From contig CALCCA010000114.1 of the NCBI GenBank assembly GCA_937899725.1, positions 1 to 64,000 of the forward strand: a stretch of 64,000 nt of DNA. Reading direction: 5' to 3'. Source of the stretch: an uncultured Halomicronema sp. (GTDB lineage: Bacteria > Cyanobacteriota > Cyanobacteriia > Phormidesmidales > Phormidesmidaceae). Position numbers and translations under genes: made by a program. The notes below the pieces were generated by a model, which saw nothing but the letters and a program-made list of their open reading frames with translations, did no database searches and had not been told where the DNA came from. This document shows positions 1 through 64,000 of the stretch, in pieces (within the stretch, counting starts at the first letter, position 1; each line of letters begins with the position of its first letter).

Positions 1-338
1 CTCAATGCTTCATGTCCGTTCTAGCATCTGTAGTCTTAATCCGAAGAATTGGTATTACTGGCGGCGGCCCGGTTACCGCTGCCGTTAGACGGCATCAAGA
101 TTTCCGCTTCGGCCATCTACTCTCGGCTCTAAAGAGACATTAGAAACTTCCCGGAAACTCACAGTCTCTACAATCACTCGCCGTGGTGCGAACGTAATCT
201 GTAGACTGTGGTTAGCTCAGGTTTCTGCTGACTCATCCAAATTTTTCGGGGACTTCACTAAGATTCCATGGTTTTCCATGCAGACCTTGGAATCTCTTGA
301 CTTCATTGCTGTGCAGAGTCGTTACCCTACTTGTCGTT
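1..338. other. Intergenic, no gene seen
   Basis: No convincing coding region is visible. Near 261-295 the arms AGATTCC and GGAATCT enclose a second small inverted repeat (CATGG/CCATG). This lies just past the 3' end of the minus-strand channel gene and could be a weak terminator, but there is no T run. Confidence 0.4.
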
Positions 339-1805
339 CTAGGATATTGCAGACTGAGAGGCAATAACTACAGCCTCTGAACTCGATTCTGTAGCGCGTT
401 GCACCATTTTTTTCCGTTCATCAATAAAGCGATTCATTTCTAAGGCGAAGTTAGACTGTTGTTGAGCAACAGAAAATACCGCATCACCATTCAGCACCAC
501 GAGTTCCACATCTTGCAGTGCCGTCACAGAAACCCAGCTGGGTTCGTTGCGCAGTAGCGACATTTCGCCAAACAGATCACCGGTTTCAAGGTAAGAAATT
601 ACCTGGGTACTACCGGCATGATCAGGGCATGAAAGGGTGATTTGGCCTTGAAGTAAAATGCAAATCCCGGCATCAATCTCACCAGCGTGAATAATGGTTT
701 CACCCGCGCCATAATATTTCACCTCTGCCTGATGGGCCAGGGTGTCGAGCACGGTTTCATCCAGTAGTCGAAAAATGGGTAAAGCCGCGAGGGCTTTCAA
801 AATATCAGGGACATAATCCTGACCATCAGACGGATAATCCGGCAACACATAATGTTTCTCGAAGGGCATCGGTGGCATCAACCGATGGCGTTTTGCCGCA
901 TAATAGACATTCGTAATAAACTGCCCCTGAATGGTTGACGCATTCGTGAAATCAGCAATGCAATATTGCACCTCATATTCGGCTTGATGATCGGTAAATT
1001 TCAGGGGCCGAACTTCCGGCTCCGGCTCCGCCAAGATACCCTCTACCGCCAGTGCCGACGCCTTGAGAACGGGAATGACCCGATTGGGCGCTTCTTCATG
1101 GGAAAAGTTAAAGGTGACGCGATCGCCGTGGAGCGGATAGAGCAACGTGTAGTTATAGATGGTCTCCTTACCCAAAACTCCATTGGGAATAATCACCACA
1201 TCATGGTCAGGCGTCCTCAGTCGCACGGCCCGCCAATTCACTTCTAAAACTTCGCCTTCGACATCATTAACGCGAACCCAATCCCCGACCTGAAAGGGCG
1301 ATTCGAAAATGAGCAAAAATCCAGATACCAGGTTGCTGAGGGTATCTTGCAGGGCCAGAGCAATGACTAAAGACCCCACCCCCAGGGCCGCAATGACTTT
1401 GCTTAAATCTACCTGCCAGACGGTCGCTAATAGATAAGCCGCAACACATAGAATAACCCCGACCCGCGCTACCTGAAAGAGCAAATTGGGAACATCAATT
1501 TGCCAGTCATACTGCCGATTGCCTGGAACCAGAATGCCATTTACCAGGGCAATGAGGCTGTAGATGATGGCCAACCCTAGCGCTGTGGAAATGATTTGTA
1601 TGGTGATGTCTTCAGCGGGTACATGGAATAGCTTTAGGGTCACCAGGAGAATTGCTAGGGGCGGCAAGACAAATACGCGGATACTATGAAACATATCCGC
1701 TAACGGATGGTTGCGCAGACGTGAAACGATCTCTCCCAGGCCAATTGAGCCAGCTGGGACGGCCATGATTAAAATCAAGGCCCACGTAATTTGTATCTGT
1801 TCCAT
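339..1805 (-). CDS. MscS-family mechanosensitive channel with C-terminal cyclic-nucleotide-binding-like domain
   Basis: 488 aa inner-membrane channel. About four hydrophobic segments lie between residues 8 and 160. The MscS pore/beta region follows (glycine/alanine-rich pore helix ~135-165, then FQVGDWVRV at 171-179). A cNMP-binding-like domain occupies ~340-460, with LFGEMSLL at 411-418. Family knowledge: such bCNG channels couple a nucleotide-binding domain to an MscS pore. In the phosphate-binding cassette the usual EPR.ATV reads EPSWVSV (421-427), so the Arg that contacts the cyclic phosphate is absent. Whether it still binds cAMP or cGMP is doubtful. The gene follows the cyclase-like receptor by 41 nt on the same strand, so an operon is likely. 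Confidence 0.88.
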   Translation of the reverse strand: MEQIQITWALILIMAVPAGSIGLGEIVSRLRNHPLADMFHSIRVFVLPPLAILLVTLKLFHVPAEDITIQIISTALGLAIIYSLIALVNGILVPGNRQYDWQIDVPNLLFQVARVGVILCVAAYLLATVWQVDLSKVIAALGVGSLVIALALQDTLSNLVSGFLLIFESPFQVGDWVRVNDVEGEVLEVNWRAVRLRTPDHDVVIIPNGVLGKETIYNYTLLYPLHGDRVTFNFSHEEAPNRVIPVLKASALAVEGILAEPEPEVRPLKFTDHQAEYEVQYCIADFTNASTIQGQFITNVYYAAKRHRLMPPMPFEKHYVLPDYPSDGQDYVPDILKALAALPIFRLLDETVLDTLAHQAEVKYYGAGETIIHAGEIDAGICILLQGQITLSCPDHAGSTQVISYLETGDLFGEMSLLRNEPSWVSVTALQDVELVVLNGDAVFSVAQQQSNFALEMNRFIDERKKMVQRATESSSEAVVIASQSAIS

Positions 1806-1846
1806 GGCGACATCCCTAGTTTTCAGTGTCGAGTGAATTCAAATGC

Positions 1847-4228
1847 TTAATCATCAAACGGGTCAATGCCCAATTCTCCGGCAAGATCACCCACAATTGA
1901 GGCTTCATGAGTGGGTGCTGATGACGCGACTTTAGAGGACTCTGGAGTCGGTTGAGCCATCACCGGATCGGTTTCTTCGCCTGTCCGATTATCTGATGAT
2001 TCGTCTTTGTCTAAGAACTCTGGAGATGATAATTCAGTCTTCATTTCAGTCTCTAAACCCTCTGAAGATAACCCCTGAGCCAAGCCGCTGGTGAGTTCTC
2101 CTATCAGATCGGTGAGGGCATCTTTGCGGAGTATCCAGGTGTCGATTTTGGCCTGACTGTCCAAGGAAAGACTGTTGCCTGGTTGAAAGTCATAGAACCC
2201 CTTGAGGCGATCTCGCACCATTTGAGTAGTCACAATGCCACTCGTGTCTGTCGTGTCAATGAGTTCACTAGCAATGGCCACCGGCTGGCCCAACAGGTCA
2301 TAACTCAACGGTTGATTGCCCAGCACACCTGTAGCCACAGTGCCCGTGTGAATGCCCAGGCGCAAACTCAGGCAGGTTTGATGACGACTATTGAAACCTT
2401 GGATGAGATCCAGCAAATTGAGGGCGAAATCCATCATTCGCTTTTCATGATCCAGCCTGGGTTTGGTGAGACCACAGGTGGCGATGTAGCGATCGCTAGC
2501 AAATTTAAAGGGCTCGACATCATTGCGCCTGGCCGCCTGGTTAAAGGCACTCAATAGCTCCGTCAGGTATTGAGTCAACGTGCTAGCGGTCTGCTGTTCA
2601 GACAGGGAACCCAAGCCGACAATTTTGGCAAATAAAACGGTGACCTGCTGGGTCTGGGTGGCAATCAAGGATTCTTTGCGCTTGATGCGCTCGATAATCT
2701 CACCGGGCAGAAGTTTCTGCAAAATATCCTGAGCATCATAATATTGCTGCTCAACGTGGTTGATTTGTTGGCGCATTCTTTGGACAACTGTATTGAAAAT
2801 AGCGGCCAACTCGCTAAATTCATCGGTGGAGTCAAAGAACACATTGGCATCTTCTTGACCCAGCTCTGCTTGTCGGGAGGCTGCAATCAGAGTATCAATG
2901 GGTTTCACAAAATTAGCAGCAATAATACTGGCCAAAAAGGTCAGAGCCAGCATCAAAATCACGGTTGAAATGAGCAAATAGGTTTGGAGAGAATAGACGG
3001 ACTGATAGGCTTCAGCTAGATCCATTTCCGATAAAATCGCCCATTGTAGCCCCGGTAAATTCACAGGAGCGTAGGAACTCAGCACCGGAACGCCGCGATA
3101 ATCTTTTATGATCTGGGTTCCTTCCTGCCCGGCGATCGCTTCTTGTGCTGCTTCTGTATTCACTCGCTGCAGCAAAATTGAGGTATCTAACTGATCAATC
3201 AAATTGACGATTCGACTGGGCGTACCCGTTGAACGCAGCGCTTCTTCATAGCCGGCTTTGTCTTCAATCAAAAACCGAGAGATGGAGCGCATCAGATAAT
3301 CCTCACCCACTAAATAGGTTTCTCCAGACTTACCCAATCCGTCTTGCTCCCAGTGTTTCCCTCCCGTTAAGACCTGATTGATTTCGTTGACCGGCATCTG
3401 TACCGCGAGAATGCCGACAAAGGTGGGGCCATCGTAGATCGGCCCCGCCAAAAATGCTGCTGGAGCCGCATAGGAAGGCTTGTAGGTTTTGAAATCGGCA
3501 ACTTGAATCGCGCCCCGATCAGGATTATCCTGCACTGCTGCGACGATCTCAGCCAAATTACTGCGGCTGTAGGGACCATTGTCTAGATTGGTGGCGTAAT
3601 CCGTTTCTTTATAGACAGAATAGACAACGTCTGACGTGCGGGGATCAATTAGGAAAAAGTCGTAGTAGCCAAACTTTTGAATGAGGTTTTGAAATAGGTG
3701 ATGGTACCGGTTATGAACAGCGGTGTAAGCGCTGCCATCACTGGCCTCTGTCAGCGCATCCTTATGCCCCACTGGATGGGGATTGGCCGCAATGTAGTGA
3801 TATTGCAGATAACGGGCTGCATTGCTTTTAGGGGCGTAGGTTGCATAATTCGGCGTACCCGCAATATGTTCAGTTAACTTGGGAAAAAAGTTCTGCTCAT
3901 AATAATTACGAATGCTACTTTCCCAGTCGGTTGGAGTGGTTTCCTGGTTGAGCTGGTCATAGGCCGAATCAAACTCCTGCACCGCCGATACCACCATGCG
4001 GTCTTCACAGAGCGTTTCAACATGGTTTTTGAAGGTGGTGAAATAGGATTCAATCTGATAGGCCTTTGAGGCCCTAACGCTCGTGAGATGGTCAAAAATA
4101 TTTTGCTTGAGCTCTGCCCGCGCCCAGCTCCACCCTAAGAGACTGATCGAAATAATCGAAATCAGGCTGACACCCAGCAAAATCACCTGAATTTTTGACT
4201 TAATGCTGAGATGACGAAGGCCAATCAT
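1847..4228 (-). CDS. Cache-HAMP-class III adenylate/guanylate cyclase-like receptor, probably catalytically degenerate
   Basis: 793 aa membrane receptor. TM1 is ~12-34, a large extracytoplasmic Cache-type sensor spans ~40-410, TM2 ~415-437, HAMP ~438-490, then a short coiled linker, a class III cyclase domain ~525-690 and an acidic, Ser/Thr-rich tail ending GIDPFDD. The cyclase fold is clear (VTVLFAKIVG at 529-538, RLGIHTG at 623-629, YDLLG at 643-647). However, the first metal-binding Asp is Lys535, the transition-state Asn is Ala651 and the catalytic Arg is Glu655. The purine-recognition Lys575 and Asp644 and the second metal Asp579 remain. It therefore looks like a pseudocyclase that may bind nucleotide or act as a sensor; this is inferred from motif alignment by eye. 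It lies upstream of the cNMP-domain channel in the same operon. Confidence 0.85.
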   Translation of the reverse strand: MIGLRHLSIKSKIQVILLGVSLISIISISLLGWSWARAELKQNIFDHLTSVRASKAYQIESYFTTFKNHVETLCEDRMVVSAVQEFDSAYDQLNQETTPTDWESSIRNYYEQNFFPKLTEHIAGTPNYATYAPKSNAARYLQYHYIAANPHPVGHKDALTEASDGSAYTAVHNRYHHLFQNLIQKFGYYDFFLIDPRTSDVVYSVYKETDYATNLDNGPYSRSNLAEIVAAVQDNPDRGAIQVADFKTYKPSYAAPAAFLAGPIYDGPTFVGILAVQMPVNEINQVLTGGKHWEQDGLGKSGETYLVGEDYLMRSISRFLIEDKAGYEEALRSTGTPSRIVNLIDQLDTSILLQRVNTEAAQEAIAGQEGTQIIKDYRGVPVLSSYAPVNLPGLQWAILSEMDLAEAYQSVYSLQTYLLISTVILMLALTFLASIIAANFVKPIDTLIAASRQAELGQEDANVFFDSTDEFSELAAIFNTVVQRMRQQINHVEQQYYDAQDILQKLLPGEIIERIKRKESLIATQTQQVTVLFAKIVGLGSLSEQQTASTLTQYLTELLSAFNQAARRNDVEPFKFASDRYIATCGLTKPRLDHEKRMMDFALNLLDLIQGFNSRHQTCLSLRLGIHTGTVATGVLGNQPLSYDLLGQPVAIASELIDTTDTSGIVTTQMVRDRLKGFYDFQPGNSLSLDSQAKIDTWILRKDALTDLIGELTSGLAQGLSSEGLETEMKTELSSPEFLDKDESSDNRTGEETDPVMAQPTPESSKVASSAPTHEASIVGDLAGELGIDPFDD

Positions 4229-5270
4229 GACGGTAATCCATAGGGTGACAGCGGCAGCGTTAATCAGAGAATATCAGATGGATAAAAACTGCCGGATACT
4301 GATGTTTAGAGGACTCGTTGGTGGATAGGCAGCGACGATAAATCGGACTCATGACCTCTGAAATTAATTCTCTGAAACTGGGCTACAGATCTTCCTTTCG
4401 ATTCCGCTCAAGGAACGTCGGCTGAGCGGAGTCGTCAGCCCCACAGGCAGGCAAGGCCAACACGTAGTGTCTCCTACTGGGAGAAAGCCGACTTGTCTGT
4501 GTAGCTGTAACTCGTAGAACTGGTATGAAACCTAAACACTGGCTCAACGCTTGCTCGGTATGCTGGTTTCTCATCAGCAACTTAGACCTGACAAAGCTTC
4601 CACAATCACTGACGTACAGAACTAGCGAATTCTTATTGGGCAATATGCTCTATGCCAACCATGAGACATCGTTCTTACTCGGTGATAAGGCTCCCATTTT
4701 CTTCTTTCGAGCACTGGAAATTGGGACTTGAAAAACTCTGGGCGGCCTATGTAAAATATCTCGACTGTAGTAAATACAGTTGTCTCTGCAAGTAAAATAA
4801 TTGCTAATCTGAGGTCGCAATTGTCAGCGACTACTCCTAGCCAAAAGGCTACAGTCTGAGCACTGGCGCACACTCGGTGCGCAGGCATGAGGATGACGTT
4901 GCGGTTATATCTGTCACGGTTCCAAATTCACATACAGCTAGAGCTGGTCATCGCTGGGCTGTCTGACGCTGAGCTACCACGAGCGGTTAACCCAGGCGTC
5001 GGGACGGTAGTAACCGCCGAGTTGTTAGACCTCTAGTCCTCTTTGCTGTCAATGCAGAAGCACCCGAGCCGGGCGCGGATTTCTGACTGGTGGTCGATGG
5101 GATGGCGGCGGCTAATGCAACAGCTTCGGAGCTTGTTGGTTTTGAGCGCTCCAATAGATCGCTCAAAACCCCAACCAGGGAGCTGTCTGCCCTATCACTC
5201 CCAGCAATGTATAGCCGCCCCTTTTGCATCGTTTGGAGGAGAATGTCGTGACGCGATGAAAGATGGGTCT
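4229..5270. other. 1.04-kb intergenic region, no supported gene
   Basis: Several short open frames occur on both strands, but none has a recognisable domain, ribosome-binding site or operon setting, and they overlap each other. Two inverted repeats are visible: GCGCAC/GTGCGC at 4866-4882 and a stronger 11-bp one at 5138-5170 (listed separately). Confidence 0.5.
5138..5170. repeat. 11-bp perfect inverted repeat
   Basis: The arms GGTTTTGAGCG (5138-5148) and CGCTCAAAACC (5160-5170) are exact reverse complements around an 11-nt loop. It lies 100 nt past the 3' end of the phosphatase-like gene. No T run follows on either strand, so a standard rho-independent terminator is not obvious. Confidence 0.6.
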
Positions 5271-5597
5271 CTAGTACTGATTCAAGAAGTGTTCGGCTGC
5301 GGCCTGGAAGATCTCTACAAGCTCTGGCTCCATGTAGCGGTACTCATCGGGAATATCCATCACCTCAATCGGCTTATCGGCGACAAGGGAACGAAACTTC
5401 TCCTGTAACCGTTGGTGGTGCTGGGATTCCATCACAAAGATGTAGTCAGCCCATTGAATATCCTGAGCGGTCACCTTGCGGCGGGCTTTGTCACTGGTGC
5501 CTGCCGATCGCACTTGTAAGGTCGGATACCGGCGCCAGACCACTTCTGCCGTCGGACTGCGCCACTGATTGCGACTACAGATAAACAGGATATTCAT
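5271..5597 (-). CDS. Low-molecular-weight protein tyrosine phosphatase-like protein
   Basis: 108 aa when started at the ATG at 5597. The longer frame to 5642 adds 15 residues that do not fit the family. The N-terminus MNILFICSRNQWRS carries the C-x5-R-S phosphate-binding loop (Cys7, Arg13, Ser14) of LMW-PTP enzymes right after the first beta strand. An acidic IPDEY stretch near the C-terminus could supply the general acid. It is shorter than classical LMW-PTPs (~150 aa), matching the compact ~105-aa subgroup. Predicted to be cytosolic; substrate unknown. It is a lone gene. Confidence 0.78.
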   Translation of the reverse strand: MNILFICSRNQWRSPTAEVVWRRYPTLQVRSAGTSDKARRKVTAQDIQWADYIFVMESQHHQRLQEKFRSLVADKPIEVMDIPDEYRYMEPELVEIFQAAAEHFLNQY

Positions 5598-5879
5598 CGT
5601 GCCTCCATCGCGATCGCTGAAATCTTGCAGGCTGATTCCCAATTCTCTGAAAGAAGACGACCACTCTAGCCCCCTACCCCTCAGCTCCCTGGCGTTTTCA
5701 AGATTGCTTTAGGCGTCCAAACACTGAGCATTGTGCTTAGCCTCAGACCCTGACCCCACCTTTTAGCTATGCCGAATAGCCTATGCACTCTTTGAATAAA
5801 GAAAACTCAACGTTTTCCCCCGCTTCTAATTTTTCGCCCTTAGGCTCAATACTGTAAGCAGGTTCCGTATTCTCTGGTC

Positions 5880-8300
5880 ATGCTCAAAGCTCCCCCTTCT
5901 GCTGGTGCCGCCGTCCCGCAAGACAGCGCCGATCGCACGCCGCCACCTCATCAATCCTATGTGTTTGACGTCGGCGGCATGAAATGTGCCGGCTGCGTGC
6001 GAGCGGTGGAAAATCAGCTGACTGCCTGCGACGGGGTGGTGACGGCCACGGTGAACCTGATTACCGAAGTGGCCGTGGTGGAAGCGGCCAGCGAGCCAGC
6101 GATCGATCCGCAATCCTTGGCCGATCGCCTCACCAAATCGGGCTTTCCCTCACAGCTGCGGGCCAAAGCCGCCGATGGTGAAAGCAGCACGTCGGGGTTG
6201 GCCGACTGGTTAGCCCGGAAACAGCAGGAAAATCGAGAGCAGCTGCAGCGGCTGGCGATCGCTCTGATCTTGTTAGCGCTCTCGACGATGGGGCATCTGC
6301 ATCATCACTTGGGCTGGGTGGCGATGCCGGTGTTGAGTGACCTGTGGTTTCACTTCGCCCTGGCGACCTTGGTGCTGTTGTGGCCGGCGCGCGGCATTTT
6401 AGTCGATGGCTGGCAAGGCGCTCGTCACCTTATGCCCAACATGAATACGCTAGTGGCTTTGGGGGCGCTGAGTGCCTACGGGGCCAGCGTGGTGGCGCTG
6501 CTGTGGCCCCAATTGGGGTGGGAATGTTTTTTTGATGAGCCGGTGATGCTGCTCAGCTTCATTTTGCTGGGGCGGACTCTAGAGCAGCGAGCGCGATTTC
6601 GCGCGACGGATGCGCTGCGATCGCTGATGGCGCTACAACCGGCCAAAGCGCGCCTGATTGGCATGCCCGATGCTGAGGGGGTGACGCAGCCAGGGGTGGA
6701 GATTCCCGTCAGTGCGGTGCAGTCGGGCGAATGGTTGCAGGTGCTGCCGGGGGAGACGATTCCGGCTGATGGAGTAATTGTGGCAGGGCAAACCACGGTT
6801 GACGAATCGATGCTCACGGGCGAATCGATCCCAGTGGAAAAAGCGCCTGAGGCGGCGGTCGTGGCGGGCACGCTGAATCAGACCGGCGCGATCGCCCTGA
6901 AAGTGACGCAAACCGGTGGCGCGACCGTGCTGGCGAAAATGATTCAGCTGGTGGAAGCCGCCCAAACGCGCAAAGCGCCGATTCAGCGGCTGGCTGACGT
7001 GATTTCGGGCTATTTCACCTACGGGGTGCTGACTATTGCCACCCTGACGTTCTTATTTTGGTATTTTGTCGGCCTGGCCGTTTGGCCCCAAGTGATGGAT
7101 AGCGCCTTAGGGGCGATGCATGCCGATCATGTGATGACGCTGCAGTCGTCTTCGTTGCTGATCAGCCTCAAGCTGGCGATCGCCGTGCTCGTGATTGCCT
7201 GCCCCTGTGCGCTAGGGCTGGCGACCCCGACGGCGATTTTGGTAGGCTCGGGACTGGGGGCCGAACGGGGGCTGCTGATTCGCGGCGGCGATGTGCTCGA
7301 AACTCTGAGCCAGATTGATACCGTCGTGTTTGACAAAACCGGTACCTTGACTCAAGGGCAGCCGCAGGTGACTCACTGTCAGGCACTGGAGGAGTCGCTG
7401 ACCGACGACGAGTGGCTGGCCCTAGCGGCAGCGGCAGAAAGCGGCACTCAACATCCGCTGGCGATCGCGATTCAGCAGGCGGCGGTAGCGCAAGCCTTGG
7501 CGATCCCCACGGCGACGGATTTTCAAACTCAGCCGGGTCGGGGCATTGCCGCCACGGTGACCCATCAAGGCATGGCCCAACCAGTTTTCATCGGCAATGC
7601 CGACTGGCTGGCGCAGCAGGGCATTGCCATTCCCGAGGCGGCGACTAAAGCGATGACGGCGATCGCGCCGGGCCATACGGCAGTGTACGGCGCGATCGCC
7701 GGTCGCGTTGTGGGCCTGATTGCCGTGGCCGATGCGGTGCGGGCGGAGGCGGCGACAACAGTGGCTGACCTGCAGGCGCAGGGGCTGGCTGTGCAGATGC
7801 TGACCGGCGATCGCTCAGCAGTGGCTCAGGCGATCGCCCAGCCCCTCGGCCTTGCCCCCGAGCACATTACCGCGGAGGTCTTGCCTGCGGGTAAAGCCGA
7901 GGTGATTGCTGACCTGCAGCAGCAGGGACGGCGCGTAGCTCTGGTCGGTGATGGCATTAATGATGCACCGGCCTTAGCGCAGGCTGACGTGGGCATTAGC
8001 CTTAGTTCTGGCACCGACATTGCCACCGAAGCGGCGGATGTCGTGCTGATGAGCGATCGCCTTACAGAAATTTTGACGGCATTGCGTCTGGGTCGAGCAA
8101 CTGTTGCTAAAATTCGGCAAAATCTAGCCTGGGCCTTTGCTTACAACTTAGTGGGCATTCCGGCTGCCGCTGGGGTTTTGCTGCCGGTCTATGGCATGAG
8201 CCTGAGTCCCGCCGTGGCGGGGGGGCTGATGGCCTTTAGCTCAGTGACCGTGGTGGTGAACTCTTTGCTGCTCAAGGCCCAGCGTCTAGAGCCACGCTAA
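5880..8300 (+). CDS. ctaA: Cu(I)-translocating P1B-type ATPase, CtaA-like
   Basis: 806 aa. The N-terminal HMA domain has GMKCAGCV (33-40, Cys36/Cys39). The actuator TGES is at 314-317, the transport-site CPC at 441-443 in the sixth helix, and the phosphorylated DKTGT starts at Asp485. A later GDGIND hinge is present. The last helices carry YN and MAFSSVTVVVN, the Cu(I)-specific P1B-1 signature. Cyanobacteria have two such pumps: CtaA, which imports Cu(I) across the plasma membrane, and PacS, which delivers it to thylakoid plastocyanin and oxidase. The GMKCAGC N-terminus resembles CtaA rather than PacS; I judge this from memory, so the symbol is less certain than the family. The next gene starts 18 nt downstream. 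Confidence 0.9.
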   Translation: MLKAPPSAGAAVPQDSADRTPPPHQSYVFDVGGMKCAGCVRAVENQLTACDGVVTATVNLITEVAVVEAASEPAIDPQSLADRLTKSGFPSQLRAKAADGESSTSGLADWLARKQQENREQLQRLAIALILLALSTMGHLHHHLGWVAMPVLSDLWFHFALATLVLLWPARGILVDGWQGARHLMPNMNTLVALGALSAYGASVVALLWPQLGWECFFDEPVMLLSFILLGRTLEQRARFRATDALRSLMALQPAKARLIGMPDAEGVTQPGVEIPVSAVQSGEWLQVLPGETIPADGVIVAGQTTVDESMLTGESIPVEKAPEAAVVAGTLNQTGAIALKVTQTGGATVLAKMIQLVEAAQTRKAPIQRLADVISGYFTYGVLTIATLTFLFWYFVGLAVWPQVMDSALGAMHADHVMTLQSSSLLISLKLAIAVLVIACPCALGLATPTAILVGSGLGAERGLLIRGGDVLETLSQIDTVVFDKTGTLTQGQPQVTHCQALEESLTDDEWLALAAAAESGTQHPLAIAIQQAAVAQALAIPTATDFQTQPGRGIAATVTHQGMAQPVFIGNADWLAQQGIAIPEAATKAMTAIAPGHTAVYGAIAGRVVGLIAVADAVRAEAATTVADLQAQGLAVQMLTGDRSAVAQAIAQPLGLAPEHITAEVLPAGKAEVIADLQQQGRRVALVGDGINDAPALAQADVGISLSSGTDIATEAADVVLMSDRLTEILTALRLGRATVAKIRQNLAWAFAYNLVGIPAAAGVLLPVYGMSLSPAVAGGLMAFSSVTVVVNSLLLKAQRLEPR

Positions 8301-8317
8301 CGTACAGGGAAGCCGCC

Positions 8318-9433
8318 ATGATTCGCTCGCGCTCAAGAACCCGCCTGGTCTTTTTGCAGATTGGTTTTGTGGCTTGGGGGGCGTTGGCGTTAGGGGCGAT
8401 TGGGCTGTTCTTTTTGCAACCCCAGAGCCAATTTGCGGCGAGTCAGCTGCCCCTAATAACGTTGGCGTTATGGCTGGCGGGCATTGGTTGCGTCGCCTTT
8501 ATCCTCGCGGGTTTGCTCACCCAAAAAAGCCGGATTTACATCCTCTTTTTTGTCGGCGTGTTGGTGCTCTTGTTGAATGGCTTGGCTTTCTTTGGGGCTT
8601 ACACGCTCACCCACTTTAACGACTCGATTTTGCCGGGTCTGGCCTTTGCCCCCAAGCCTGAGAACGCTCGTCAGCCCTCTGAGTTTGGCCTCGACTACGC
8701 GACTGAACGTATTGCTATCAACGAAGACGAATGGCTGGAAGCCTGGCGTATTCCGTACTACGGCGAAGCCAAGGGGACGGTGCTGCTGTTTCCCGGCAAC
8801 GGCGGCAACAAAGCCCATCAGCTGATGCTGTCTGCCAGTGTGTTTAACCAGTTGGGCTACCACACGCTGATGGTCGATTTTCGGGGGCAGGGCGGCTCTA
8901 GCGGTAACAGTGCCACCCTGGGATTGCGTGAATCCAAAGATGTGGGCTATGCGATGGCTCATGCTGAGACCATTGATTTGCCTAAACCCTATGTGGTTTA
9001 CGGCGTGTCGGCGGGCAGTGCGGCCATTCTCAAGGCGATCGCGAATGGTCTTGAGCCCGATGCCGCCATTCTAGAGATGCCGTTTGCCTATTTTATGAAC
9101 GCAGTCAAAACCCGCATGAAGGCCCAGGACTTCCCCACGACCGGGTTGGCGGAACTGCTGGTGTTTTGGGGCAGCGTGCAACATGGCTACAACGGATTTG
9201 CCCACAATCCCGCCCGCTACGCGAAGTCGGTGACGGTACCAACGCTCATCCTCCATGGTGAAAAAGACCGCTGGACGAGCCTGGAGGAAGTCAAGGCTAT
9301 CTATGACAACCTGCAGGGTGACAAAGAACTGGCGGTCTTTCCCAATACGGGACACAGCCTCCTAGTCACCGTCGATCAGCCCCGCTGGACTAAAACCATT
9401 GGCGACTTTTTGAACAATCAGTGGAATGTGTAG
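8318..9433 (+). CDS. Membrane-anchored alpha/beta hydrolase
   Basis: 371 aa. Three hydrophobic segments (~10-34, 46-67, 73-97) precede an alpha/beta-hydrolase domain. The likely triad is Ser231 in GVSAGS, Asp317 in HGEKD and His346 in NTGHS. The oxyanion region is FPGNGGN (158-164). The arrangement matches BAAT/ABHD13-like serine hydrolases; the substrate cannot be told. It starts 18 nt after the Cu-ATPase and is probably co-transcribed with it, though no copper link is evident in the protein. Confidence 0.82.
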   Translation: MIRSRSRTRLVFLQIGFVAWGALALGAIGLFFLQPQSQFAASQLPLITLALWLAGIGCVAFILAGLLTQKSRIYILFFVGVLVLLLNGLAFFGAYTLTHFNDSILPGLAFAPKPENARQPSEFGLDYATERIAINEDEWLEAWRIPYYGEAKGTVLLFPGNGGNKAHQLMLSASVFNQLGYHTLMVDFRGQGGSSGNSATLGLRESKDVGYAMAHAETIDLPKPYVVYGVSAGSAAILKAIANGLEPDAAILEMPFAYFMNAVKTRMKAQDFPTTGLAELLVFWGSVQHGYNGFAHNPARYAKSVTVPTLILHGEKDRWTSLEEVKAIYDNLQGDKELAVFPNTGHSLLVTVDQPRWTKTIGDFLNNQWNV

Positions 9434-9490
9434 GCGACCCTAGCAATTGCTCAGCCCATTCTCGTCGTTCAGAGAGCATCCTGATCGCAG

Positions 9491-9511
9491 GGGTTTGGCA
9501 ATGCCAAACCC
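9491..9511. repeat. Palindromic REP-like element, copy 1
   Basis: GGGTTTGGCA (9491-9500) and TGCCAAACCC (9502-9511) form a perfect 10-bp inverted repeat with a one-base centre, followed by TTTC. Related, more degenerate copies lie at 12371 and 42500. It sits between the hydrolase and the MarR-GNAT gene and may also end transcription of the former. Confidence 0.65.
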
Positions 9512-9553
9512 TTTCAGGACAATTGATGCCTGGCTGATGAATAGCGATACGTC

Positions 9554-9601
9554 TTGACGCAAATCTAAATGCCTGAATAATATGTAACTAATTACGTAAC
9601 T
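9554..9601 (+). promoter_or_regulatory. Likely promoter and operator of the MarR-GNAT gene
   Basis: TTGACG (9554-9559) and TAATAT (9578-9583), spaced by 18 nt, resemble -35/-10 boxes. GTAACTAATTAC (9584-9595) is a near palindrome and GTAACT recurs at 9596-9601. A short palindrome over the start region suits autoregulation by a MarR-type protein (inference). Confidence 0.45.
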
Positions 9602-9614
9602 GACTCTATAGTCT

Positions 9615-10562
9615 ATGGACTTCTATTCTGAAATTGGCAAAGTCGCATTGGGTAGCCGTCTCCGGCGATTGAGTGAAGGACTGACAGAAGACGGGGCGAA
9701 AATCTACGCGCTCTACGATGTGGCGCTAGAACCCAAGTGGTTTCCGGTGATTTATGTGCTGATGCAGCGAGGTAGTGCGGCTGTAACAGAGATTGCTCAA
9801 ACCATTGGTCAATCCCATCCCTCAGTGAGCCAAATGGTGAAAGAGATGAGCCGTCGTGGGCTGGTCGTGACCGCTAAAGACAGTCAAGATGCACGGGTCA
9901 ACGTCGTTAGCCTGTCTGAATCTGGTAAGCAACTGGTGCCCAACTTGGAAACACAGTGCGCCGATGTAACGCAGGCGGTGGAAGATCTGTTGGCAGAAAC
10001 CCAGCACGATTTGTGGAACGCGATCGCCGAGGTGGAATTTCTGTTGGCGCAAACCAGCTTTTTTGAACGGGTGCGAGCAGTTCATAAGGCCCGTGAGCAG
10101 CAAACTGTGGCAATCGTCGATTATCAGCCCGCGTTTCACGATGATTTCAAGCGGTTGAACTACGCGTGGATTGAACAATACTTTCAAATCGAAGCCGCCG
10201 ATCGCCAATCACTAGAGCATCCAGACGACAAGATTTTGAAGCCGGGCGGACACATTTATATGGCGCTACAGGATGGCACCGTGGTCGGTACCTGTGCGCT
10301 AATCCGCCTGAATGCAGAGACTTATGAGCTGGTCAAAATGGCGGTCGCAGAAACGGCTAGAGGTAAGGGTATCGGCTTGCGCCTTGGGCAAGCCGCGATC
10401 GCCAAAGCCCGCAAACTCGGTGCAACCAAGCTGTTTTTAGAGAGTAATACGGCTTTAGCACCGGCCATTAGCCTGTATCAAAAGCTGGGCTTTCGCAAGG
10501 TGATTGGGCAGCCCTCGCCCTATGCCCGCTGCAACATTCAAATGGAATTACCCCTCGCTTGA
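9615..10562 (+). CDS. MarR-family regulator fused to a GNAT N-acetyltransferase
   Basis: 315 aa two-domain protein. The N-terminal ~150 residues form a winged-helix MarR domain (recognition region ~60-85, wing ~86-98). The C-terminal ~165-315 is a GNAT domain with the acetyl-CoA loop ARGKGIGLR (248-256) and a typical ending with SLYQKLGF. This MarR-GNAT fusion is a known architecture; the acetyltransferase half may sense or modify a small amine or peptide. It is a single gene with its own promoter. Confidence 0.85.
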   Translation: MDFYSEIGKVALGSRLRRLSEGLTEDGAKIYALYDVALEPKWFPVIYVLMQRGSAAVTEIAQTIGQSHPSVSQMVKEMSRRGLVVTAKDSQDARVNVVSLSESGKQLVPNLETQCADVTQAVEDLLAETQHDLWNAIAEVEFLLAQTSFFERVRAVHKAREQQTVAIVDYQPAFHDDFKRLNYAWIEQYFQIEAADRQSLEHPDDKILKPGGHIYMALQDGTVVGTCALIRLNAETYELVKMAVAETARGKGIGLRLGQAAIAKARKLGATKLFLESNTALAPAISLYQKLGFRKVIGQPSPYARCNIQMELPLA

Positions 10563-10789
10563 GGGCGGCTGATCCTGTCTTTTGCTAGTGGGAGGACGCG
10601 CCGTGATGCATAGCTGTCACCAAGGAGTCTGGTGGCGGCGGGGCCTATAGTTGAGGGTCTAAAAAATCAGTAGCGGCTAAGAGAGACCAGGGGCAGACGA
10701 TCACCGATCTCTGCTATGTCCTCGCATCAGCGGCCAGAGAGCCCGGCTTGCCGTTAAACTGTGAGCAGACGTAACAAAATGTAAACTTT

Positions 10790-12295
10790 ATGGCTGTCGG
10801 GCATTCCACAAATCAGCGAGTCGTCGTCATCGGTGCCGGTATTGGCGGACTGACGGCTGCCGCGTTGCTAGCCCGGCGTGGTTACGACGTTACCGTGTTT
10901 GACCAAGCCTATGTGCCCGGCGGCTGTGCCTCAACCTTTAAGCGACGCGGTTTCACCTTTGATGTGGGCGCGACGCAGGTGGCCGGGTTAGAGCCAGGCG
11001 GCGTGCATCAGCAAATCTTTGCCGAACTCGACATCCCGCTACCGGCGGCAACCCACTGCGATCCGGCTTGTGCGGTTTATTTGCCGGGCGAAACTACCCC
11101 GATTTCGGTCTGGCGTGATCTGGCAGCCTGGCAGGCTGAGCGCCAGCGCCAGTTTCCGGGCAGTGAGCGATTTTGGCAGCTGTTAGCCACGCTATTTCAA
11201 GCCAGTTGGCGCTTTCAGGGACGTGAGCCGGTACTGCCTCCCCGTAGCCCCTGGGATTTATGGCAGCTGGTGTCAGCAGTGCGACCCGACACGCTGATTA
11301 CCGCGCCCTTCACCTTTTCCACGGTGGGGCAGCTTCTCCGCGCCTTCGGACTGCAGGGCGATCGCCGCCTCAAAACCTTTCTCGATCTGCAGCTCAAGCT
11401 GTATTCCCAGGTGGGGGCCGACGAGACGGCCCTGCTGTATGCGGCCACAGCGCTGGGGGTTTCGCAAGCGCCCCAAGGGTTGTTTCACTTGAAGGGCAGT
11501 ATGCAGGTACTGAGCGATCGCTTGGTGGCGGCGCTAGAGCGTGATGGTGGCAAGTTGCTGATGCGCCACACAGTACAACAGGTGCAGTCATCCCAAGGCC
11601 GTGTCACCGGTGTCATCGTGCGCGATCAAAAAACAGGTGATATCCGGACGCAGCCTGCCGATATTGTGGTGGGCAATGTCACGGTGCAAAACTTGGTCAC
11701 GCTGCTGGGTGACGATGCACCCGCAGGCTATCGCCGCCGGGTGGAAAAACTTTCTGATTCTTCTGGGGCGTTTGTGGTGTATTTGGGGGTCGATCAGGCG
11801 GCGATTCCCGCTGATTGCCCGCCCCATCTGCAGTTCCTCTATGACTATGACGGCCCCATCGGCGAAAATAATTCTCTCTTTGTATCGGTCAGCCGCCCTG
11901 GCGATGGCCGTGCTCCTGAGGGTAAGGCGACCGTGATTGCCTCTTCGTTTACCGATCTCAAGACGTGGCAGCAGGACGACTACGATCGCCGCAAGCAGCA
12001 CTATACCGACACCGCGATCGCCAAGCTGGGAGAGTTTTTTGACCTCAGACCCGAGCATATTATTCACTGCGAAGCGGGCACGCCGCGCACTTTTGAACGC
12101 TTTACGGGGCGCGATCGCGGCGCCGTTGGCGGCTTGGGCATGCGCGTCAGCACTTTTGGTCCCTTTGGCTTTGCCAACCGGACGCCGCTGCCGAACCTGT
12201 GGCTGGTAGGCGACTGTACTCACCCTGGCGAGGGCACGGCAGGGGTTAGCTATTCGGCGCTGACCGCAGTCCGCCAAATTGACGCGGCGTCCTAA
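10790..12295 (+). CDS. crtD: FAD-dependent carotenoid desaturase, CrtD-like (C-3',4' desaturase)
   Basis: 501 aa flavoprotein of the phytoene-desaturase/CrtI family. A Rossmann motif VIGAGIGGL (13-21) is followed by the dinucleotide-binding VPGGCAS. The C-terminal FAD motif NLWLVGDCTHPGEG is present. The stretch FDVGATQVAGLEPGG and the ADETALLYAATAL region match the cyanobacterial CrtD group, which introduces the 3',4' double bond in myxol-type carotenoids, as I recall it. Close relatives such as CrtH or CrtO are the main alternatives. It is a monocistronic gene after a 228-nt upstream gap. Confidence 0.78.
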   Translation: MAVGHSTNQRVVVIGAGIGGLTAAALLARRGYDVTVFDQAYVPGGCASTFKRRGFTFDVGATQVAGLEPGGVHQQIFAELDIPLPAATHCDPACAVYLPGETTPISVWRDLAAWQAERQRQFPGSERFWQLLATLFQASWRFQGREPVLPPRSPWDLWQLVSAVRPDTLITAPFTFSTVGQLLRAFGLQGDRRLKTFLDLQLKLYSQVGADETALLYAATALGVSQAPQGLFHLKGSMQVLSDRLVAALERDGGKLLMRHTVQQVQSSQGRVTGVIVRDQKTGDIRTQPADIVVGNVTVQNLVTLLGDDAPAGYRRRVEKLSDSSGAFVVYLGVDQAAIPADCPPHLQFLYDYDGPIGENNSLFVSVSRPGDGRAPEGKATVIASSFTDLKTWQQDDYDRRKQHYTDTAIAKLGEFFDLRPEHIIHCEAGTPRTFERFTGRDRGAVGGLGMRVSTFGPFGFANRTPLPNLWLVGDCTHPGEGTAGVSYSALTAVRQIDAAS

Positions 12296-12370
12296 TCCTC
12301 ATGTTCTTGAGGAAGGCGGCTCCCGCTGCCGTTCAAGCAACTTGAGGGTGTTTACCGCCGTGGGCTGCCA

Positions 12371-12392
12371 GGGCTGGGCACTGCCAAACTTC
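12371..12392. repeat. REP-like element, copy 2 (degenerate)
   Basis: GGGCTGGGCA/CTGCCAAACT resembles the palindrome at 9491. It is followed ~20 nt on by CCATTATTT, a tail also found after the copy at 42500. It lies between convergent genes. Confidence 0.45.
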
Positions 12393-12424
12393 GGCGGTTT
12401 GTCCATTATTTAGGAACGCCTTGC

Positions 12425-13357
12425 TTACAGCAGAGACTCTTGCTCAACTATGCTGCGGCTGAGATCGAGATGGGGGTTGGGCGTGCCGTTGACGGTGAGA
12501 TATTCTAGATCGATTAAGAAGGCCTCCAGCGCGGCCGGAAAGTCTGCAAAGGTTTCTGCAACCTCACCGGCAGTGTTGTAATGCTCGAGACCCCAAGTAT
12601 CGGTAGGGTCGTAGTGGGCCAGCATATAATCCCAGCCCGACTCATATTCGCCGAGCATGATTTTTTGCGCGACGTAACCGGCGAGGATGCTGTTCGCACC
12701 TAGCATGGGCTCCTGTAAGGTTGAGGTGTAAGTGCTCTGGTACATGTTGTCGGCGTTGGCTCGCAGCATGTCGCTAAACTGCTGGCTGACATCAAGCAGC
12801 GTGCCGCCGCGGAACGATAGCACCAGCGTGGGCGGCCAAGAGCTGGCATAGCTGCCAAAGGCGTAGAGAAAGCGGCCATCGGAGCCCACCAGTTCGCTAT
12901 AGCCATCTTTGTCGAGGTCTTCAAACGAGCCGACAGCACTTGCGTCGAGCGGATACGTTTGGGTGCGGTGCAGGCGATCGCCCTGCCAAGAGTACAGGCG
13001 ATAAATGCTGCAGCAGTGCGCCCCACCGGTATAGCGATGAAAAATAACTTCGGGTAGGCCATCTGGGTCGAGGTTTTGGAGGCTGAAGTCGGCAAACATA
13101 AAATCAGCCTCTTCACGGTGACTGGCTTTTAGCTCGTCGTTGACGTAGACCTCATAGTTGAGGGCACCCCGGTCATCAGTGGCAAAATCATTGGGCCGAT
13201 AGTCGGTGATGACGACCTGCATCGCGCCTGCCGAGAGGGTTTGATTTTGTAGGGGCGTCTCTCCGAGGGAAAGCTCTGTCAGGGGTGCAGCGATCGCGGG
13301 TGACAGCGTACCGGCAGCGAGGGCGATCGCCAGGCAAGGGACGGAAGGCAACTGCAT
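12425..13357 (-). CDS. Predicted secreted protein with Asp-rich FG-GAP/VCBS-like loops
   Basis: 310 aa. A signal peptide covers ~1-23 (hydrophobic core, AIA-AP cleavage). Two calcium-loop-like elements, LDPDGLPE and LDKDGYSE, lie in a beta-rich N-terminal half of the kind seen in FG-GAP/VCBS proteins. The C-terminal third is helical. No enzyme motif is seen. Probably periplasmic or exported. The function is unknown; the gene stands alone. Confidence 0.75.
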   Translation of the reverse strand: MQLPSVPCLAIALAAGTLSPAIAAPLTELSLGETPLQNQTLSAGAMQVVITDYRPNDFATDDRGALNYEVYVNDELKASHREEADFMFADFSLQNLDPDGLPEVIFHRYTGGAHCCSIYRLYSWQGDRLHRTQTYPLDASAVGSFEDLDKDGYSELVGSDGRFLYAFGSYASSWPPTLVLSFRGGTLLDVSQQFSDMLRANADNMYQSTYTSTLQEPMLGANSILAGYVAQKIMLGEYESGWDYMLAHYDPTDTWGLEHYNTAGEVAETFADFPAALEAFLIDLEYLTVNGTPNPHLDLSRSIVEQESLL

Positions 13358-13691
13358 GGATAGGTTCCTAAGTGACTCGACTAAGCAGGGTAAACATGAC
13401 GGTGTAAAACCGGAGTTGTGGACATCAGCGATGTCTATTCGACTACTTCAGTCTTCTCCGGGGCGATCGCTGATTCAGGCCGAAAATGGTGATCATACTG
13501 AGGCTCAAGTGCTTCTCGTCTCTCAGCCCAGACTACATCCAGGTAAACGGATTGAAGCGAGGAGCGATAGCACTTCCCTCTGTATCTCAACCCACATACC
13601 GACTTGGCCTCAACGAGCAAGTCTGCGACGTGTCTCGATCAGCCTGTGCAGGGTGTTGACCGCAACATTAAGATCGAGGCGTTAGGCCAGA
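13358..13691. other. Intergenic, no gene supported
   Basis: This 334-nt gap separates divergent genes. Open frames here lack any recognisable sequence. Confidence 0.4.
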
Positions 13692-14360
13692 GTGAGCATT
13701 ATGAAAACGGCAGCAGAGTCATCTAGCTTTCAAATCACGCAGTTAACAGCGATTAACGTGGCCAAGGCCAGCACCATCGGGTGTCTAGTCGCTTTGGCGA
13801 TTATCTACGGTGTGTCAGGTTCTCGGCAGTTACTTTATCTGTGTTTGCACATTAGCTACTGCGTTTGGTGGCTGCTGGAGCAATGGCTGTTTCCCGATCG
13901 CCGCCGCTACATCTTTACCGAAAAAACTGGGATTCTCAGCGCCGTTTTTATCTTTCTATACGTTGGAGTGTTTTATGCCTTTCCGGGTTATTTGGCATTC
14001 ACCAATCCGCAACCGATTAGTGATTTGACGATCGTGATCGCGCTGCCGCTATACATCTTTGGCAGTTTGATCAACACCAGCGCTGACGTGCAAAAAATGA
14101 CGGCCAAATCGATGGGAGTGGGGCTCGTTAAAGATGGGGTCTGGCGATCGGTCAGAAATATCAATTACTTCGGTGATTTGATGCGCTACACCAGCTTTGC
14201 CGTGATTGCGGGTTCACTTTGGGCATATTTGTTGCCTATCAGCGTTCTGCTGCTCTATGTTCAGCGGATTCTTCAAAAGGAGCAGTCAATGGCTGACAAA
14301 TATCCAGATTTTGCTGCCTATCAACAGTCCAGCCGTCGCCTATTACCCTGGATTTGGTAA
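13692..14360 (+). CDS. Membrane methyltransferase-like protein (ICMT/DUF1295 type)
   Basis: 222 aa with about five hydrophobic segments. The C-terminal pattern, in which GLVKDGVWRSVRNINYFGD is followed by a KYPDFAAYQQSSRRLLPW ending, is typical of isoprenylcysteine carboxyl methyltransferase-like and steroid-5-alpha-reductase-like (DUF1295) proteins. The substrate is unknown. An alternative ATG lies 9 nt downstream. Confidence 0.75.
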   Translation: MSIMKTAAESSSFQITQLTAINVAKASTIGCLVALAIIYGVSGSRQLLYLCLHISYCVWWLLEQWLFPDRRRYIFTEKTGILSAVFIFLYVGVFYAFPGYLAFTNPQPISDLTIVIALPLYIFGSLINTSADVQKMTAKSMGVGLVKDGVWRSVRNINYFGDLMRYTSFAVIAGSLWAYLLPISVLLLYVQRILQKEQSMADKYPDFAAYQQSSRRLLPWIW

Positions 14361-14410
14361 TTCGAGAAATCGCGAGATCAAAGTGTGACAAAAGCGATTG
14401 CTCTCTAGCT

Positions 14411-15628
14411 CTATTCCGGTTGAATGCCGAGATTGCGGATGCCCTGCAATAGCCGCTCTGCTTCTGCCGGTTGGGTTTGCCGATATAGCGCTACCGCTTG
14501 CCGAAAGGCGGCGATACTTTCCGGCATCTTGTTGAGCTTAAACAGGGCAACTCCTAAATTTTGATGCGCCGCCGCATAGGTCGGATCGATCGCGATCGCC
14601 CGTTCATAGGCCGCGATCGCCCCCTCCAGATCGCCCAATCCCCGGCGGGCAATGCCCAGATTAAAATGGGCTAGGGCAAAATCGGGGGCAGCGGCGACGG
14701 CGGTTTCGAAGGCTTGGCGGGCGCTGGCATAGTCTTGGCGAGCTTGATGCAGACTGCCTAAGTTGAGATAAGCACCCACCTTGAGGATCTCAGCAACGGG
14801 CTGCGCTAGGGCTTTTTGGTAATGATCCACCGCGATCGCCGCCAAACCCGCATCGCGATAGGCCAGCCCCAGGTGATAGTGCAGCTCGTAAAGCGTTGCG
14901 GCATCGGCAGTGGTATCGGCGAGGCCCTTTTCCAATAGCGATCGCCCGGTTTCCCAATCGCCAGAACTGCCATGTAGTGCGCCTAGCTTGTTGCAGATAT
15001 AGGCATCGTGGGGATGCTCGGCCAGGTAAGCCGCCATGATAGTTTGTGCCCGCTGAAACTTATCACGCTGGGCGATTGCATCGGCTTCGTAACCCGTATG
15101 GCTCATTGCCACTTCGGGCCAAAACACGACCTGCCAATGGGGCTCAGCCTGCAGTAGACGGGCCACGCTGTCATCTACTGTCTCGTGATAGGGGCGCTCA
15201 AAGCGCAGGTCGGCCCGATTGCGAAACAGCCGCGACACCTCGGAATAGGGGGACTGATCGGTGTTCACTTCGTGGCGCAACCAGGTGATCATCACCACCG
15301 ACGCTAGTGCCTGCTCCCCAATAGTGGCTCCGGTGCGCACCTGCTGTAGGAGCGTTTGGCCGGACTCGGTGAGGGTTTCATCGGCATCCAGCACTAAAAT
15401 CCAGTCGCCGGTCGCCAGCGCGAGTGACTGATTGCGGGCGGCAGCAAAGTCCTGAGTCCAGGTGGCAGTTTCGACGCGCGCGCCAAATGCTTGAGCGATC
15501 GCGATCGTGTCATCCTGCGAGCCGGTGTCTAACACCACCATTTCATCCACGCAGTCTTTGACGCTGGCGAGACACCGGGGCAGGTTGTCGGCCTCGTCTT
15601 TCACAATCATGCAGAGAGAAATTGTCAT
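14411..15628 (-). CDS. GT2 glycosyltransferase with C-terminal TPR repeats
   Basis: 405 aa. Residues 1-~160 form a family-2 glycosyltransferase: SLCMIVKDEADNLPRCLAS at the start, the nucleotide-binding LDTGSQDDT around 34-42 and the metal-binding VLDADE near 78. The rest holds several 34-residue TPR units, with Ala/Tyr/Pro positions visible in the last three. The SunS-like GT-A plus TPR layout is common in cyanobacteria. It probably acts in the cytosol on a protein or cell-surface acceptor. It lies 80 nt downstream of argH on the same strand. Confidence 0.85.
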   Translation of the reverse strand: MTISLCMIVKDEADNLPRCLASVKDCVDEMVVLDTGSQDDTIAIAQAFGARVETATWTQDFAAARNQSLALATGDWILVLDADETLTESGQTLLQQVRTGATIGEQALASVVMITWLRHEVNTDQSPYSEVSRLFRNRADLRFERPYHETVDDSVARLLQAEPHWQVVFWPEVAMSHTGYEADAIAQRDKFQRAQTIMAAYLAEHPHDAYICNKLGALHGSSGDWETGRSLLEKGLADTTADAATLYELHYHLGLAYRDAGLAAIAVDHYQKALAQPVAEILKVGAYLNLGSLHQARQDYASARQAFETAVAAAPDFALAHFNLGIARRGLGDLEGAIAAYERAIAIDPTYAAAHQNLGVALFKLNKMPESIAAFRQAVALYRQTQPAEAERLLQGIRNLGIQPE

Positions 15629-15708
15629 GGGCGGGCCACCAGTGAGGGAGCAGTGCAGCGAGCGGTACGGTTTTGTCGGGGTAGATCCAGCCCAATCCTG
15701 AACGTCTG

Positions 15709-17103
15709 CTAATCGGTCGCGAGGCGCTGGCGGGCCGCACTCAGTGCCTGCCGCACTTGGTCAAACCCGGTACCGCCAAAGCTGTTGCGGGCAGCGACGA
15801 CCTGATGGGGCGCGATCGCCTCATAAATGTCGGCCTCAAAGGCCGGGTGCAGCTGTTGCCACTCGGCCAGCGTCAGGTCTTTGAGCAGTTTGTTCGCAGC
15901 TAAACACTGCCGCACGACCTGGCCGACCAGATTGTACGCCTCGCGAAAGGGGACGCCGCGAGCGGCCAAATAATCCGCCACATCGGTCGCGTTGGAAAAA
16001 TCCGTCGTCACTGCCATCGCGAGCTGCTCGGTCTGAAATTCCAGCCCTTCCTGCAGCAAAATCGTCATCGCTGACAAGCAGCCCTGCACGGTTTGAACCG
16101 TATCAAACAGGGGTTCCTTATCTTCCTGCAGGTCTTTGTTGTAGGCCATGGGCAAGCCTTTCATCATCACCAGCAGGCTTTGCAGATGGCCAAACACGCG
16201 CCCGGTTTTACCCCGCACCAGCTCGGGCACATCGGGATTTTTCTTTTGCGGCATGATACTGGAGCCGGTCGAACAGCTATCGGTGAGTTTGACAAAGCTA
16301 AACTCTGACGATGCCCAGAGAATGATCTCTTCCGACAGGCGCGAGAGGTGGACGCCGATCAGGCTGGCGGCGGCGGTGAATTCGATCGCAAAGTCGCGAT
16401 CGCTGACGCCGTCTAGACTGTTGCGATAGATCTCGTCAAAGCCCAGCAATTCTGCCGTGTAGGCCCGATCAATGGGAAAGGGCGTCCCCGCCAGCGCCCC
16501 ACAGCCGAGGGGGGAGACGTTGACCCGCTGCCGAATCTCCCCAAGCCGTTCCCAATCGCGCTGGGCCATTTCGACATAGGCCAAGAGATGATGGGCTAAG
16601 CTGAGTGGCTGAGCGCGCTGCAAATGCGTATAGCCGGGGATCACGGTTTCCAGATGGCGATCGGCCTGATTGAGCAGTGCCTGCTGAAAGCTCCTGAGCT
16701 GCTGACGAATGACATCGATCTGCTCACGCAAGTAGAGCCGGATATCGGTGCCTACCTGATCGTTGCGAGACCGAGCCGTGTGCAGCTTTTTGCCTACCGC
16801 ACCGACGATTTCCACCAGGCGATGCTCCACGGCAAAGTGAATGTCTTCATCGTCAATGGTCGGGATAAACTGGCCTTGCTGATATTCCTGCCGAATTTGC
16901 GCCAAGCCGGCGGCCAGTTGAGCCGCTTCATCGTCAGAAATGATGCCAGTCTTGGCCAGCATTTTGGCGTGGGCTTCAGACCCGCTCAGATCGTGCTCAA
17001 TGAGCGCAATGTCAAAACCAATGCTCGCGTTAAAGACCGCGATCGTCGGGTGCAGAGCCGACTCAAATCGTTGGCTCCAGGCTTTGGGGGCAGGGGAACT
17101 CAC
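15709..17103 (-). CDS. argH: Argininosuccinate lyase
   Basis: 464 aa, the normal length. It cleaves argininosuccinate to arginine and fumarate, the last step of arginine synthesis, as a cytosolic tetramer. The fumarase/aspartase superfamily signature [12 protein letters not shown] is intact, as are [10 protein letters not shown] and [14 protein letters not shown]. The C-terminus is complete. Confidence 0.97.
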
Positions 17104-17151
17104 CAGAAAAATACCTATTCTGTCAATATGAACGTTTTCAGAATGCCACGG

Positions 17152-17385
17152 CTACTTGTAGGTAGTCACCCCGCGCAGCAAATAACCCAACACAAAGCCG
17201 ACTAGCAGCGCCCAAATTTGACCTGATTGCACGAAGGTATTGAGGGCGTTGCCTAAATCGCCCACGACGTCTTGGTCAAACTGTTGCGCCAACACCGTGG
17301 CTGTGCCTTGCTGGGGCGCTGCTGCCAGGCCGGGGAATCCCGCGATTGTTTCCACTACTGTTGCCGATGGTGTGAATTCTGCCAT
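17152..17385 (-). CDS. Small protein with a C-terminal membrane helix
   Basis: 77 aa when started at the ATG at 17385 (MAEFTPSATV); upstream in-frame ATGs at 17412 and 17427 are possible. The N-terminal part is polar and Gln/Ala-rich. Residues from ~52 (IWALLVGFVLGYLLRGVTTY) form one membrane segment ending in a short basic tail. No family was recognised. It lies just upstream of argH, 48 nt from its start, on the same strand. Confidence 0.55.
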   Translation of the reverse strand: MAEFTPSATVVETIAGFPGLAAAPQQGTATVLAQQFDQDVVGDLGNALNTFVQSGQIWALLVGFVLGYLLRGVTTYK

Positions 17386-17427
17386 GTTGAGCAGTCGTAA
17401 CTCCAAGTTCATGATTGGGGGCCTCAT

Positions 17428-17776
17428 AGCTGGATGGTATGAATTGAAGCATACCCACGTCTTAAAAGCGTATTTCTTCTGCCCGCAGCGGCAAAATTAG
17501 GCAGGACAATAGTTAATGCGGCTCAAGGAGTTGCTCGAAAAGAACATTCTCAATGGCAGAAGGGTGACATTGCAAAACCCTGACAAACAGTTGTCTGTCC
17601 GGCAAAGATTAATTGAAGCGCCGCTCTCTTAAACGGGCGAGTTAGAGTGCCATTTTCCAGCGCCGGGGCTGATTGTCGGAATGCGTCAACGGCCTGAATA
17701 TCTCTAGATTTGGGGGCGATCGCTCCAGTTTGAGGGCTGAATTAGTGGAAGGTTCAGAAGACAGTCCGCTGCTGCC
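17428..17776. other. Intergenic, no gene seen
   Basis: This 349-nt stretch has no supported reading frame. One HIP1 octamer lies near its end. Confidence 0.4.
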
Positions 17777-19231
17777 CTAATCTTGCTCAGATTGGTCAAA
17801 CAGGTTGAGCTGCAGCTCGGGCTTGATGCGCATGACCACGAGCGTGACGTCGTCATCGGTATGGCGATCGCGGCCGACAAACCGCTGCAGCATCTCAAAC
17901 AGATATTCCAGAATTTCTTGAGCCGAGTTGCGGTTGTGGCACGACCATTTGAGCGCGTTGATCAGGTTGTCTTCATCCATGCGCTCGCCCTTCGGATTCG
18001 CTGCATCGGTAAAGCCATCGGTGTAATAGAGAATGGTGTCGCCGGGCTGCAGCTCCACCTGCTCTTGGTAATAGTGGGTATCAATATCCAGCCCCAGCAG
18101 CATGCCCACTGTGTCTAATCGCGTTACGGTATTGCTGGCCGCGCGCCACAGCAACGGCGGGTTGTGAGCGGCGTTGCTGTAGGCTAAGGTGCGCGTTTTG
18201 GGATTGTATTCTCCATAAAATAGCGTCACAAACCGGCTAGAATTTTCCAGATCCGTATGCATGACGTGGTTGAGGTGGTGCAGGATCTTGGCCGCAGAAA
18301 AGCTGTGCAAGACTTCGGCCCGCAACATGCCCCGCAACATGGTCATGATGAGTCCGGCAGGCACGCCTTTGCCCATCACATCGCCGACGGCAAAGCTCCA
18401 GGGTGAGAGGGCCGACTGCCGCGTGTCGGGATGGCGAATCTGATCATAGGTGGTGGGAATAAAGTCGTAATAATCGCCGCCTACTTTGTTGGCCGTTTGG
18501 CACTGGGCCGCGAGATCCACCCCCTCAATGGTGGGAAAGGTGCGCGGTAGCAGCTGCAGCTGAATCTCGGCGCCAATTTCGAGTTCTCGGCCCAGCCGCT
18601 CTTTATTCCGCAGGGCGACGGTCAGCTCTTCGTTTTCAATCGCAACGGCGGTTTGATCGGCCACCAACCGCACCAGCTTTTGTCGAGTTTCCGTCCAGCC
18701 ATAGTCAACTTCGCGGCTAAAGACATACAGCCGACCGCGCTCGACGTTTTTGACAATAATGGCGGTGCCAAATACCTGAAACTCTGGCCCGAGGTAGCGG
18801 TGGACATAGCGATCTAAGGACAGCATGGCTGTGCGGGCAATGTCGATCGCGCTGCCCGAGGGAGAAAATGAAGCTGTGACCTGCCGCGTTGCCGCCTCTA
18901 GCGCCATCTTGACTTCTTGGCAATGATCGTCACTCTGGCAGTGCAGTCGCTCTAAGCGCACCTGACCATCAGGCTTAAACAATACCAAAGCCCCCCCACT
19001 GGCATCAGTGACGCGGCTCGCAATCATGGGGATCAGCTCTAAAAACTGATTAAGGTTGTTGAGGCTGCGCAGGGCAAAGCCGAGGGAACTCAGCAGGTCT
19101 TGAATCTTGAACTGTTCCCGCTGCAGACGGGTCACCAGTTCTTTCATGGCGAATGCCGGCGTGGCCTCGGGACGAGCCTCGGACCCAGACGTATTTGAAG
19201 ATGAACCGGATGGCATAGGCAGTGCGGTCAT
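17777..19231 (-). CDS. GAF-domain PP2C-type (SpoIIE/RsbU) serine phosphatase
   Basis: 484 aa. A GAF-like sensor covers ~45-215. A SpoIIE-type PP2C phosphatase follows from ~240 to the end, with GGDYYDFIP, the metal-binding GDVMGKGVPAG, YTDGFTDAANPKGE and DDDVTLVVMRI. Family role: it dephosphorylates an anti-sigma-factor antagonist in response to a signal sensed by the GAF domain. No anti-sigma partner lies next door. Confidence 0.88.
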   Translation of the reverse strand: MTALPMPSGSSSNTSGSEARPEATPAFAMKELVTRLQREQFKIQDLLSSLGFALRSLNNLNQFLELIPMIASRVTDASGGALVLFKPDGQVRLERLHCQSDDHCQEVKMALEAATRQVTASFSPSGSAIDIARTAMLSLDRYVHRYLGPEFQVFGTAIIVKNVERGRLYVFSREVDYGWTETRQKLVRLVADQTAVAIENEELTVALRNKERLGRELEIGAEIQLQLLPRTFPTIEGVDLAAQCQTANKVGGDYYDFIPTTYDQIRHPDTRQSALSPWSFAVGDVMGKGVPAGLIMTMLRGMLRAEVLHSFSAAKILHHLNHVMHTDLENSSRFVTLFYGEYNPKTRTLAYSNAAHNPPLLWRAASNTVTRLDTVGMLLGLDIDTHYYQEQVELQPGDTILYYTDGFTDAANPKGERMDEDNLINALKWSCHNRNSAQEILEYLFEMLQRFVGRDRHTDDDVTLVVMRIKPELQLNLFDQSEQD

Positions 19232-19257
19232 GGAGCTCCGGGAGCACGGCTGAAGTT

Positions 19258-19279
19258 GCTCACTTTTCCTGAAGTGAGC
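19258..19279. promoter_or_regulatory. Hairpin in the leader of the phosphatase gene
   Basis: GCTCACTT and AAGTGAGC form a perfect 8-bp stem with a 6-nt loop, 27 nt upstream of the minus-strand start at 19231. It could influence translation or be a protein-binding site; nothing further can be seen. Confidence 0.4.
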
Positions 19280-19406
19280 TTATTGGGGATTAAGCATAGC
19301 ACTCCTGATTAAAAGCGATCACCCGAATCTGATGCGTAGAAATCCGGGTTGCAAAACGCGGATTTTGTCTACCGCTTTGGTGACTTGAGTCAGTTATGCC
19401 GACCCG

Positions 19407-20291
19407 TCAGATGGGGCGGTACGGAGCGGTGCCAAGCCACGAGTTAGAGGGAGCAGATCGCCAGTCATCACACCACTGAGTAGCGTAGCGGATGGCAAAT
19501 TGCAGTGCCGTATCTAGACGATCAGTTTGCTGCGGATAGGGCACTTGCGGTCGGGCAATTTGGAGCAAGCGCACCCCCAATTCAGCCGCGATCGCCTGTT
19601 TGTGATCTTCCCCCCCGGCGGTGCCCGAGGCTTTGGTCACGACTTGGGTGATGTGCCACTGCTGCCACAGCGCTTTTTCTAAAGCGGGGCTGAGAGGCGG
19701 ACGCAAGGCGAGGATGCGATCGGGGGCAAATCCCGCCGCCAGCGCGGCGGCGAGGGCGGGCGGTGACGGCAAAATGCGGACAAACAGGTCAGATTTGGTC
19801 TGCCAAGGGGCAAAGTGCGGGAGTAAGCGTGAGCCGATGGTTAATAACGTCCGCTCTTGACTCAAATAGTCTGCCTGCCATAAATCAGCGAACTGGGCGA
19901 GCTCCACCCAGCCCGGTCGCCCTCGCCGATCGCGCCAGGTTTTTAAGGGGGGCTCGATCGCTGCTCGTTCGTAGCGCAGGTAGGGGAGCTGGTGGTGCTG
20001 GGCGAGGGCGATCGCCTGGCAGGAAATTTGCGCCGCAAAGGGATGAGATAGGTCTAAAATAGCCCCGATTTGATAATCGCGCACAAAGTCATCGACTTGA
20101 GGAGCCGCCACCTGACCGACCCAAATCTGGTCAGCCCACTCCGGCGGATAGAGCGATCGCGCGGCTTCCGTCGTCACCGTAATTAGTAGCGCCGCTGGCA
20201 CGAGGGTGGCGTCAGTGCCGAATGCGGGCAGGCGGGCGACCAGCTGGCGACTTTCTTGGGTGCCCCCAATCAGCCACAGTCGCCGTCTCAT
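19407..20291 (-). CDS. cobK: Precorrin-6A/cobalt-precorrin-6A reductase
   Basis: 294 aa. It reduces precorrin-6A with NAD(P)H in corrin-ring synthesis (cobalamin pathway). The N-terminus RRLWLIGGTQESRQL is the typical GGT.E nucleotide-binding start of CobK/CbiJ. LLTIGSRLLPHFA and VVTKASGTAGGEDHK are further family blocks. Its ATG overlaps the stop of the upstream methyltransferase by 4 nt, so translation is probably coupled. Confidence 0.88.
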   Translation of the reverse strand: MRRRLWLIGGTQESRQLVARLPAFGTDATLVPAALLITVTTEAARSLYPPEWADQIWVGQVAAPQVDDFVRDYQIGAILDLSHPFAAQISCQAIALAQHHQLPYLRYERAAIEPPLKTWRDRRGRPGWVELAQFADLWQADYLSQERTLLTIGSRLLPHFAPWQTKSDLFVRILPSPPALAAALAAGFAPDRILALRPPLSPALEKALWQQWHITQVVTKASGTAGGEDHKQAIAAELGVRLLQIARPQVPYPQQTDRLDTALQFAIRYATQWCDDWRSAPSNSWLGTAPYRPI

Positions 20292-20971
20292 GGAAACGTC
20301 ACCTTAAACAGATGAAACAGCTCACCCTCGCGCTCTTTTTGAATTTTGATGCCAGTGGCCTTGAGCTGTTGCTTCCACTGGGCGATCGACACCAGTTCAA
20401 TCTCCGCGCCCAGGTACAGTTCTAAAATGGCCCAGTCTTCGGCCAGGGGCTGGTCGGGGTCAATCACGTCAAAGACAAACGACGCTCCTGGCTTCAGTAC
20501 TTTTTTCACCGCCGACAGCACGATGTCCCAATAGTCCCATTCGTAATAGCAGCTCACCCCGGTGGCGATCGCCAGATCAAACTGATCGGCCTCATAGGCG
20601 TCTAATTGATGAGCGGCAGCCTGGCGCATCCCCTTGTAGAGTTTGGAATTGAGCTGTGAGCCCCGTGCATTGACCATCTCACAGATGGCCGGGCTGATAT
20701 CTTGGCCATAAAACCGCGCGTCCCAATCCCGCCAGGGATAAAACAAAAAGCTGCCGCCACAGCCCAAATCGAGGCAGTGCTGCAGCTTTTTCGGTTTCGC
20801 AATTTCCCAAAAGGGCGAGGCAATGCGCGGCGTCAAGCGCCTCGCCACCCAGTCTTGAAAGATGGGCAACGCCTCAACTGCCTCGGGCACTTCGACCGTG
20901 GTGCCGCGATATTCGCGATCGTAGCGGGCGGCCACAGCGTCCAAGCGTTCCGGCAAAGAAGTAGAAACCAT
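20288..20971 (-). CDS. Class I SAM-dependent methyltransferase
   Basis: 227 aa. SAM motif I is LDLGCGGSFLF, followed by the acidic YGQDISP at the end of strand 2 and FDLAIATGVSCYYEWDYW as motif II. The substrate is unknown. The ATGA overlap with cobK suggests a link to corrinoid metabolism or merely shared expression, but the sequence does not resemble the CobI/CobJ/CobM precorrin methylases. Confidence 0.82.
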   Translation of the reverse strand: MVSTSLPERLDAVAARYDREYRGTTVEVPEAVEALPIFQDWVARRLTPRIASPFWEIAKPKKLQHCLDLGCGGSFLFYPWRDWDARFYGQDISPAICEMVNARGSQLNSKLYKGMRQAAAHQLDAYEADQFDLAIATGVSCYYEWDYWDIVLSAVKKVLKPGASFVFDVIDPDQPLAEDWAILELYLGAEIELVSIAQWKQQLKATGIKIQKEREGELFHLFKVTFP

Positions 20972-21033
20972 AAGGGGTGAAGACGCGATAGTTATGAGCG
21001 TCCTGTCATCCTAGGGCACGTCATCCATTAACT

Positions 21034-21049
21034 CCAGCCCTAGGGCTGG
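21034..21049. repeat. 16-bp perfect palindrome
   Basis: CCAGCCCTAGGGCTGG is an exact palindrome in the gap upstream of the methyltransferase-cobK pair and downstream of the 60-aa protein gene. It could be a dimeric regulator site or a terminator stem without a T run. Confidence 0.5.
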
Positions 21050-21138
21050 CGGTCTAACTGGGCCTGCTCCCTGCGGTCAGTGAGGGCCTGCGCTCAACGT
21101 CTGACCTGCGATGTATCCCATCTAATCGATGACTAGCC

Positions 21139-21321
21139 TTAGCCCTTGAGCGCCTTATTGAAATTTTGGCGATACGATTTGTTGAGGGCGAGATATAGCG
21201 GCCACAGTAGCGTCAAGTTGATCTTGCCCTGACTAAAGTTGGTGCGGTGAAACCCCCGCCAGAAGCGCCAAGCGCCAGTCCCATAAACGATCGCCAAAAT
21301 CAACGTAATTAATGGTCCCAT
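21139..21321 (-). CDS. Small conserved-looking membrane protein
   Basis: 60 aa. One N-terminal membrane segment (PLITLILAIVYGTGAWRFW) is followed by a basic, aromatic stretch with a second weaker hydrophobic region (LLWPLYLALN) and a Lys/Asn-rich end. The composition and upstream context look like a real gene; no function is known to me. Confidence 0.62.
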   Translation of the reverse strand: MGPLITLILAIVYGTGAWRFWRGFHRTNFSQGKINLTLLWPLYLALNKSYRQNFNKALKG

Positions 21322-21642
21322 GACTGTTTCCTCGACCTTACAGGTTTTGTTTCCCTTACCCTTTAAAATAGCAGCGACCCCCCTGTAATGCTGCCACGAG
21401 ACGAATCGTCATTCAAACGGGCGCGTCCCTGGGTCAACCGTTGTGTCCCAGACTGCGGCGCAAATCCGTCTATGCTGTTCGGTAGATGTGACGTTAGCCA
21501 ACGATGATCAAAAATACTGACAATTTTGCCGCTAGTTCCTGAAGTGCGGTAGTTGCAATGGTGTGAATGCCTTCGTCATGTGCTCCTTCATTGCATTCAG
21601 TATTTTAGCGATATGCCCTTTTAAAAGTACGAGGAGAATCTA
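21322..21642. other. Upstream region of the guanylyltransferase gene
   Basis: This 321-nt gap separates divergent genes. A strong ribosome-binding site GAGGAG (21631-21636) lies 6 nt before the ATG at 21643. No other structure is evident. Confidence 0.5.
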
Positions 21643-24186
21643 ATGCGTGCAGTACTAATGGCCGGTGGTTCGGGCACCCGGCTACGACCCCTGACCTGTG
21701 ACCTGCCGAAGCCCATGGTGCCGATTTTGAATCGCCCCATTGCCGAGCACATTATCAATCTCCTCAAGCGCAACGGTGTCGATGAAGTCATCGCGACGCT
21801 CTATTATTTGCCCGACGTCATGCGCGACTATTTTCAAGATGGTAGCGAGTTTGGCGTGCAGATGACCTACGCGGTGGAAGAAGATCAGCCCTTAGGCACA
21901 GCGGGCTGCGTCAAAAATATTGCCGAGCTGCTGGATGAGACCTTTTTGGTCATTAGTGGTGATGGCATCACTGACTTTGATCTGCAGGAGGCCGTGCGCT
22001 TTCATAAGGCGAAAGGGTCAAAAGCTACCCTGGTGCTAGCCCACGTGCCGAATCCGGTCGAGTTTGGCGTTGTGATTACCGATAGCGATAATCGCATCCA
22101 GCGGTTTCTCGAAAAGCCCTCGACCAGTGAAATTTTCTCCGATACGGTGAATACGGGGACTTATATCTTGGAGCCCGAAGTGCTGGAGTATCTGCCCAGC
22201 AATCAGGAAACCGATTTTTCGAAAGACCTGTTTCCCCTACTGCTCGCCAAAGGGGAACCGATGTATGGCTATGTTGCGGAAGGCTACTGGTGTGACGTCG
22301 GCCACCTCGACGCCTATCGAGAAGCGCAGTACGACATCCTTGATCGCAAAGTCAAGATGGAGCTGGAATACTACCCCGAGCGATCGCCTGGGCTCTGGGT
22401 CGGTCAAAATACCGAAATTGATCCCACGGTTGAAATCGAGCCGCCGGTGATGATTGGCGACAACTGTCGCATTGGGGCCGGGACCAAGCTCCGGGCGGGG
22501 ACGCTGGTTGGCGACAACGTCACGATCGGCAATGATGCTCAGCTCGAACGCTCAATTGTGTGGAATGGGGCCATCATTGGCGAAGAAGCCTACCTCCAGG
22601 CCTGTGTGATCTCGCGCGGCACTCGCGTTGATCGGCGTGCCCAGGTGTTAGAGGGGTCGGTCATTGGGGCGTTGTCAACAGTGGGTGAAGAGGCTCAGAT
22701 CAGCCCCAAGGTGAGAGTATGGCCCAATAAACAAATTGAGTCGGGAGCCATTTTGAACATCAACTTGATTTGGGGCAATACGGCCCAGCGCAATCTATTT
22801 GGGCAGCGGGGGGTATCGGGCCTGGCCAATATCGACATTACGCCAGAGTTTGCCGTGAAGTTGGGGGCCGCCTATGGTTCAACGCTCAAAGCGGGTTCTT
22901 ACGTGACGGTGTCGCGCGATCAGCGCAGCATTTCTCGCATGGTATCGCGAGCCCTAATCTCCGGTTTGATGTCGGTCGGCATTAACATTCAAAACCTCGA
23001 AGCGACGGCGATTCCCTTGGCCCGAGCCGTGATGCCGTCCTTAAACGTGACGGGGGGCGTGCATATTCGGCTGCATCCCGAACGCCCTGATCATCTGCTG
23101 ATTGAGTTCTTTGACGAGATTGGTATTGATATTCCCAAGGGAAAAGAGAAAAAGATCGAGGGCGCCTATTTCAAAGAAGACTTGCGGCGAGCTCAGATTC
23201 ATGAAATTGGGTTGGTGGCCTATCCCAGCCGCGTGATTGATGTGTACTCCACCAAGTTCGAAGAGCATCTCAATGTCGAAGCAGTGCGCAGCAGCAACTC
23301 TAAACTGGTGATTGATTATGCTTACGCGGTGTCGGGGGCGGTCTTACCCGTGCTGTTGGGTAAGTTTGATTGCGACGCCGTGGTCTTAAACGCCAGTCTC
23401 CGACCGAATGCGGTTTCGGCGGTTGAGCGTGAAGCGATGTTAGGGCAGCTTGGTCAGGTCGTGCAAGCGCTGCAGGCGACCTTTGGCGTGCAGGTCTCAG
23501 CTAATGGTGAACAGTTTGTCTTGGTGGATGAGGTGGGAACGCCGATTCGAGGCGAGCTGTTAACCGCGCTGATTACTCATATGGTGCTCACGGCGAACCC
23601 GCGCGGCACGGTGGTGGTACCGGTACATGCGACCGGGGCGATCGAGCATATTGCGCGCCGTCACGATGGCAGCGTCATTCGTACGAAGGTCAACCCCACC
23701 GCTCTGATGGAAGCCTGCCAAGCCAATGAAAACGTGGTCTTGGGCGGCAGCAGCGATATGGGCTTTATCTTTCCGCAGCTGCACCCTGGTTTTGACGCGA
23801 TGTTCTGCATTGCGAAGCTGATCGAGATGCTGACCATTCAAGAGCATACGCTGGGCCACATCTGGTCAGATTTGCCGCGCATTTCCCATCGTAGTCAAAC
23901 CTTGCGTTGTCCTTGGACGGCGAAGGGCGCTTTGATGCGTCACCTGGTCGAAACTCACCCAGCGGAACAGTTAGAACTGGTTGACGGCGTCAAAATTCTT
24001 GATCCGAATGTAGATGGCTGGATTTTAGTGCTACCAGATGCCGGAGAGCCGTTAGTGCACATCTACGCCAATAGCGAAAATCGCGACTGGGTCGATGAAA
24101 AACTCAACGAGTATCGGCAGCGAGTTTTAGCCTTTATTGAACAAGAGCAAGGTATTCACCAGTCCTATCAGGAGACCGCATCATGA
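21643..24186 (+). CDS. Mannose-1-phosphate guanylyltransferase with PMM-like C-terminal domain
   Basis: 847 aa. An N-terminal nucleotidyltransferase (MAGGSGTRLRPLT at 6-18, LPKPM at 21-25) is followed by left-handed beta-helix hexapeptides (~250-375) and a phosphohexomutase-like domain (~385-840). It predictably makes GDP-mannose (or another NDP-sugar) for polysaccharides. The mutase half lacks the TASHNP phosphoserine loop; the equivalent place reads VTGGVHIRLHPERPDHLL. No DxDxDR metal loop is visible, so this half is probably regulatory. This three-part layout is common in cyanobacteria. The stop overlaps the ssb start by 4 nt. Confidence 0.88.
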   Translation: MRAVLMAGGSGTRLRPLTCDLPKPMVPILNRPIAEHIINLLKRNGVDEVIATLYYLPDVMRDYFQDGSEFGVQMTYAVEEDQPLGTAGCVKNIAELLDETFLVISGDGITDFDLQEAVRFHKAKGSKATLVLAHVPNPVEFGVVITDSDNRIQRFLEKPSTSEIFSDTVNTGTYILEPEVLEYLPSNQETDFSKDLFPLLLAKGEPMYGYVAEGYWCDVGHLDAYREAQYDILDRKVKMELEYYPERSPGLWVGQNTEIDPTVEIEPPVMIGDNCRIGAGTKLRAGTLVGDNVTIGNDAQLERSIVWNGAIIGEEAYLQACVISRGTRVDRRAQVLEGSVIGALSTVGEEAQISPKVRVWPNKQIESGAILNINLIWGNTAQRNLFGQRGVSGLANIDITPEFAVKLGAAYGSTLKAGSYVTVSRDQRSISRMVSRALISGLMSVGINIQNLEATAIPLARAVMPSLNVTGGVHIRLHPERPDHLLIEFFDEIGIDIPKGKEKKIEGAYFKEDLRRAQIHEIGLVAYPSRVIDVYSTKFEEHLNVEAVRSSNSKLVIDYAYAVSGAVLPVLLGKFDCDAVVLNASLRPNAVSAVEREAMLGQLGQVVQALQATFGVQVSANGEQFVLVDEVGTPIRGELLTALITHMVLTANPRGTVVVPVHATGAIEHIARRHDGSVIRTKVNPTALMEACQANENVVLGGSSDMGFIFPQLHPGFDAMFCIAKLIEMLTIQEHTLGHIWSDLPRISHRSQTLRCPWTAKGALMRHLVETHPAEQLELVDGVKILDPNVDGWILVLPDAGEPLVHIYANSENRDWVDEKLNEYRQRVLAFIEQEQGIHQSYQETAS

Positions 24187-24641
24187 ATCACTGCATGCTA
24201 ATGGCTGAGATCATTGCCGCGCCGCAGCTGCGCTATACCCAAGACAACCAAACCGCGATCGCGGAAATGACGGTGGCTTTTCCGGGGCTGCGGGCTGAAG
24301 ATGCCGCCCAACGGCTCAAGGTGATTGGCTGGGGTAACCTGGCGCAGGAAATTCAAGAGCAGTATCACACCGGCGATCGCGTGTTGCTTGAAGGGCGACT
24401 GTCTATAAACACCGTCGATCGCCCTGAAGGCTTCAAAGAAAAACAGGCGGAAATGACGGTGCAGCGCGTGCATCGCCTGTCTGACCTCAGCACCTTGAGC
24501 ATTCCGCAACCGGCCGCAGCCCCCGCGGCCGCTGATGCTTCTACGGCCCCTGCGGCCGTCGCCAGCGCTCCGCCGAGTGCGGCACCTGCCCCCGCGCCGA
24601 AGCCTGACGCCGAAGTTGATTACGACGACATTCCTTTTTGA
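24183..24641 (+). CDS. ssb: Single-stranded DNA-binding protein
   Basis: 152 aa. An OB-fold (~1-105) with VIGWGNLAQEIQEQYHTGDRVLLEGRL is followed by an Ala/Pro-rich flexible linker and the acidic tip DYDDIPF, which in SSB proteins docks repair and replication partners. Cyanobacteria often have a second SSB; this may be the divergent one, as the OB-fold starts with MNHCMLMAEI. It overlaps the guanylyltransferase by ATGA, an unusual pairing. Confidence 0.88.
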   Translation: MNHCMLMAEIIAAPQLRYTQDNQTAIAEMTVAFPGLRAEDAAQRLKVIGWGNLAQEIQEQYHTGDRVLLEGRLSINTVDRPEGFKEKQAEMTVQRVHRLSDLSTLSIPQPAAAPAAADASTAPAAVASAPPSAAPAPAPKPDAEVDYDDIPF

Positions 24642-24787
24642 CGGTCGACGTGGCTCTATTTTGAGTTCGGGGTAAGGACGTGAGGCCCGCTTGCCCTCCC
24701 CAGAGAGGAAAGCAACGGGGCTTGACTTAACCTGAACTGGCCTTAGTTAAGGATGAACTTTAAATGGTTTGGGTACTCGCTAAACCG

Positions 24788-25183
24788 TTAAACATACCCA
24801 TGGAGAAATTCGTAGGGCTCATCTTCCCAACAGGGTTCCGGGTAAGCTCGGGCCAAATATCGGTGAATGTCTAGGGTAATCTCGGGCAGGCGATCGCCAT
24901 CAAACATCTCCGCCAAAGCGGCACTGTCGCGGGCTCTCATTGGAGCGATTGGGCTGGCGTGGCTCACGCCGAGACTGGGTGAAGTCCGCTGTGTGCGTGA
25001 AACCAACGGGATACCTGTATCCACTCGTTGCATGCCGTTCTGTGGGAGGGCTGCAGGGTAGCTCAGAGGTTCAGAAGTCTCAGAGGAAGACCGCAACGAC
25101 TGGGGCTCAGTCCTCCCTAATATTGACGGACTTGATGTGAAAAAGCTGTCGTCGGTGCCCGGCGAGATAAACCCTTCATCCAT
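24788..25183 (-). CDS. Hypothetical protein, weakly supported
   Basis: 131 aa open frame. The N-terminal two thirds are Ser/Thr/Pro-rich and low in complexity. The C-terminus (EMFDGDRLPEITLDIHRYLARA, ending EDEPYEFLHGYV) looks more protein-like. No family was recognised and no clear ribosome-binding site is seen. It could be spurious. The rest of 24642-25739 has no supported gene. Confidence 0.32.
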   Translation of the reverse strand: MDEGFISPGTDDSFFTSSPSILGRTEPQSLRSSSETSEPLSYPAALPQNGMQRVDTGIPLVSRTQRTSPSLGVSHASPIAPMRARDSAALAEMFDGDRLPEITLDIHRYLARAYPEPCWEDEPYEFLHGYV

Positions 25184-25739
25184 GAGACGTTCTGGTAGCT
25201 GCTCAACACAAACTGCTTGGCTAACGTCGGTATCGCCGAAGTTCCAAGGATTTACAACCCTCTGAGGTCATTGATTTAAGCTGATTGCCAGGGGCGATCG
25301 CAAAATGGCGATTCCGTATTTCCCGCTAGCCGCCCGCATCCGCACTGAGCACCCATAGTCATTTATACTGTAACGCGCGATCGCGGATTTCAGGTTAATC
25401 CTTCATGACGCGGGCTCCCAAAGATGAAAAGTTGAGTGGCCGTTGTGGGGCTAGGGTGGTGGATTGAAGGAACCTCTGGTGGCGATTTTGAGTGCTCTCT
25501 GAAGACGCCAATTCAGCTGCCCAGCATCGGTTGCCAGCGCAATGCCCCATGACGCGATCGCGCCACTCCGCACCTTGAAATCGTCGGATGTCATCCGTGC
25601 CGCGATGCCCTGCATCCAGCTTATTCTTGGGGTATGGGGAATGCTTCCTCCGGTTCAGGGACAATATTCTCCATGGGGTTTCCCTGGCCTGGGGCTCCCC
25701 AGTGATTGTCCGCTCGCCTCAGGTGTTCTCGCATCAGTA
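25184..25739. other. Intergenic, no gene supported
   Basis: 556 nt upstream of the hypothetical protein gene and downstream of lipB. Short overlapping open frames on both strands have no recognisable features. HIP1-like GCGATCGC cores are present. Confidence 0.4.
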
Positions 25740-26474
25740 TCAGGCGGAGCCGTTGCCGACCAGCGTGGCGGGTGCCTGTAGCTGCAGCTGACATTGAAAC
25801 ACTTCGGCAAATGCCTTTTCTAAAACGCTCTGAACCTCAGAACGGGTTAGCTCGGGGCGAAACTGCACCAGACTGCCCACCGGTTTGTCTTCAATGCCAC
25901 AGGGGACAATGTGCTGAAAGCCTGATAGGTCAGGATTCACGTTGAGAGCAAAGCCATGCATGGTGATCCAGCGGCTGACCTTGATCCCAATGGCCGCTAC
26001 CTTGTGCCCGTCAACCCAAACGCCCGTCAACCCGGTCAAGCGCTCGCCAGGAATATCGAACACCGCAAGCGTGCGAATCACCACCTCCTCAAGCTGCCGC
26101 AGATACCAATGCAGATCAGGGCGATGCCGCCGCAAGTTGAGAATCGGGTATCCCACGAGCTGCCCCGGACAGTGGTAAGTCACTTCTCCACCGCGCTCAA
26201 TCTTCACCACTGGGGGCATGTGGGGTTGAGGCGTGAATTTGAGGAAGGTTTCAGCTGATCCCTGCCCTAGGGTGTATACGGCTGGATGCTCCAGCAACAA
26301 CAAAGTGTCGGGGCGAGTTGGCGCTTGACGCAGCGCCTGCAGGAGGTCTTTTTGCCAGGCCCAAGCGGTCGTATAGGGAATCAGGCCCAAGCGGTACAAA
26401 CGGCACGGCGACGGGGCGATCGCGGGCACATCAGCCCCGCTTAAGCGACTCATAGCAGATCCGCAGTCCTTCAT
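25740..26474 (-). CDS. lipB: Octanoyltransferase (lipoate protein ligase B)
   Basis: 244 aa. It transfers octanoyl from acyl carrier protein to the lipoyl domains of 2-oxoacid dehydrogenases and GcvH. The signature [12 protein letters not shown] (94-105), the catalytic Lys158 in GHKVAAIGI and the nucleophile Cys192 in IVPCGI are all present. The family core begins near residue 24, so the internal ATG at 26453 is a plausible alternative start. Confidence 0.95.
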
Positions 26475-26602
26475 GGAGAGAAAAATTCAAAAAAAGCAAT
26501 CAAGAAATATCAACGGTTGCAAAGGATTCTGAAGGCAACTGTCGTCCAGAATACAAGGTGTTAGGGTGAAATCAGTAAGGAATATCGTACGGAGGCGACT
26601 CT

Positions 26603-27232
26603 ATGAAGCTCGTGATTCAAGGCAAAAACATTGAGATCACAGATGCCATTCGCAGTTACGTCGACCAGAAAATTTCCAAAGCTGTTCATCATTTCGAACA
26701 CCTGACTAACGAAGTAGACGTCAACCTGTCAGTGGCTAAAAATGCTCGGATAACCCCCAAGCAAAGTGCTGAAGTCACACTCTACATTAACGGTGCCGTG
26801 GTCAGAGCTGAAGAAAGCAGCGAGAACCTATACGCAAGCATTGACTTGGTCGCTAATAAAATTACCCGTCAACTGCGGAAATACAAAGAAAAGCGACAGA
26901 ATCGTAATTCTTCATCAGTGAAACCTAACGATGCATTGGTCACGACTGAAGATCCGACTGTTGATGTTTCTCAAGTATTAGCCAAGGCTCCGGTGTTGCC
27001 TGAGGCTGTCGTGAGAACCAAGTATTTCTCCATGCCACCAATGACCGTTCACGACGCTCTAGAACAGCTTGAACTGGTCGATCACGACTTCTACATGTTC
27101 TTAAATGCCGAGACGGGTGAGATCAACGTTGCCTACGAGCGCAACCACGGGGGTTATGGGTTACTGCAACCTCGGCAAAATCACCAAGCGAATCATGAGG
27201 ATAGTCGCCAGCGGGCGGTCTCGGCTGCTTAA
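26603..27232 (+). CDS. lrtA: Ribosome hibernation-promoting factor, long form (LrtA)
   Basis: 209 aa. The N-terminal S30AE/HPF domain (~1-105, [20 protein letters not shown]) binds the 30S decoding site. The C-terminal dimerisation domain (~140-195, [45 protein letters not shown] region) drives 100S dimer formation in the dark or stationary phase. The cyanobacterial lrtA transcript is known to be light-repressed with a stabilising leader. Here GGAGG (26591-26595) lies 7 nt before the ATG. Confidence 0.95.
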
Positions 27233-27274
27233 AGCCTGTCTCCCGACGACGTGCTCATGTGGCTAATTAAGCTT

Positions 27275-27325
27275 CCCTCCTCCCCAAGCCAGGTCAGCCT
27301 GATATCTTGAGGGGGAGGGTTTTTA
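27275..27325 (+). terminator. Probable rho-independent terminator of lrtA
   Basis: CCCTCCTCCCC (27275-27285) pairs with GGGGGAGGG (27311-27319) with one bulge. A small inner stem (CAGG/CCTG) lies in the loop and TTTTTA follows. It is placed 43 nt after the lrtA stop. Confidence 0.75.
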
Positions 27326-27354
27326 GTTGCGCAGAGCTTTGCCGGATGCTCTTT

Positions 27355-27627
27355 TTAGGCTTGTCCGGCCGCCAGTAGCTGATCTAGCTGGCCCCGCTGG
27401 TCCAGCCCATAGATGTCATCGCAGCCACCGAGATGCTGCCCATCGACAAAAATCTGAGGGACAGAGCGCTTACCGTGGGTTCTTTCGGCCATTTTGTCTC
27501 TAGCGTCTTCGTCACCATCAATACAATACTCGGTGTAGTCGACGCTTTTTTGGTCGAGCAAGGCCTTCGCTCGAATACAAAACGGGCAGCGACTCCAAGT
27601 ATAAATTTCGATGTTGGGCGTTGCCAT
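27355..27627 (-). CDS. grxC: Glutaredoxin, GrxC type
   Basis: 90 aa when started at the ATG at 27627 (MATPNIEIYTW); an upstream ATG at 27642 would add five residues. The dithiol active site is CPFC (Cys14, Cys17). The cis-proline loop SVPQIFVDG and the GGCDDI glutathione-contact motif follow. It reduces disulfides with glutathione in the cytosol. Lone gene. Confidence 0.94.
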   Translation of the reverse strand: MATPNIEIYTWSRCPFCIRAKALLDQKSVDYTEYCIDGDEDARDKMAERTHGKRSVPQIFVDGQHLGGCDDIYGLDQRGQLDQLLAAGQA

Positions 27628-28603
27628 AAATTCACACCTCAATCAGTGGTTCAAATTTTCTGCTAATTATCCTAACCTCTGAGACCCGAACAATCAGTCA
27701 GTCGGCTCACTTAATCAAGCGCATCACGATTCTCTGAATGGGGGGTGAAGTTTAGCTCACTGCGTCATAAACCGCCTCTAGATTTGGTCACTGGTTATTG
27801 CCGATAGCCACTACGTTGTCACCATGACTCCAGAGCCAGCACCCGTTGAATTGGGAGACAGCAGGGGGCGAATGTGTCAGGCTTAAGAGAGTGGCACTGC
27901 TCAACTCAACTTTGTGATCGAGCTACTATGTCTGATGGCCTTTGGGGACGGTGAACTGTGGCGTCGCAAACTCGGTTCGGGGAATATATCGGCTGATTGA
28001 GCAAGTCCGACTTTAGAGCTGCACTAGTCGTGACAGGGCTCACCAAAAAAACGTGACGCAGCTTTGGTCGAGCTGTGCAACGTAGAGCCTTCGTGAAGTC
28101 GGGGCAAAATCAATTGAAATCGCTATGAGGCCAGGGGGTGACGCCCCCCTTCGTTATGGGTTGATGCGCTACGCTGTGGCCTAAGAACAGCAATAGCGCA
28201 GTGATATCGGCGGGCAGTTCCTTTTTCAATTATTGAGGTTTTCCTGCCGGAGAATCCAGGAGGGGTGGTTGAGAGGGCGTGGCGTCACGCTCTTAGCGAT
28301 CGCCTACAGCGGGCACAGCTCGTGAGGTTTTCCATCGGCTGGGAATTCTTAGTTGTTGTTGAAGGTTTGCGATTCAGATTAGTCTGATGGGTAAACTCAG
28401 TGCATCTCCGCCCTTCAAAGTCGGCTTTTTCCCTGTCTGATGTGGATAAGGAATGTCATATCCGCGATGAGAAACAAAATTTCTGTGTGAACATCGATTG
28501 TTCAGGAAATACAGCTGGCTTTATTGAACCTCGCGAGAATTTTCAAGCCTTGCAGCGTGTTGCTTGTTCTAGGTTGTTGATTGCAATATGAAAACGGGAA
28601 CTC
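27628..28603. other. 976-nt intergenic region
   Basis: No supported gene. A hairpin AGGGGG/CCCCCT lies at 28133-28150 without a T run. The stretch carries several short frames without known features and is the joint upstream region of grxC and the FHA gene. Confidence 0.45.
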
Positions 28604-29311
28604 ATGTTTGATCCCAAAGCTTTGAGTGAATACGCTCTGTCTAATATGGATTCTCCTGATGAGGATATCCAGAATAGTTTGAACCTATTTCAAACGTTCA
28701 GACGACTATATGAGCAAAATCCGGCATTGCTCAATGAGATTTTGAGCTTAGCCACGGTTGATAAGCAGATGCCGGTGCGTCCTGGCAATTTTTCCTATGT
28801 GCTAGGGCTGGTGACTGACAAACAGGCACTGTTGATCACCAACGTTTCTGAAGATCGATCGCAAATCTTCTTGCAGCCTCAGCTCAAAAACCAAATCTGG
28901 ACGTTTGGTCGTGATCCCAATCAAGCTTCTTTGCCCATTCGCGATCGCCGTCTTTCGCGCTGTCATGCGGCTATTCGCTTTGACTCAGCCTGCGGGTTTA
29001 TGCTCCATGATCTGGGCAGCACCAATGGCACGTACGTCAACGGGGTGCGGATTCGACAAAGTCACATTTTGAAAGATGGCGATCTGATTCGCTTGGGCAG
29101 CATGAACTTTGGCTTCTTCACCGGCTCTGAGTTTCGGCGTGTGGGGTCACCGTCGCCCGAAGTGGTGAGAGTGCTGAGTGAAAATACGATGCCACCGACG
29201 GCGCCGATGGACACGGTCGAGATGCCAAACATGGATGAGCAAGATTCACTCCCAGCGAATTTAGAGCAAACGCTGCGTTTCATGAACCAAACTGATTTGC
29301 TGCAAGACTAA
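28604..29311 (+). CDS. FHA-domain protein
   Basis: 235 aa. An N-terminal helical region (~1-70) precedes a forkhead-associated domain (~100-180) with FGRDPNQASLPI, the phosphothreonine-contact RLSRCHAAIRF and LHDLGSTNGTYVNG. It is expected to bind phosphothreonine partners of Ser/Thr kinases. The tail is Glu/Asp-rich and disordered. No kinase gene lies nearby. Confidence 0.88.
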   Translation: MFDPKALSEYALSNMDSPDEDIQNSLNLFQTFRRLYEQNPALLNEILSLATVDKQMPVRPGNFSYVLGLVTDKQALLITNVSEDRSQIFLQPQLKNQIWTFGRDPNQASLPIRDRRLSRCHAAIRFDSACGFMLHDLGSTNGTYVNGVRIRQSHILKDGDLIRLGSMNFGFFTGSEFRRVGSPSPEVVRVLSENTMPPTAPMDTVEMPNMDEQDSLPANLEQTLRFMNQTDLLQD

Positions 29312-29461
29312 TGCATGGCTAGGGGCTGACAGCCTTTGCTCAGGCCCGACGCGGCATGGCCGATGGGCCGTCTGGGGATCAATGACCGGGGCGAAGATCG
29401 GCCCGACGATGTCGAAGACTGGTTTGACTCATCTCAGCAAGGGTTGCGATCGCCTGGTGGG

Positions 29462-30067
29462 TCAGGTAGACGCCTGCCAGCCGTTAACCACAGCCATTAA
29501 TTCCTGGGGGGAATGCACCTGATACGCATTGATGCCCAAGCGACGAGCCGCTTCGACGTTGCGCTGGCCATCATCAAAAAAGGCGATCGCTGCTGGTGTC
29601 ACGTCAAGCTGAGTGACAACCTGGTGAAAAATCGCGGTATCGGGTTTCATGAGTCCTAGCTGGTATGACAGAAACAGCTGATCAAACTGATCGAAAAAAT
29701 CGTAGCGATCGCGCAGCTTTTGATAGTGGGCAGGATTCGTATTGGACAGTAACGACAAATGATAGCTGTGCTTAAGCTGACCCAAAATTTCATCACAATC
29801 TGTCATGGGGGCCTGCACGAAGTTCAAAAACTCTTGCTGTACTTCCGCCTGAGTCGCTGTCAGGTCAAACTCTCGAATGAAATCTGTCGCAAACTCGTCA
29901 AAATTGGTGCGTCCTGATTCAAAATCGACTGGGGCACGAGCGCTGATCCACAGGTGATGTAGCTCATCAATGGGGATCGCACGACCGAGTAACGCACTCA
30001 TGCGCTCGACCCACTCTAGCTGCACCAACACCCCACCCATGTCAGCAATCAGATGCGTAATCACCAA
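29462..30067 (-). CDS. HAD-superfamily hydrolase
   Basis: 201 aa, close to HAD-IA phosphatases of the YihX type. Nucleophile motif ADMGGVL (Asp9), motif II LLSNTNP (Ser/Thr), Lys in GLMKPD and the terminal acidic AFFDDGQRNVEAA. The helical cap lies between motifs I and II. The substrate is unknown, typically a small phospho-sugar or nucleotide. Confidence 0.85.
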   Translation of the reverse strand: MVITHLIADMGGVLVQLEWVERMSALLGRAIPIDELHHLWISARAPVDFESGRTNFDEFATDFIREFDLTATQAEVQQEFLNFVQAPMTDCDEILGQLKHSYHLSLLSNTNPAHYQKLRDRYDFFDQFDQLFLSYQLGLMKPDTAIFHQVVTQLDVTPAAIAFFDDGQRNVEAARRLGINAYQVHSPQELMAVVNGWQAST

Positions 30068-30352
30068 TGCTTATGCTCCTGTTGTTTAACCCAAACTTAG
30101 CGGTCACTGTCAGGCAACCTCACAGCATGTCGCGATTTCAGGTGAGATCGACATCGATTGAATCTTCGAACCGCCGAGGTCGAGATCTTGCCCGCTTGTC
30201 ATCACGACAGATCGCCTTTGTCACCGTCTATAAAACCACATCAGCCGGAGAAACTTGCAGTGCCTCCGGCTGATAGTGTCGAAAACTCCAGTTCAGAATT
30301 TTGTGACAAGGCGCGTTGTCTAACGAGCTGGGTTTGCCAGTCCTGAAGCCCT

Positions 30353-32560
30353 TTAGACTAAGGTGCCTCCGTCGAGCTTACGCACGGCCACCACGGCGGG
30401 ACGCGGGGCGGCATTCGGCTGTTTGCTGGGCCAGTTCGAGCCGAGGGGCACGTTGCGCTCCTGCGTAAAGGGCTGACCGTCAGTCGTCTTCATCGCAAAC
30501 TTGCGGGTTTCAAATGCCCCGCTTGTGCGAATGCCATGGGTTTCGCCCGGATGCTGCGCTGCCAAGAACAGCGTGGATTGATCTGGCGTGATAAACGGCC
30601 CGCACATTTCACATTCCATTGGGCCATAGCCAAACATCAAGGCCTCACCCGCATGGGGGCCAGAGGTGGGAATAAACCACACCGAGTTGTTACCAAACAA
30701 GCCACGCAGGTTGGACTGGCTCACGGCGCTCCCGTCTGCTGCCATGCGGCTGGGAACTTCTCGATTGTGCTTACTGGTCGACATATCGGTCACCATCCAC
30801 AGGTGACCATTGCCGTCGATCTCTAGGTTATCGGGGTTAGAGAACCCGAGACCGCCCTCAGCGGGCTCACCGCCGAGACCCATCATTTCCCACTGGAAGG
30901 TCATTGCGGCAGGGTCACTGTCCGACTCTTGGAGCTTCATGATCCAGCCGTGCTCGTAGGGCGTTTCGCCGTTGGGCCCCTGAAAAATGTCGTTGTGGGG
31001 GCCACCGTCGCCCCCTGGTCCCCCAGAGGTAAAGGCGATAAAGAGCGTGCCATCAGCAGCTACGTCGGTATCTTCGGGACGGGCAGTATTCGTGGCTCCG
31101 GCCGCGTTGGCGGCAAAGTGAGCGTCGATGAGGATGGCCCCCTGCATCGCTGCCGCCGAACCTTCGTACAGGTCGCCAAGCGTGCTGTATTGCTGGGCGA
31201 AAGCCTGCATGTCAGCATCCGTCTCGATTTTCATCATGCCGCCATCAGGGCGATTGGGCATCGTGATCATGCCCCCCGCTACTTGACTTGGCATATCGGG
31301 CGCCACCGGCGTATCTGCTTGGAGCGGAATCCACGTGCCGGTGTCATCGGCATTGAATTTTGCGGCATACAGCATGCCGTCAGCGAACAGCTCGGAATTG
31401 GCCTTGCTGGTCGGATTTATGACGGTACCAGCGCTGACAAACTTGTAGAGGTGACCGCCGCGGCGATCGCAGCCGGAATACACCGCCATTTTGCGGTCTG
31501 CCACCGCCCGCACGGCCACTGCTTCATGACGGAAGCGGCCCAACCAAGTGTGCTTGACGCCGTAATCACTGGGGTTGGCTGGGTCAACCTCCACCATCCA
31601 GCCGTACTTGTTGCCCGCGTAGCCAAAGCCACTCCCTAACCCGTCAAAGCCATCGGCGCTCACCACAAAAGGCTTGGCGTCAATGGGCAGTGAGGTGCCA
31701 TCGCTGTAGACCGGTTCAGGCACGTAGTTTTGGAAGTTTTCTTCGGCGCTCATGACGGTGCCCCAAGGGGTGGTGCCCCCGGCGCAATTGTTGAAAGTGC
31801 CGATAATGTTGTCGCTGAGATCGTCAATGTAGCCCTGGCCTGAGGCTTTGGTGAAAACAGCGAGCGCTGGCCCCGTGGCGGTGAGATAGCGACCGTCTGT
31901 CAGACCTGAGATGCCCGAAATGCGGCGATCGCTCTCAGAGAAGCTCCGCTCCCAGGCTCCTGATTCGTTGCGGCGGATGGCAAGCACGCCAATTCCCACA
32001 TCAGTCAGCGCCTCTTTGCCCAGCTCTAGCATTTGCGCTTTGAGGCGATTGCTCTCAGACAGTCCAGCGACATCAATGCCGTCTTCACCGGCGGCTTCAA
32101 TTGCGGCTTGGATGTCTTCTAGCGGCAGGTTGCGGCCAATCACCTCGGGGTAGGATGCCATCCAGGTAGCTGCGCTGATGTATTCGAAGTTGATGGTCAG
32201 ATAGCCTTCGCTCGGTGCCGTTTCGACAAACGAGAGATAGTCGTTGTTATACCCAAACCGAGAATCACCCAGGGTGTCACCCCATGCACCAATGACGTCA
32301 TAGGTGTAGCCTGATGGCAGCACCAAGTCATCCCGCACCGCATATTGCCCCAGCCGTTGAGCTTGTTCGGTCAGCGGGAGGCCCCCACTCAACACCGGCA
32401 TGGGCCCCTGAACGGGCTCAAAGGGTAGCGAACTGGCTAGTGCTGGTGCCCCTTGAAACAGATCTGCGACGGGCTCTCCGGATCGACCCAAAGGCCCCAA
32501 GGCAGTTGCCCCGGCAGTCGCTCCCATAAACATCAAAAATTGCCTGCGGTTAAAACCCAT
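30353..32560 (-). CDS. phoX: PhoX-family alkaline phosphatase (DUF839)
   Basis: 735 aa. A Tat signal with FNRRQFLMF at ~3-11 precedes a long beta-propeller-like DUF839 domain. Blocks include GTFNNCAGGTTPWGTVMSAEENFQNYV, the repeated GWMVEVDP and the FGYGPMECEMCGPF Cys pair near the C-terminus. PhoX enzymes are Ca/Fe-dependent periplasmic phosphomonoesterases used under phosphate starvation and exported folded by Tat. No clear Pho-box repeat was seen upstream by eye, so regulation stays open. Confidence 0.85.
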   Translation of the reverse strand: MGFNRRQFLMFMGATAGATALGPLGRSGEPVADLFQGAPALASSLPFEPVQGPMPVLSGGLPLTEQAQRLGQYAVRDDLVLPSGYTYDVIGAWGDTLGDSRFGYNNDYLSFVETAPSEGYLTINFEYISAATWMASYPEVIGRNLPLEDIQAAIEAAGEDGIDVAGLSESNRLKAQMLELGKEALTDVGIGVLAIRRNESGAWERSFSESDRRISGISGLTDGRYLTATGPALAVFTKASGQGYIDDLSDNIIGTFNNCAGGTTPWGTVMSAEENFQNYVPEPVYSDGTSLPIDAKPFVVSADGFDGLGSGFGYAGNKYGWMVEVDPANPSDYGVKHTWLGRFRHEAVAVRAVADRKMAVYSGCDRRGGHLYKFVSAGTVINPTSKANSELFADGMLYAAKFNADDTGTWIPLQADTPVAPDMPSQVAGGMITMPNRPDGGMMKIETDADMQAFAQQYSTLGDLYEGSAAAMQGAILIDAHFAANAAGATNTARPEDTDVAADGTLFIAFTSGGPGGDGGPHNDIFQGPNGETPYEHGWIMKLQESDSDPAAMTFQWEMMGLGGEPAEGGLGFSNPDNLEIDGNGHLWMVTDMSTSKHNREVPSRMAADGSAVSQSNLRGLFGNNSVWFIPTSGPHAGEALMFGYGPMECEMCGPFITPDQSTLFLAAQHPGETHGIRTSGAFETRKFAMKTTDGQPFTQERNVPLGSNWPSKQPNAAPRPAVVAVRKLDGGTLV

Positions 32561-33074
32561 GGTCCTCTCAACTCTCTCTCTTCAACATTTTGATTAGGGC
32601 TGCTGAAGCCTCGGCACGCTGGATTTTTGCCCGACCGTAAAGTTTAAGATCTGAGGCAACTGGCCATCGCGTCAATCGCTCAGCATCGATTGTTCAATGC
32701 CTGAAATGCCAGCATTTAGAGGTTTCTAAACGCTCACCAGTTGAAGACTTTATCGGTTCAAGATTAATGCTAGGTAATCGTAACTTTATGACTTGGGGAA
32801 TTTGGCGGATCCACGCGTCAAAACTGGCAAACAGGCGTAATCCTCAGGACTGATGAGCTCTCTTAGCTTTGCTGCTGTTCGAGTGGTCAGAGCACGCCAG
32901 CGATCAGAGTACGCCGACGGCGAGCCGATCAGGATGACTGAACGATTGGGCCAGGTGCTGCCCTGGCGATCGCTCAACCCAAAATCGCGATCGCCATCTT
33001 TTTAAAAAGCGTCTAAACAGACCGTGCCGAGAGAATTGCAGAGGTCAATGGTGATGCGGGCGAAATATTGGCCG
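32561..33074. other. Intergenic, with one hairpin
   Basis: No supported gene. TGGCGATCG (32964-32972) and CGATCGCCA (32988-32996) form a perfect 9-bp stem built of HIP1 sequence, followed by TCTTTTT on the plus strand. It resembles a terminator, but no plus-strand gene lies upstream. Confidence 0.5.
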
Positions 33075-33983
33075 TCAGGGCACGACGGTAGTCTCTAACA
33101 GAGTGGCGATGATGGCTGTGGCCTGGTGGCCCCCCGCTGGAATCAGGCGATGAGCCAGCACGTAGGGAGCCAGGTGTTTGACGTCATCAGGGGTGGCGTA
33201 GTCGCGATCGCTCAAAAACGCAAACGCCTGCACAGCGCGATAAAAGGCCACGCTGCCGCGCGGACTCGCCCCCAACGTCACGTCGGGATGTTCGCGGGTT
33301 GCCCGCACCAGCGACAAGATGTATTGCTTCACCGACGCTTCGATGCGCACCTGGGCACACTGCGCCTGAATCGTGGCCACCTCTTCGGGCGTGATGCAGG
33401 GCTGCAAGTCTTGCGATCGCGTCGCTGTGGTTAATCGATCCAACATTTGCGATTCCTCTGATTCAGAGGGGTAGCCCAAGGTAAAAGACAGAGCAAAGCG
33501 ATCCATCTGGGCTTCCGGCAGCGGAAATGTGCCCTGATATTCCACCGGGTTTTGGGTCGCAATCACAAAAAATGGCGTCGGCACCGGACGCGACACCCCA
33601 TCCAAGGTCATCTGATGTTCTTCCATCACCTCTAGCAGGGCGGACTGGGTGCGGGGCGTGGCGCGGTTGATTTCATCCGCTAAAAGTACGTGGGCAAAAA
33701 TCGGCCCCGGCATAAACTGAAACTCGCCGCTGCTGGGGTTCCAAATATTGGTGCCGGTAATATCAGCAGGCAAGAGATCGGGCGTACACTGCACGCGCTG
33801 AAAGGTGCCGTCAATGCAGCGAGCGAGCGACTTAGCCAACAGCGTTTTCCCGACCCCCGGCACATCTTCTAACAGGGCATGCCCACCCGAAAAGAGCGCC
33901 ACCAGCACCAACCGGATGGCGTCCTCTTTACCGACCACAGTTTTGCCGAGGTTTTCTATCAGCTGATGCACGCGATCGCCCAT
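33075..33983 (-). CDS. MoxR-family AAA+ ATPase
   Basis: 302 aa when started at the ATG at 33983 (MGDRVHQLIENL); the longer frame adds 29 residues that do not fit. Walker A is VPGVGKT (41-47), Walker B VLLADEINRA, followed by RTQSALLEVMEEHQMTLDG and sensor ATQNPVEYQGTFPLPEAQMDRF. MoxR proteins act as chaperones in assembling enzymes, usually with VWA proteins; none lies next door. It begins 59 nt after the ribF stop, on the same strand. Confidence 0.92.
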   Translation of the reverse strand: MGDRVHQLIENLGKTVVGKEDAIRLVLVALFSGGHALLEDVPGVGKTLLAKSLARCIDGTFQRVQCTPDLLPADITGTNIWNPSSGEFQFMPGPIFAHVLLADEINRATPRTQSALLEVMEEHQMTLDGVSRPVPTPFFVIATQNPVEYQGTFPLPEAQMDRFALSFTLGYPSESEESQMLDRLTTATRSQDLQPCITPEEVATIQAQCAQVRIEASVKQYILSLVRATREHPDVTLGASPRGSVAFYRAVQAFAFLSDRDYATPDDVKHLAPYVLAHRLIPAGGHQATAIIATLLETTVVP

Positions 33984-34042
33984 ATCCTGGTTCCTTAGGG
34001 AGTATGGCCCTATGATGCCCCGCCATCCGTAGAATTGCCCAC

Positions 34043-35107
34043 TTACAAGATCGCGGCAGCGGCTTCGCAATCGGCCTGAATCTGGGCTTTGAGGCGATCG
34101 AGGGACGCAAAGCGCTGCTCGGGTCGGAGGAAGCTTTGGAGGGCGACGGTCAGGGTCTGGCCATAGAGGTTGCCCTGCCAGCCGAGCAGATGCACTTCAA
34201 TGGCTTGATGTTGGCCATCAACGGTGGGGCGCACGCCCAGATTCATGACGCCAGGGAGACCCTGGCCTGGGGCGGCTCCCGGCACATCGTAAACCAATAC
34301 ACTGTAGACCCCCGTGCGGGGCAAAAATTTCTCGGGCGGGAGCTGCAGATTCGCCGTGGGAAAACCGAGTGTACGCCCCAACTGTTGCCCTTTGACGACC
34401 TGACCAATCAAGCGATAGGGGCGTCCCATCAGCTGCTGCACTGGGTCGATATCGCCGGTACACAGAGCTTGGCGAATGCGCGAGCTACTAATGCGATCAC
34501 CGGCCGATTGAGCGAGATCGACCACCGTGACGCGGGTGCCGTGTTGAGTCGCTAGCCGTTCTAAGAGGCTGACAGTGCCCGCTCGCTGATGGCCAAACCG
34601 AAAGTCTGACCCGACGCTGATGTGTCGGGCCTGTAGGCGCTCAAGTAAAACTTTTTCGACAAAAACTTCGGGCGGCAGATGGACAAGCTCAGCATTGAAG
34701 GGGAGGAGCAACAGTTGGCGAACGCCGAGCTGCTTCATCAGTGCTGCTTTTTCGGCTAGAGGGGTCAGCCAGGGACGAACTTCGCCGGTAAAGAATTCTT
34801 GGGGGTGGGGATAAAACGTCACCACCGTGGGAATCGGCGACGGCGACCCCAACGGTAGTTCAGCCGGCGGAGAGGCAGCCTGAAAGTCACAAGGCGCTAG
34901 CAAAAAAGGGCAGCGATCGCTGTAGCCTTGCAGGGATGAAAAGGTGAGTGGTGTGGCTCCCGGTGCGGGCGCGTCAGCGGTCGCTGCGGCGGTCGCTGCC
35001 ACAATGGGATGGATGACGGTCTGATGGCCAAGGTGCACACCGTCGAAGTTCCCCAAGGCAATGTCCGTTGGGGTGTGAGCCGTTGATAAGGAAGACGTGA
35101 TCCACAC
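34043..35107 (-). CDS. ribF: Bifunctional riboflavin kinase/FAD synthetase
   Basis: 354 aa from a GTG at 35107 (VWITSSLSTA...), the usual family start; an ATG at 35164 would add 19 residues. It makes FMN from riboflavin and then FAD. The adenylyltransferase half has ALGNFDGVHLGHQ and SSSRIR. The kinase half has GQVVKGQQLGRTLGFPTANL and GVMNLGVRPT. There is an insertion in the N-terminal domain (Ala/Pro-rich, ~45-80) not seen in short homologs. Confidence 0.93.
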   Translation of the reverse strand: MWITSSLSTAHTPTDIALGNFDGVHLGHQTVIHPIVAATAAATADAPAPGATPLTFSSLQGYSDRCPFLLAPCDFQAASPPAELPLGSPSPIPTVVTFYPHPQEFFTGEVRPWLTPLAEKAALMKQLGVRQLLLLPFNAELVHLPPEVFVEKVLLERLQARHISVGSDFRFGHQRAGTVSLLERLATQHGTRVTVVDLAQSAGDRISSSRIRQALCTGDIDPVQQLMGRPYRLIGQVVKGQQLGRTLGFPTANLQLPPEKFLPRTGVYSVLVYDVPGAAPGQGLPGVMNLGVRPTVDGQHQAIEVHLLGWQGNLYGQTLTVALQSFLRPEQRFASLDRLKAQIQADCEAAAAIL

Positions 35108-35243
35108 GTTTACATTTTGACACAATCCGGCACAGACGCCAGCCGTCTTGAGCCAGTAGGCCACAAAGTCACTCTGACAGGCACAGGCATTGATGTTGGT
35201 GCTGTCATGGCCGGGGCTCTACAGCGCAATCGCGTGATCTGAG

Positions 35244-36119
35244 CTAAACCACAATTGCCGGTTCAGGGGCCGACATTAGGTCAATGACCATGCCCTCTTT
35301 AGCCACCACGCTATTGGGAAACTGCTCTGCCGTATCCTGCGCGACTTCATCCATAAAGTCGTCATTATGCAGCGGGTCATGGTGAAAAATGACTAGCTGC
35401 TTAACATTAGCCGCCTTCGCAATTTTGACCGCCTCTTGCCAGGTCGAATGGCCCCAGCCGACCTTGCTCGACTTTTCGTTGTGGTACTCGTTATCGGTGT
35501 AGGTGGAGTCGTAGATCATGACGTCGGCATCGCGTGACAGCCACAGCACGTTCTCATCCAACCGGTCGGGAAAATGTTCGGTATCGGTGATGTAAGCAGC
35601 CGTTTTGCCATTCCAACTGACCCGATAGCCGACGGCTTCGCCAGGGTGGTTGAGCAAGGTGTTTTCAACCTTGACGTCGCCAACCTTCACAGTTTCGCCG
35701 ACATCAATGTCGCAGAATTTCATGTCGGCTCCCATGATCTGCAGCGGCACGGGGAAGTTGGGGTGTAGCATTTGGTCATTGAGGCGCTGCTCAATGGTGG
35801 AGCCGTTGGGAGCGATCGCCCCATAGATATTGATCTTGTTGCCGGGCACAAAGGCCGGCACAAAGAACGGAAAGCCTTGAATGTGATCCCAATGGGAATG
35901 CGTAAAGAACATCGTCGCATCCATCGGCATCTCAGACAGCAATTTCAAGCCCAGCTCGCGCAGGCCCGTGCCGCCGTCAAAGACCAATAAGTTGCCGCCA
36001 ACGCGCATCTCAATACAAGACGTGTTGCCGCCGTAGCGAACAGTATGGGAGCCTGGGCAGGCAATGCTGCCCCTAACTCCCCAGAAGCGGATCAAAAACT
36101 GGTTCTCTGTATCAGACAT
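35244..36119 (-). CDS. Metallo-beta-lactamase-fold hydrolase
   Basis: 291 aa. The zinc motif HSHWDH is at 74-79, and later Asp and His ligands appear in YITDTEH and VIFHHDPLH. The N-terminal FWGVRGSIACPG is typical of the PhnP/phosphodiesterase-like MBL group. The substrate is unknown. It lies 136 nt upstream of ribF on the same strand. Confidence 0.86.
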   Translation of the reverse strand: MSDTENQFLIRFWGVRGSIACPGSHTVRYGGNTSCIEMRVGGNLLVFDGGTGLRELGLKLLSEMPMDATMFFTHSHWDHIQGFPFFVPAFVPGNKINIYGAIAPNGSTIEQRLNDQMLHPNFPVPLQIMGADMKFCDIDVGETVKVGDVKVENTLLNHPGEAVGYRVSWNGKTAAYITDTEHFPDRLDENVLWLSRDADVMIYDSTYTDNEYHNEKSSKVGWGHSTWQEAVKIAKAANVKQLVIFHHDPLHNDDFMDEVAQDTAEQFPNSVVAKEGMVIDLMSAPEPAIVV

Positions 36120-36310
36120 GAGTGTGCTGCTGCAAAATTGGCGAGTCGCTACGGAATATGCCCCGACGCTGACGATTAATATCCCTAATAGTATGGAAAA
36201 TATTTAAAACTAACTTCTTCAAAGTGTTGCCCCAACATAATTCTATCTACTGTGTTTGTGGTGAATCTTTACAAAGTCTCAAAAACCGGCTGCCAGGATT
36301 CTTCTGACTC

Positions 36311-37195
36311 TTATGGTTTCATCTCAGAGCCCAGCTGATCAGGATGATGCAAGGGGCGATCGCCCTGCGATTGCCATGCTTGCAATTGCCCAATGCCCAG
36401 AGGGGACGTCAGATTGTAGTGCAGTGGGGTCAAGGTGATGAGATTTTGACGAATGGCGACCACATCAATGGGGACGTTCTTTAAGGTACCAAACTCCGAT
36501 AATCGCTGCAGTTGCTCTGACAGTAATTGATAGCTGTCTTCCTGGTGAGCCACCTCTTCTAAGACTTCTCCAGCGAGCCAGTAGTAGGTTTTACCGCGTG
36601 GGTCAATGCGCTTTTCAAACAGATCCACGTAGCGGCGCACGCCTTGACGGGCAATCACGCTGCCCTGAATGTCGGTAGCCGTCACCGCCGGAATATTGAC
36701 GTTGAGCAACAGCGGTTGGGGAAATGGCTGGTGCGTCAGGGTGTCAAGCAGCGTCTGCGCAAACTGGGCAGCGGGTTGGAAATGCTCTGAGGTAAAACTG
36801 TTGAGGCTCAATGCGATCGCCGGAATGCCCTCAATCAGCCCTTCCATCGCTGCCGAAACGGTGCCGGAATATAAGACGTCGGTGCCCAGATTGGCGCCGT
36901 GGTTGATGCCCGACAGCACCATATCGGGCGGCTCTGGCAAAATGGCCCCGAGCGCTAGCTTGACACAATCTGCCGGGGTGCCAGAACAGGCCCAGGCGGC
37001 TACAGCCGGGTGAAAAACCCCTTCGACCGCCTCGGCGCGAATGGGCTTATGTAGCGTCAAGCCATGTCCTGTGGCTGACCGTTCGCGATCAGGACAGACG
37101 ACTGCCACCTGATGGCCAGCGGCGGCCAGGGTATCGGCCAGGGTGCGAATGCCCGTGGCGAAGACACCGTCGTCGTTGCTAATGAGCAGTTTCAT
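36311..37195 (-). CDS. surE: 5'-nucleotidase SurE
   Basis: 294 aa. It removes phosphate from nucleoside 5'-monophosphates. The metal-binding start LLISNDDG (Asp8, Asp9), [25 protein letters not shown] and the [14 protein letters not shown] block are intact. The C-terminal ~30 residues are variable. Confidence 0.94.
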
Positions 37196-37502
37196 AAGAT
37201 TCCGGTTAGGCCACTGTAAAGCAGCGCAGTTTAAGAGTGATTATCTTAAACCTTGGCTAATATTGCCGACTCTAGCGCTGGTCTGAGGGTTCCCATTTGC
37301 AGCCTGCGCGCTGCGCGATCGCGGCTCCCATAGATTAAAGTAAAGATGTTCTTATTCTGATTTCCCATTGCGGGAGAACGTCTAGCACCGGTTGCGTTCA
37401 GGTTTTAGTCAAAGCTGCGCGGCGCGGCCTGGCTTGAAGAGAACGCGCTGTGATTCGTTCTCGGCTTCCTTCTCCCTATCGCCATCATTTAAGTCTTTTG
37501 GT

Positions 37503-38504
37503 ATGTCTGAACCCTCGATTGATTTAGAATCTGAGCTGCAATCTCTACAAGCCGCTGGCGCAGCCGCGATCGCCCAGGCGACCGACCGGGAATCTTTAGA
37601 GAAAATTCGCCTGGATTATCTCGGTAAAAAGGGCAAAGTTTCTAAGGTTTTGGGCGGCATGGGCAAGCTGCCCGCCGCCGATCGCCCCCGCATTGGTGCG
37701 TTAGCCAATCAGGTCAAAGAGGCGATTCAAACCCGGTTAGAAGCGGGCAAGGCTGACTTTCAGCAGGCTGCTATCAATGCTCAGCTGGCGGCAGAAACGC
37801 TGGACGTGACGATGCCGGGCGTTTTCGCTGCTCAGGGCCGGGTGCACCCGATTAATAGCATCATTGACCAAATCACCGAAATCTTTGTCGGCCTTGGTTA
37901 CACCGTCGCGGGTGGGCCAGAAATTGAGTCCGACTATTACAACTTTGAGGCGCTCAACTTTTTGCCCGATCACCCTGCTCGAGACATGCAGGATACGCTC
38001 TATCTGCCCAATGGTGACCTGCTGCGCACCCACACCTCTAACGTGCAAATTCGCTACATGAAAGAGCATGAGCCGCCCTGTCGGGTGTTAGCTGCTGGGC
38101 GCTGCTACCGGCGCGATACGGTCGATGCGACCCATGCTGCGGTGTTTCACCAGATTGAATTTTTTGCGATTGATAAAGGCATTACCTTTACCGATCTGCG
38201 GGGCACGATTCGGGCGTTTATTGACGCTTTGTTTGGTGATATTCCCATTCGCTTTCGGCCCAGTTTCTTTCCGTTTACAGAGCCTTCGGCTGAGGTCGAT
38301 GTTGAGTGGAACGGCCAATGGCTAGAAGTGCTGGGCTGCGGCATGATCGACCCCAACGTCATGCAAGCCGTCGGCTATGACCCGGAGGTCTACACGGGCT
38401 TTGCCGCTGGCCTGGGCGTTGAGCGCCTAGCGATGGTGCAGCATGAAATTGATGATATTCGCCGCCTTTACAGCAGTGACTTACGATTTTTGCAGCAGTT
38501 TTAA
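37503..38504 (+). CDS. pheS: Phenylalanine-tRNA ligase alpha subunit
   Basis: 333 aa from the ATG at 37503 ([13 protein letters not shown]); a 37-residue upstream extension from 37392 is low-quality and not family-like. An N-terminal coiled arm is followed by the class II core with [37 protein letters not shown] and [13 protein letters not shown]. It charges tRNA-Phe as an alpha2beta2 enzyme. pheT is not adjacent. Confidence 0.97.
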
Positions 38505-38595
38505 GGCTACCTAAACGCTCAACTGGTTGATCGGGGACTGTTGGCCGATTGTCAGTGAGGGCAGCACCTGCTGGACACCGTCTTCCACGATGGCA

Positions 38596-39306
38596 TCACG
38601 ACTTCGATGCGGATGACGTTTGTTCGGCAATGATGGTGACCGCTGCCTGCAGATTATCGACAATAAAGTCAGGATTGTAAGCCGCTAGCCGATCGCGATC
38701 GCGAATGCCGCTCAGCACCGCAATCATCGGCAAGTTGTGGGCCTTGGCGGCCTCAATATCCGCTTCCGTATCACCGACCATCCAGGTTTCTGAAACGGGT
38801 GAAAGTTCGGCCAGGGCTTCGCCCACCAGCCGCGTCTTCTCAATTACGTCATGGCTTTTGACATATTGATCGGGCAAGCAGTAACGCACCTGAGGGGGGA
38901 AAAAATGCTCTAGCGCGTATTGTGACAGCGCAAACCCCAAGGCATATTGCCGCCGCATCGTCACCACGGCTAGATGCTCAGTGAGGTGCTGAATGCGTTG
39001 CAAAGCCTCAACCGCATGGGTGACGGGGCAATCATATTTGAGGTAGGCGCGATTGTGCACCATCTCTCGCCGCAGCAGGGCAAATCGCCGCGCCTGGTCA
39101 TCATGCAGCCCAGAGATCCCGCCAATTTGACGCTCTGGCACCTGCGCTCGCTTGAGTCGCCAAAACTCCCGCTTGGGTAGCTGAGTCACCGCCTGCCCCG
39201 GCTCGCGCGCGGCCTCAAGGCAGTACTGGTAAACCTGGTAATACCGCTCTGACACATCCATGATAGGACCGTCAAAATCGGTGAAAATGCGCAACATGTT
39301 CAGCAA
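38596..39306 (-). CDS. HAD-family phosphatase
   Basis: 236 aa. Motif I is FTDFDGP (Asp nucleophile), motif II region AVVTMRR, the Lys region (IEKTRLVG) and motif IV WMVGDTEADIEAAK are recognisable. The protein may start at M4 (MLRIFTDF). It resembles gph-like phosphoglycolate phosphatases with a helical cap; the substrate is unknown. Confidence 0.84.
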   Translation of the reverse strand: MLNMLRIFTDFDGPIMDVSERYYQVYQYCLEAAREPGQAVTQLPKREFWRLKRAQVPERQIGGISGLHDDQARRFALLRREMVHNRAYLKYDCPVTHAVEALQRIQHLTEHLAVVTMRRQYALGFALSQYALEHFFPPQVRYCLPDQYVKSHDVIEKTRLVGEALAELSPVSETWMVGDTEADIEAAKAHNLPMIAVLSGIRDRDRLAAYNPDFIVDNLQAAVTIIAEQTSSASKS

Positions 39307-39558
39307 ATAGCCTCAAAGCGGAAAAGGGTCAGACAAGATCGCAACAGGCTACGCCAATGAAGAATTATTAAGGGAGACCCTCACTTATCTTGCCACTTTG
39401 TCAGACTACGCGGTTGGCGATTCGGTGGTTTGGGTAAATCTGTTAGCCATCGAGCCTAGTGGTTATCGAGTGAGTCAACCCCATTTATTCAATAACTGGA
39501 CTCAAGCCCCAAAGAATGACGCTCGATCACGCGGCGTGTTTGATTATCCCTCTTAACC

Positions 39559-39591
39559 GCACCTACTTGGGCAAGGCGAGGTGCTTTTGTT
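39559..39591 (+). terminator. Hairpin with T tract upstream of the DUF2854 gene
   Basis: GCACCT (39559-39564) pairs with AGGTGC (39579-39584), followed by TTTTGTT. It lies ~47 nt before the DUF2854 start on the same strand, so it may be an attenuator in that gene's leader or the end of an unannotated transcript. Confidence 0.45.
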
Positions 39592-39637
39592 CTAGACAGA
39601 ACGATACAATTTACCCAGTAAAACCGAGTAAAAAATC

Positions 39638-40210
39638 ATGTTTCGGAAGATATCCCTCGGGAATGTCCTGCTGACTGTCGGTGGCATTCTGACAGTTGTT
39701 GGGTTTGTGGCTTATTTTCAAGACAATTCCACCCTCAACTTAGTAGGCTTTTTCTACGGTATTCCGGTGTTGCTGGGCGGACTCGCGTTGCGCGCCTCTG
39801 AACTAGAACCGGCCATCTATTCACAAGCTACGACGCCTGCAGTGGTCGCCCTGCGCGAACAGCAAGCCACGCCGACCCAAAAGCAGGTGCGCAGCGACGT
39901 CACGCGCTATCGCTATGGGCAAGACGCTCACCTCGATGAAGTTCTGGAACGGCTCGGGCTCGCCCCTTCCGACGAAGAGCGCCCTGAGTTAGTGGCCGTC
40001 CGTGAAGAAGACATTGATGGCGCCTATGCCTTAGTGCTGGAGTTTGAATCTGCTTTGATGCCAACTGCTAAATGGCTTGAGAAGCAGGAGAAAATCGAAA
40101 AGTTCTTTGGCCCTGATATTCGCGCCGACATTTGTGAACCGCAGGAACATCGGGTCGATTTGGCTCTCATCGCAGTGGCGACTCCTGAACCGGTGGAAGC
40201 GGCCTTGTAA
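39638..40210 (+). CDS. DUF2854 membrane protein
   Basis: 190 aa. Two membrane segments (~9-27 and ~31-50) precede a soluble C-terminal domain with RYRYGQDAHLDEVLERLGL and PEELVAV-like acidic blocks. The family is restricted, to my knowledge, to cyanobacteria and plastid-bearing plants and has no settled function. The length is normal. Confidence 0.85.
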   Translation: MFRKISLGNVLLTVGGILTVVGFVAYFQDNSTLNLVGFFYGIPVLLGGLALRASELEPAIYSQATTPAVVALREQQATPTQKQVRSDVTRYRYGQDAHLDEVLERLGLAPSDEERPELVAVREEDIDGAYALVLEFESALMPTAKWLEKQEKIEKFFGPDIRADICEPQEHRVDLALIAVATPEPVEAAL

Positions 40211-41448
40211 GGGATGCTGCAGCTGGTTAATCAACTTGCACCAAAGTGACGGGCTCTGGCTGCGTGAATATCGGCGCGATCGCATCTTAGGCGAGCGCGC
40301 CACGGTTGACTGCTTCTTGGGGGAATCGCTCTGAATCTGCCTGCCGCTTTTCCTAATTGTTGGTGAGTCGGGGCCGGTTAATGCTGTGTGGCGCTTTTTC
40401 AAGGGGGGTGTCTGGAAATATCGCCTGACTTTGGTGAGAGGCCCGCAGCTCAGTAATGTTGATATCGCGACTAGGAAAACTGATGGCAATACAACAGACT
40501 TTTGCTGTGAACCAGGTTAATTCATGTCTGGTTGGATAGAGCGTGCAGCTTAATTCGACCTCTGGTTCGTTAGCACTTTTGCTGATTTGTCTATTCAGTA
40601 AATATCAAGTTTCGTAGATTTTTAGACAGTACTGAAATTATCCTTAAAGGCGGAATTAAATCTCAATAGGCCGTCGGCGATGTGGAGTGTTGGCGCAGCT
40701 ATGCCGACGAAATTAGCTAAGGCACTACCGTAAACTAAGCGATTGCTCCAGCCACAGTAGATACCCTGCGGTTAGGGGCAGCCCTACGACATGGAGTGGG
40801 CGGAGTATTCTGCCAGACGAGCCAGGTCTACGAGGCTGAAAATTCTGCCATATGGTGCTTTCAGCCATCCGTGGTGACCTCCTCAAACGGTGGCTGACGA
40901 TCGGGTGAAAACCAAGACTGGGAATTAAGCAGACATTTGAACTGGGATACTGAAAATTCATCATGCTAATTTTCAAAGCACTTAATATGAAGAAATGTAT
41001 TGGCGAAAGTGACCATATTTAAAAGCAAAGGGTTCGATAAATATCTCGCTTGAAAAAGTGCGAGCAAACAAAAAGATAAAGTAAAAATGCTTTTGTCGAT
41101 ACAGTCTTTTGGCGACGAAACTGGCGAAATACCTATAGCAGCAGATCGCTGTATGGGAAATGTTCATCGAGCTTGACATCTATTCCAGTAGTTGCACTGC
41201 GGCGAGTCTATTCATCGCCTTAAGGCGGGCTGGAAATAGTGCTGTAAGGCTTGACGCTGTCGATATAGACGGCATTGGATTTGAGCATTCAGATCCTAGA
41301 CAATGGGTTAAGTTGCGCAGTGCAATGCACCCGTTCCTACCATTGGGCTGATCCCATGCTTCGCATCAGCTCGCTACTGCGAGTCTTCGGGCCCGCCATC
41401 CGTTGCTCCTTTCTATTGGTTAGAAAACTCGTTTGAGGAGGCTCGTTT
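40211..41448. other. 1.24-kb intergenic region
   Basis: No supported gene. The part ~40500-41200 is AT-richer than its neighbours and may be gene debris, but no family could be named. A strong ribosome-binding site GAGGAG at 41435-41440 belongs to cysK. Confidence 0.45.
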
Positions 41449-42450
41449 ATGCACGTTGCAAAAGATATTACTCAACTCATTGGCCGCACGCCGCTGGTGC
41501 AGCTCAATCGCATTCCTCAGGCAGAGGGCTGCCAAGCGCAGATTTTGGTCAAGCTAGAGGGTATGAATCCCGCTGCCTCGGTAAAAGATCGCATTGGGGC
41601 CAACATGGTGCATGCGGCGGAGGTGGCGGGCACGATTACCCCGGCTGAGACCGTGCTGGTAGAGCCGACCTCGGGCAACACGGGTATTGCGCTGGCCATG
41701 GTGGCGGCGGCTAAGGGCTATCGGCTGATTCTCACGATGCCCGAGACGATGAGTCAAGAGCGTCGCGCCATGCTCAAAGCCTACGGGGCGGAACTGGTGC
41801 TCACCCCCGGCAACCTGGGGATGAAAGGGGCGATCGCCCAAGCCCAAGCCCTGGTTGATCAACTCCCCAATGCCTTTATGCCGCAGCAGTTTGAGAATGC
41901 AGCGAATCCGCAAATTCACCGCGAAACCACGGCTGAGGAGATTTGGGCCGACACGGATGGGTTGGTCGATATCGTCGTCGCGGGTGTGGGCACCGGCGGC
42001 ACCATCACGGGACTTGCCGATGCGCTGAAGTCGCGGAAATCCGACTTGCAGGCGATCGCCGTCGAACCCACGAGCAGTCCCGTATTGTCTGGTGGCGATC
42101 CCGGCCCTCATAAGATTCAGGGGATCGGCGCGGGCTTTGTGCCCGGCGTGCTGCAGGTCGATCTGATCGACGAGGTGGTCACGGTAACCGATGCCGATGC
42201 GATCGCCTACAGTCGTCGCCTAGCCCGAGAAGAAGGCTTGCTGTCCGGTATTTCCACCGGGGCGGCGTTAGCAGCGGCGATCACCGTCGGTCAACGTCCC
42301 GAAAATGCTGACAAGCTGATTGTCATGATTCAGCCCAGCTTTGGTGAACGGTACCTCAGTACGGTGCTGTTCAAAGATCTAGAGCCGGCCTATCCTTCCC
42401 TGGTGCCTGACAGTCTTCCGGCTCAATATCAGCCCAGTTCCACCTCTTGA
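41449..42450 (+). CDS. cysK: Cysteine synthase (O-acetylserine sulfhydrylase)
   Basis: 333 aa. It makes L-cysteine from O-acetylserine and sulfide using PLP, bound to Lys46 in [11 protein letters not shown]. The phosphate-cradle TGGTITG-type loop and [12 protein letters not shown] substrate loop are intact. The C-terminus is slightly longer than that of CysK from enterics. Confidence 0.95.
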
Positions 42451-42499
42451 AGCGGCGGCGCTGAAATCATCCTTGCCAGACCAGCAACCTAACCTGCAG

Positions 42500-42520
42500 G
42501 GGTTTGGCAGCGTCAAACTC
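42500..42520. repeat. REP-like element, copy 3 (degenerate)
   Basis: GGGTTTGGCAGCGTCAAACTC resembles the perfect palindrome at 9491. The tail CCATTATTT about 20 nt downstream is shared with the copy at 12371. It lies between cysK and the next gene. Confidence 0.45.
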
Positions 42521-42568
42521 CACCGATCTGCCCATTATTTCTGAAAAATTCCCTCACCTCCCCTAGCC

Positions 42569-42853
42569 ATGACAGAAACTACCCCCAATCCTGCTGCGCC
42601 CACGCCACGTCAAACTCGCTATTTTGCCTTGGTTGATCGTTTGTTGGCCTGCCCCAATGGCGAAGAACCCGAGATTCTCAATGCTGAATCTGATCTGCTC
42701 GACGCCGAGTTTGTGCAGGTGTTAATGCAAACGGCCAGCTACTTTGCCCATCAAGACAATGGTGACGCCGCTAAATTTTTGATTTTCATCGCCCGCGAAC
42801 TCAGTCACCAGTTGGGGCTCTATCCCCAAGCGCCCGCGCAACCCCAGTCTTGA
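42569..42853 (+). CDS. Small cyanobacterial protein with CPNGEEPEILN motif
   Basis: 94 aa. The stretch ALVDRLLACPNGEEPEILNA followed by LLDAEFVQVLMQTA and FLIFIARELSHQLG matches a helical module that I recall at the N-terminus of many cyanobacterial TPR/CHAT proteins, here standing alone. No function is known. A terminator follows. Confidence 0.7.
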   Translation: MTETTPNPAAPTPRQTRYFALVDRLLACPNGEEPEILNAESDLLDAEFVQVLMQTASYFAHQDNGDAAKFLIFIARELSHQLGLYPQAPAQPQS

Positions 42854-42891
42854 TCGCTGTCGCTTATCCACCTTTCTAGAACTCAGCGACA

Positions 42892-42924
42892 AGGCCGCTC
42901 CCCCGCTGTCGTGGCCTCTTTTAT
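42892..42924 (+). terminator. Probable rho-independent terminator
   Basis: AGGCCGC (42892-42898) pairs with GTGGCCT (42911-42917), with one G-T wobble, followed by CTTTTATT. It lies 38 nt after the stop of the small CPNGEEPEILN protein. Confidence 0.65.
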
Positions 42925-43064
42925 TAAGGGGGCTCTGGCCAATTTGAACTGGGATGTTCCCCTTTTCCTAAGCGCAGCCATGCCCGAGGGGCTTTAAGGG
43001 GATTGAGGGGGACAAAGCATGACTGATGTATAAGCCGTAGCAACCCTGACCCTGAGGTGTCTCG

Positions 43065-43880
43065 ATGAAACGACGACAAATCACGCTGTGGCTCTCGCTG
43101 GCAGTGCTTACCGGGGGCGGTGCGATCGCCTGTGGCCTGCCCACGGCTTCTACCCTGCCGACTGCCGATGTCGCCGGTACCGATGAGCCGGTAGCACTGA
43201 CCGTTTCTGCCGCTGCCAGCGTGCAAGATGCCCTCAAAGACGCTCAAGTGGCCTATCAAGACGTCGCCCCTCACGTCACGATCACCTATAACTTTGGCTC
43301 GTCTGGTTCGCTGGCCCAGCAGATTATCCAGGGTGCGCCGACCGATGTGTTTCTTTCTGCCTCAACTCAGTGGATGGATGAGGTGGCAGCTCAAGACCAG
43401 ATTTGGTCTGGCAGTCGGCAAGATCTGCTGCAAAACGATATTGTGCTCGTGGTGCCGCCGGGCGAGACCGCCATTAAGGGGTTGGCCGATTTGACGCCCA
43501 CTGCTGTGGATCGAGTGGCGATCGGCGAGCCCAACAGTGTGCCCGCTGGACGCTATGCCAAAGAAACCTTGACTGCCCTAAATCTGTTTGACCCGCTGCA
43601 GTCGCAGTTGGTGTTTACGAAAGATGTGCGACAGGTGCTGGCCTATGTCGAAACCGGCAATGTGGATGCCGGGCTGGTTTATGCCACCGATGCCCAACTG
43701 TCTGACCAAGCTCAGGTCGTGGCGACCGCGGCGGCGGACACCCATGCCCCGATCATTTATCCGATCGCCGTGGTGCAGGATACGGATGAAGCCGGGGCAG
43801 CTCAGGCGTTTATCGACTTTCTCGCCAGTGAGACTGGGGTGGCGATCTTTCAAGGATATGGTTTTGCCATGGCGGAATAA
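43065..43880 (+). CDS. modA: Molybdate ABC transporter substrate-binding lipoprotein
   Basis: 271 aa. A lipoprotein signal peptide ends in AIAC (Cys23). The mature protein has LTVSAAASVQDAL, NFGSSGSLAQQI and APTDVFLSAS, the oxyanion-binding blocks of ModA. It captures molybdate (or tungstate) in the periplasm for the ModBC partner 110 nt downstream. Confidence 0.93.
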   Translation: MKRRQITLWLSLAVLTGGGAIACGLPTASTLPTADVAGTDEPVALTVSAAASVQDALKDAQVAYQDVAPHVTITYNFGSSGSLAQQIIQGAPTDVFLSASTQWMDEVAAQDQIWSGSRQDLLQNDIVLVVPPGETAIKGLADLTPTAVDRVAIGEPNSVPAGRYAKETLTALNLFDPLQSQLVFTKDVRQVLAYVETGNVDAGLVYATDAQLSDQAQVVATAAADTHAPIIYPIAVVQDTDEAGAAQAFIDFLASETGVAIFQGYGFAMAE

Positions 43881-43990
43881 GTGCTGGCACTCCCGGCGTC
43901 CTGAAGTCGGATCGAACGCCTGTCGCCAACTTCCTACAAGCCGCACATGATGTTTGGGCACCTCCCTCATCTAACTGCTCTATTGCTCTT

Positions 43991-45982
43991 GTGCCCATGC
44001 TCGCTGACCTGTCTCCGCTTTGGATCTCGCTCAAAACGGCCCTGACCGCGACTCTGCTGGCAGCGCTGTTGGGTATTGCCGCAGCGCGGTGGATGATCAG
44101 CGATCGTCGCCGTGCCCAAAGGTGGATTGACGGCCTCTTCACGCTGCCACTGGTGCTGCCACCCACCGTCGTCGGATTTTTGCTGCTGCTGCTGTTGGGC
44201 AACAATAGCCCGATCGGATGGTTGCTCGACGCCATGGGGATCACCGTGCTCTTTACCTGGGCTGCGACCGTGATCGCCGCCACGGTCGTCGCCTTTCCGC
44301 TGATGTATAAGACGGTGCTGAGCGCCTTTCAGCAGATTGACCGTACGCTAATCAGCTCGGCGCGCACCCTCGGCGCGTCAGAATGGCGTATCTTTTGGCA
44401 ACTCTTGCTGCCTTTGGCTTGGCCAGGGGTGCTGGCGGGGACAGTCCTGGCGTTTGCTCGTGCCCTGGGCGAGTTTGGGGCCACCCTGATGGTGGGGGGC
44501 AGCATTCCGGGCGTAACGCAGACCATGCCCATCGCCATTTTTTTTGCGGCAGAAGCCAGACGCATGGGGGTAGCACTGGCTTGGGTGCTGCTGATGGTGA
44601 CGATTTCGCTGGTGGTTATTGCCGGACTCAATCGTGGCGATCGCCAATCTCACCTCACGACAGCGCGACCCAGTCCCCTGCTGCGACGACTGTTTGACCA
44701 GGTGTATTTTGGCACCACTCTTGACCGTTATTGGGCGCGATCACCAGAATTACCCCTGCCGCCCCTCGCGGCTCCCACTGTAGATTTTGTGGCCCCGGTC
44801 TCGACCGCTCAATCTACATCTGCCGTGCCGCCCCGCGCGCGCGGCGCGCCGACGAGCCCGACCGCTTTATCGACGGGCGCTCCCCCATTGGCGACACCGG
44901 CCCCCGCCCCCAGTGTTGAACTGCAGGTCAACCTGGAGAAAACGATCCCCGGTTTTCATCTGCAGGTGCAGTTTGACACTGGAGAGCAGCCCCTTGGCCT
45001 ACTCGGAGCATCGGGCTCGGGCAAAAGTATGACCCTGCGCTGCATTGCCGGGCTAGAAACCCCCTCTGCCGGGCATATCATTCTGAATGGGCGAGTGCTC
45101 TTTGATGCCGACAAGCGGATCGATGTGCCCAGCCGCGATCGCAAAGTGGGGCTGGTGTTTCAAAACTATGCGCTGTTTCCTCACCTCACCGTGGCGCAAA
45201 ACATTGCCTTTGGCATGCAGGCGCTCCCCAAACCTCAGCGCCCCGCCGCCGTCGCGAACTATCTCACCATGATGGAGCTGACGGGGCTGGGCGATCGCTA
45301 TCCTCATCAGCTGTCGGGTGGGCAGCAGCAGCGGGTAGCCCTGGCGCGGGCGCTGGCCATTCAACCCGATATTTTGCTGTTAGATGAACCACTTTCGGCG
45401 TTGGATACCTATTTGCGTAGCCAAATTGAGCGGCTGCTAGTTGAGGTGCTCTCAACCTATCCTGGCGTGGCGCTGTTCATCACCCACAAGCTCGAAGAAG
45501 CCTACCGGGTCTGCACCGATCTGCTGGTGTTAGACCAGGGGCGCGCGATCGCCCACGGCCCCAAAGCCACCATTTTTGCCAGTCCCCCGACTTATCAAGT
45601 CGCCAAGGTGACGGAATGCAAAAACTTTGCCCACGCCCGCGTCCTCCAGGAGGATCGCATTGAAGTTTTAGAGTGGGGCTGTGCGCTCCGGGTAATTCAC
45701 CCCATCCCCGTTGACCTCAACTATGTCGGCCTGCGCGCCCATCACATCCAGTTTGTGAGATTGGGCGATCTCCCCAATACATTTCCCGGCTGGCTGGCCA
45801 TGGTGAGTGAAACTCAGCACCGAGTCAGCCTCTATCTCAAGCTCCACAGTCCCCCCACCTCAACTCAGGACTATCACCTGCAGGCCGAGGTCTATCGCGA
45901 TCGCTGGGATCTCCTGAAGGGCCGTCCTCAACCCTGGCACATTCACCTCGACCCCACCCAACTTATCCTGCTAACTGATTGA
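43991..45982 (+). CDS. modBC: Fused molybdate ABC permease-ATPase (ModBC)
   Basis: 663 aa. Residues ~1-215 are the ModB permease (LPLVLPPTVVGFLLLLLLG; EAA-loop-like GASEWRIFWQLLLPLAWPGVLAG). A Pro/Ala/Ser-rich linker (~245-310) leads to the ModC ATPase (Walker A GASGSGKS, signature LSGGQQQRVALARA, Walker B ILLLDEPLSALD) and a C-terminal MOP-like region. The fusion is known in cyanobacteria. The start is a GTG at 43991 or the ATG at 43997. It forms an operon with modA. Confidence 0.93.
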   Translation: MPMLADLSPLWISLKTALTATLLAALLGIAAARWMISDRRRAQRWIDGLFTLPLVLPPTVVGFLLLLLLGNNSPIGWLLDAMGITVLFTWAATVIAATVVAFPLMYKTVLSAFQQIDRTLISSARTLGASEWRIFWQLLLPLAWPGVLAGTVLAFARALGEFGATLMVGGSIPGVTQTMPIAIFFAAEARRMGVALAWVLLMVTISLVVIAGLNRGDRQSHLTTARPSPLLRRLFDQVYFGTTLDRYWARSPELPLPPLAAPTVDFVAPVSTAQSTSAVPPRARGAPTSPTALSTGAPPLATPAPAPSVELQVNLEKTIPGFHLQVQFDTGEQPLGLLGASGSGKSMTLRCIAGLETPSAGHIILNGRVLFDADKRIDVPSRDRKVGLVFQNYALFPHLTVAQNIAFGMQALPKPQRPAAVANYLTMMELTGLGDRYPHQLSGGQQQRVALARALAIQPDILLLDEPLSALDTYLRSQIERLLVEVLSTYPGVALFITHKLEEAYRVCTDLLVLDQGRAIAHGPKATIFASPPTYQVAKVTECKNFAHARVLQEDRIEVLEWGCALRVIHPIPVDLNYVGLRAHHIQFVRLGDLPNTFPGWLAMVSETQHRVSLYLKLHSPPTSTQDYHLQAEVYRDRWDLLKGRPQPWHIHLDPTQLILLTD

Positions 45983-46535
45983 GTCGTATCTTGCTCTTGG
46001 CGGCAGCGACCAGTGGGGGCTGGTGGAGGGTGGAGAGGAGAGGGTAGATATGTCGGTAGCGCAGCGATGCCCTGAATTCAGGTTGTCTTCAGGGTCAAGG
46101 CTCATTCTGCTGGCGCGATACTCCCAACGGTGAAAATACCTTTGCCCGTTGTCGTGGGAACTGTGGGGCATAGCCTTGTTCAGGAGGTTTGAGCGATAGT
46201 TGGGGAACTGCCCCTCTACAAAACCTTATTTCAGAGTAATGCTCCCGATTGATCGCACGCGTGCGATCAATCGGCTCCCTCGCCCCCTTTGCTCCCCTTG
46301 CCCCTCAGCACTCCAAGCTCTCACCTTCCACTCCCTACCCCTCACCTCCCATTTAGTAAGAAACCTAAACACAGTCTTATTTTTGGAACATAGACCGCCC
46401 GTTGGGAAAAGATTTTGGCTAGACTAATTTCAACTTGCTCGATGGCCTGCTCACCACCCACGCTGCTGAGTTGATGCCCTGCAGCTTTGAGTCATCTACC
46501 CGATCTGCCTGCGCCCACCTTCGTTGACTTAACCT
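45983..46535. other. Intergenic with a long perfect palindrome
   Basis: No supported gene in 553 nt. The notable structure is the 30-bp palindrome at 46245-46274, listed separately. A pyrimidine-rich tract of CTCCC/CCCCTC blocks follows it to ~46350. Confidence 0.5.
46245..46274. repeat. 30-bp perfect palindrome
   Basis: The half CCGATTGATCGCACG (46245-46259) is followed directly by its exact reverse complement (46260-46274), centred on ACGCGT, with no spacer and no T run. It lies ~260 nt upstream of the protease gene. Confidence 0.8.
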
Positions 46536-47876
46536 ATGACCTCTTCTGCCAACCGCCGCTGCCCCTCGCTGATGGATCTTGCTCAGGGGGTGATTGCGAC
46601 CTCTCTGCTGACAGCATTTGCGATTGCGAGTCCCGTTCGGGTGCCGACGGCTGAGGCGATCGAGGTTTTAGAAGATAATCCCAAGGCTGTGCTCGATGAA
46701 GCGTGGCAGCTGGTACATCGAGAGTATGTTGATTCCACCTTTAATCAAACTGACTGGCTCGCAGTGCGGCAGCGCCTGCTGAGTCAGGAATACAGTTCGA
46801 CAGAAGCGGCCTATACCGCCTTGCGAGAGGAGCTGCGTCGCCTCAACGATCCCTACACGCGATTTTTAGACCCGCAAGAATATTCCGACCTCTCTGACCA
46901 AACTGCTGGAGAAGTCTCTGGGGTGGGGCTGCAGCTGCGCCGCGATGACCAGTCTCAAGGCATTTTTGTGACGACGGTGTTGGCTGACTCACCAGCAGAA
47001 GCTAGTGGTCTGCGAGCGGGCGATCGCATTTTGTTGGTCGATGGCCAATCGACTGAGCGCTTGAGCACGACAGGCGTTGCCCGACTGCTGCGGGGGGCCG
47101 ATGGCTCACAGGTTACCCTCACCTATTCGCGGCAGAGCGGCCAGCCTAGCTCGGTGATTTTGACCCGCGCCCGCCTCGAACTGCCGACCGTGGCCCATCA
47201 GCTTAAAGAGGTGAACGGCTATCGCATCGGCTACATTCGCCTGGATGAGTTTAACGGCCACGCAACAGAGCAAATGGTGGAGGCCATTACGACCCTCAAG
47301 GAACAGAATGCTGAAGCGTTTGTCTTAGACCTGCGCAGCAACCCCGGCGGGTTGCTATCAGCCAGTATTGAGATCAGCCGACTGTGGCTGCAGCGGGGGC
47401 CGATTGTGCTAACGCTCGATCGCGATGGCGACCCGGCAGAAATCAGCGCCAACCGCTCCGCTCTGACAGATTTGCCGATGGCGGTGTTGGTTAACAGCCG
47501 TTCTGCCAGCTCTAGTGAAATTTTGACCGGAGCCCTGCAGGATAACAATCGGGCGACGGTGGTGGGCACAACCACCTATGGCAAAGCTTTAGTGCAGTCG
47601 CTCTATGGTCTTTCCGATGGGTCGGGGTTGGCCGTGACGATCGCCCACTATTACACCCCCAACGGCACTGACATTAGCGAACGCGGCATCACCCCAGATA
47701 TTGAGGTTGACTTGAGCAACGTTGAACTGCAGGCGCTATTTAATGACCCGGCCCGGTTAGCCTCTGCTCAAGACGTGCAGTTTGTGCAGGCAGTTTCGGC
47801 GTTGGAGTCGACCATTCAAAGCTATCGAGCGACGCCGTCTGTACCCAGTCAGCTAGGCCTCTTCCCCAACGAATAA
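46536..47876 (+). CDS. S41-family C-terminal processing protease
   Basis: 446 aa. An N-terminal signal/anchor (~12-40) is followed by a PDZ domain (~125-200, VSGVGLQLRRDD) and the S41 protease core. The nucleophile lies in SASSSEIL (323-330) and the general base is Lys350 in TTTYGKALVQ. The CtpA-type enzyme of cyanobacteria trims the PSII D1 precursor; several paralogs exist and this one cannot be assigned to CtpA, B or C from the sequence alone. Lumenal or periplasmic. Confidence 0.9.
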   Translation: MTSSANRRCPSLMDLAQGVIATSLLTAFAIASPVRVPTAEAIEVLEDNPKAVLDEAWQLVHREYVDSTFNQTDWLAVRQRLLSQEYSSTEAAYTALREELRRLNDPYTRFLDPQEYSDLSDQTAGEVSGVGLQLRRDDQSQGIFVTTVLADSPAEASGLRAGDRILLVDGQSTERLSTTGVARLLRGADGSQVTLTYSRQSGQPSSVILTRARLELPTVAHQLKEVNGYRIGYIRLDEFNGHATEQMVEAITTLKEQNAEAFVLDLRSNPGGLLSASIEISRLWLQRGPIVLTLDRDGDPAEISANRSALTDLPMAVLVNSRSASSSEILTGALQDNNRATVVGTTTYGKALVQSLYGLSDGSGLAVTIAHYYTPNGTDISERGITPDIEVDLSNVELQALFNDPARLASAQDVQFVQAVSALESTIQSYRATPSVPSQLGLFPNE

Positions 47877-48369
47877 GGTTAAGCCCTGGGTATGCCGAAC
47901 GGTGGTATGTCTGTTCAAAGTACTGTACCGGCATACTTAGTCTGAGTGTCGGCTCAAGCTGATGCAGGATCGTGATGAGAGAAACATCTACAAACCCTGT
48001 TTTTAGGGAACTCGTCTTTTTGAGATGGTGCCTATGATGAAATAGGGTGAAATTCCGAACCTAGTAAACATACGATTTTTAGTCGAAAGGCTAAATTTCT
48101 AGCCGAGTAACTTCTCTGATTTGACCGGGAAAATGAAATGGTTAGGGTGGTGCTCTGGTAAACGTACAGAACTTCCCTTTACGAGCTTTTGCATCACAAG
48201 TGACGTACAACAACCTGGTCGCCCGGAGTCATGCAGCAGATATAGGGGATAAGGTCTGGAAACAGATGTTATTCCCTATATCTAGCAAATTAGATCCAAA
48301 GATAAGGATGTAATTTGCTAGATGTGATGCTGTGTGTATAGTTATATTCCAAAAACAAATGGACTCCTT
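47877..48369. other. Intergenic upstream of the TIR module
   Basis: No gene. GTATGCCG (47890) and CGGCATAC (47929) form an 8-bp inverted repeat after the protease gene. Two overlapping strong inverted repeats at 48238-48323 are listed separately. Base composition turns AT-rich from about 48230. Confidence 0.5.
48238..48323. promoter_or_regulatory. Two overlapping inverted repeats before the TIR operon
   Basis: Repeat 1: AGATATAGGGGATAA (48238-48252) with TTATTCCCTATATCT (48269-48283), 15 bp with one G-T. Repeat 2: ATCTAGCAAATTA (48280-48292) with TAATTTGCTAGAT (48311-48323), a perfect 13 bp, with a small inner ATCC/GGAT stem. They share 4 nt, so the full stems compete. They lie 47 nt before the ATG of the membrane protein gene. 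They may be an operator pair, an attenuator or a small structured RNA. Confidence 0.6.
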
Positions 48370-48780
48370 ATGGTGAATAAACAGCAATTTACATCAGAGA
48401 TTATTGCGCCAAAAACGCATAAGGTGGTTGTGTATTTTGTCAATGAAACTGAATTGGCTGCACTTGAACGTGGAAGCATTTCATCTCTATATCTTACGTT
48501 TGGACTGGCGTTGCTATCTATATTCTCCTCTTTTGCAATTGTTCTTTTTTCTACGCCCATCAGTTCTGATCGCGTCTTTGATGTATTTGTAATCGTTGCA
48601 TCAGTTTCGTTGATTTCGAGCATCGTGCTACTTACAATATGGCGAAGAACTGATGATGAAATTACTAGCATTATACATACAATAAAGAAACGATTTCCAG
48701 AAGGCGAGCAACTGGAATCTACTGTTAGATATGATATAGATTTTGATGAGAAGAGTATTATTTCTGACCCTGAAGAGTAG
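48370..48780 (+). CDS. Small two-helix membrane protein, partner of the TIR gene
   Basis: 136 aa from the ATG at 48370 (MVNKQQF); a GTG at 48334 would add 12 residues. Two membrane segments (~36-60 and ~70-92) are separated by a short loop and followed by an acidic cytosolic tail. No family was recognised. Codon use is AT-rich, unlike the flanking core genes. The DUF1883-TIR gene starts 6 nt after its stop, so they are co-transcribed. Small 2-TM proteins next to TIR genes act as membrane effectors in some signalling defence systems; that role here is inference. Confidence 0.72.
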   Translation: MVNKQQFTSEIIAPKTHKVVVYFVNETELAALERGSISSLYLTFGLALLSIFSSFAIVLFSTPISSDRVFDVFVIVASVSLISSIVLLTIWRRTDDEITSIIHTIKKRFPEGEQLESTVRYDIDFDEKSIISDPEE

Positions 48781-48786
48781 CCACAG

Positions 48787-49566
48787 ATGAAATTTATACA
48801 TACAGACTTAGGAAATATAAAGGGCGGCGAGATTGTTGAAATAACGCTTTCTGGGAATGCTGCAAATGTCCGTCTAATGGATAACTCTAACTTCCAAAGT
48901 TATAAAAGCGGACGAAAGCATCGATTCTATGGGGGCCATGCTAAGAAATCGCCTGTTCTTCTAAAGGTTCCACGTGCTGGTCATTGGCATGTGGCGATTG
49001 ATACGGGAGGCTATTCCGGTAGAGTTAATGCTTCTGTCAGAGTACTACCTGGTGCATTACCAGCTTTTAGAGAAGCACCTTTATCTTCAGTGCCAAGCTT
49101 ATATCAAGATCATCTTGAATTTGGCGAATCAAGGTTTGATGCAATCGAGAAAGAATATGATGTCTTTATTTCTCACGCTTCTGATGACAAAGATGAGGTG
49201 GTTCGTCCATTAGCTGAAGCGCTTAAAAATGAAAACATATCTGTATGGTATGACGAGTTTGAGCTTAGAATTGGCGACAGCCTTAGACGAAAAATTGACA
49301 AAGGAATCGCTACAAGCAAGGTTGGTTTAATTGTTCTGTCGGAAAAATTTTTTAAAAAAGGGTGGACAAATTATGAACTCGACGGATTAGTTACTAGACA
49401 TAATACTGAAGAACAAATATTACTCCCAATCTGGCACAATGTAACTAGGAAACAGGTAATTGACTTCAGTCCTTCCCTTGCTGATAAGGTTGCTCGTAGT
49501 ACAGCCATAAACACTGTTGAAGAAATTGCATCGGAGATTGCTGAATTGATACACGGCAAAGAATAG
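48787..49566 (+). CDS. DUF1883-TIR domain protein
   Basis: 259 aa. Residues ~1-90 match DUF1883 (MKFIHTDLGNIKGGEIVEITL, ending in a beta-rich GHWHVAIDTGGYSG). A linker leads to a TIR domain (~124-255): YDVFISHASDDKD, VWYDEFELRIGDSLRRKID and GWTNYELDGL. Glu197 sits where the catalytic Glu of NAD-cleaving TIRs (SARM1 Glu642) aligns, so NADase or cyclic-ADPR-synthase activity is plausible. TIR proteins in bacteria often act in phage defence. AT-rich, probably acquired. The upstream membrane protein gene ends 6 nt before its start. Confidence 0.85.
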   Translation: MKFIHTDLGNIKGGEIVEITLSGNAANVRLMDNSNFQSYKSGRKHRFYGGHAKKSPVLLKVPRAGHWHVAIDTGGYSGRVNASVRVLPGALPAFREAPLSSVPSLYQDHLEFGESRFDAIEKEYDVFISHASDDKDEVVRPLAEALKNENISVWYDEFELRIGDSLRRKIDKGIATSKVGLIVLSEKFFKKGWTNYELDGLVTRHNTEEQILLPIWHNVTRKQVIDFSPSLADKVARSTAINTVEEIASEIAELIHGKE

Positions 49567-49714
49567 TTTTTTTAATGGAATTACTTCTTTTTTTCTTGTG
49601 GACTAGCAAGTAGCTGTAGGATACGTTCTCAACTGCGATTCCTAATTGCTCCGCCGATAAATTTTCGAGAACGCACCAGATCAAGAAATTAAGCAAGTGC
49701 GATCCATACACGTA

Positions 49715-49745
49715 CATCATAACCAAGCATTGTTTGGTTATGATG
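49715..49745. repeat. 12-bp perfect inverted repeat after the TIR gene
   Basis: CATCATAACCAA (49715-49726) and TTGGTTATGATG (49734-49745) flank a 7-nt loop. It lies 149 nt after the TIR stop and 58 nt before the VOC start. No T run. It could be an operator for the VOC gene or a structural end of the island. Confidence 0.6.
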
Positions 49746-49802
49746 CAGAGGTCATCTTCGGTGGGTGATAGGCAACGTCAACTTCTAAAACCAGGAATAG
49801 AA

Positions 49803-50297
49803 ATGAGTACATACCCAAGAACTTTCTCGCACATTGGGATTTCTGTTCCTGATGTAGAGAAAGCTGTTGAGTTTTATCGTGCAGTGATGGGTTGGTATTT
49901 GATCATGAAGCCAACCGTGATTACTGAAGAATCAGAAACACCCATCGGTCAAATGTGTATTGATGTCTTTGGGGCTGGCTGGGGCTCTTTCAAAATTGCG
50001 CACATGTCCACCGGCGACAGAATTGGCGTGGAAATGTTTGAGTTTAAAAACAACGAGAAGCCAACGGATTTCGAGTACTGGAAAACGAGCACATTTCATT
50101 TTTGCGTACAGGATCCAGATATAGAGGGTCTGGTAGAAAAAATATTGTCCCATGGCGGCAAGCAAAGAATGCCAATCCGTGAGTACTATCCGGGTGAAAA
50201 GCCCTATCGGATGGTTTATGTAGAAGATCCATTCGGTCTAATCTTCGAGGTCTATTCTCATAGCTATGAGCTGACTTATTCGCAGGGTGCATATTGA
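49803..50297 (+). CDS. VOC/glyoxalase-family protein
   Basis: 164 aa from the ATG at 49803 (MSTYPRTFSHIGISVPD); the longer frame from 49734 runs through the inverted repeat and is unlikely. Two beta-alpha-beta-beta-beta modules: FSHIGISVPDVEKAVEFYRAV first, then the C-terminal YVEDPFGLIFEVYS. Metal-ligand positions (His in the first strand, Glu in the last) are present. Role: a lyase, dioxygenase or isomerase; not resolvable. Base composition is intermediate between the island and the core. Confidence 0.83.
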   Translation: MSTYPRTFSHIGISVPDVEKAVEFYRAVMGWYLIMKPTVITEESETPIGQMCIDVFGAGWGSFKIAHMSTGDRIGVEMFEFKNNEKPTDFEYWKTSTFHFCVQDPDIEGLVEKILSHGGKQRMPIREYYPGEKPYRMVYVEDPFGLIFEVYSHSYELTYSQGAY

Positions 50298-50721
50298 ATG
50301 CTGCCAGGGCACTGCTGGCAGTGATGAGCGATCTCCAAAATTTCCCCCACGATCTAGTGACTCACCGCGCGAAAGATTGTGCGAGCCAACTAGAGCTTGG
50401 TCTACGGATATCGAGATCGCTCGCTTTCCTCAAAGATAAAGCTGGTTGGTATCAGTCCTGAAGCTTTAGGTTCATGAGTCGTTAGACAACGATCATCAAC
50501 TTGAAACAAAGCTTCGAGAAAAATACTCGTCCATCAACCCGAACTATTTTTCAAATAGTGATCAGTTGATACTTCTAGCCCTTGAGTACAAGCTTAACAG
50601 CACCCACAACTCAACAATTGACATCTCCTATAATCCGCATGTCTCTGCCAGATTTGATTAGGTAAAAAATGGGCCTAAAAGTATTGGTAGAAACTTTGGG
50701 CTGCGATTCTGAGGTGAAAGT
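50298..50721. other. Intergenic with a hairpin
   Basis: CTGCCAG (50301-50307) and CTGGCAG (50315-50321) form a 7-bp stem right after the VOC stop, perhaps ending transcription. No gene is seen in the remaining sequence. Confidence 0.45.
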
Positions 50722-51336
50722 GTGACACAGCGACAAGACTGGGGGGTTGCCGATGATGGCCAGGTGCAAGCCTGTACCGCTCCTCGAGAATGGAATTTAC
50801 TGGAAACGCCTTACCACTTTCATCGTTTTCTCACACAGGTAGAAGACGTTCTTAAAGAATCACCCAACGAGCATGACTGTCTGCCGGCTATTCGACATCT
50901 CGTCCGTAAGTTAGCCCTCAACTCCTATTGGTTGCAGACGCAACACCCTGAACTCAGCACTTTAAATGATGTGGCGATCCAGACGCTCTACGACGAAATT
51001 GGTTATCCCCTCACGGTTCAAACCAACACTTACCCGCCTGGAGCGGTCTCTCCGGTGCATAATCACGGCACTTGGGGTGTGGTGACCCTGCTGCAGGGGC
51101 AAGAGAAAAATACATTTTGGCAGCGCACGCCAACTCCAGAGTCCAGAGATAAAGTGACTCCAGCAGGAGAAAAAATCTTTTGCCCTGGAGATGTCATCAG
51201 CTTTTCTCCTGGGGCAATTCATTGTGTAGAGGCCGTTGGCGATACGCCGATGGTCACCTTTAACCTCTATGGGGAAACTCATAGCAAGGCCCGGTTTGAG
51301 TTCGATCCTGAGACCCATCAAGCCAAAAACTTTTAA
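50722..51336 (+). CDS. Cysteine-dioxygenase-type cupin
   Basis: 204 aa from a GTG at 50722. The cupin core has PVHNHGTWG (His113, His115) and the late GAIHCVE (His167), the three-His iron site of thiol dioxygenases. These oxidise cysteine or 3-mercaptopropionate to the sulfinate. The N-terminal helices match the family. It lies 84 nt before selO on the same strand. Confidence 0.85.
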   Translation: MTQRQDWGVADDGQVQACTAPREWNLLETPYHFHRFLTQVEDVLKESPNEHDCLPAIRHLVRKLALNSYWLQTQHPELSTLNDVAIQTLYDEIGYPLTVQTNTYPPGAVSPVHNHGTWGVVTLLQGQEKNTFWQRTPTPESRDKVTPAGEKIFCPGDVISFSPGAIHCVEAVGDTPMVTFNLYGETHSKARFEFDPETHQAKNF

Positions 51337-51419
51337 GGGCCGCGCCCTGTTGTCGCGATCGCCGCCAAACGGGTTGTCCTCAGCGATCGGGCAGACACAA
51401 GCGTTTATCTGCCGACCCC

Positions 51420-52868
51420 GTGACCATGACGAATCCTTTCCAGACGTTGTCCTATGAGTCGGCTTTTGAATCTCTCGGCCATGAATTCTTTGATATGGTG
51501 CGGCCGGCGACGTTTCCCCAGCATCTGCTGCGCTTCCGCAACAACGCGTTGCTCCCGATATTGGGCTTGTCATCCGATCAGGTTAGCGATCGCCATTTTA
51601 TTGAATGCTTCGGTCAGTTTCAGGGCGCGCCGTCGTGTCTGGCCCTGCGCTACCACGGCTATCAGTTTGGCCAGTACAACCCCTATCTGGGCGATGGTCG
51701 AGGGTTTCTTTGGGGGCAAATCCGGGGCGCTGATGGGCATCTCTACGATCTGGGCACCAAAGGGTCGGGTACGACGCCACACTCTCACGCGAGAGATGGT
51801 CGGTTAAGCCTCAAAGGGGGCATTCGTGAAGTCTTGGCAGCGGAGATCCTCCATCAGTTGGGAGTGCCGACTGCTCGGTGTTTGAGCTTAATTGAAACTG
51901 GGGAACCCCTCCAAAGAGACGACGAACCTTCGCCTGCCCGCTCTGCCGTTATGGTTCGTCAAAGTCGTTCCCATATTCGCTTTGGCACCTTTGAACGGTT
52001 GGCCTATTACGATCGCCCCGATCTGATTAAGCAGCTACTTGACCATGTCATCACTGACTACTATCCAGAAATCTGGCAAGACCCTAATCCATACCCTTTG
52101 TTTTATGCTGTGTTAGTCAAACGGGTCGCCCAATTAGTCGGTCAATGGATGGCCATTGGATTTTGCCATGGCGTGCTCAACACGGACAATATGTCCATTG
52201 TGGGGCAAGGGTTTGACTACGGCCCCTACGCGTTTATTGAGACCTACAATCCTTACTTTACGGCTGCATCGTTCGATCGCTCGGGTCGCTATAGCTATCG
52301 CAATCAACCCGGCGCTTGCCGCTGGAATCTGGAAATGCTGCAACGGCCATTGTCTGCTGTCATCCCGTCATCGGAGATGATAGGCAGTCTGAAGCTTTTT
52401 GCGGAATTCTATACGCAGGCTTACAACCAAAAACTGTTGAATAAGCTAGGATTTCTGACCCTATCCCCTGATTTGGCTCAAGATTTAATTGGCATCACGC
52501 TAGAGCTTTTGCTGATCACTAAAATTAACTATCATGAGTTCTTTGATGGGCTCACACAACGATTTTCAAGGCAGTGGTACCACGACTCAATTCATATCGA
52601 GCAAGACCTCAATAATTTGATTTCTGGAGAGCAGCGATCGATGTTAAGAAATTGGTGTGAACTCTATCATGGGATTTTAGCAAGACATTCTATTGACGAG
52701 ATCGATCGAGTCGGACAAAACTTACAGAAGCATAATCCTACAGTGACTGTAACGAGTACTGCTCTGGAGGAAATCTGGGAGGCTATTGCTCAAGAAAATA
52801 ACTGGCAGCCCTTGGAAACTTTTCTGCAACGACTGTACCAGCCCAATGGGGTAGTCCTAAACAAGTAA
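51420..52868 (+). CDS. selO: Protein adenylyltransferase SelO (YdiU), C-terminus remodelled by an IS
   Basis: 482 aa (GTG at 51420, or ATG at 51426). Pseudokinase fold that AMPylates proteins. Blocks: GSGTTPHSHARDGR, IREVLAAEILHQLGVPTAR, FCHGVLNTDNMSI and DYGPYAFIETYNP. The IS1 element begins at 52850, inside the last codons. Joining the target-site copies restores a frame ending QPNGKT-stop, whereas it now ends QPNGVVLNK using IS sequence. Only the last few residues differ, so activity is probably kept. Confidence 0.92.
   Translation: MTMTNPFQTLSYESAFESLGHEFFDMVRPATFPQHLLRFRNNALLPILGLSSDQVSDRHFIECFGQFQGAPSCLALRYHGYQFGQYNPYLGDGRGFLWGQIRGADGHLYDLGTKGSGTTPHSHARDGRLSLKGGIREVLAAEILHQLGVPTARCLSLIETGEPLQRDDEPSPARSAVMVRQSRSHIRFGTFERLAYYDRPDLIKQLLDHVITDYYPEIWQDPNPYPLFYAVLVKRVAQLVGQWMAIGFCHGVLNTDNMSIVGQGFDYGPYAFIETYNPYFTAASFDRSGRYSYRNQPGACRWNLEMLQRPLSAVIPSSEMIGSLKLFAEFYTQAYNQKLLNKLGFLTLSPDLAQDLIGITLELLLITKINYHEFFDGLTQRFSRQWYHDSIHIEQDLNNLISGEQRSMLRNWCELYHGILARHSIDEIDRVGQNLQKHNPTVTVTSTALEEIWEAIAQENNWQPLETFLQRLYQPNGVVLNK
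52842..52849. repeat. Target-site duplication of the IS1 element, left copy
   Basis: CCCAATGG at 52842-52849 is repeated at 53643-53650, directly next to the two ends of the element. Eight bp is in the range of IS1-family duplications. Confidence 0.85.
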
Positions 52869-53387
52869 TGATGCCTGTAAAGAAGCATTGTAGTGATGAA
52901 CAAACATCCAAATCGCTCCGATGTGATTTTCCAGCTTCTTGGAAAAAGAGAGCGCTTTTCTGACTAAACGTGAGACTCGCTGCCTGACCGTACAGTTGAA
53001 TCGCTCGATGGAGTTGGTCTGGCCGGTTTCTTTGCCGACTGCTCGGTGCCGTTTGCTCGGAATGACCTTTTTATAAGCCTCCCAAAAATCTGTGTAGACG
53101 ACTGCACATTGGCGATAGACCGCTGGTAACGAAGCCCAAAGCTGTTTGGCGGCTTCGCGATCGCGCTGACCAATCTGGACTCCGGCAATCTCGCGGGTGT
53201 TCTCATCGATGGCTAGCCAGAGCCATTGTTTGTTCCCTTTATGGTCGACAAAAGACCACATCTCATCGGCTTGCAGCGTTAACTTGCTTTTTTTTGGCAG
53301 ATATATGAACCTGTCGAGGCACCTCGGCGTAGCGAGCGTTGACATAATCCTGTAGCCATTTTTCAGACACCTGAGCGACCCGAGCAA
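52857..53387 (-). CDS. IS1-family transposase, InsB-like frame
   Basis: Catalytic half, entered by -1 frameshifting from the upstream frame rather than from its own start. From the slippery run it reads LPKKSKLTLQADEMWSFVDH. The DDE-type residues are Asp in QADEMW, Asp in VYTDFWEAY and Glu in NSIERFN. The frame is undamaged to its stop. Confidence 0.85.
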   Translation of the reverse strand: MLGSLRCLKNGYRIMSTLATPRCLDRFIYLPKKSKLTLQADEMWSFVDHKGNKQWLWLAIDENTREIAGVQIGQRDREAAKQLWASLPAVYRQCAVVYTDFWEAYKKVIPSKRHRAVGKETGQTNSIERFNCTVRQRVSRLVRKALSFSKKLENHIGAIWMFVHHYNASLQASLLV

Positions 53388-53577
53388 TGCCTGCTAGAGC
53401 AATCCGTTCCAGTAACAGACGGTCTATCCAAGCTTTCTTTTCATCCGAGATCACGATTTTGGTTGGATTCTCAATGAACTGTCGTCCACAGTCTTGGCAT
53501 TTGAATCGTTGTTTACCATTGTGGATATGACCGTTTTTGACAATCTGCTGACCGTTACACTGTGGACAATTAAGCAT
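53263..53577 (-). CDS. IS1-family InsA-like frame with zinc finger
   Basis: 104 aa. A zinc finger with CPQCNGQQIVKNG and FKCQDCGRQF is followed by a helix-turn-helix region (ALAGIARVAQVSEKWLQDYV). It binds the IS ends. Eight A residues on the coding strand (T run at 53288-53295) form the A AAA AAA-type slippery site that yields the InsAB fusion. Confidence 0.85.
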   Translation of the reverse strand: MLNCPQCNGQQIVKNGHIHNGKQRFKCQDCGRQFIENPTKIVISDEKKAWIDRLLLERIALAGIARVAQVSEKWLQDYVNARYAEVPRQVHISAKKKQVNAASR

Positions 53578-53642
53578 AGAGATGACTCTGGTTAATGACT
53601 TATGCTCTATGCTCTCACCATCATTACGTCTACAGGACTACC

Positions 53643-53650
53643 CCCAATGG
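53643..53650. repeat. Target-site duplication of the IS1 element, right copy
   Basis: CCCAATGG, identical to 52842-52849. Directly after it comes AAAGACATGA, which completes the presumed original selO ending. Confidence 0.85.
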
Positions 53651-53794
53651 AAAGACATGAGTGCAGTGACCATCAACTTCCCACTTTGAAAAATCTCTTT
53701 TGCCCTGAAAAGTTTTGCTCGACGGCCTCTCGCTTTCAATCATCTGGCTTTCAAGCATCTGTAAGATGTGGTCGAAGCAAGCTTAAATCATCGC

Positions 53795-53851
53795 CTTGCT
53801 GCTGCCACATTCCCGCCGGTCAGGAATGTGGCTTCTCAATGCTGAAGCAAG
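53795..53851. repeat. Nested inverted repeat upstream of the EEP gene
   Basis: GCCACATTCC (53804-53813) and GGAATGTGGC (53823-53832) form a perfect 10-bp stem. An outer CTTGCT/AGCAAG pair (53795 and ~53846) encloses it. It ends ~20 nt before the gene at 53867. A tandem 15-bp repeat (CTTTCAATCATCTGG and CTTTCAAGCATCTGT) lies just before it at 53733-53762. Confidence 0.6.
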
Positions 53852-53866
53852 TGGCGAGAGGGAAGC

Positions 53867-54853
53867 ATGCTGCTGCTGAGTCTTGTTCTTTGGCCCGTGG
53901 CACTGGCGCTGCTGCTCAGCTTCACACCGGGAAAATGGTACAAGCTATGGCCGTTTGAGCTTATTGGCGCCGGCTACCTCTGGTTTGCCGCTGTGACCGG
54001 CATCCTATTGCTGGCACTGGTGTTATTTCGGCCCCGTCCTCCGCGCCGCAAGGTAATGCTCGTCATGGCGCTAGCGCTCGGCCTCTATGCCACCACCATG
54101 GGCACTTGGTATGTCCCACGGTTGCGAGACGCTAGAACTGGGGACGTTCCGTTAGCAGTCATGACCTACAACGTGAATTATCAAACGTGGAATACTGCCG
54201 CCGTGACTGAGCTGGTGAGAGCCCATCCTGTCGATATTTTTGGGCTGGTTGAATCTTTCAAAGAGCAGGCTGCCGAACTGCGAGACAATGTTCAAGACCT
54301 GTACCCTCACTACTACCGCGCTACTGGTGGTGGACTCAGTTTATTTAGTCGCGACCCCATTGCCGAGGCCACAACAGAGAACTTAGGCACCCAGTATCAC
54401 AGCCTGTTTGCGATCATTGATGTCAATGGCAAATTAGTGCAAATTGTGGTGGCTCACCCGCTAGCGCCGGTCTCGATATATAACTTTGTCAATCGCAATG
54501 AGGCGATGGGGGCAGTGGCTGCTTATGCGGCACAACAACCCATCACAACGGTGATTATGGGAGACTTCAACCTTACCTCGTGGTCAATTTATTTTCGCAA
54601 CTTTATCCGTAATTCGGGCTTGCGTAGCGTCAATTTAGGGCATGGTCTCAATCCAACCTGGTTTTATAATGGCGCTAGACGATCTCTGTCACACCTTGAG
54701 CAGATAAAACAGGCGTTCAAAATTCCGATCGATCATATTTTCGTCAGTCAAGATATTCGTGTCGATCAGGTGATCACGCCCTCTTCTGGGGTGTCTGATC
54801 ATCGTCCAGTGATTGCCAGGTTGCGTATCATATGGCAGTTTGTGCCGCTGTGA
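53867..54853 (+). CDS. Membrane endonuclease/exonuclease/phosphatase-family protein
   Basis: 328 aa. Three hydrophobic segments (~2-18, ~30-53, ~63-82) precede an EEP domain with VMTYNVNYQ, GLVESF, IMGDFNLTSW and the terminal SDHRPVIA; these hold the metal and catalytic Asn, Glu, Asp and His. The domain probably faces the periplasm. The substrate (lipid, nucleotide or nucleic acid) is unknown. Confidence 0.85.
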   Translation: MLLLSLVLWPVALALLLSFTPGKWYKLWPFELIGAGYLWFAAVTGILLLALVLFRPRPPRRKVMLVMALALGLYATTMGTWYVPRLRDARTGDVPLAVMTYNVNYQTWNTAAVTELVRAHPVDIFGLVESFKEQAAELRDNVQDLYPHYYRATGGGLSLFSRDPIAEATTENLGTQYHSLFAIIDVNGKLVQIVVAHPLAPVSIYNFVNRNEAMGAVAAYAAQQPITTVIMGDFNLTSWSIYFRNFIRNSGLRSVNLGHGLNPTWFYNGARRSLSHLEQIKQAFKIPIDHIFVSQDIRVDQVITPSSGVSDHRPVIARLRIIWQFVPL

Positions 54854-55050
54854 AGAGCTGAGCTTGGCTAGACATGCCCCTGCGATCGCTGATTTTCAGA
54901 GGTTAGATTGAGGAGCAGAAATTTAGCTTTATTGTCTGCCTTAGCCTGTGGCAATGTTCTGCCCTGCTGTGAAAAATGAAACTTTAACGTCAGGTTTGAA
55001 AATGCTTGCGGCCACCGAACTTTATTGTTAGATCTTCACAGTTGAGACCA

Positions 55051-55449
55051 ATGTTACGCATTAGATGTGCTACTGGAGAGGTAGAGATTGAGGGAACTAG
55101 AAAAGACTATGCTGCGCTGCGTTCTCAGCTTAATCAGCTCATAAGCGCGCCTGATATTTGGAGCATCGAGTTTGTGTGTGATGCGGCGTTTGACCCCTCG
55201 CCCTATGAACAAAACTGTCAGAAAATGAAGATTGAAATAGGGTCTGGCCCCAATGAATTCAGCGTCTCTGACTCGGTTCTGAAGGTTGAAGGCTCATCAG
55301 CGGCATTAATGAATCTGGGTGAAAATCTTCCTGATGACAGTGAAATATCTGAAGGAATAATTCAATCCCATCATCATTATGATGTCTACTCTTTTCCAGA
55401 GTATGTCGCTAGTGATTCTCCTGCCGTTGTGTTATTACTCAAGCCATGA
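55051..55449 (+). CDS. Imm32-like immunity protein (tentative)
   Basis: 132 aa from the ATG at 55051 (MLRIRCATGEVEIEG); a TTG at 55006 would add 15 residues. A small alpha/beta protein: the N-terminal GEVEIEGTRKDYAALRSQLNQLI and C-terminal SHHHYDVYSF...DSPAVVLLL recall the Imm32 family of contact-toxin immunity proteins. No toxin gene is adjacent, so it would be an orphan. The assignment is from pattern memory only. Confidence 0.55.
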   Translation: MLRIRCATGEVEIEGTRKDYAALRSQLNQLISAPDIWSIEFVCDAAFDPSPYEQNCQKMKIEIGSGPNEFSVSDSVLKVEGSSAALMNLGENLPDDSEISEGIIQSHHHYDVYSFPEYVASDSPAVVLLLKP

Positions 55450-55494
55450 GTTGACGAAAACTCTCTTTAAAGTGGCCTTTCAAAGAACACTCAG

Positions 55495-55548
55495 GTTAAG
55501 CGGTCAGATGTATTGGCTTGGTGGCTACTCTTACCTCTGACCGTTAAC
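55495..55548. repeat. 13-bp inverted repeat with one bulged G
   Basis: GTTAAGCGGTCAGA (55495-55508) pairs with TCTGACCGTTAAC (55536-55548) apart from one extra G; the loop is 27 nt. It lies between the Imm32-like and the ankyrin genes. No T run. Confidence 0.55.
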
Positions 55549-55571
55549 TGTTATGGACACCCCTGCCAAGC

Positions 55572-56096
55572 ATGACAATACCCGAACACATTGTCGGAGC
55601 TTTTATCGATGCTGCTGTGCAAAATCGACCAGCGGCTCTGAAATTGCTGCAACAATATCCAGCCATGCCGACGGCAAAATATCGATCAGAGACGGCACTA
55701 CATTTTCTCGTGACAGAAGGGTTCCTTGACGCGGCGATCTTCTGTATTCAGCATAGATTTGATATCAACAGCGTCAATGATTTTGGTGATACGCCGCTAT
55801 CGATTGCCTGTCAGATTGGTGACGCCAGCCTGGTCGATCAATTACTGGCTCACGGTGCTGATCCGAATTTAGCGTCTGCAGTCAGGGATTGCCCGCTGCA
55901 TTGTTGCCTGCAGCTGGGTCGAACAGATTTAATGGCGCTGTTACTCGATGCGGGGGCAGATCCGTACTACGTGACTGATTTAGAGGAGACTATCTTTGAT
56001 CTAAACCCGAACGACGATTCAAAACGACGGAAGGTCTCTAATTTTCTTGCTGATCGGGGTATCGATATCGCTAACACTAGCCCAGATCGCGGATAA
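55572..56096 (+). CDS. Ankyrin-repeat protein
   Basis: 174 aa. About four ankyrin units: ETALHFLVTEGFLDAAIFCIQ, then DINSVNDFGDTPLSIACQIGDASLVDQLLAHGADPN and CPLHCCLQLGRTDLMALLLDAGADP. No signal peptide or catalytic motif. A soluble protein-binding scaffold; partner unknown. It lies in the accessory region 122 nt after the Imm32-like gene. Confidence 0.85.
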   Translation: MTIPEHIVGAFIDAAVQNRPAALKLLQQYPAMPTAKYRSETALHFLVTEGFLDAAIFCIQHRFDINSVNDFGDTPLSIACQIGDASLVDQLLAHGADPNLASAVRDCPLHCCLQLGRTDLMALLLDAGADPYYVTDLEETIFDLNPNDDSKRRKVSNFLADRGIDIANTSPDRG

Positions 56097-56454
56097 CAAA
56101 TGATGTGCCGGAGTGGCAGGTCAGCCAGTTTTCATCAGGTTGAGTGACTCATTCACCCAGTAATCCCAGGCATGAGATAGCAAATTGATACTCATTAGAG
56201 GCTTTTAGAAACAGCAAAACAGCAGAAGAGTTCTGTTCGACAACGTGCAGATGAGATTAAAGAGTACCGATGTAAAAACTTGATCGCTGGGATCTTCAAT
56301 CACAGCGATCTTAAAAATATTGGCACCATCATTCGAAGTGGATCTAAAACGCATCAACATGATGATGTGCAGTCACAGTATTAATGTTGGCTGAATAGCT
56401 GTTTCTGGGAGGTTGCATGCCATTGGGCTCACAAGCTAACGTGAAATCAATAGC
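56097..56454. other. Intergenic before the IS256 element
   Basis: No gene. GATCGCTG (56282) and CAGCGATC (56303) form an 8-bp inverted repeat. The rest is unassigned. Confidence 0.4.
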
Positions 56455-57828
56455 GAGACTGTGCAGAATTTTGTGTAAGCGGTCTAAAATCCCGATAACT
56501 CAGGAGACCGCATCATGTTCCGGAACAAACAAGTCTCGAATCGCGCCGATGAGCTGCTGGATGAGCTGTTATCAGACTGTCAAAGTCCAGAAGAGATTCT
56601 TGGCGAGTCCGGCTTACTTAAGCAGTTAACCAAACGCCTGGTAGAACGTGCTTTAGCCGGAGAACTTAACCATCATCTCAAAGAGAACAGTGGCCGTTAC
56701 GACACCCGTGATTGTCGTAACGGCTACTCATCCAAAACGGTGCAGTCAGAACATGGGGAATTAGAGTTGGCGATTCCGCGCGTTGGCGCTAGCCTGTCCA
56801 GAGGACAATCGCCAAAGCACCTTTGAGCCCGTGTTGGTACCAAAGCATCAACGACGACTGAGCGGTTTGGACGAGAAGATTCTGGCGCTGTACGCACGGG
56901 GGATGAGCACCCGAGATATCGCGTTGCAACTGGAAGAACTCTACGGCACCCAAATCTCACCGGCCATCATCAGCGAGGTGACCGATACGGTCAGTGAGGA
57001 CGTCAAAGCATGGCAGCGCTGCCCTTTGGACGAACTGTATCCCATTCTCCTCCGGAGACGCTGCGCGAACGTTTATCTCGATGCCCTCTACGTCAATATC
57101 AAAGTCGCCGGACGGGTCAGCAAACGCGCGGTCTACGTGGTGCTGGGCCTCAACCGCGAGGGCAACAAAGACCTACTTGGTCTCTGGATTGGCGAGGCGG
57201 AGGCGGAGGGCGCGAAGTTTTGGCTCAAAGTCCTCACGGACCTCAAGAATCGGGGTCTGAAGGATATGCTGATTGCTTGTTGTGATGGCCTCAAAGGCTT
57301 TCCTCAAGCGATTGAAGCCGTGTATCCCCACACCCAAGTGCAGCTTTGCATTGTCCATCTGATGCGCAACTCGCTGCGCTATGTCCCTTGGAAAGATAGC
57401 AAGGCGGTCGCTGCTGACCTGAAACCCATCTATCGAGCCGCCACCTTGGAGGAGGCAGAGACTGCTCTGGAAGAGTTTGCCGCTAAGTGGGATGAGCACT
57501 ATCCAGCCGTGAGTCAAATCTGGTTACGACATTGGGAAAACATCATCCTCATCTTTGATTATCCGATGGAGATCCGCCGCGTCATCTACACCACCAATGC
57601 CATTGAGTCAGTCAACCGCTCATTGCGGAAGGTGGTTAAGACCAAAGCTGTTTTCCCAATGAAGACTCCGTTTTTAAGCTGATGTATCTGGCGATGAACA
57701 ACATTTCAAAGCGGTGGAATCGACCTATCAAAAATTGGAGGGCTGCCCTGTCACACTTTGCTATTCTGTTCCCAGAACGCTTCAAAGTTTGAACCCAAAT
57801 CTGCTTACACAAAAATCAGAAGACTCTC
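56455..57828 (+). mobile_element. IS256-family element, decayed
   Basis: Ends are similar but not identical: 56455-56480 (GAGACT...TTTTGTGTAAGC) and the complement of 57803-57828 (GAGAGT...TTTTGTGTAAGC), the last 12 bp being exact. Flanking octamers (56447-56454 and 57829-57836) match only partly, so no clean target duplication is seen. The transposase inside is frameshifted twice. Confidence 0.75.
56515..57792 (+). pseudogene. IS256-family (mutator-type) transposase, two frameshifts
   Basis: Frame 1 runs from 56515 through ELELAIPR. A 22-nt segment (56782-56803) with no counterpart in the family interrupts it and shifts the frame. Frame 2 then gives the core [36 protein letters not shown] and the Glu in TTNAIESVN, i.e. 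all three DDE residues. Near 57658 one base (expected CCCC, seen CCC) is missing. After that the original frame resumes with [15 protein letters not shown] to the stop at 57790. Non-functional as read. Confidence 0.88.
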
Positions 57829-58279
57829 GAAAAAGCCGAGTTTGTCGCCATTAAATGCACAGACAACTGAGATTCGTACGTATAGTACAGCAATGAGTCA
57901 GGAAGACCGAGACTACATGGTCGAGAGTGGCATGTAAAGTGGCTGGCGGCAGTCTGTTGAAGCTCTCGTTAGGCTTGTAGAGGCAGACAATTAATTGCAA
58001 ATGTCTCTCCCAGAGCGGCGATCGTCCCTTTTGCCCCTTTCAACAGCTATCTGGCTTGCTTAACCCGTTGCTGAATCAGGTCGCTGAAGTTGGGAGCCCG
58101 TCCTAAGACGCAGCGAGGCAACCTGTTTTGACTATGGTGCATTGTCAAAAGTCCGACGGCATCGTCGAGAAGAGCCCGTTTACTCTGGCCTGAACGGAGT
58201 GTTTAAGCGGGCATAAAGATTAGAGCGACCCCGAATATAGGAGCGCAATAATAGGTTCAGCAGTGAGGAAGTTTTCAGC
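57829..58279. other. Intergenic with an AraC gene remnant
   Basis: No intact gene. An AraC-type fragment on the minus strand lies at 58014-58092 (listed). A partial inverted repeat GCCCG/CGGGC spans ~58177-58211. Confidence 0.45.
58014..58092 (-). pseudogene. AraC-type HTH gene fragment, copy C
   Basis: On the minus strand it reads NFSDLIQQRVKQAR-stop-LLKGAKGTIAAL, aligning with YQYLIQQRVEQARQLLPLTKRAIAEIAL of the AraC gene at 61525. An in-frame TAG lies at 58047-58049. A remnant without start or end. Confidence 0.7.
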
Positions 58280-59191
58280 ATGTGGGAACGATTCAAGCCG
58301 CGATCGCCAAAAGGACGGAGCAACCGGTGGTGGCTGATGGGCGCGATCGCCACTCCAGTCTGTCTCGGGATGTTGTGGTGGCTGTGGCTACTCCCTCATC
58401 GCAGTCTGCAACCCGATGAGAGTTACCGCTCCCACAACGAAAGCGCACCCCTTGTTCACCCCCATCGTGAAGCCTCTATCATCAATCTTGGCACGATAGC
58501 AGCGGTTGCCGCTGGAGTTTTCCTGTTACTCAAATTCCGCAGGGCCAAAAGCAGTGCAGAGACCCTAAACCTCAGCGGGGCCGACTTCTGCGGTGCTGAC
58601 CTTCACAGTGCTGACTTCTGTGGGGCTGATCTCAGCGGGGCTAACCTCAACGGGGCTAACCTCAGCGATGCCAACCTCAGCGGGGCCGATCTCAGTGGAG
58701 CTGACCTCAACGGAGCGGAGCTGAGCGGAGCTGAGCTGAGCGGGGCTAACCTCAGCGGGGCTAACCTCATCAGTGCCAACTTGCATGGTGCTGACCTCAA
58801 CAAGGCTGGGCTCAGGTATGCCAACCTCAGCGGGGCCAACCTCAGATATGCCAACCTCAGTGGGGCTGACTTCAACTGTGCCAACCTCAGCGGTGCTGAC
58901 CTCAACTGTGCCTTAATCAGTGATGCCAACCTCAGCGATGCCAACCTCAGCGGGGCCTTGCTATTTTTTATTAATTCACGAGCAGCTCTTAATCTTGAGC
59001 CGTTTCAACTAAAGGCTCAACCTTCACCTTTTTTATGTAATGTTGCTCTGCCTGCTTATGCTCAACAACCTCGTGTGAATCCCAATCGCGATTGCGATCG
59101 CATTCCTCAACTATTGAGCACTCGCTATGATATTTCACTCGAAGAGGCTCAGGGGATCGTCGATGAAGCGCGACAACATCACTGGGACTAG
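58280..59191 (+). CDS. Membrane pentapeptide-repeat protein
   Basis: 303 aa. Two membrane segments (~16-36 and ~68-88) are followed by ~25 pentapeptides of the A(D/N)LSG type (~95-230), which fold into a square beta-helix. A distinct C-terminal region (~240-303) ends ISLEEAQGIVDEARQHHWD. Such proteins are abundant in cyanobacteria and their roles are mostly unknown. The repeat DNA (GGGGCTAACCTCAGC-like 15-mers) also leaves a long open frame on the other strand, which is not a gene. Confidence 0.85.
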   Translation: MWERFKPRSPKGRSNRWWLMGAIATPVCLGMLWWLWLLPHRSLQPDESYRSHNESAPLVHPHREASIINLGTIAAVAAGVFLLLKFRRAKSSAETLNLSGADFCGADLHSADFCGADLSGANLNGANLSDANLSGADLSGADLNGAELSGAELSGANLSGANLISANLHGADLNKAGLRYANLSGANLRYANLSGADFNCANLSGADLNCALISDANLSDANLSGALLFFINSRAALNLEPFQLKAQPSPFLCNVALPAYAQQPRVNPNRDCDRIPQLLSTRYDISLEEAQGIVDEARQHHWD

Positions 59192-59230
59192 CCAATTGAG
59201 ATGCACCAGAGTGAGTCATTGATGCGATTC

Positions 59231-59373
59231 TTCAAACTGAAGTGACTTTGGCTATTGCATTCACACTGCCAGGCAATTTCTGCGATCTCCCCTTGCATCT
59301 CCTTCCACAACTGCTTAGCCCGCTTGATGCGCTTTTACCCTCGACCTAGTAAACTCAGTTTCCGAACCTGAGG
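59231..59373 (-). pseudogene. AraC-type HTH gene fragment, copy B
   Basis: The minus strand reads RIKRAKQLWKEMQGEIAEIAWQ, then CECNSQSHF. It is related to the HTH of the AraC gene at 61525. Similarity with copy A extends ~30 nt past the coding part (ACCTAG...CTGAG), so copies A and B share one ancestor. It lies between the pentapeptide gene and the toxin-antitoxin pair. Confidence 0.7.
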
Positions 59374-59508
59374 TCGTGGATAGATAACTGCTAGCGTTTA
59401 GAGAATCAGGCTCATCAGTCACATTTGCGGTATGACAGCGAATAAGTAGGGCATCATCCTTGAAATCTGATATCAGCTATGCGATGAGCTCCGAATTACG
59501 GATGATTT
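59374..59508. other. Short upstream region of the toxin gene
   Basis: 135 nt with no further feature seen; the AraC remnant occupies the preceding part of the gap. Confidence 0.4.
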
Positions 59509-59778
59509 ATGAACTTCGAGTGGGACGAAGCAAAAGCATCTGCCAACCAGAGCAAGCATGGCGTGTCATTTCTCGAAGGCACAGAAGTATTTGCAGACAA
59601 TTATTCCTCCTGTGTGCAAGACCCAGACCATTCGTACGAGGAGAAACGTTACCTACTCTTTGGGCTATCCTCAAAGGGAAAATACTTGGTTGTATCGTTT
59701 ACCGAAAGGCCGAACACTATCCGAATCATCTCAGCGCGATGTATGACTCGTCAGGAACGCAAAGCCTATGAGCAATGA
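59509..59778 (+). CDS. brnT: BrnT-family toxin
   Basis: 89 aa ribosome-independent RNase-like toxin of the BrnT (DUF497) family. FEWDEAKASANQSKHGVSF is the family start, and RIISARCMTRQERKAYE is the catalytic C-terminal block. The stop overlaps the antitoxin start by 11 nt, typical of type II pairs. Confidence 0.9.
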   Translation: MNFEWDEAKASANQSKHGVSFLEGTEVFADNYSSCVQDPDHSYEEKRYLLFGLSSKGKYLVVSFTERPNTIRIISARCMTRQERKAYEQ

Positions 59779-59971
59779 AGACACCTTGAGAGCCGAATAC
59801 CCAGCCGATCTGATCAAATCGGGTGTGCGCGGGAAATATGCGAGTCGTTATCGAAAAGGCACGAATGTGGTGGTGATAGATCCCGACCTCCACAAAATCT
59901 TTCCAGATTCAGAGTCTGTCAACCGTGCGCTTCGTCAGTATGCTGAGGAACATCAAATCTCGCAGGCATAG
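59768..59971 (+). CDS. Antitoxin partner of BrnT
   Basis: 67 aa. VRGKYASRYRKGTNVVVIDPDL is a recurring antitoxin start next to BrnT-like toxins. The rest is a short helical, acidic tail (FPDSESVNRALRQYAEEH). It is not the classical BrnA sequence, which carries a ribbon-helix-helix, so I leave the symbol blank. It presumably neutralises the upstream toxin. Confidence 0.78.
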   Translation: MSNEDTLRAEYPADLIKSGVRGKYASRYRKGTNVVVIDPDLHKIFPDSESVNRALRQYAEEHQISQA

Positions 59972-60010
59972 TCCGTCCTAGAGACTATACTGATTGCGTC
60001 TCGAAAGCGT

Positions 60011-60149
60011 TTGTGAAATGACTCTGGCTATTGAAGCCGCACTGCAAGGCAATTTCTGCGATCGCCCCTTTCGTCCCTTTCAACAACTGCTTGGCCCGCT
60101 CGATGCGCGATCTCACCTAGCCAAACAAGCTCGTTTTTCCGTCTGAGTG
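60011..60149 (-). pseudogene. AraC-type HTH gene fragment, copy A
   Basis: The minus strand reads RIERAKQLLKGTKGAIAEI and then ALQCGFNSQSHFTNAFE, without stop codons over ~36 codons. It aligns with RVEQARQLLPLTKRAIAEI of the gene at 61525 and shares its flanking tail with copy B. It lacks the rest of the gene. Confidence 0.75.
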
Positions 60150-60253
60150 ACCAGGCAAATGATGGGATAACACCTCCCATTCCTAGAATTAACTATCAGA
60201 TTTGCTATTTGAAGCCCCGAAGTCATGGGGTTAGGCAGCAAACCCCTGTAGAG

Positions 60254-60317
60254 TCGGGTATTATCCATCAGATCTGCAATATAACCTCAGGTAAATCGGG
60301 GATTATCCATCAAATCT
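60254..60317. repeat. Direct repeat pair, 22 nt, 42-nt period
   Basis: TCGGGTATTATCCATCAGAT at 60254 and TCGGGGATTATCCATCAAAT at 60296 differ at two positions over these 20 bases. A weaker third relative (ATTAACTATCAGATTTGCT) lies near 60187. They are directly upstream of the two-gene cassette. Confidence 0.6.
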
Positions 60318-60369
60318 TACGTTAGATATATAGGATGCGCCTATCTTCTGCGACGTTATCTAGTGATAT

Positions 60370-60921
60370 ATGGCCTCGATCGAAACTAAGCGAACTTTCC
60401 GACTTCAAGTAGTCCATTCCTTATGCTGGGAGCGTGATCCAGACTTGGGGGAGATTAAACAGCAACTCTCGTATAGTGGAAAAACCGGCATCGCTCGGGT
60501 TCGTTTCTCGTTGTATCACGGAATTAAAGCAGAACCGGGCGCCGAAAGCCTTCCGTGTCACCATACAGAGCTTTGGCAACTATGGGGCGGAGCAGACCTA
60601 AACCGAAAAGAAAGTTCCCCAATCTCGCAACTGCTTTCAAAGGCGTTATCTTTGCCTGGACGCACTCTGTTCAGCCCTGACACATTGATACAGTTTGGCA
60701 AAGATGAACTAACAGACCTATCTCCCGATCAGGTCGAAGGTGCTGTACGGGAATTAAAGATGATGTTTACCGAACTTGATGGGCACCTTAGGCATTTCTT
60801 CGAGAATATCTCTTGGTGCGTAGGTGCACGATCTAGTAGCCGACTCTATGAGCTTGGATGGCCGGTCATCGACTCAAGTGACCCCCAGGGTATTTTGACT
60901 TTCACTTCAGACCTACGGTGA
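60370..60921 (+). CDS. Hypothetical protein, first gene of a coupled pair
   Basis: 183 aa, soluble, no family recognised. A mixed alpha/beta composition; blocks TFRLQVVHSLCWERDPDLGE and GAVRELKMMFTELDGHLRHFF are visible. The stop overlaps the GTG start of the next gene (GTGA), so translation is coupled. With a HEPN-like protein as partner it could be an antitoxin or a sensor component; this is inference. Confidence 0.65.
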   Translation: MASIETKRTFRLQVVHSLCWERDPDLGEIKQQLSYSGKTGIARVRFSLYHGIKAEPGAESLPCHHTELWQLWGGADLNRKESSPISQLLSKALSLPGRTLFSPDTLIQFGKDELTDLSPDQVEGAVRELKMMFTELDGHLRHFFENISWCVGARSSSRLYELGWPVIDSSDPQGILTFTSDLR

Positions 60922-61448
60922 CTCGGTGGAAACGCGAATCGATCGATCTTTCCAGGCATATTCCTGAAGCTAGAGCCCCATTTTCGTCTGCTCTTTTGGG
61001 TGAGGCGTGGCAGGCTCTAGAAAATAGTGATCGCAGCGCATTCGTGATAGCGCACATAGCAATAGAGGCGGCGACAAAAGAGTGCGTTGCCAGTATTATT
61101 CCTGGAGCGCGTCACATCGTTGACGGTGTTCAAGCACCGCCCCTACCTAATTTGCTTGAAATGCTCTATGAAAATATAGACGAAGACTTGGCAAGCCGGT
61201 TAGGGGATGAGGCTGTGTGGGGGTGTAACTCTGGGGAATTCTGTGCTGCTTCGAGATGGGTTCGAAAAAGAGCAAATCTCCGAAACAAGATTGTGCATGG
61301 ACACGATGAACTTTTTACTGCTGATGAAGTTGTCAATTGGCTCAAGCTATATGAACAACTCATCACTCTCCTCTGGCTTGCCAGGGAGCGCCATGAGGGC
61401 TCTTCGGGACCCGCACAGAAGTTGTTCGACGACAGTTGGGCTACCTAA
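60918..61448 (+). CDS. HEPN-like protein, second gene of a coupled pair
   Basis: 176 aa, helical, GTG start at 60918. It contains RNKIVHG (Arg122, His127), the R-x4-H motif of HEPN nucleotide-binding and RNase domains. The preceding FVIAHIAIEAATKECVA helix is also HEPN-like. The stop codon lies inside the CCTAAC at the start of the attC-like site. HEPN toxins often pair with an antitoxin. Alternatives: a DUF4145-type or other helical protein. Confidence 0.65.
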   Translation: MTRWKRESIDLSRHIPEARAPFSSALLGEAWQALENSDRSAFVIAHIAIEAATKECVASIIPGARHIVDGVQAPPLPNLLEMLYENIDEDLASRLGDEAVWGCNSGEFCAASRWVRKRANLRNKIVHGHDELFTADEVVNWLKLYEQLITLLWLARERHEGSSGPAQKLFDDSWAT

Positions 61449-61516
61449 CAAATGCATGCAGTCGGACAAAATTGCTTGCTATGCTCTCAATCTTACCGCT
61501 GATGCATGGCTTTATC
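61443..61516 (+). repeat. attC-like integron recombination site (decayed)
   Basis: It begins ACCTAAC (61443-61449), which fits the RYYYAAC R'' box and contains the stop codon of the HEPN gene. ATGCAT-G-CAG-T-CGG then pairs with CCG-CTG-ATGCAT on the right (61496-61507), leaving G and T unpaired, as in attC extrahelical bases; ACAAAATTG/CAATCTTA extends the stem. The expected GTTA of the R' box reads TTTA, so it looks inactive. The cassette would start at the GTTAGAT at 60321. Confidence 0.55.
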
Positions 61517-61524
61517 TTGCAAAT

Positions 61525-62037
61525 CTAATTTTTACGATAATTGTTAGGTGTCATGCCAGTCGCATCCTTAAAGTGCTTGGTGAAATGGCTTTGGCTGTTG
61601 AAGCCACACTGTAGGGCAATTTCTGCGATCGCCCTTTTTGTCAGCGGCAATAACTGCCTGGCCTGCTCGACTCGTTGCTGAATCAGGTATTGATAGGGCG
61701 TGATGCCCATCGACTGTTTGAACAGGCGGCTGAAGTGAAACTGACTGATGCCCGCTACCTCAGCCAGGTCAGCTAACTTAATGGATTGGTCGAGGTGAGC
61801 GTGGATGTAGTCGGAAATTTGCATAATCTTGCGATCGCCCAACCCACCTTCGTAAACCGCCACGCGGGGGTTGGCCGTTGAGTATTCGCGCAAAAGATTG
61901 ACTGCCAACACATTCGCCAAAGATTCTACATAGAGCTGCCCCACCCAGCTGTCGCCCTCATGCAGTTCCGCCCGTAAGAGCTGCAAGACTTGCTCTAGCT
62001 GAGGGTCGCGCACCCGAAATTCTATGGTGAGGTTCAA
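61525..62037 (-). pseudogene. AraC-family regulator, 5'-truncated
   Basis: Only ~170 C-terminal residues remain, starting at a TTG (62037) where the sequence switches to the MATE remnant. Two HTH motifs are intact: IKLADLAEVAGISQFHFSRLFKQS and TKRAIAEIALQCGFNSQSHFTKHFKDATGMTPNNYR. The family is usually ~290 aa, so most of the effector domain is lost. It is the fourth and longest AraC piece in this region. Confidence 0.82.
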
Positions 62038-62040
62038 GCG

Positions 62041-63009
62041 ATCGGGTTTGCATCCCTGCGAGCCACCGTCTCGGCGTTATCGCTGGCTCGTCCCGTCATG
62101 ACCATCATGGTGATCGGCACGGCCTTTAACATCGTCGGCAACTATAGTTTGGGATGCGGCAAATTCGGGCTGCCGCCAATGGGGCTAGCGGGGCTGGCGC
62201 TGGCTAGTGTGATTGCTCAATAGGGTATGTTTATCGCCCTGGCGCTGTACGTTTGGGTGCATCCCCAGCTGAGTCAATACCGCATTTTTCAAGGGTTCCA
62301 TCGCCTGCGCCTCAAGGTGCTCTGGCAGGTGATTTGGGTCGGCGTGCCCATCGGCATCTTTTCGGGATTGGAAGCCGGTTGCTTCATGGTGATCATGTTT
62401 TGGGTCGGCACCTTGGGCACAGTCGCCTTGGCGGCGCACCAAATTGTTTTCCAAACGATTGTCGTCGTGTTTATGCTGCCGTTGGGCATTTCTTAGGCTA
62501 CGACGGTGCGCGTCGGTCAGTGGCTGGGACGGCTCGATGTGGCGGGCATTCAGCAAGCGGCCTGGGTCAGCATCGGGCTGAGCACAGCGTTTGTCATCGG
62601 CGTGTCGATCTCCTTTCTCCTCTTTCCTCAACAGGTGATTGGCATCTATTTAGATGTCCAAAATCCGGATAATGCGGCAGTGATTGCGTTAGCGCTGCCC
62701 CTCCTCCTCCTCGCGGCGATCGCTCAAGTCCTCGACGGTTTTCAGAAAGCGATTTACGGCTCGCTGCAAGGTTTGCAAGATACGCAAGTGCCCATGTTCC
62801 TCAACGTGCTGGGCTACTGGGGCGTGGGGTTGTCAGTGGGCTATATCCTCGGCTTTCAGCTTGGGATGGGTAGCAAAGGGCTGTGGATTGGGCAATCGGT
62901 GGCGATCGCCGTGGTGGCAGGCTTGTTTGTCTGGCGACTCCGGCGGTTGATCGCTCAACGACAGGGGCATCACCCGTTGCTGGCGATGCCACCTTCAGCC
63001 TGTGATTAA
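62041..63009 (+). pseudogene. MATE-family efflux transporter remnant
   Basis: About the C-terminal two thirds of a multidrug/Na+ antiporter. In one continuous frame: SLARPVMTIMVIGTAFNIVGNY, MGLAGLALASVIAQ-stop-GMF, QIVFQTIVVVFMLPLGIS-stop-ATTVRVGQ, LLLLAAIAQVLDGFQ. Two TAG codons lie at 62221-62223 and 62494-62496 with no frameshift between. The N-terminal half is missing at the junction with the AraC gene. Non-functional as read. Confidence 0.88.
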
Positions 63010-63108
63010 GGCCAATGTTCTGAAACCAGGAAGGCGGCAAATCTGTCTGGCTCGGCTCCCCTGAGTTGCTCAAACGGCATCGGCAGCAGGTTGACGCTCA
63101 GTGCTGGG

Positions 63109-63687
63109 TCACTTCAAACTCTCTAATACTTTTGCGATCGCCGCCTTTGACGCCTTGAGCGGAGCCCCCTTGACGCCGATCAACTCAAATGTGGGCGACC
63201 GATCGAGCAAGATGACTAAGGTATAGGCTGCCGTCTGCAGTTGGCTTGCCGGTGCCTGCGGATATTCACGCTTCAGGATCTCGCCCACGGCCCAGAGCAT
63301 CTTGTCGTAACTCTGTCGCAGGCGATCGCGCACGGTTTTGGATCGCGTCGCATAAGCCACGATCTCGACCCAAAGGATTTCCGTCCGCTCAAGCGCATCC
63401 TCTGAACCGTAGAACGCGTCAACGAGTTCCATGAACCCTGCCGACGGTGCCAGATTCGCCAGAGCGTCATTCGTGCGCGAGTCAAAGGCATCAACGATGC
63501 GCTGGGTCATCGCCTCGACCAAAGCCTCTCGACTCCCGAAATAGTGGCTGATCATTTTCCGATCCATCCCCAGCACCTGAGCGATGTGCTGAAACGAGCT
63601 GCCCTCAATGCCCCGCTCCAGGATGCACTGCTCGAAAGCATCGAGGATGTCCTCTCGCCGCTCGGCGGCCAGGTTTTTTCGTCCCAT
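63109..63687 (-). CDS. TetR-family transcriptional regulator
   Basis: 192 aa from the ATG at 63687 (MGRKNLAAERREDIL); the frame extends to 63786 but the upstream part crosses the promoter region. The HTH lies in GSSFQHIAQVLGMDRKMISHYFGSREALVEAM. The C-terminal helical domain would bind a ligand. It is divergent from the FAD oxidase gene and probably represses it and itself. Confidence 0.88.
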   Translation of the reverse strand: MGRKNLAAERREDILDAFEQCILERGIEGSSFQHIAQVLGMDRKMISHYFGSREALVEAMTQRIVDAFDSRTNDALANLAPSAGFMELVDAFYGSEDALERTEILWVEIVAYATRSKTVRDRLRQSYDKMLWAVGEILKREYPQAPASQLQTAAYTLVILLDRSPTFELIGVKGAPLKASKAAIAKVLESLK

Positions 63688-63753
63688 GACAAACACTCCT
63701 ATATGTGCGATCGCCGACCATCCCTCCCTGAGACTACAGGATGCCGATAAGGG

Positions 63754-63783
63754 TTGACAAAATAAATTCACCATCTGTAGAAT
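63754..63783 (+). promoter_or_regulatory. Promoter of the FAD oxidase gene
   Basis: TTGACA (63754-63759) and TAGAAT (63778-63783), spaced 18 nt: a near-consensus sigma-70 type promoter pointing towards the gene at 63891. The spacer contains AAATTCACCATCTG, related to the operator half-site. Confidence 0.7.
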
Positions 63784-63789
63784 CAATTT

Positions 63790-63811
63790 AAATTCACCAG
63801 ATGATGAATTT
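63790..63811. promoter_or_regulatory. Palindromic operator, probably TetR-binding
   Basis: AAATTCACCA (63790-63799) and TGATGAATTT (63802-63811) are reverse complements at 9 of 10 positions around a 2-nt centre. It starts 7 nt after the -10 box, where a repressor would block transcription. A second half-site lies in the promoter spacer (63764-63777). Confidence 0.68.
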
Positions 63812-63890
63812 TTAAAAGCGTCAATTTGAACTGAGTTTTCGGCGTGAGCACTCCCAAGTGTCCGCCCTGAAAACCGTATAGGAGGACATC

Positions 63891-64000
63891 ATGAATCAAG
63901 GCCAAACCATAGAACCGGCAGCTTTCGACACAATTATTGTGGGGGCAGGATTATCTGGGCTGTATGCGGCGCGGGTCTTATCCCAGGCGGGGCAACGCGT
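63891..64000 (+). CDS. FAD-dependent oxidoreductase (amine-oxidase type), partial
   Basis: Runs off the window end. The ribosome-binding site GGAGG (63881-63885) lies 5 nt before the ATG. The N-terminus TIIVGAGLSGLYAARVL holds the GxGxxG FAD-binding motif of flavin monoamine oxidases and related enzymes. The substrate cannot be seen. Confidence 0.8.
   Translation, partial: MNQGQTIEPAAFDTIIVGAGLSGLYAARVLSQAGQR

Follow-up and report, generated by a model that had tools for sequence, protein, structure and literature searches.

The bCNG channels, reportedly described by Caldwell 2010 and Malcolm 2012, belong to the MscS superfamily and carry a C-terminal cNMP-binding domain, and the channel analysed here resembles them in both its MscS pore module and its C-terminal CNB-fold domain. 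It differs from them in that the phosphate-binding Arg is missing from all members of its family examined, and in that it is co-inherited with a receptor partner. This receptor shares a membrane part, a helical linker and the cyclase fold with membrane class III adenylyl cyclases (Rv1625c/Cya, 7yzk; 5o5k), but its catalytic residues and phosphate loop are lost and its partner gene encodes a channel. Pycsar anti-phage systems likewise place a cyclase gene beside a gene for a CNB effector. In contrast to these, the present pair is of receptor type, predicted to be catalytically disabled, widely conserved and furnished with an MscS-type effector, and a Pycsar defence system was rejected on account of weak, generic PADLOC matches (PycC 9.4e-7) and the missing catalytic residues. 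A further parallel is found in the same genome, where a cyclase with class III residues kept lies on contig C181, separated by 285 nt from a downstream MscS-CNB channel with Arg (PRTVT). Gene order and logic are alike in the two pairs, whereas the class III residues and the CNB Arg kept on C181 are lost in the pair described here. No published description of the receptor-channel pair was found in the open-access papers searched.

The window, a stretch of 64,000 nucleotides from an uncultured Halomicronema sp., holds the pair as two minus-strand reading frames with the receptor upstream of the channel. A first-pass annotation had placed the two genes 41 nt apart with both frames open, which is borne out by the following layout:

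1847 to 4228, minus strand: 793-aa receptor whose class III cyclase domain is predicted to be disabled (Pfam; model mean pLDDT 82.8)
Within the receptor, minus strand, N-terminal part: transmembrane helix; extracytoplasmic dCache-like sensor, residues about 35 to 410; transmembrane helix and HAMP, about 411 to 490
Within the receptor, minus strand, C-terminal part: cyclase-like domain, about 520 to 702; low-confidence tail, 704 to 793
2123 to 2671, minus strand: the cyclase-like domain (residues 520 to 702), with lesions K535, A651 and E655 and without a KG[KR] loop
1806 to 1846, minus strand: intergenic gap of 41 nt, with an RBS-like AGGG 8 nt 5′ of the channel ATG (sequence)
339 to 1805, minus strand: MscS-type channel, 488 aa, with a C-terminal cNMP-fold domain, about residues 335 to 475 (Pfam; model mean pLDDT 86.3)
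525 to 545, minus strand: channel residues 421 to 427, EPSWVSV, the loop of the phosphate-binding cassette, in which Ser423 replaces Arg (alignment)

The start of the window is a contig end, and the gene 3′ of the channel falls outside the sequence.

Both genes are found together far beyond this strain. Among 388 genomes a cyclase lies within 15 kb of 78 of the 90 channel matches, on the same strand in all 78, upstream in 75, and with match ends less than 200 nt apart in 68. The number of paired channels rises to 81 of 90 when weaker neighbours are counted and to 83 when pieces at contig ends are included. Before correction for contig edges, 75 genomes had both genes, two the channel only, six the cyclase only and 305 neither. 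Of the eight exceptions, five adjoin a truncated partner where the contig breaks off, two lie at contig edges that leave the case undecidable, and one (G212) has a sensor match only. In six genomes both genes are present without being adjacent, a point that counts against a dedicated receptor-channel pair. Both genes occur in 80 of the 83 cyanobacterial genomes with a match, and pairs were also seen on contigs labelled as six other phyla. A search of 72,556 plasmid records at E 1e-40 gave no match, and a plasmid-borne element was rejected on that ground.

The receptor matches Guanylate_cyc (6.3e-31) and HAMP (6e-6) in Pfam, and its model shows the cyclase fold, with Z about 25 to solved cyclases. 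The dCache_1 profile gave no match in the window at E 1, and matches below the cut-off in eight of nine relatives tested. In the receptor model the sensor has a helix-sheet layout of the dCache kind; in fold searches with this model the hits were taken up by the cyclase domain. The sensor of this receptor also occurs in chemoreceptors, a histidine kinase and SpoIIE phosphatases.

The degeneracy of the cyclase, as first proposed, is confirmed. Only three of six sites are kept in the window protein (K575, D579 and D644); the metal-1 Asp is replaced by K535, the transition-state Asn by A651 and the transition-state Arg by E655. KG[KR] is the phosphate loop of class III cyclases, and this loop is absent from the window protein and present in two of 88 family members. 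All six sites are kept in one of 89 family cyclases and, in a second set, in three of 51 channel-paired cyclases (owing to gaps, one receptor piece of 90 was left out of the six-site counts and two of 90 from the loop count). The four channel-paired cyclases with all six classical residues each lack the phosphate-loop Lys, so that a full catalytic set of six sites and loop was found in none of the channel-paired cyclases examined; by contrast, VKG or IKG is retained in L211 and L224, the two members with six sites for which no channel was found. As a same-genome control, 15 of 17 Guanylate_cyc domains outside the two family pairs keep both metal Asp, the Lys, the Asn and the Arg, both exceptions belonging to one 528-aa protein. 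The cyclase domain is predicted to be catalytically disabled. It may still hold a purine nucleotide, given that Lys575 and Asp644 are conserved in most members: the base-contacting Lys and Asp are retained in 72 and 73 of 89 cyclases, respectively.

The channel matches MS_channel_2nd (9e-24) and cNMP_binding (7.8e-19) in Pfam, as well as MscS structures by phmmer. The loop reported initially to lack its Arg does so: S423 stands at the position of the cyclic-phosphate Arg, which is Ser in 83 of 88 channels and Arg in none of the 88, nor in any of 47 relatives from a second set (two rows of 90 and two of 49 were left out for gaps at the site). These two counts are not independent because the sets overlap, ten contigs of the second set being equal in length to contigs of the first (e.g. 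L178 and L095). A conserved basic residue is absent from the loop among the members examined. The Arg is missing in every member examined, and its loss is therefore probably ancestral. The domain appears from its residues to have lost cNMP binding, and gating by cyclic nucleotides is unlikely given the loss of the Arg. It must be noted that loss of the CNB Arg is by itself not rare, as judged by eye in about 8 of 21 other cNMP_binding matches in the genome, many of the others being FNR-like or weak; what stands out is the combined degeneracy of cyclase and channel in one two-gene unit.

The first-pass annotation interpreted this combination as a joint loss by which the pair was retuned together rather than decaying at random, and it proposed checking whether homologs keep both the pair and the same substitutions. 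Neither of the outcomes named as speaking against it, pairing in a single strain or canonical residues in one partner, was encountered: pairing is wide, and no homologous channel examined has the Arg. The cyclase lesions, however, vary by lineage, each site having changed 7 to 14 times on the tree, and the six classical residues persist in four channel-paired cyclases, though without the loop Lys. Joint loss in the lineage of the window is consequently ruled out, the Arg being absent from all relatives and the cyclase lesions being lineage-specific. What survives of the claim is the rejection of random decay, since the two genes are conserved as a pair, evolve together and are under purifying selection; a single event of joint loss does not.

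That the two genes evolve as a unit is evident from the correlation of receptor and channel distances, with r 0.967 over 81 loci. In ten genomes that carry multiple pairs (two or three), matching each receptor with its true partner gave the best fit of 9,216 assignments (r 0.874, mean 0.273). For both genes, dN/dS in two close genome pairs was 0.06-0.07, indicating strong purifying selection. Divided by domain, and read descriptively since distances are not independent, co-divergence of the cyclase domain was stronger with the MscS body (partial r 0.67) than with the CNB domain (0.31). As the former is the strongest, contact, if any, may run elsewhere than through the CNB domain.

Many bacteria retain the two genes as a pair while both messenger parts look disabled, and the receptor therefore probably controls the channel without the usual cyclic-nucleotide messenger. 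We put at about an even chance the reading that a dedicated receptor gates its own MscS-type channel without cAMP or cGMP, most likely by direct contact. The dCache-like domain would sense an extracytoplasmic ligand and pass the signal through HAMP to the cyclase-like domain, which would act as a signalling relay no longer making cyclic nucleotide. This relay would then gate the channel through contact with its cytoplasmic parts, and the cNMP-fold domain of the channel would no longer read cAMP or cGMP.

Another reading, rather unlikely in our estimation, is that the cNMP-fold domain binds a non-cyclic small ligand, such as a nucleoside, a nucleotide like ATP or ADP, or a metabolite, which the receptor senses or presents. 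The CNB fold is intact in the channel model, with Z about 18 to PKA and PKG CNB domains and 16.6 to 6hyq, the guanosine-bound regulatory subunit of T. cruzi PKA. The ribose-contact Glu, E414 in the window channel, remains in place in 73 of the 88 channels; this retention exceeds what a dead pocket needs and is counter to the contact model. The regulatory subunit of trypanosomatid PKA is cAMP-independent (PMC6440977), and its likeness to the present domain is that of a CNB fold without the phosphate Arg (PMC6440977, PMC10959531). It also has polar residues in place of the Arg and binds purine nucleosides (PMC10959531). The same paper describes a ribose-binding Glu at the PKA A202 position, whereas in the present family none of 88 and none of 48 channels has this Glu. 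As it is absent, the exact trypanosomatid binding mode does not apply, and a nucleoside pocket of that type was rejected.

Slightly less probable again is residual catalysis, low or altered, in which the cyclase would use a different base or form a different product and reach the channel through a non-standard cyclic nucleotide. Changes in the active site are tolerated by some class III cyclases. In the present family 28 of 89 cyclases miss only the Arg (DKDDNA), and the four channel-paired cyclases with six residues might retain some activity, an observation that is likewise counter to a contact model. The window protein, however, is without the metal-1 Asp, the Asn, the Arg and the phosphate loop, and nine of 89 cyclases keep none of the six sites while pairing with the channel persists in those lineages. 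The absence of the cyclic-phosphate Arg throughout the channels also argues against such a signal.

A conventional bCNG channel gated by cAMP or cGMP, in which another residue replaces the Arg and other cellular cyclases make the messenger, is improbable. The architecture does match the bCNG family, and the 15 control domains offer other cyclases in the genome with metal Asp, Lys, Asn and Arg, but the loop is without both the Arg and any conserved basic residue in the members examined, and the long-kept disabled cyclase partner would be left unexplained. Ordinary decay of a cyclase/channel operon whose joint function is gone, to which the differing losses between lineages might point, can be dismissed with near certainty in view of the open frames, dN/dS of 0.06-0.17, retention of the pair by 80 of the 83 matching genomes, and cognate co-evolution.

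Additional genes in the operon may bear on what the receptor senses. In some lineages, with examples from cyanobacteria and from Thiotrichaceae, Thiotrichales and Campylobacterota contigs, the operon encodes a PstS-like binding protein, and in some an ammonium transporter (Amt). In the lineages concerned these proteins would be part of the input, and the ligand is perhaps phosphate or ammonium status. No extra partner was seen in the clade of the window, where contig edges cut off both the window and L076. Operons with a PstS-like or an Amt partner keep on average 1.33 (n=15) and 0.67 (n=6) cyclase sites, versus 3.81 (n=124, redundant set). An independent-pairs test on the tree gave no support for a link between partner and cyclase degeneracy (4 pairs, median p 1), and such a link is not claimed.

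More tentatively, and somewhat short of even odds, we propose a two-gene class of bacterial ligand-gated channels, each a dedicated MscS-type channel gated directly by a transmembrane receptor whose cyclase is catalytically dead. Such a class would descend from a second-messenger circuit that lost its messenger at both ends yet kept the partners together across several phyla, and would be tuned to nutrients by PstS-like or Amt proteins in some lineages. If this is true, a family that reads as cyclase plus cyclic-nucleotide-gated channel would instead consist of receptor-gated channels working without cyclic nucleotide. Its members, from almost intact to wholly degenerate, would form a natural series leading from an enzyme-messenger-channel circuit to a direct receptor-channel complex. 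Cyanobacteria and others would then possess an MscS-type channel under ligand control, one that may be linked to nutrient status.

The receptor-channel pair consists of two genes on the minus strand, the receptor gene followed after 41 nt by the channel gene; a small frame that may resemble a low-molecular-weight protein phosphatase lies upstream of the pair:

5271-5642, minus strand: small frame
1847-4228, minus strand: receptor gene, 793 aa, HAMP and Guanylate_cyc matches
339-1805, minus strand: channel gene, 488 aa, MS_channel and cNMP_binding matches

The architectures are those of receptor cyclases and bCNG channels, respectively. The AlphaFold models (mean pLDDT 82.8 for the receptor and 86.3 for the channel) are confident over both proteins apart from the receptor's final 90 residues, where pLDDT is <50. 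This tail (704-793; nucleotides 1850-2119) is absent from most relatives. On superposition of the models, the cyclase-like domain matched solved cyclases (Z ~25) and the C-terminal domain of the channel matched the cyclic-nucleotide domains of PKG and PKA (Z ~18). In the receptor, three residues of class III cyclases are replaced: the first metal Asp by K535, the transition-state Asn by A651 and the Arg by E655. K575, D579 and D644 are retained and the KG[KR] phosphate loop is missing. In the channel, S423 occupies the Arg position of cyclic-phosphate-binding domains, and E414 is retained. The residue roles named here are those of class III cyclases and cyclic nucleotide-binding (CNB) domains in general.

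The first-pass annotation had proposed that a degenerate cyclase and its channel were retuned jointly, and asked whether homologs share the substitutions. For the channel they do: the Arg is absent from all 88 channels scored among the 90 of the first set, from cyanobacterial genomes (Ser 83, Thr 4, Met 1), and from all 47 scored among the 49 of the second set, from a wider contig scan. The near-universal Ser in cyanobacteria looks maintained. The role of the Arg in the CNB domain of PKA is documented in PMC10959531. That paper also describes trypanosomatid PKA, whose CNB domain resembles these in lacking the Arg and has new ligands, but its defining Glu was not found in these channels.

The cyclase sites, in contrast, vary in what is retained. 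Among the 89 first-set receptors with all six sites aligned, six are kept in one, five in 41 and none in nine, with Arg in 9/89, Lys in 72/89 and the base-contacting Asp in 73/89. In the second set all six are present in 3/51 channel-paired receptors versus 2/5 receptors without a channel in the locus, the latter a small sample. The six-site channel-paired receptors, four over both sets (L130, L175, L208 and L212), each lack the loop Lys, and the three sequences matching the loop pattern (L137, L141 and L185) each lack some other residues; thus no channel-paired receptor among those examined has the whole residue set and loop. The loop Lys (in VKG or IKG) is present in the two unpaired six-site receptors (L211 and L224). 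In an 86-row tree from a quick search with SH-aLRT support, each cyclase site changed 7 to 14 times, so the changes are recurrent; the root is not fixed and neither, therefore, is their direction.

The pairing itself, also raised by the first-pass annotation, is kept by homologs. At E 1e-60, the channel was found in 77 and the receptor in 81 of 388 genomes of the class (both in 75, channel only in 2, receptor only in 6, neither in 305). A receptor match lay within 15 kb of 78 of the 90 channel matches, on the same strand in 78/78 and upstream in 75/78; with three weaker receptor neighbours and two receptors cut by a contig end, 83/90 are paired. Of the eight single-gene genomes, five have a truncated partner adjoining where the contig ends, one (G212) matched through the sensor only, and in the other two a contig end prevents a decision, so that 80 of the 83 genomes with either gene have both once truncated partners are counted. 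In six genomes (G172, G192, G206, G246, G260 and G294) both are present and not adjacent. Tandem duplication affects both genes in L234 (5105-13767) and the receptor in L132 (156-5307). No description of this receptor-channel pair was found in the open-access papers searched.

Receptor and channel distance matrices correlate strongly (r = 0.967, 81 loci), much of which could be explained by species history alone. When channels were reassigned to receptors within ten genomes holding two or three pairs (22 pairs), the cognate assignment gave the highest correlation of 9,216 (0.874 versus a mean of 0.273), indicating that partners remain together through duplication. For receptor and channel, dN/dS was 0.062 and 0.074 (L080/L082) and 0.065 and 0.072 (L017/L081); comparison of a 276-codon stretch of the window receptor with that of a congener gave 0.168, and the comparison of the window with L076 was saturated.

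When genome contigs were scanned with an alignment of the sensor, at least 571 relatives were found, and among the best 80 the two genes are adjacent in 19 loci labelled non-cyanobacterial (Verrucomicrobiota, Pseudomonadota, Bacteroidota, Ignavibacteria/Kapaibacterium, Planctomycetota, Campylobacterota and one unassigned), a taxonomy resting on record labels since nearly all are metagenome bins. Their channels share 27-32% identity with that of the window (17/19 aligned) and the loci are therefore not close cyanobacterial contaminants. In L220 (7998-17204; unassigned bacterium) three consecutive receptor copies lie beside one channel.

Seventeen cyclase domains of the window's own genome belong to neither of its two family pairs, and 15 of these retain the two metal Asp residues together with the Lys, Asn and Arg. 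On contig C181 (L301, 1341-4361) a cyclase with class III residues precedes, by 285 nt, an MscS-CNB channel that has kept the Arg (PRTVT); this is a canonical counterpart, a natural contrast within one cell. Contig C113 (L017, 41-7714) carries a second, paralogous degenerate pair, flanked by genes for an Amt ammonium transporter and for a glutaminase-type protein with ankyrin repeats. A 528-aa protein on contig C72 (~44428-45711; L296 and L298) has two class III cyclase domains, both altered in catalytic residues (DEDVTQ and NKSNNR).

Clustering of neighbouring genes by similarity yielded a 17-member cluster of PstS-like periplasmic binding proteins (PF12849 in 8/8 tested; TIGR02136 matched in 5/5 tested, over its cut-off in one). 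This gene accompanies the pair at L078, L083, L143, L145, L151, L161, L171, L172, L181, L223, L201, L205, L239 and L242, although only the receptor was found at L239 and only the channel at L161. It mostly overlaps the adjoining gene or lies ≤91 nt away. Gene order varies between phyla: the gene follows the pair in cyanobacteria and precedes it on Thiotrichaceae, Thiotrichales and Campylobacterota contigs. In the clade that includes the C113 pair, Amt lies upstream (six loci in four genera), and three of these loci also have the glutaminase-ankyrin gene immediately after the pair. Neither partner was seen among the window's closest relatives, but the window and L076 are cut at a contig end.

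The simplest account is that the signal would pass from receptor to channel without a cyclic-nucleotide messenger, since the receptor seemingly cannot make one, the channel seemingly cannot read one and the partners rarely part. The same sensor also feeds chemoreceptor, histidine-kinase and SpoIIE outputs, which argues that sensor and HAMP together act as a conformational signaller of general use. We regard direct receptor-channel contact as the most likely route, with about even confidence: a conformational change in the sensor-HAMP part would be relayed by contact to the channel. Another small ligand acting between the two, or residual or altered catalysis by the receptor, are live but less likely alternatives, the former slightly ahead of the latter. 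Descriptively, the cyclase-like domain co-diverges most strongly with the MscS body (partial r 0.67, versus 0.31 with the CNB domain), which suggests that the channel's whole cytoplasmic part, beyond the CNB domain, may be involved.

Follow-up and report, generated by a model that had tools for sequence, protein, structure and literature searches.

A probable relict chromosomal integron in a cyanobacterium: a HEPN-type gene cassette at an attI site that has lost its integrase

Integron integrase genes (intI) have been reported in Cyanobacteria (PMC2426708), and a model of cyanobacterial attC sites has been built earlier (PMC8352920). Clusters of attC sites without an integrase (CALINs) have been defined (PMC9024848) and their origins discussed (PMC8618304). 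Few descriptions exist of attI sites beyond class 1 integrons, and such sites escape IntegronFinder (PMC9024848). The HEPN superfamily, to which one protein of the locus described here appears to belong, has been surveyed (PMC3710099). Because both cyanobacterial integrons and attC clusters lacking an integrase are already known, this locus adds one more case. The DNA analyzed, hereafter the window, consists of bases 1-64000 of contig C114 (97 kb), from a genome of 7.0 Mb in 216 contigs; the octamer GCGATCGC has 91 occurrences, compared to about 1 predicted from composition, an excess that points to a cyanobacterium. We propose that the locus is very probably a relic of a chromosomal integron, in which a HEPN cassette was inserted at an attI site beside araC, the integrase was lost and the cassette became fixed.

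The locus is embedded among fragments of araC. A 3' end fragment on the reverse strand (59237-59331; 78% match to araC of the sister genome G003) is followed on the forward strand by brnT, the BrnT toxin gene of a toxin-antitoxin pair (59509-59778; Pfam BrnT_toxin, E 3.4e-26), and by an overlapping ORF (59768-59971) that has no Pfam match and, judging from its position, probably encodes a BrnA-type antitoxin. A second araC tail on the reverse strand (59999-60107; 89% match to G003 araC) lies directly left of a degraded attI site (60165-60333), after which come the 1178 bp cassette between its two crossover points (60334-61511) and its attC site (61443-61517), all on the forward strand. An araC-family regulator gene on the reverse strand, truncated at its 5' end, abuts the attC (61525-62037; Pfam HTH_18, E 1.5e-27; 83% match to the full-length G003 gene). 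Near 62037, this gene and the neighbouring MATE gene are both shorter than in G003, as if by one deletion. A BrnT/BrnA-type pair between two araC tails, as at 59509-59971 of the window, is also present in G005 (L101 5129-5819, 88.7%). Fragments of the araC 3' end are repeated in the genus (L101 at 6900, 7700 and 11515; L100 at 4119 and 5377; and the two tails of the window), several of them immediately following the right core of an attC or adjacent to an attI.

The left border of the cassette is defined by the attI site. When the attI of G004, which lies beside an intact intI, was used as a query, three places were matched in the genome that contains the window, namely C87:99790-99972, C155:21460-21531 and window 60165-60333, the last with 71% identity (E 4.9e-18), and homology in the window stops at the crossover G, position 60333. 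The initial annotation had taken GTTAGAT (60321-60327) as the left core of the cassette. In a six-way alignment, however, this heptamer aligns with GTTGAAT, GCTGAAT, TTTGGAT or GTTGAAC of other attI sites; it sits inside attI, 12 bp before the crossover, and the junction is better placed at 60333/60334. GTTAGAT is also weak evidence because six-of-seven matches to GTTAGGT are common by chance (3 within the 1.2 kb searched; one strand of the whole window has 54). Alignment and chance counts together rule it out as a core. On the evidence of the alignment, the left core heptamer appears to be gone: the junction now reads G^GATGCG, with G^GA where G^TT would be expected, and the insertion point is given by the end of attI homology. 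To its left, window 60014-60164 is 83% identical to the matching junction of araC tail and attI in G003. A sigma-70-type promoter was looked for in attI and none was found.

An attC finder demanding paired spacers yielded nothing useful, and covariance models were used in its place to locate the attC site (left core ACCTAAC, 61443-61449; right core TTTATCT, 61511-61517). Positions 61443-61517 scored 26.3 bits with a model from 20 related attC sites (E 6.9e-4; next best 10.6) and 28.4 bits with a model from 52 (E 2.1e-4; next best 11.7). Both models were built without the window site, and their E values apply to 64 kb, with filters off for the run of the first. The pairing covaries, with 53 double-change cells under the 20-site model (22.6 when shuffled and at most 19 in slid controls) and 164 under the 52-site model (70 when shuffled). 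The window attC nevertheless scores below average and is borderline on score alone, a 28.3-bit match having a genome-scale E of 0.025; what makes it convincing is its position right at the end of the cassette ORF and downstream of attI. The TAA of ORF2 lies within ACCTAAC and is followed by an attC-type stem with unpaired bases, ATGCAT-G-CAG-T-CGG against CCGCTG-ATGCAT, both as first described, and the extrahelical G occupies a position conserved in related attC sites. The unit agrees with a gene cassette in that its ORFs lead into an attC whose R and L parts pair and leave extrahelical bases, but not in its right core, where TTTATCT replaces an intact GTT. An Rfam search of the whole window returned no match.

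Comparison with G003 supports these borders. There, an attC adjoins the same araC 3' end, with a right core GTTATCT followed by TTCAAATCTAA, whereas the window has TTTATCT (T^TTATCT at the crossover) followed by TGCAAATCTAA at the same place. This shows that the right core of the window lost its G (G -> T), in line with the earlier impression that it had decayed. The left flank is also collinear in the two genomes (pentapeptide gene, araC tail, attI). With no intI between tail and attI in either of them, the integrase was probably gone already in their common ancestor.

Two other readings of these borders were considered. The attC could extend to a GTTAGGT at 61543, which shows a nine-base pairing with ACCTAACAA and would make the site longer and still intact. 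The fold of 61440-61552 does stand out from its shuffles (z -3.65), an effect that depends on this GTTAGGT, whereas 61440-61516 folded alone does not (z -1.33). We nevertheless regard a longer site as extremely unlikely. This GTTAGGT belongs to the codons of araC, and the araC of the sister genome does not conserve it. The model sets the right core at 61511, a place where the sister genome has GTTATCT, and the distance between that core and the inner stem agrees with other attC sites. GTTAGGT at 61543 was accordingly rejected as right core by its coding position, the sister sequence and the placement by the model. It is also conceivable that the HEPN pair arrived by homologous exchange between araC tails or on a transposon and that the attC-like stem is unrelated to it, since araC 3' tails are repeated around the locus in three genomes and could recombine, and a Mutator-type transposase lies at 56783-57682. 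Such a route is very unlikely, as similarity to attI breaks off precisely at the crossover base, the attC reaches a significant score and the sister genome, too, carries an attC bordering this araC.

A third alternative concerns only the gene content of the cassette, which encodes two overlapping ORFs, as had been noted from the start: ORF1 (60370-60921, forward strand, 183 aa, no recognised domain) and ORF2 (60918-61448, forward strand, 176 aa, HEPN-type), whose GTG start overlaps the stop of ORF1. The two together (359 aa) might represent one HEPN gene that a frameshift has split, which would make it a pseudogene within a dead cassette. ORF2 has two cyanobacterial relatives (27-30% identity), each of them one chain of ~355 aa that carries its HEPN part at the C-terminus, so that ORF1 takes the position of their N-terminal half, and the rest of the locus is decaying. 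On the other hand, coupled genes typically overlap in this way (GTGA), neither ORF is interrupted otherwise, and in sequence ORF1 resembles the N-terminal half of the homologues only slightly. We consider a split gene a genuine possibility, although we lean away from it.

The initial annotation had spoken of a HEPN pair. The cassette has one recognisable HEPN domain, in ORF2, and ORF1 is a partner ORF without one. The motif RNKIVH (61281-61298, forward strand), an Rx4H motif of HEPN ribonucleases, is conserved together with surrounding residues; its R, N, V and H are invariant in ORF2 and both homologues, and all three sequences thus carry the Rx4-6H motif expected of HEPN proteins. Pfam HEPN matches are below threshold, the best at 13.5 bits against a curated cut-off of 28.4, with 18.3 bits for a homologue. 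Predicted structures are of low confidence (pLDDT 50-54), that of ORF2 being helical (pLDDT 53.5), and a fold search with them returned nothing below E 0.9, the best matches being toxin-antitoxin complexes (E 0.96 and 1.5). Neither a search of solved structures by sequence nor PADLOC, NCBIfam and PHROGs gave a match for ORF1 or ORF2. No homologues of the pair were found in plasmids, phages, viral contigs or two scans of genome contigs; Cyanobacteria yielded only the two remote ones, and ORF1 had none in 386 genomes. HEPN proteins in general are known as ribonuclease toxins or defence effectors, and the putative function of ORF2 is based on these roles. We somewhat favour the view that the pair comprises a HEPN ribonuclease and a regulatory or sensing partner, with a role in toxin-antitoxin or phage-defence systems.

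Integron remains are present elsewhere in the genome. The 20-site model gave at least 23 candidate attC sites in the genome, 19 of them outside the training set (at least 11 at E<1e-3 and at least 17 at E<0.04), mostly on separate contigs; the window site is absent from the genome lists of both models, for which 150 of ~1400 candidates were scored. Several sites start within a few tens of bases after an ORF, and attC clusters occur, for example, on C171 and C87. The window itself contains no integrase, as first stated, nor does any integrase gene lie next to the window attI as in a complete integron. An intact integrase was not found in the assembly, in which the sole intI-specific match is a pseudogene fragment on C171 (residues 1-70, two stops), followed by an attI-like region and a first cassette that contains a HEPN gene. 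The first cassettes at other attI sites of this genome, L003 12107-13347 (C171) and L063 8081-10210 (C87), look defence-like, and include a HEPN-type ORF that neighbours one with HEAT repeats, a protein of PD-(D/E)XK type and a RelA/SpoT protein. The initial annotation had proposed an integron gene cassette without integrase, to be abandoned if neither a significant covariance score nor further attC sites or an intI could be found in the genome. A significant score at 61443-61517, many other attC sites and an intI remnant were all recovered, and the upstream attI and the sister locus lend further support to the proposal.

Integrons occur among the relatives of this organism, with intI above the curated cut-off in 31 of the 65 genomes of the order. 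The attI regions upstream of intI contain imperfect palindromes of 35-40 bp, at 0.86 per locus compared to 0.03 in dinucleotide shuffles (35 attI regions, e.g., L043 4610-4760, L026, L009 and L025). These attI regions end in a G^TT crossover and are followed by cassettes whose attC sites measure 85-88 bp. The attI query matched 23 of 64 family genomes, and nine of the 13 attI loci examined had no nearby intI match apart from one weak recombinase-like match (L131, L133-L139 and L143, in G003, G006, G034, G037, G031, G028, G045 and G001). Six of these nine have an attC downstream, in every case sharing the strand of the attI, which indicates that integrase-less docks with cassettes are a repeated feature of the family. 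What is more unusual than the cassette itself is this recurrence of palindrome-rich attI sites and integrase-less attI-cassette-attC units in the family; in our survey of the literature, which was of incomplete coverage, we found no paper on palindrome-rich attI sites in Cyanobacteria. A more speculative and rather unlikely extension is that integrons of the family are multi-dock systems, in which an integrase acting in trans places cassettes at scattered, integrase-less, palindrome-rich attI sites, with the window as a dead dock. As a separate observation, intI remnants sharing one type of internal deletion, in which the N-terminus runs directly into the final residues, turn up repeatedly, in several genomes (L051 10425-10688 and 12632-12871; L141 2219-2570; G026:C108; G047:C1).

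Returning to the window as an integron relic, the DNA sequence shows the attI and attC sites and where the cassette begins and ends, and also that intI is missing and that the cores have decayed; from these features we infer a past recombination event. In the proposed course of events, an integron integrase would have inserted a cassette with a translationally coupled ORF pair at the attI beside the araC gene. The integrase gene is now absent next to attI, and neither crossover core has kept its GTT (the left one reads GGATGCG, the right one TTTATCT). The cassette can therefore presumably no longer be excised and would be locked in place as a fixed gene pair. The earlier suggestion that it may be fixed is strengthened by the loss of GTT at both junctions and by the lack of an intact integrase in the assembly.

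Homology to a sister attI located the integrase-less dock, gave the position of the cassette border to single-base precision and accounted for an attC that is weak otherwise. Searches of this kind make it possible to test the course of integron decay and the way in which a defence-like gene, once captured, turns into a lasting part of the chromosome, and orphan attI sites merit separate study. Compared with known systems, ORF2 resembles HEPN ribonuclease toxins and defence proteins in its all-helical prediction and its Rx4H motif RNKIVH, but it falls below the family cut-offs, has no MNT antitoxin neighbour, and has only remote relatives, in two other cyanobacteria. Like a CALIN, the window has a cassette and attC without intI. 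It differs from one in keeping an attI and in having one decayed attC where the default minimum is two, and therefore does not qualify as a CALIN. Unlike the chromosomal integrons of Cyanobacteria, it lacks an intI at its attI, retains a single cassette and has mutations in both cores, but it shares with them the attI, the attC with a covarying stem, a cassette with one or more ORFs and the presence of intI in close relatives.
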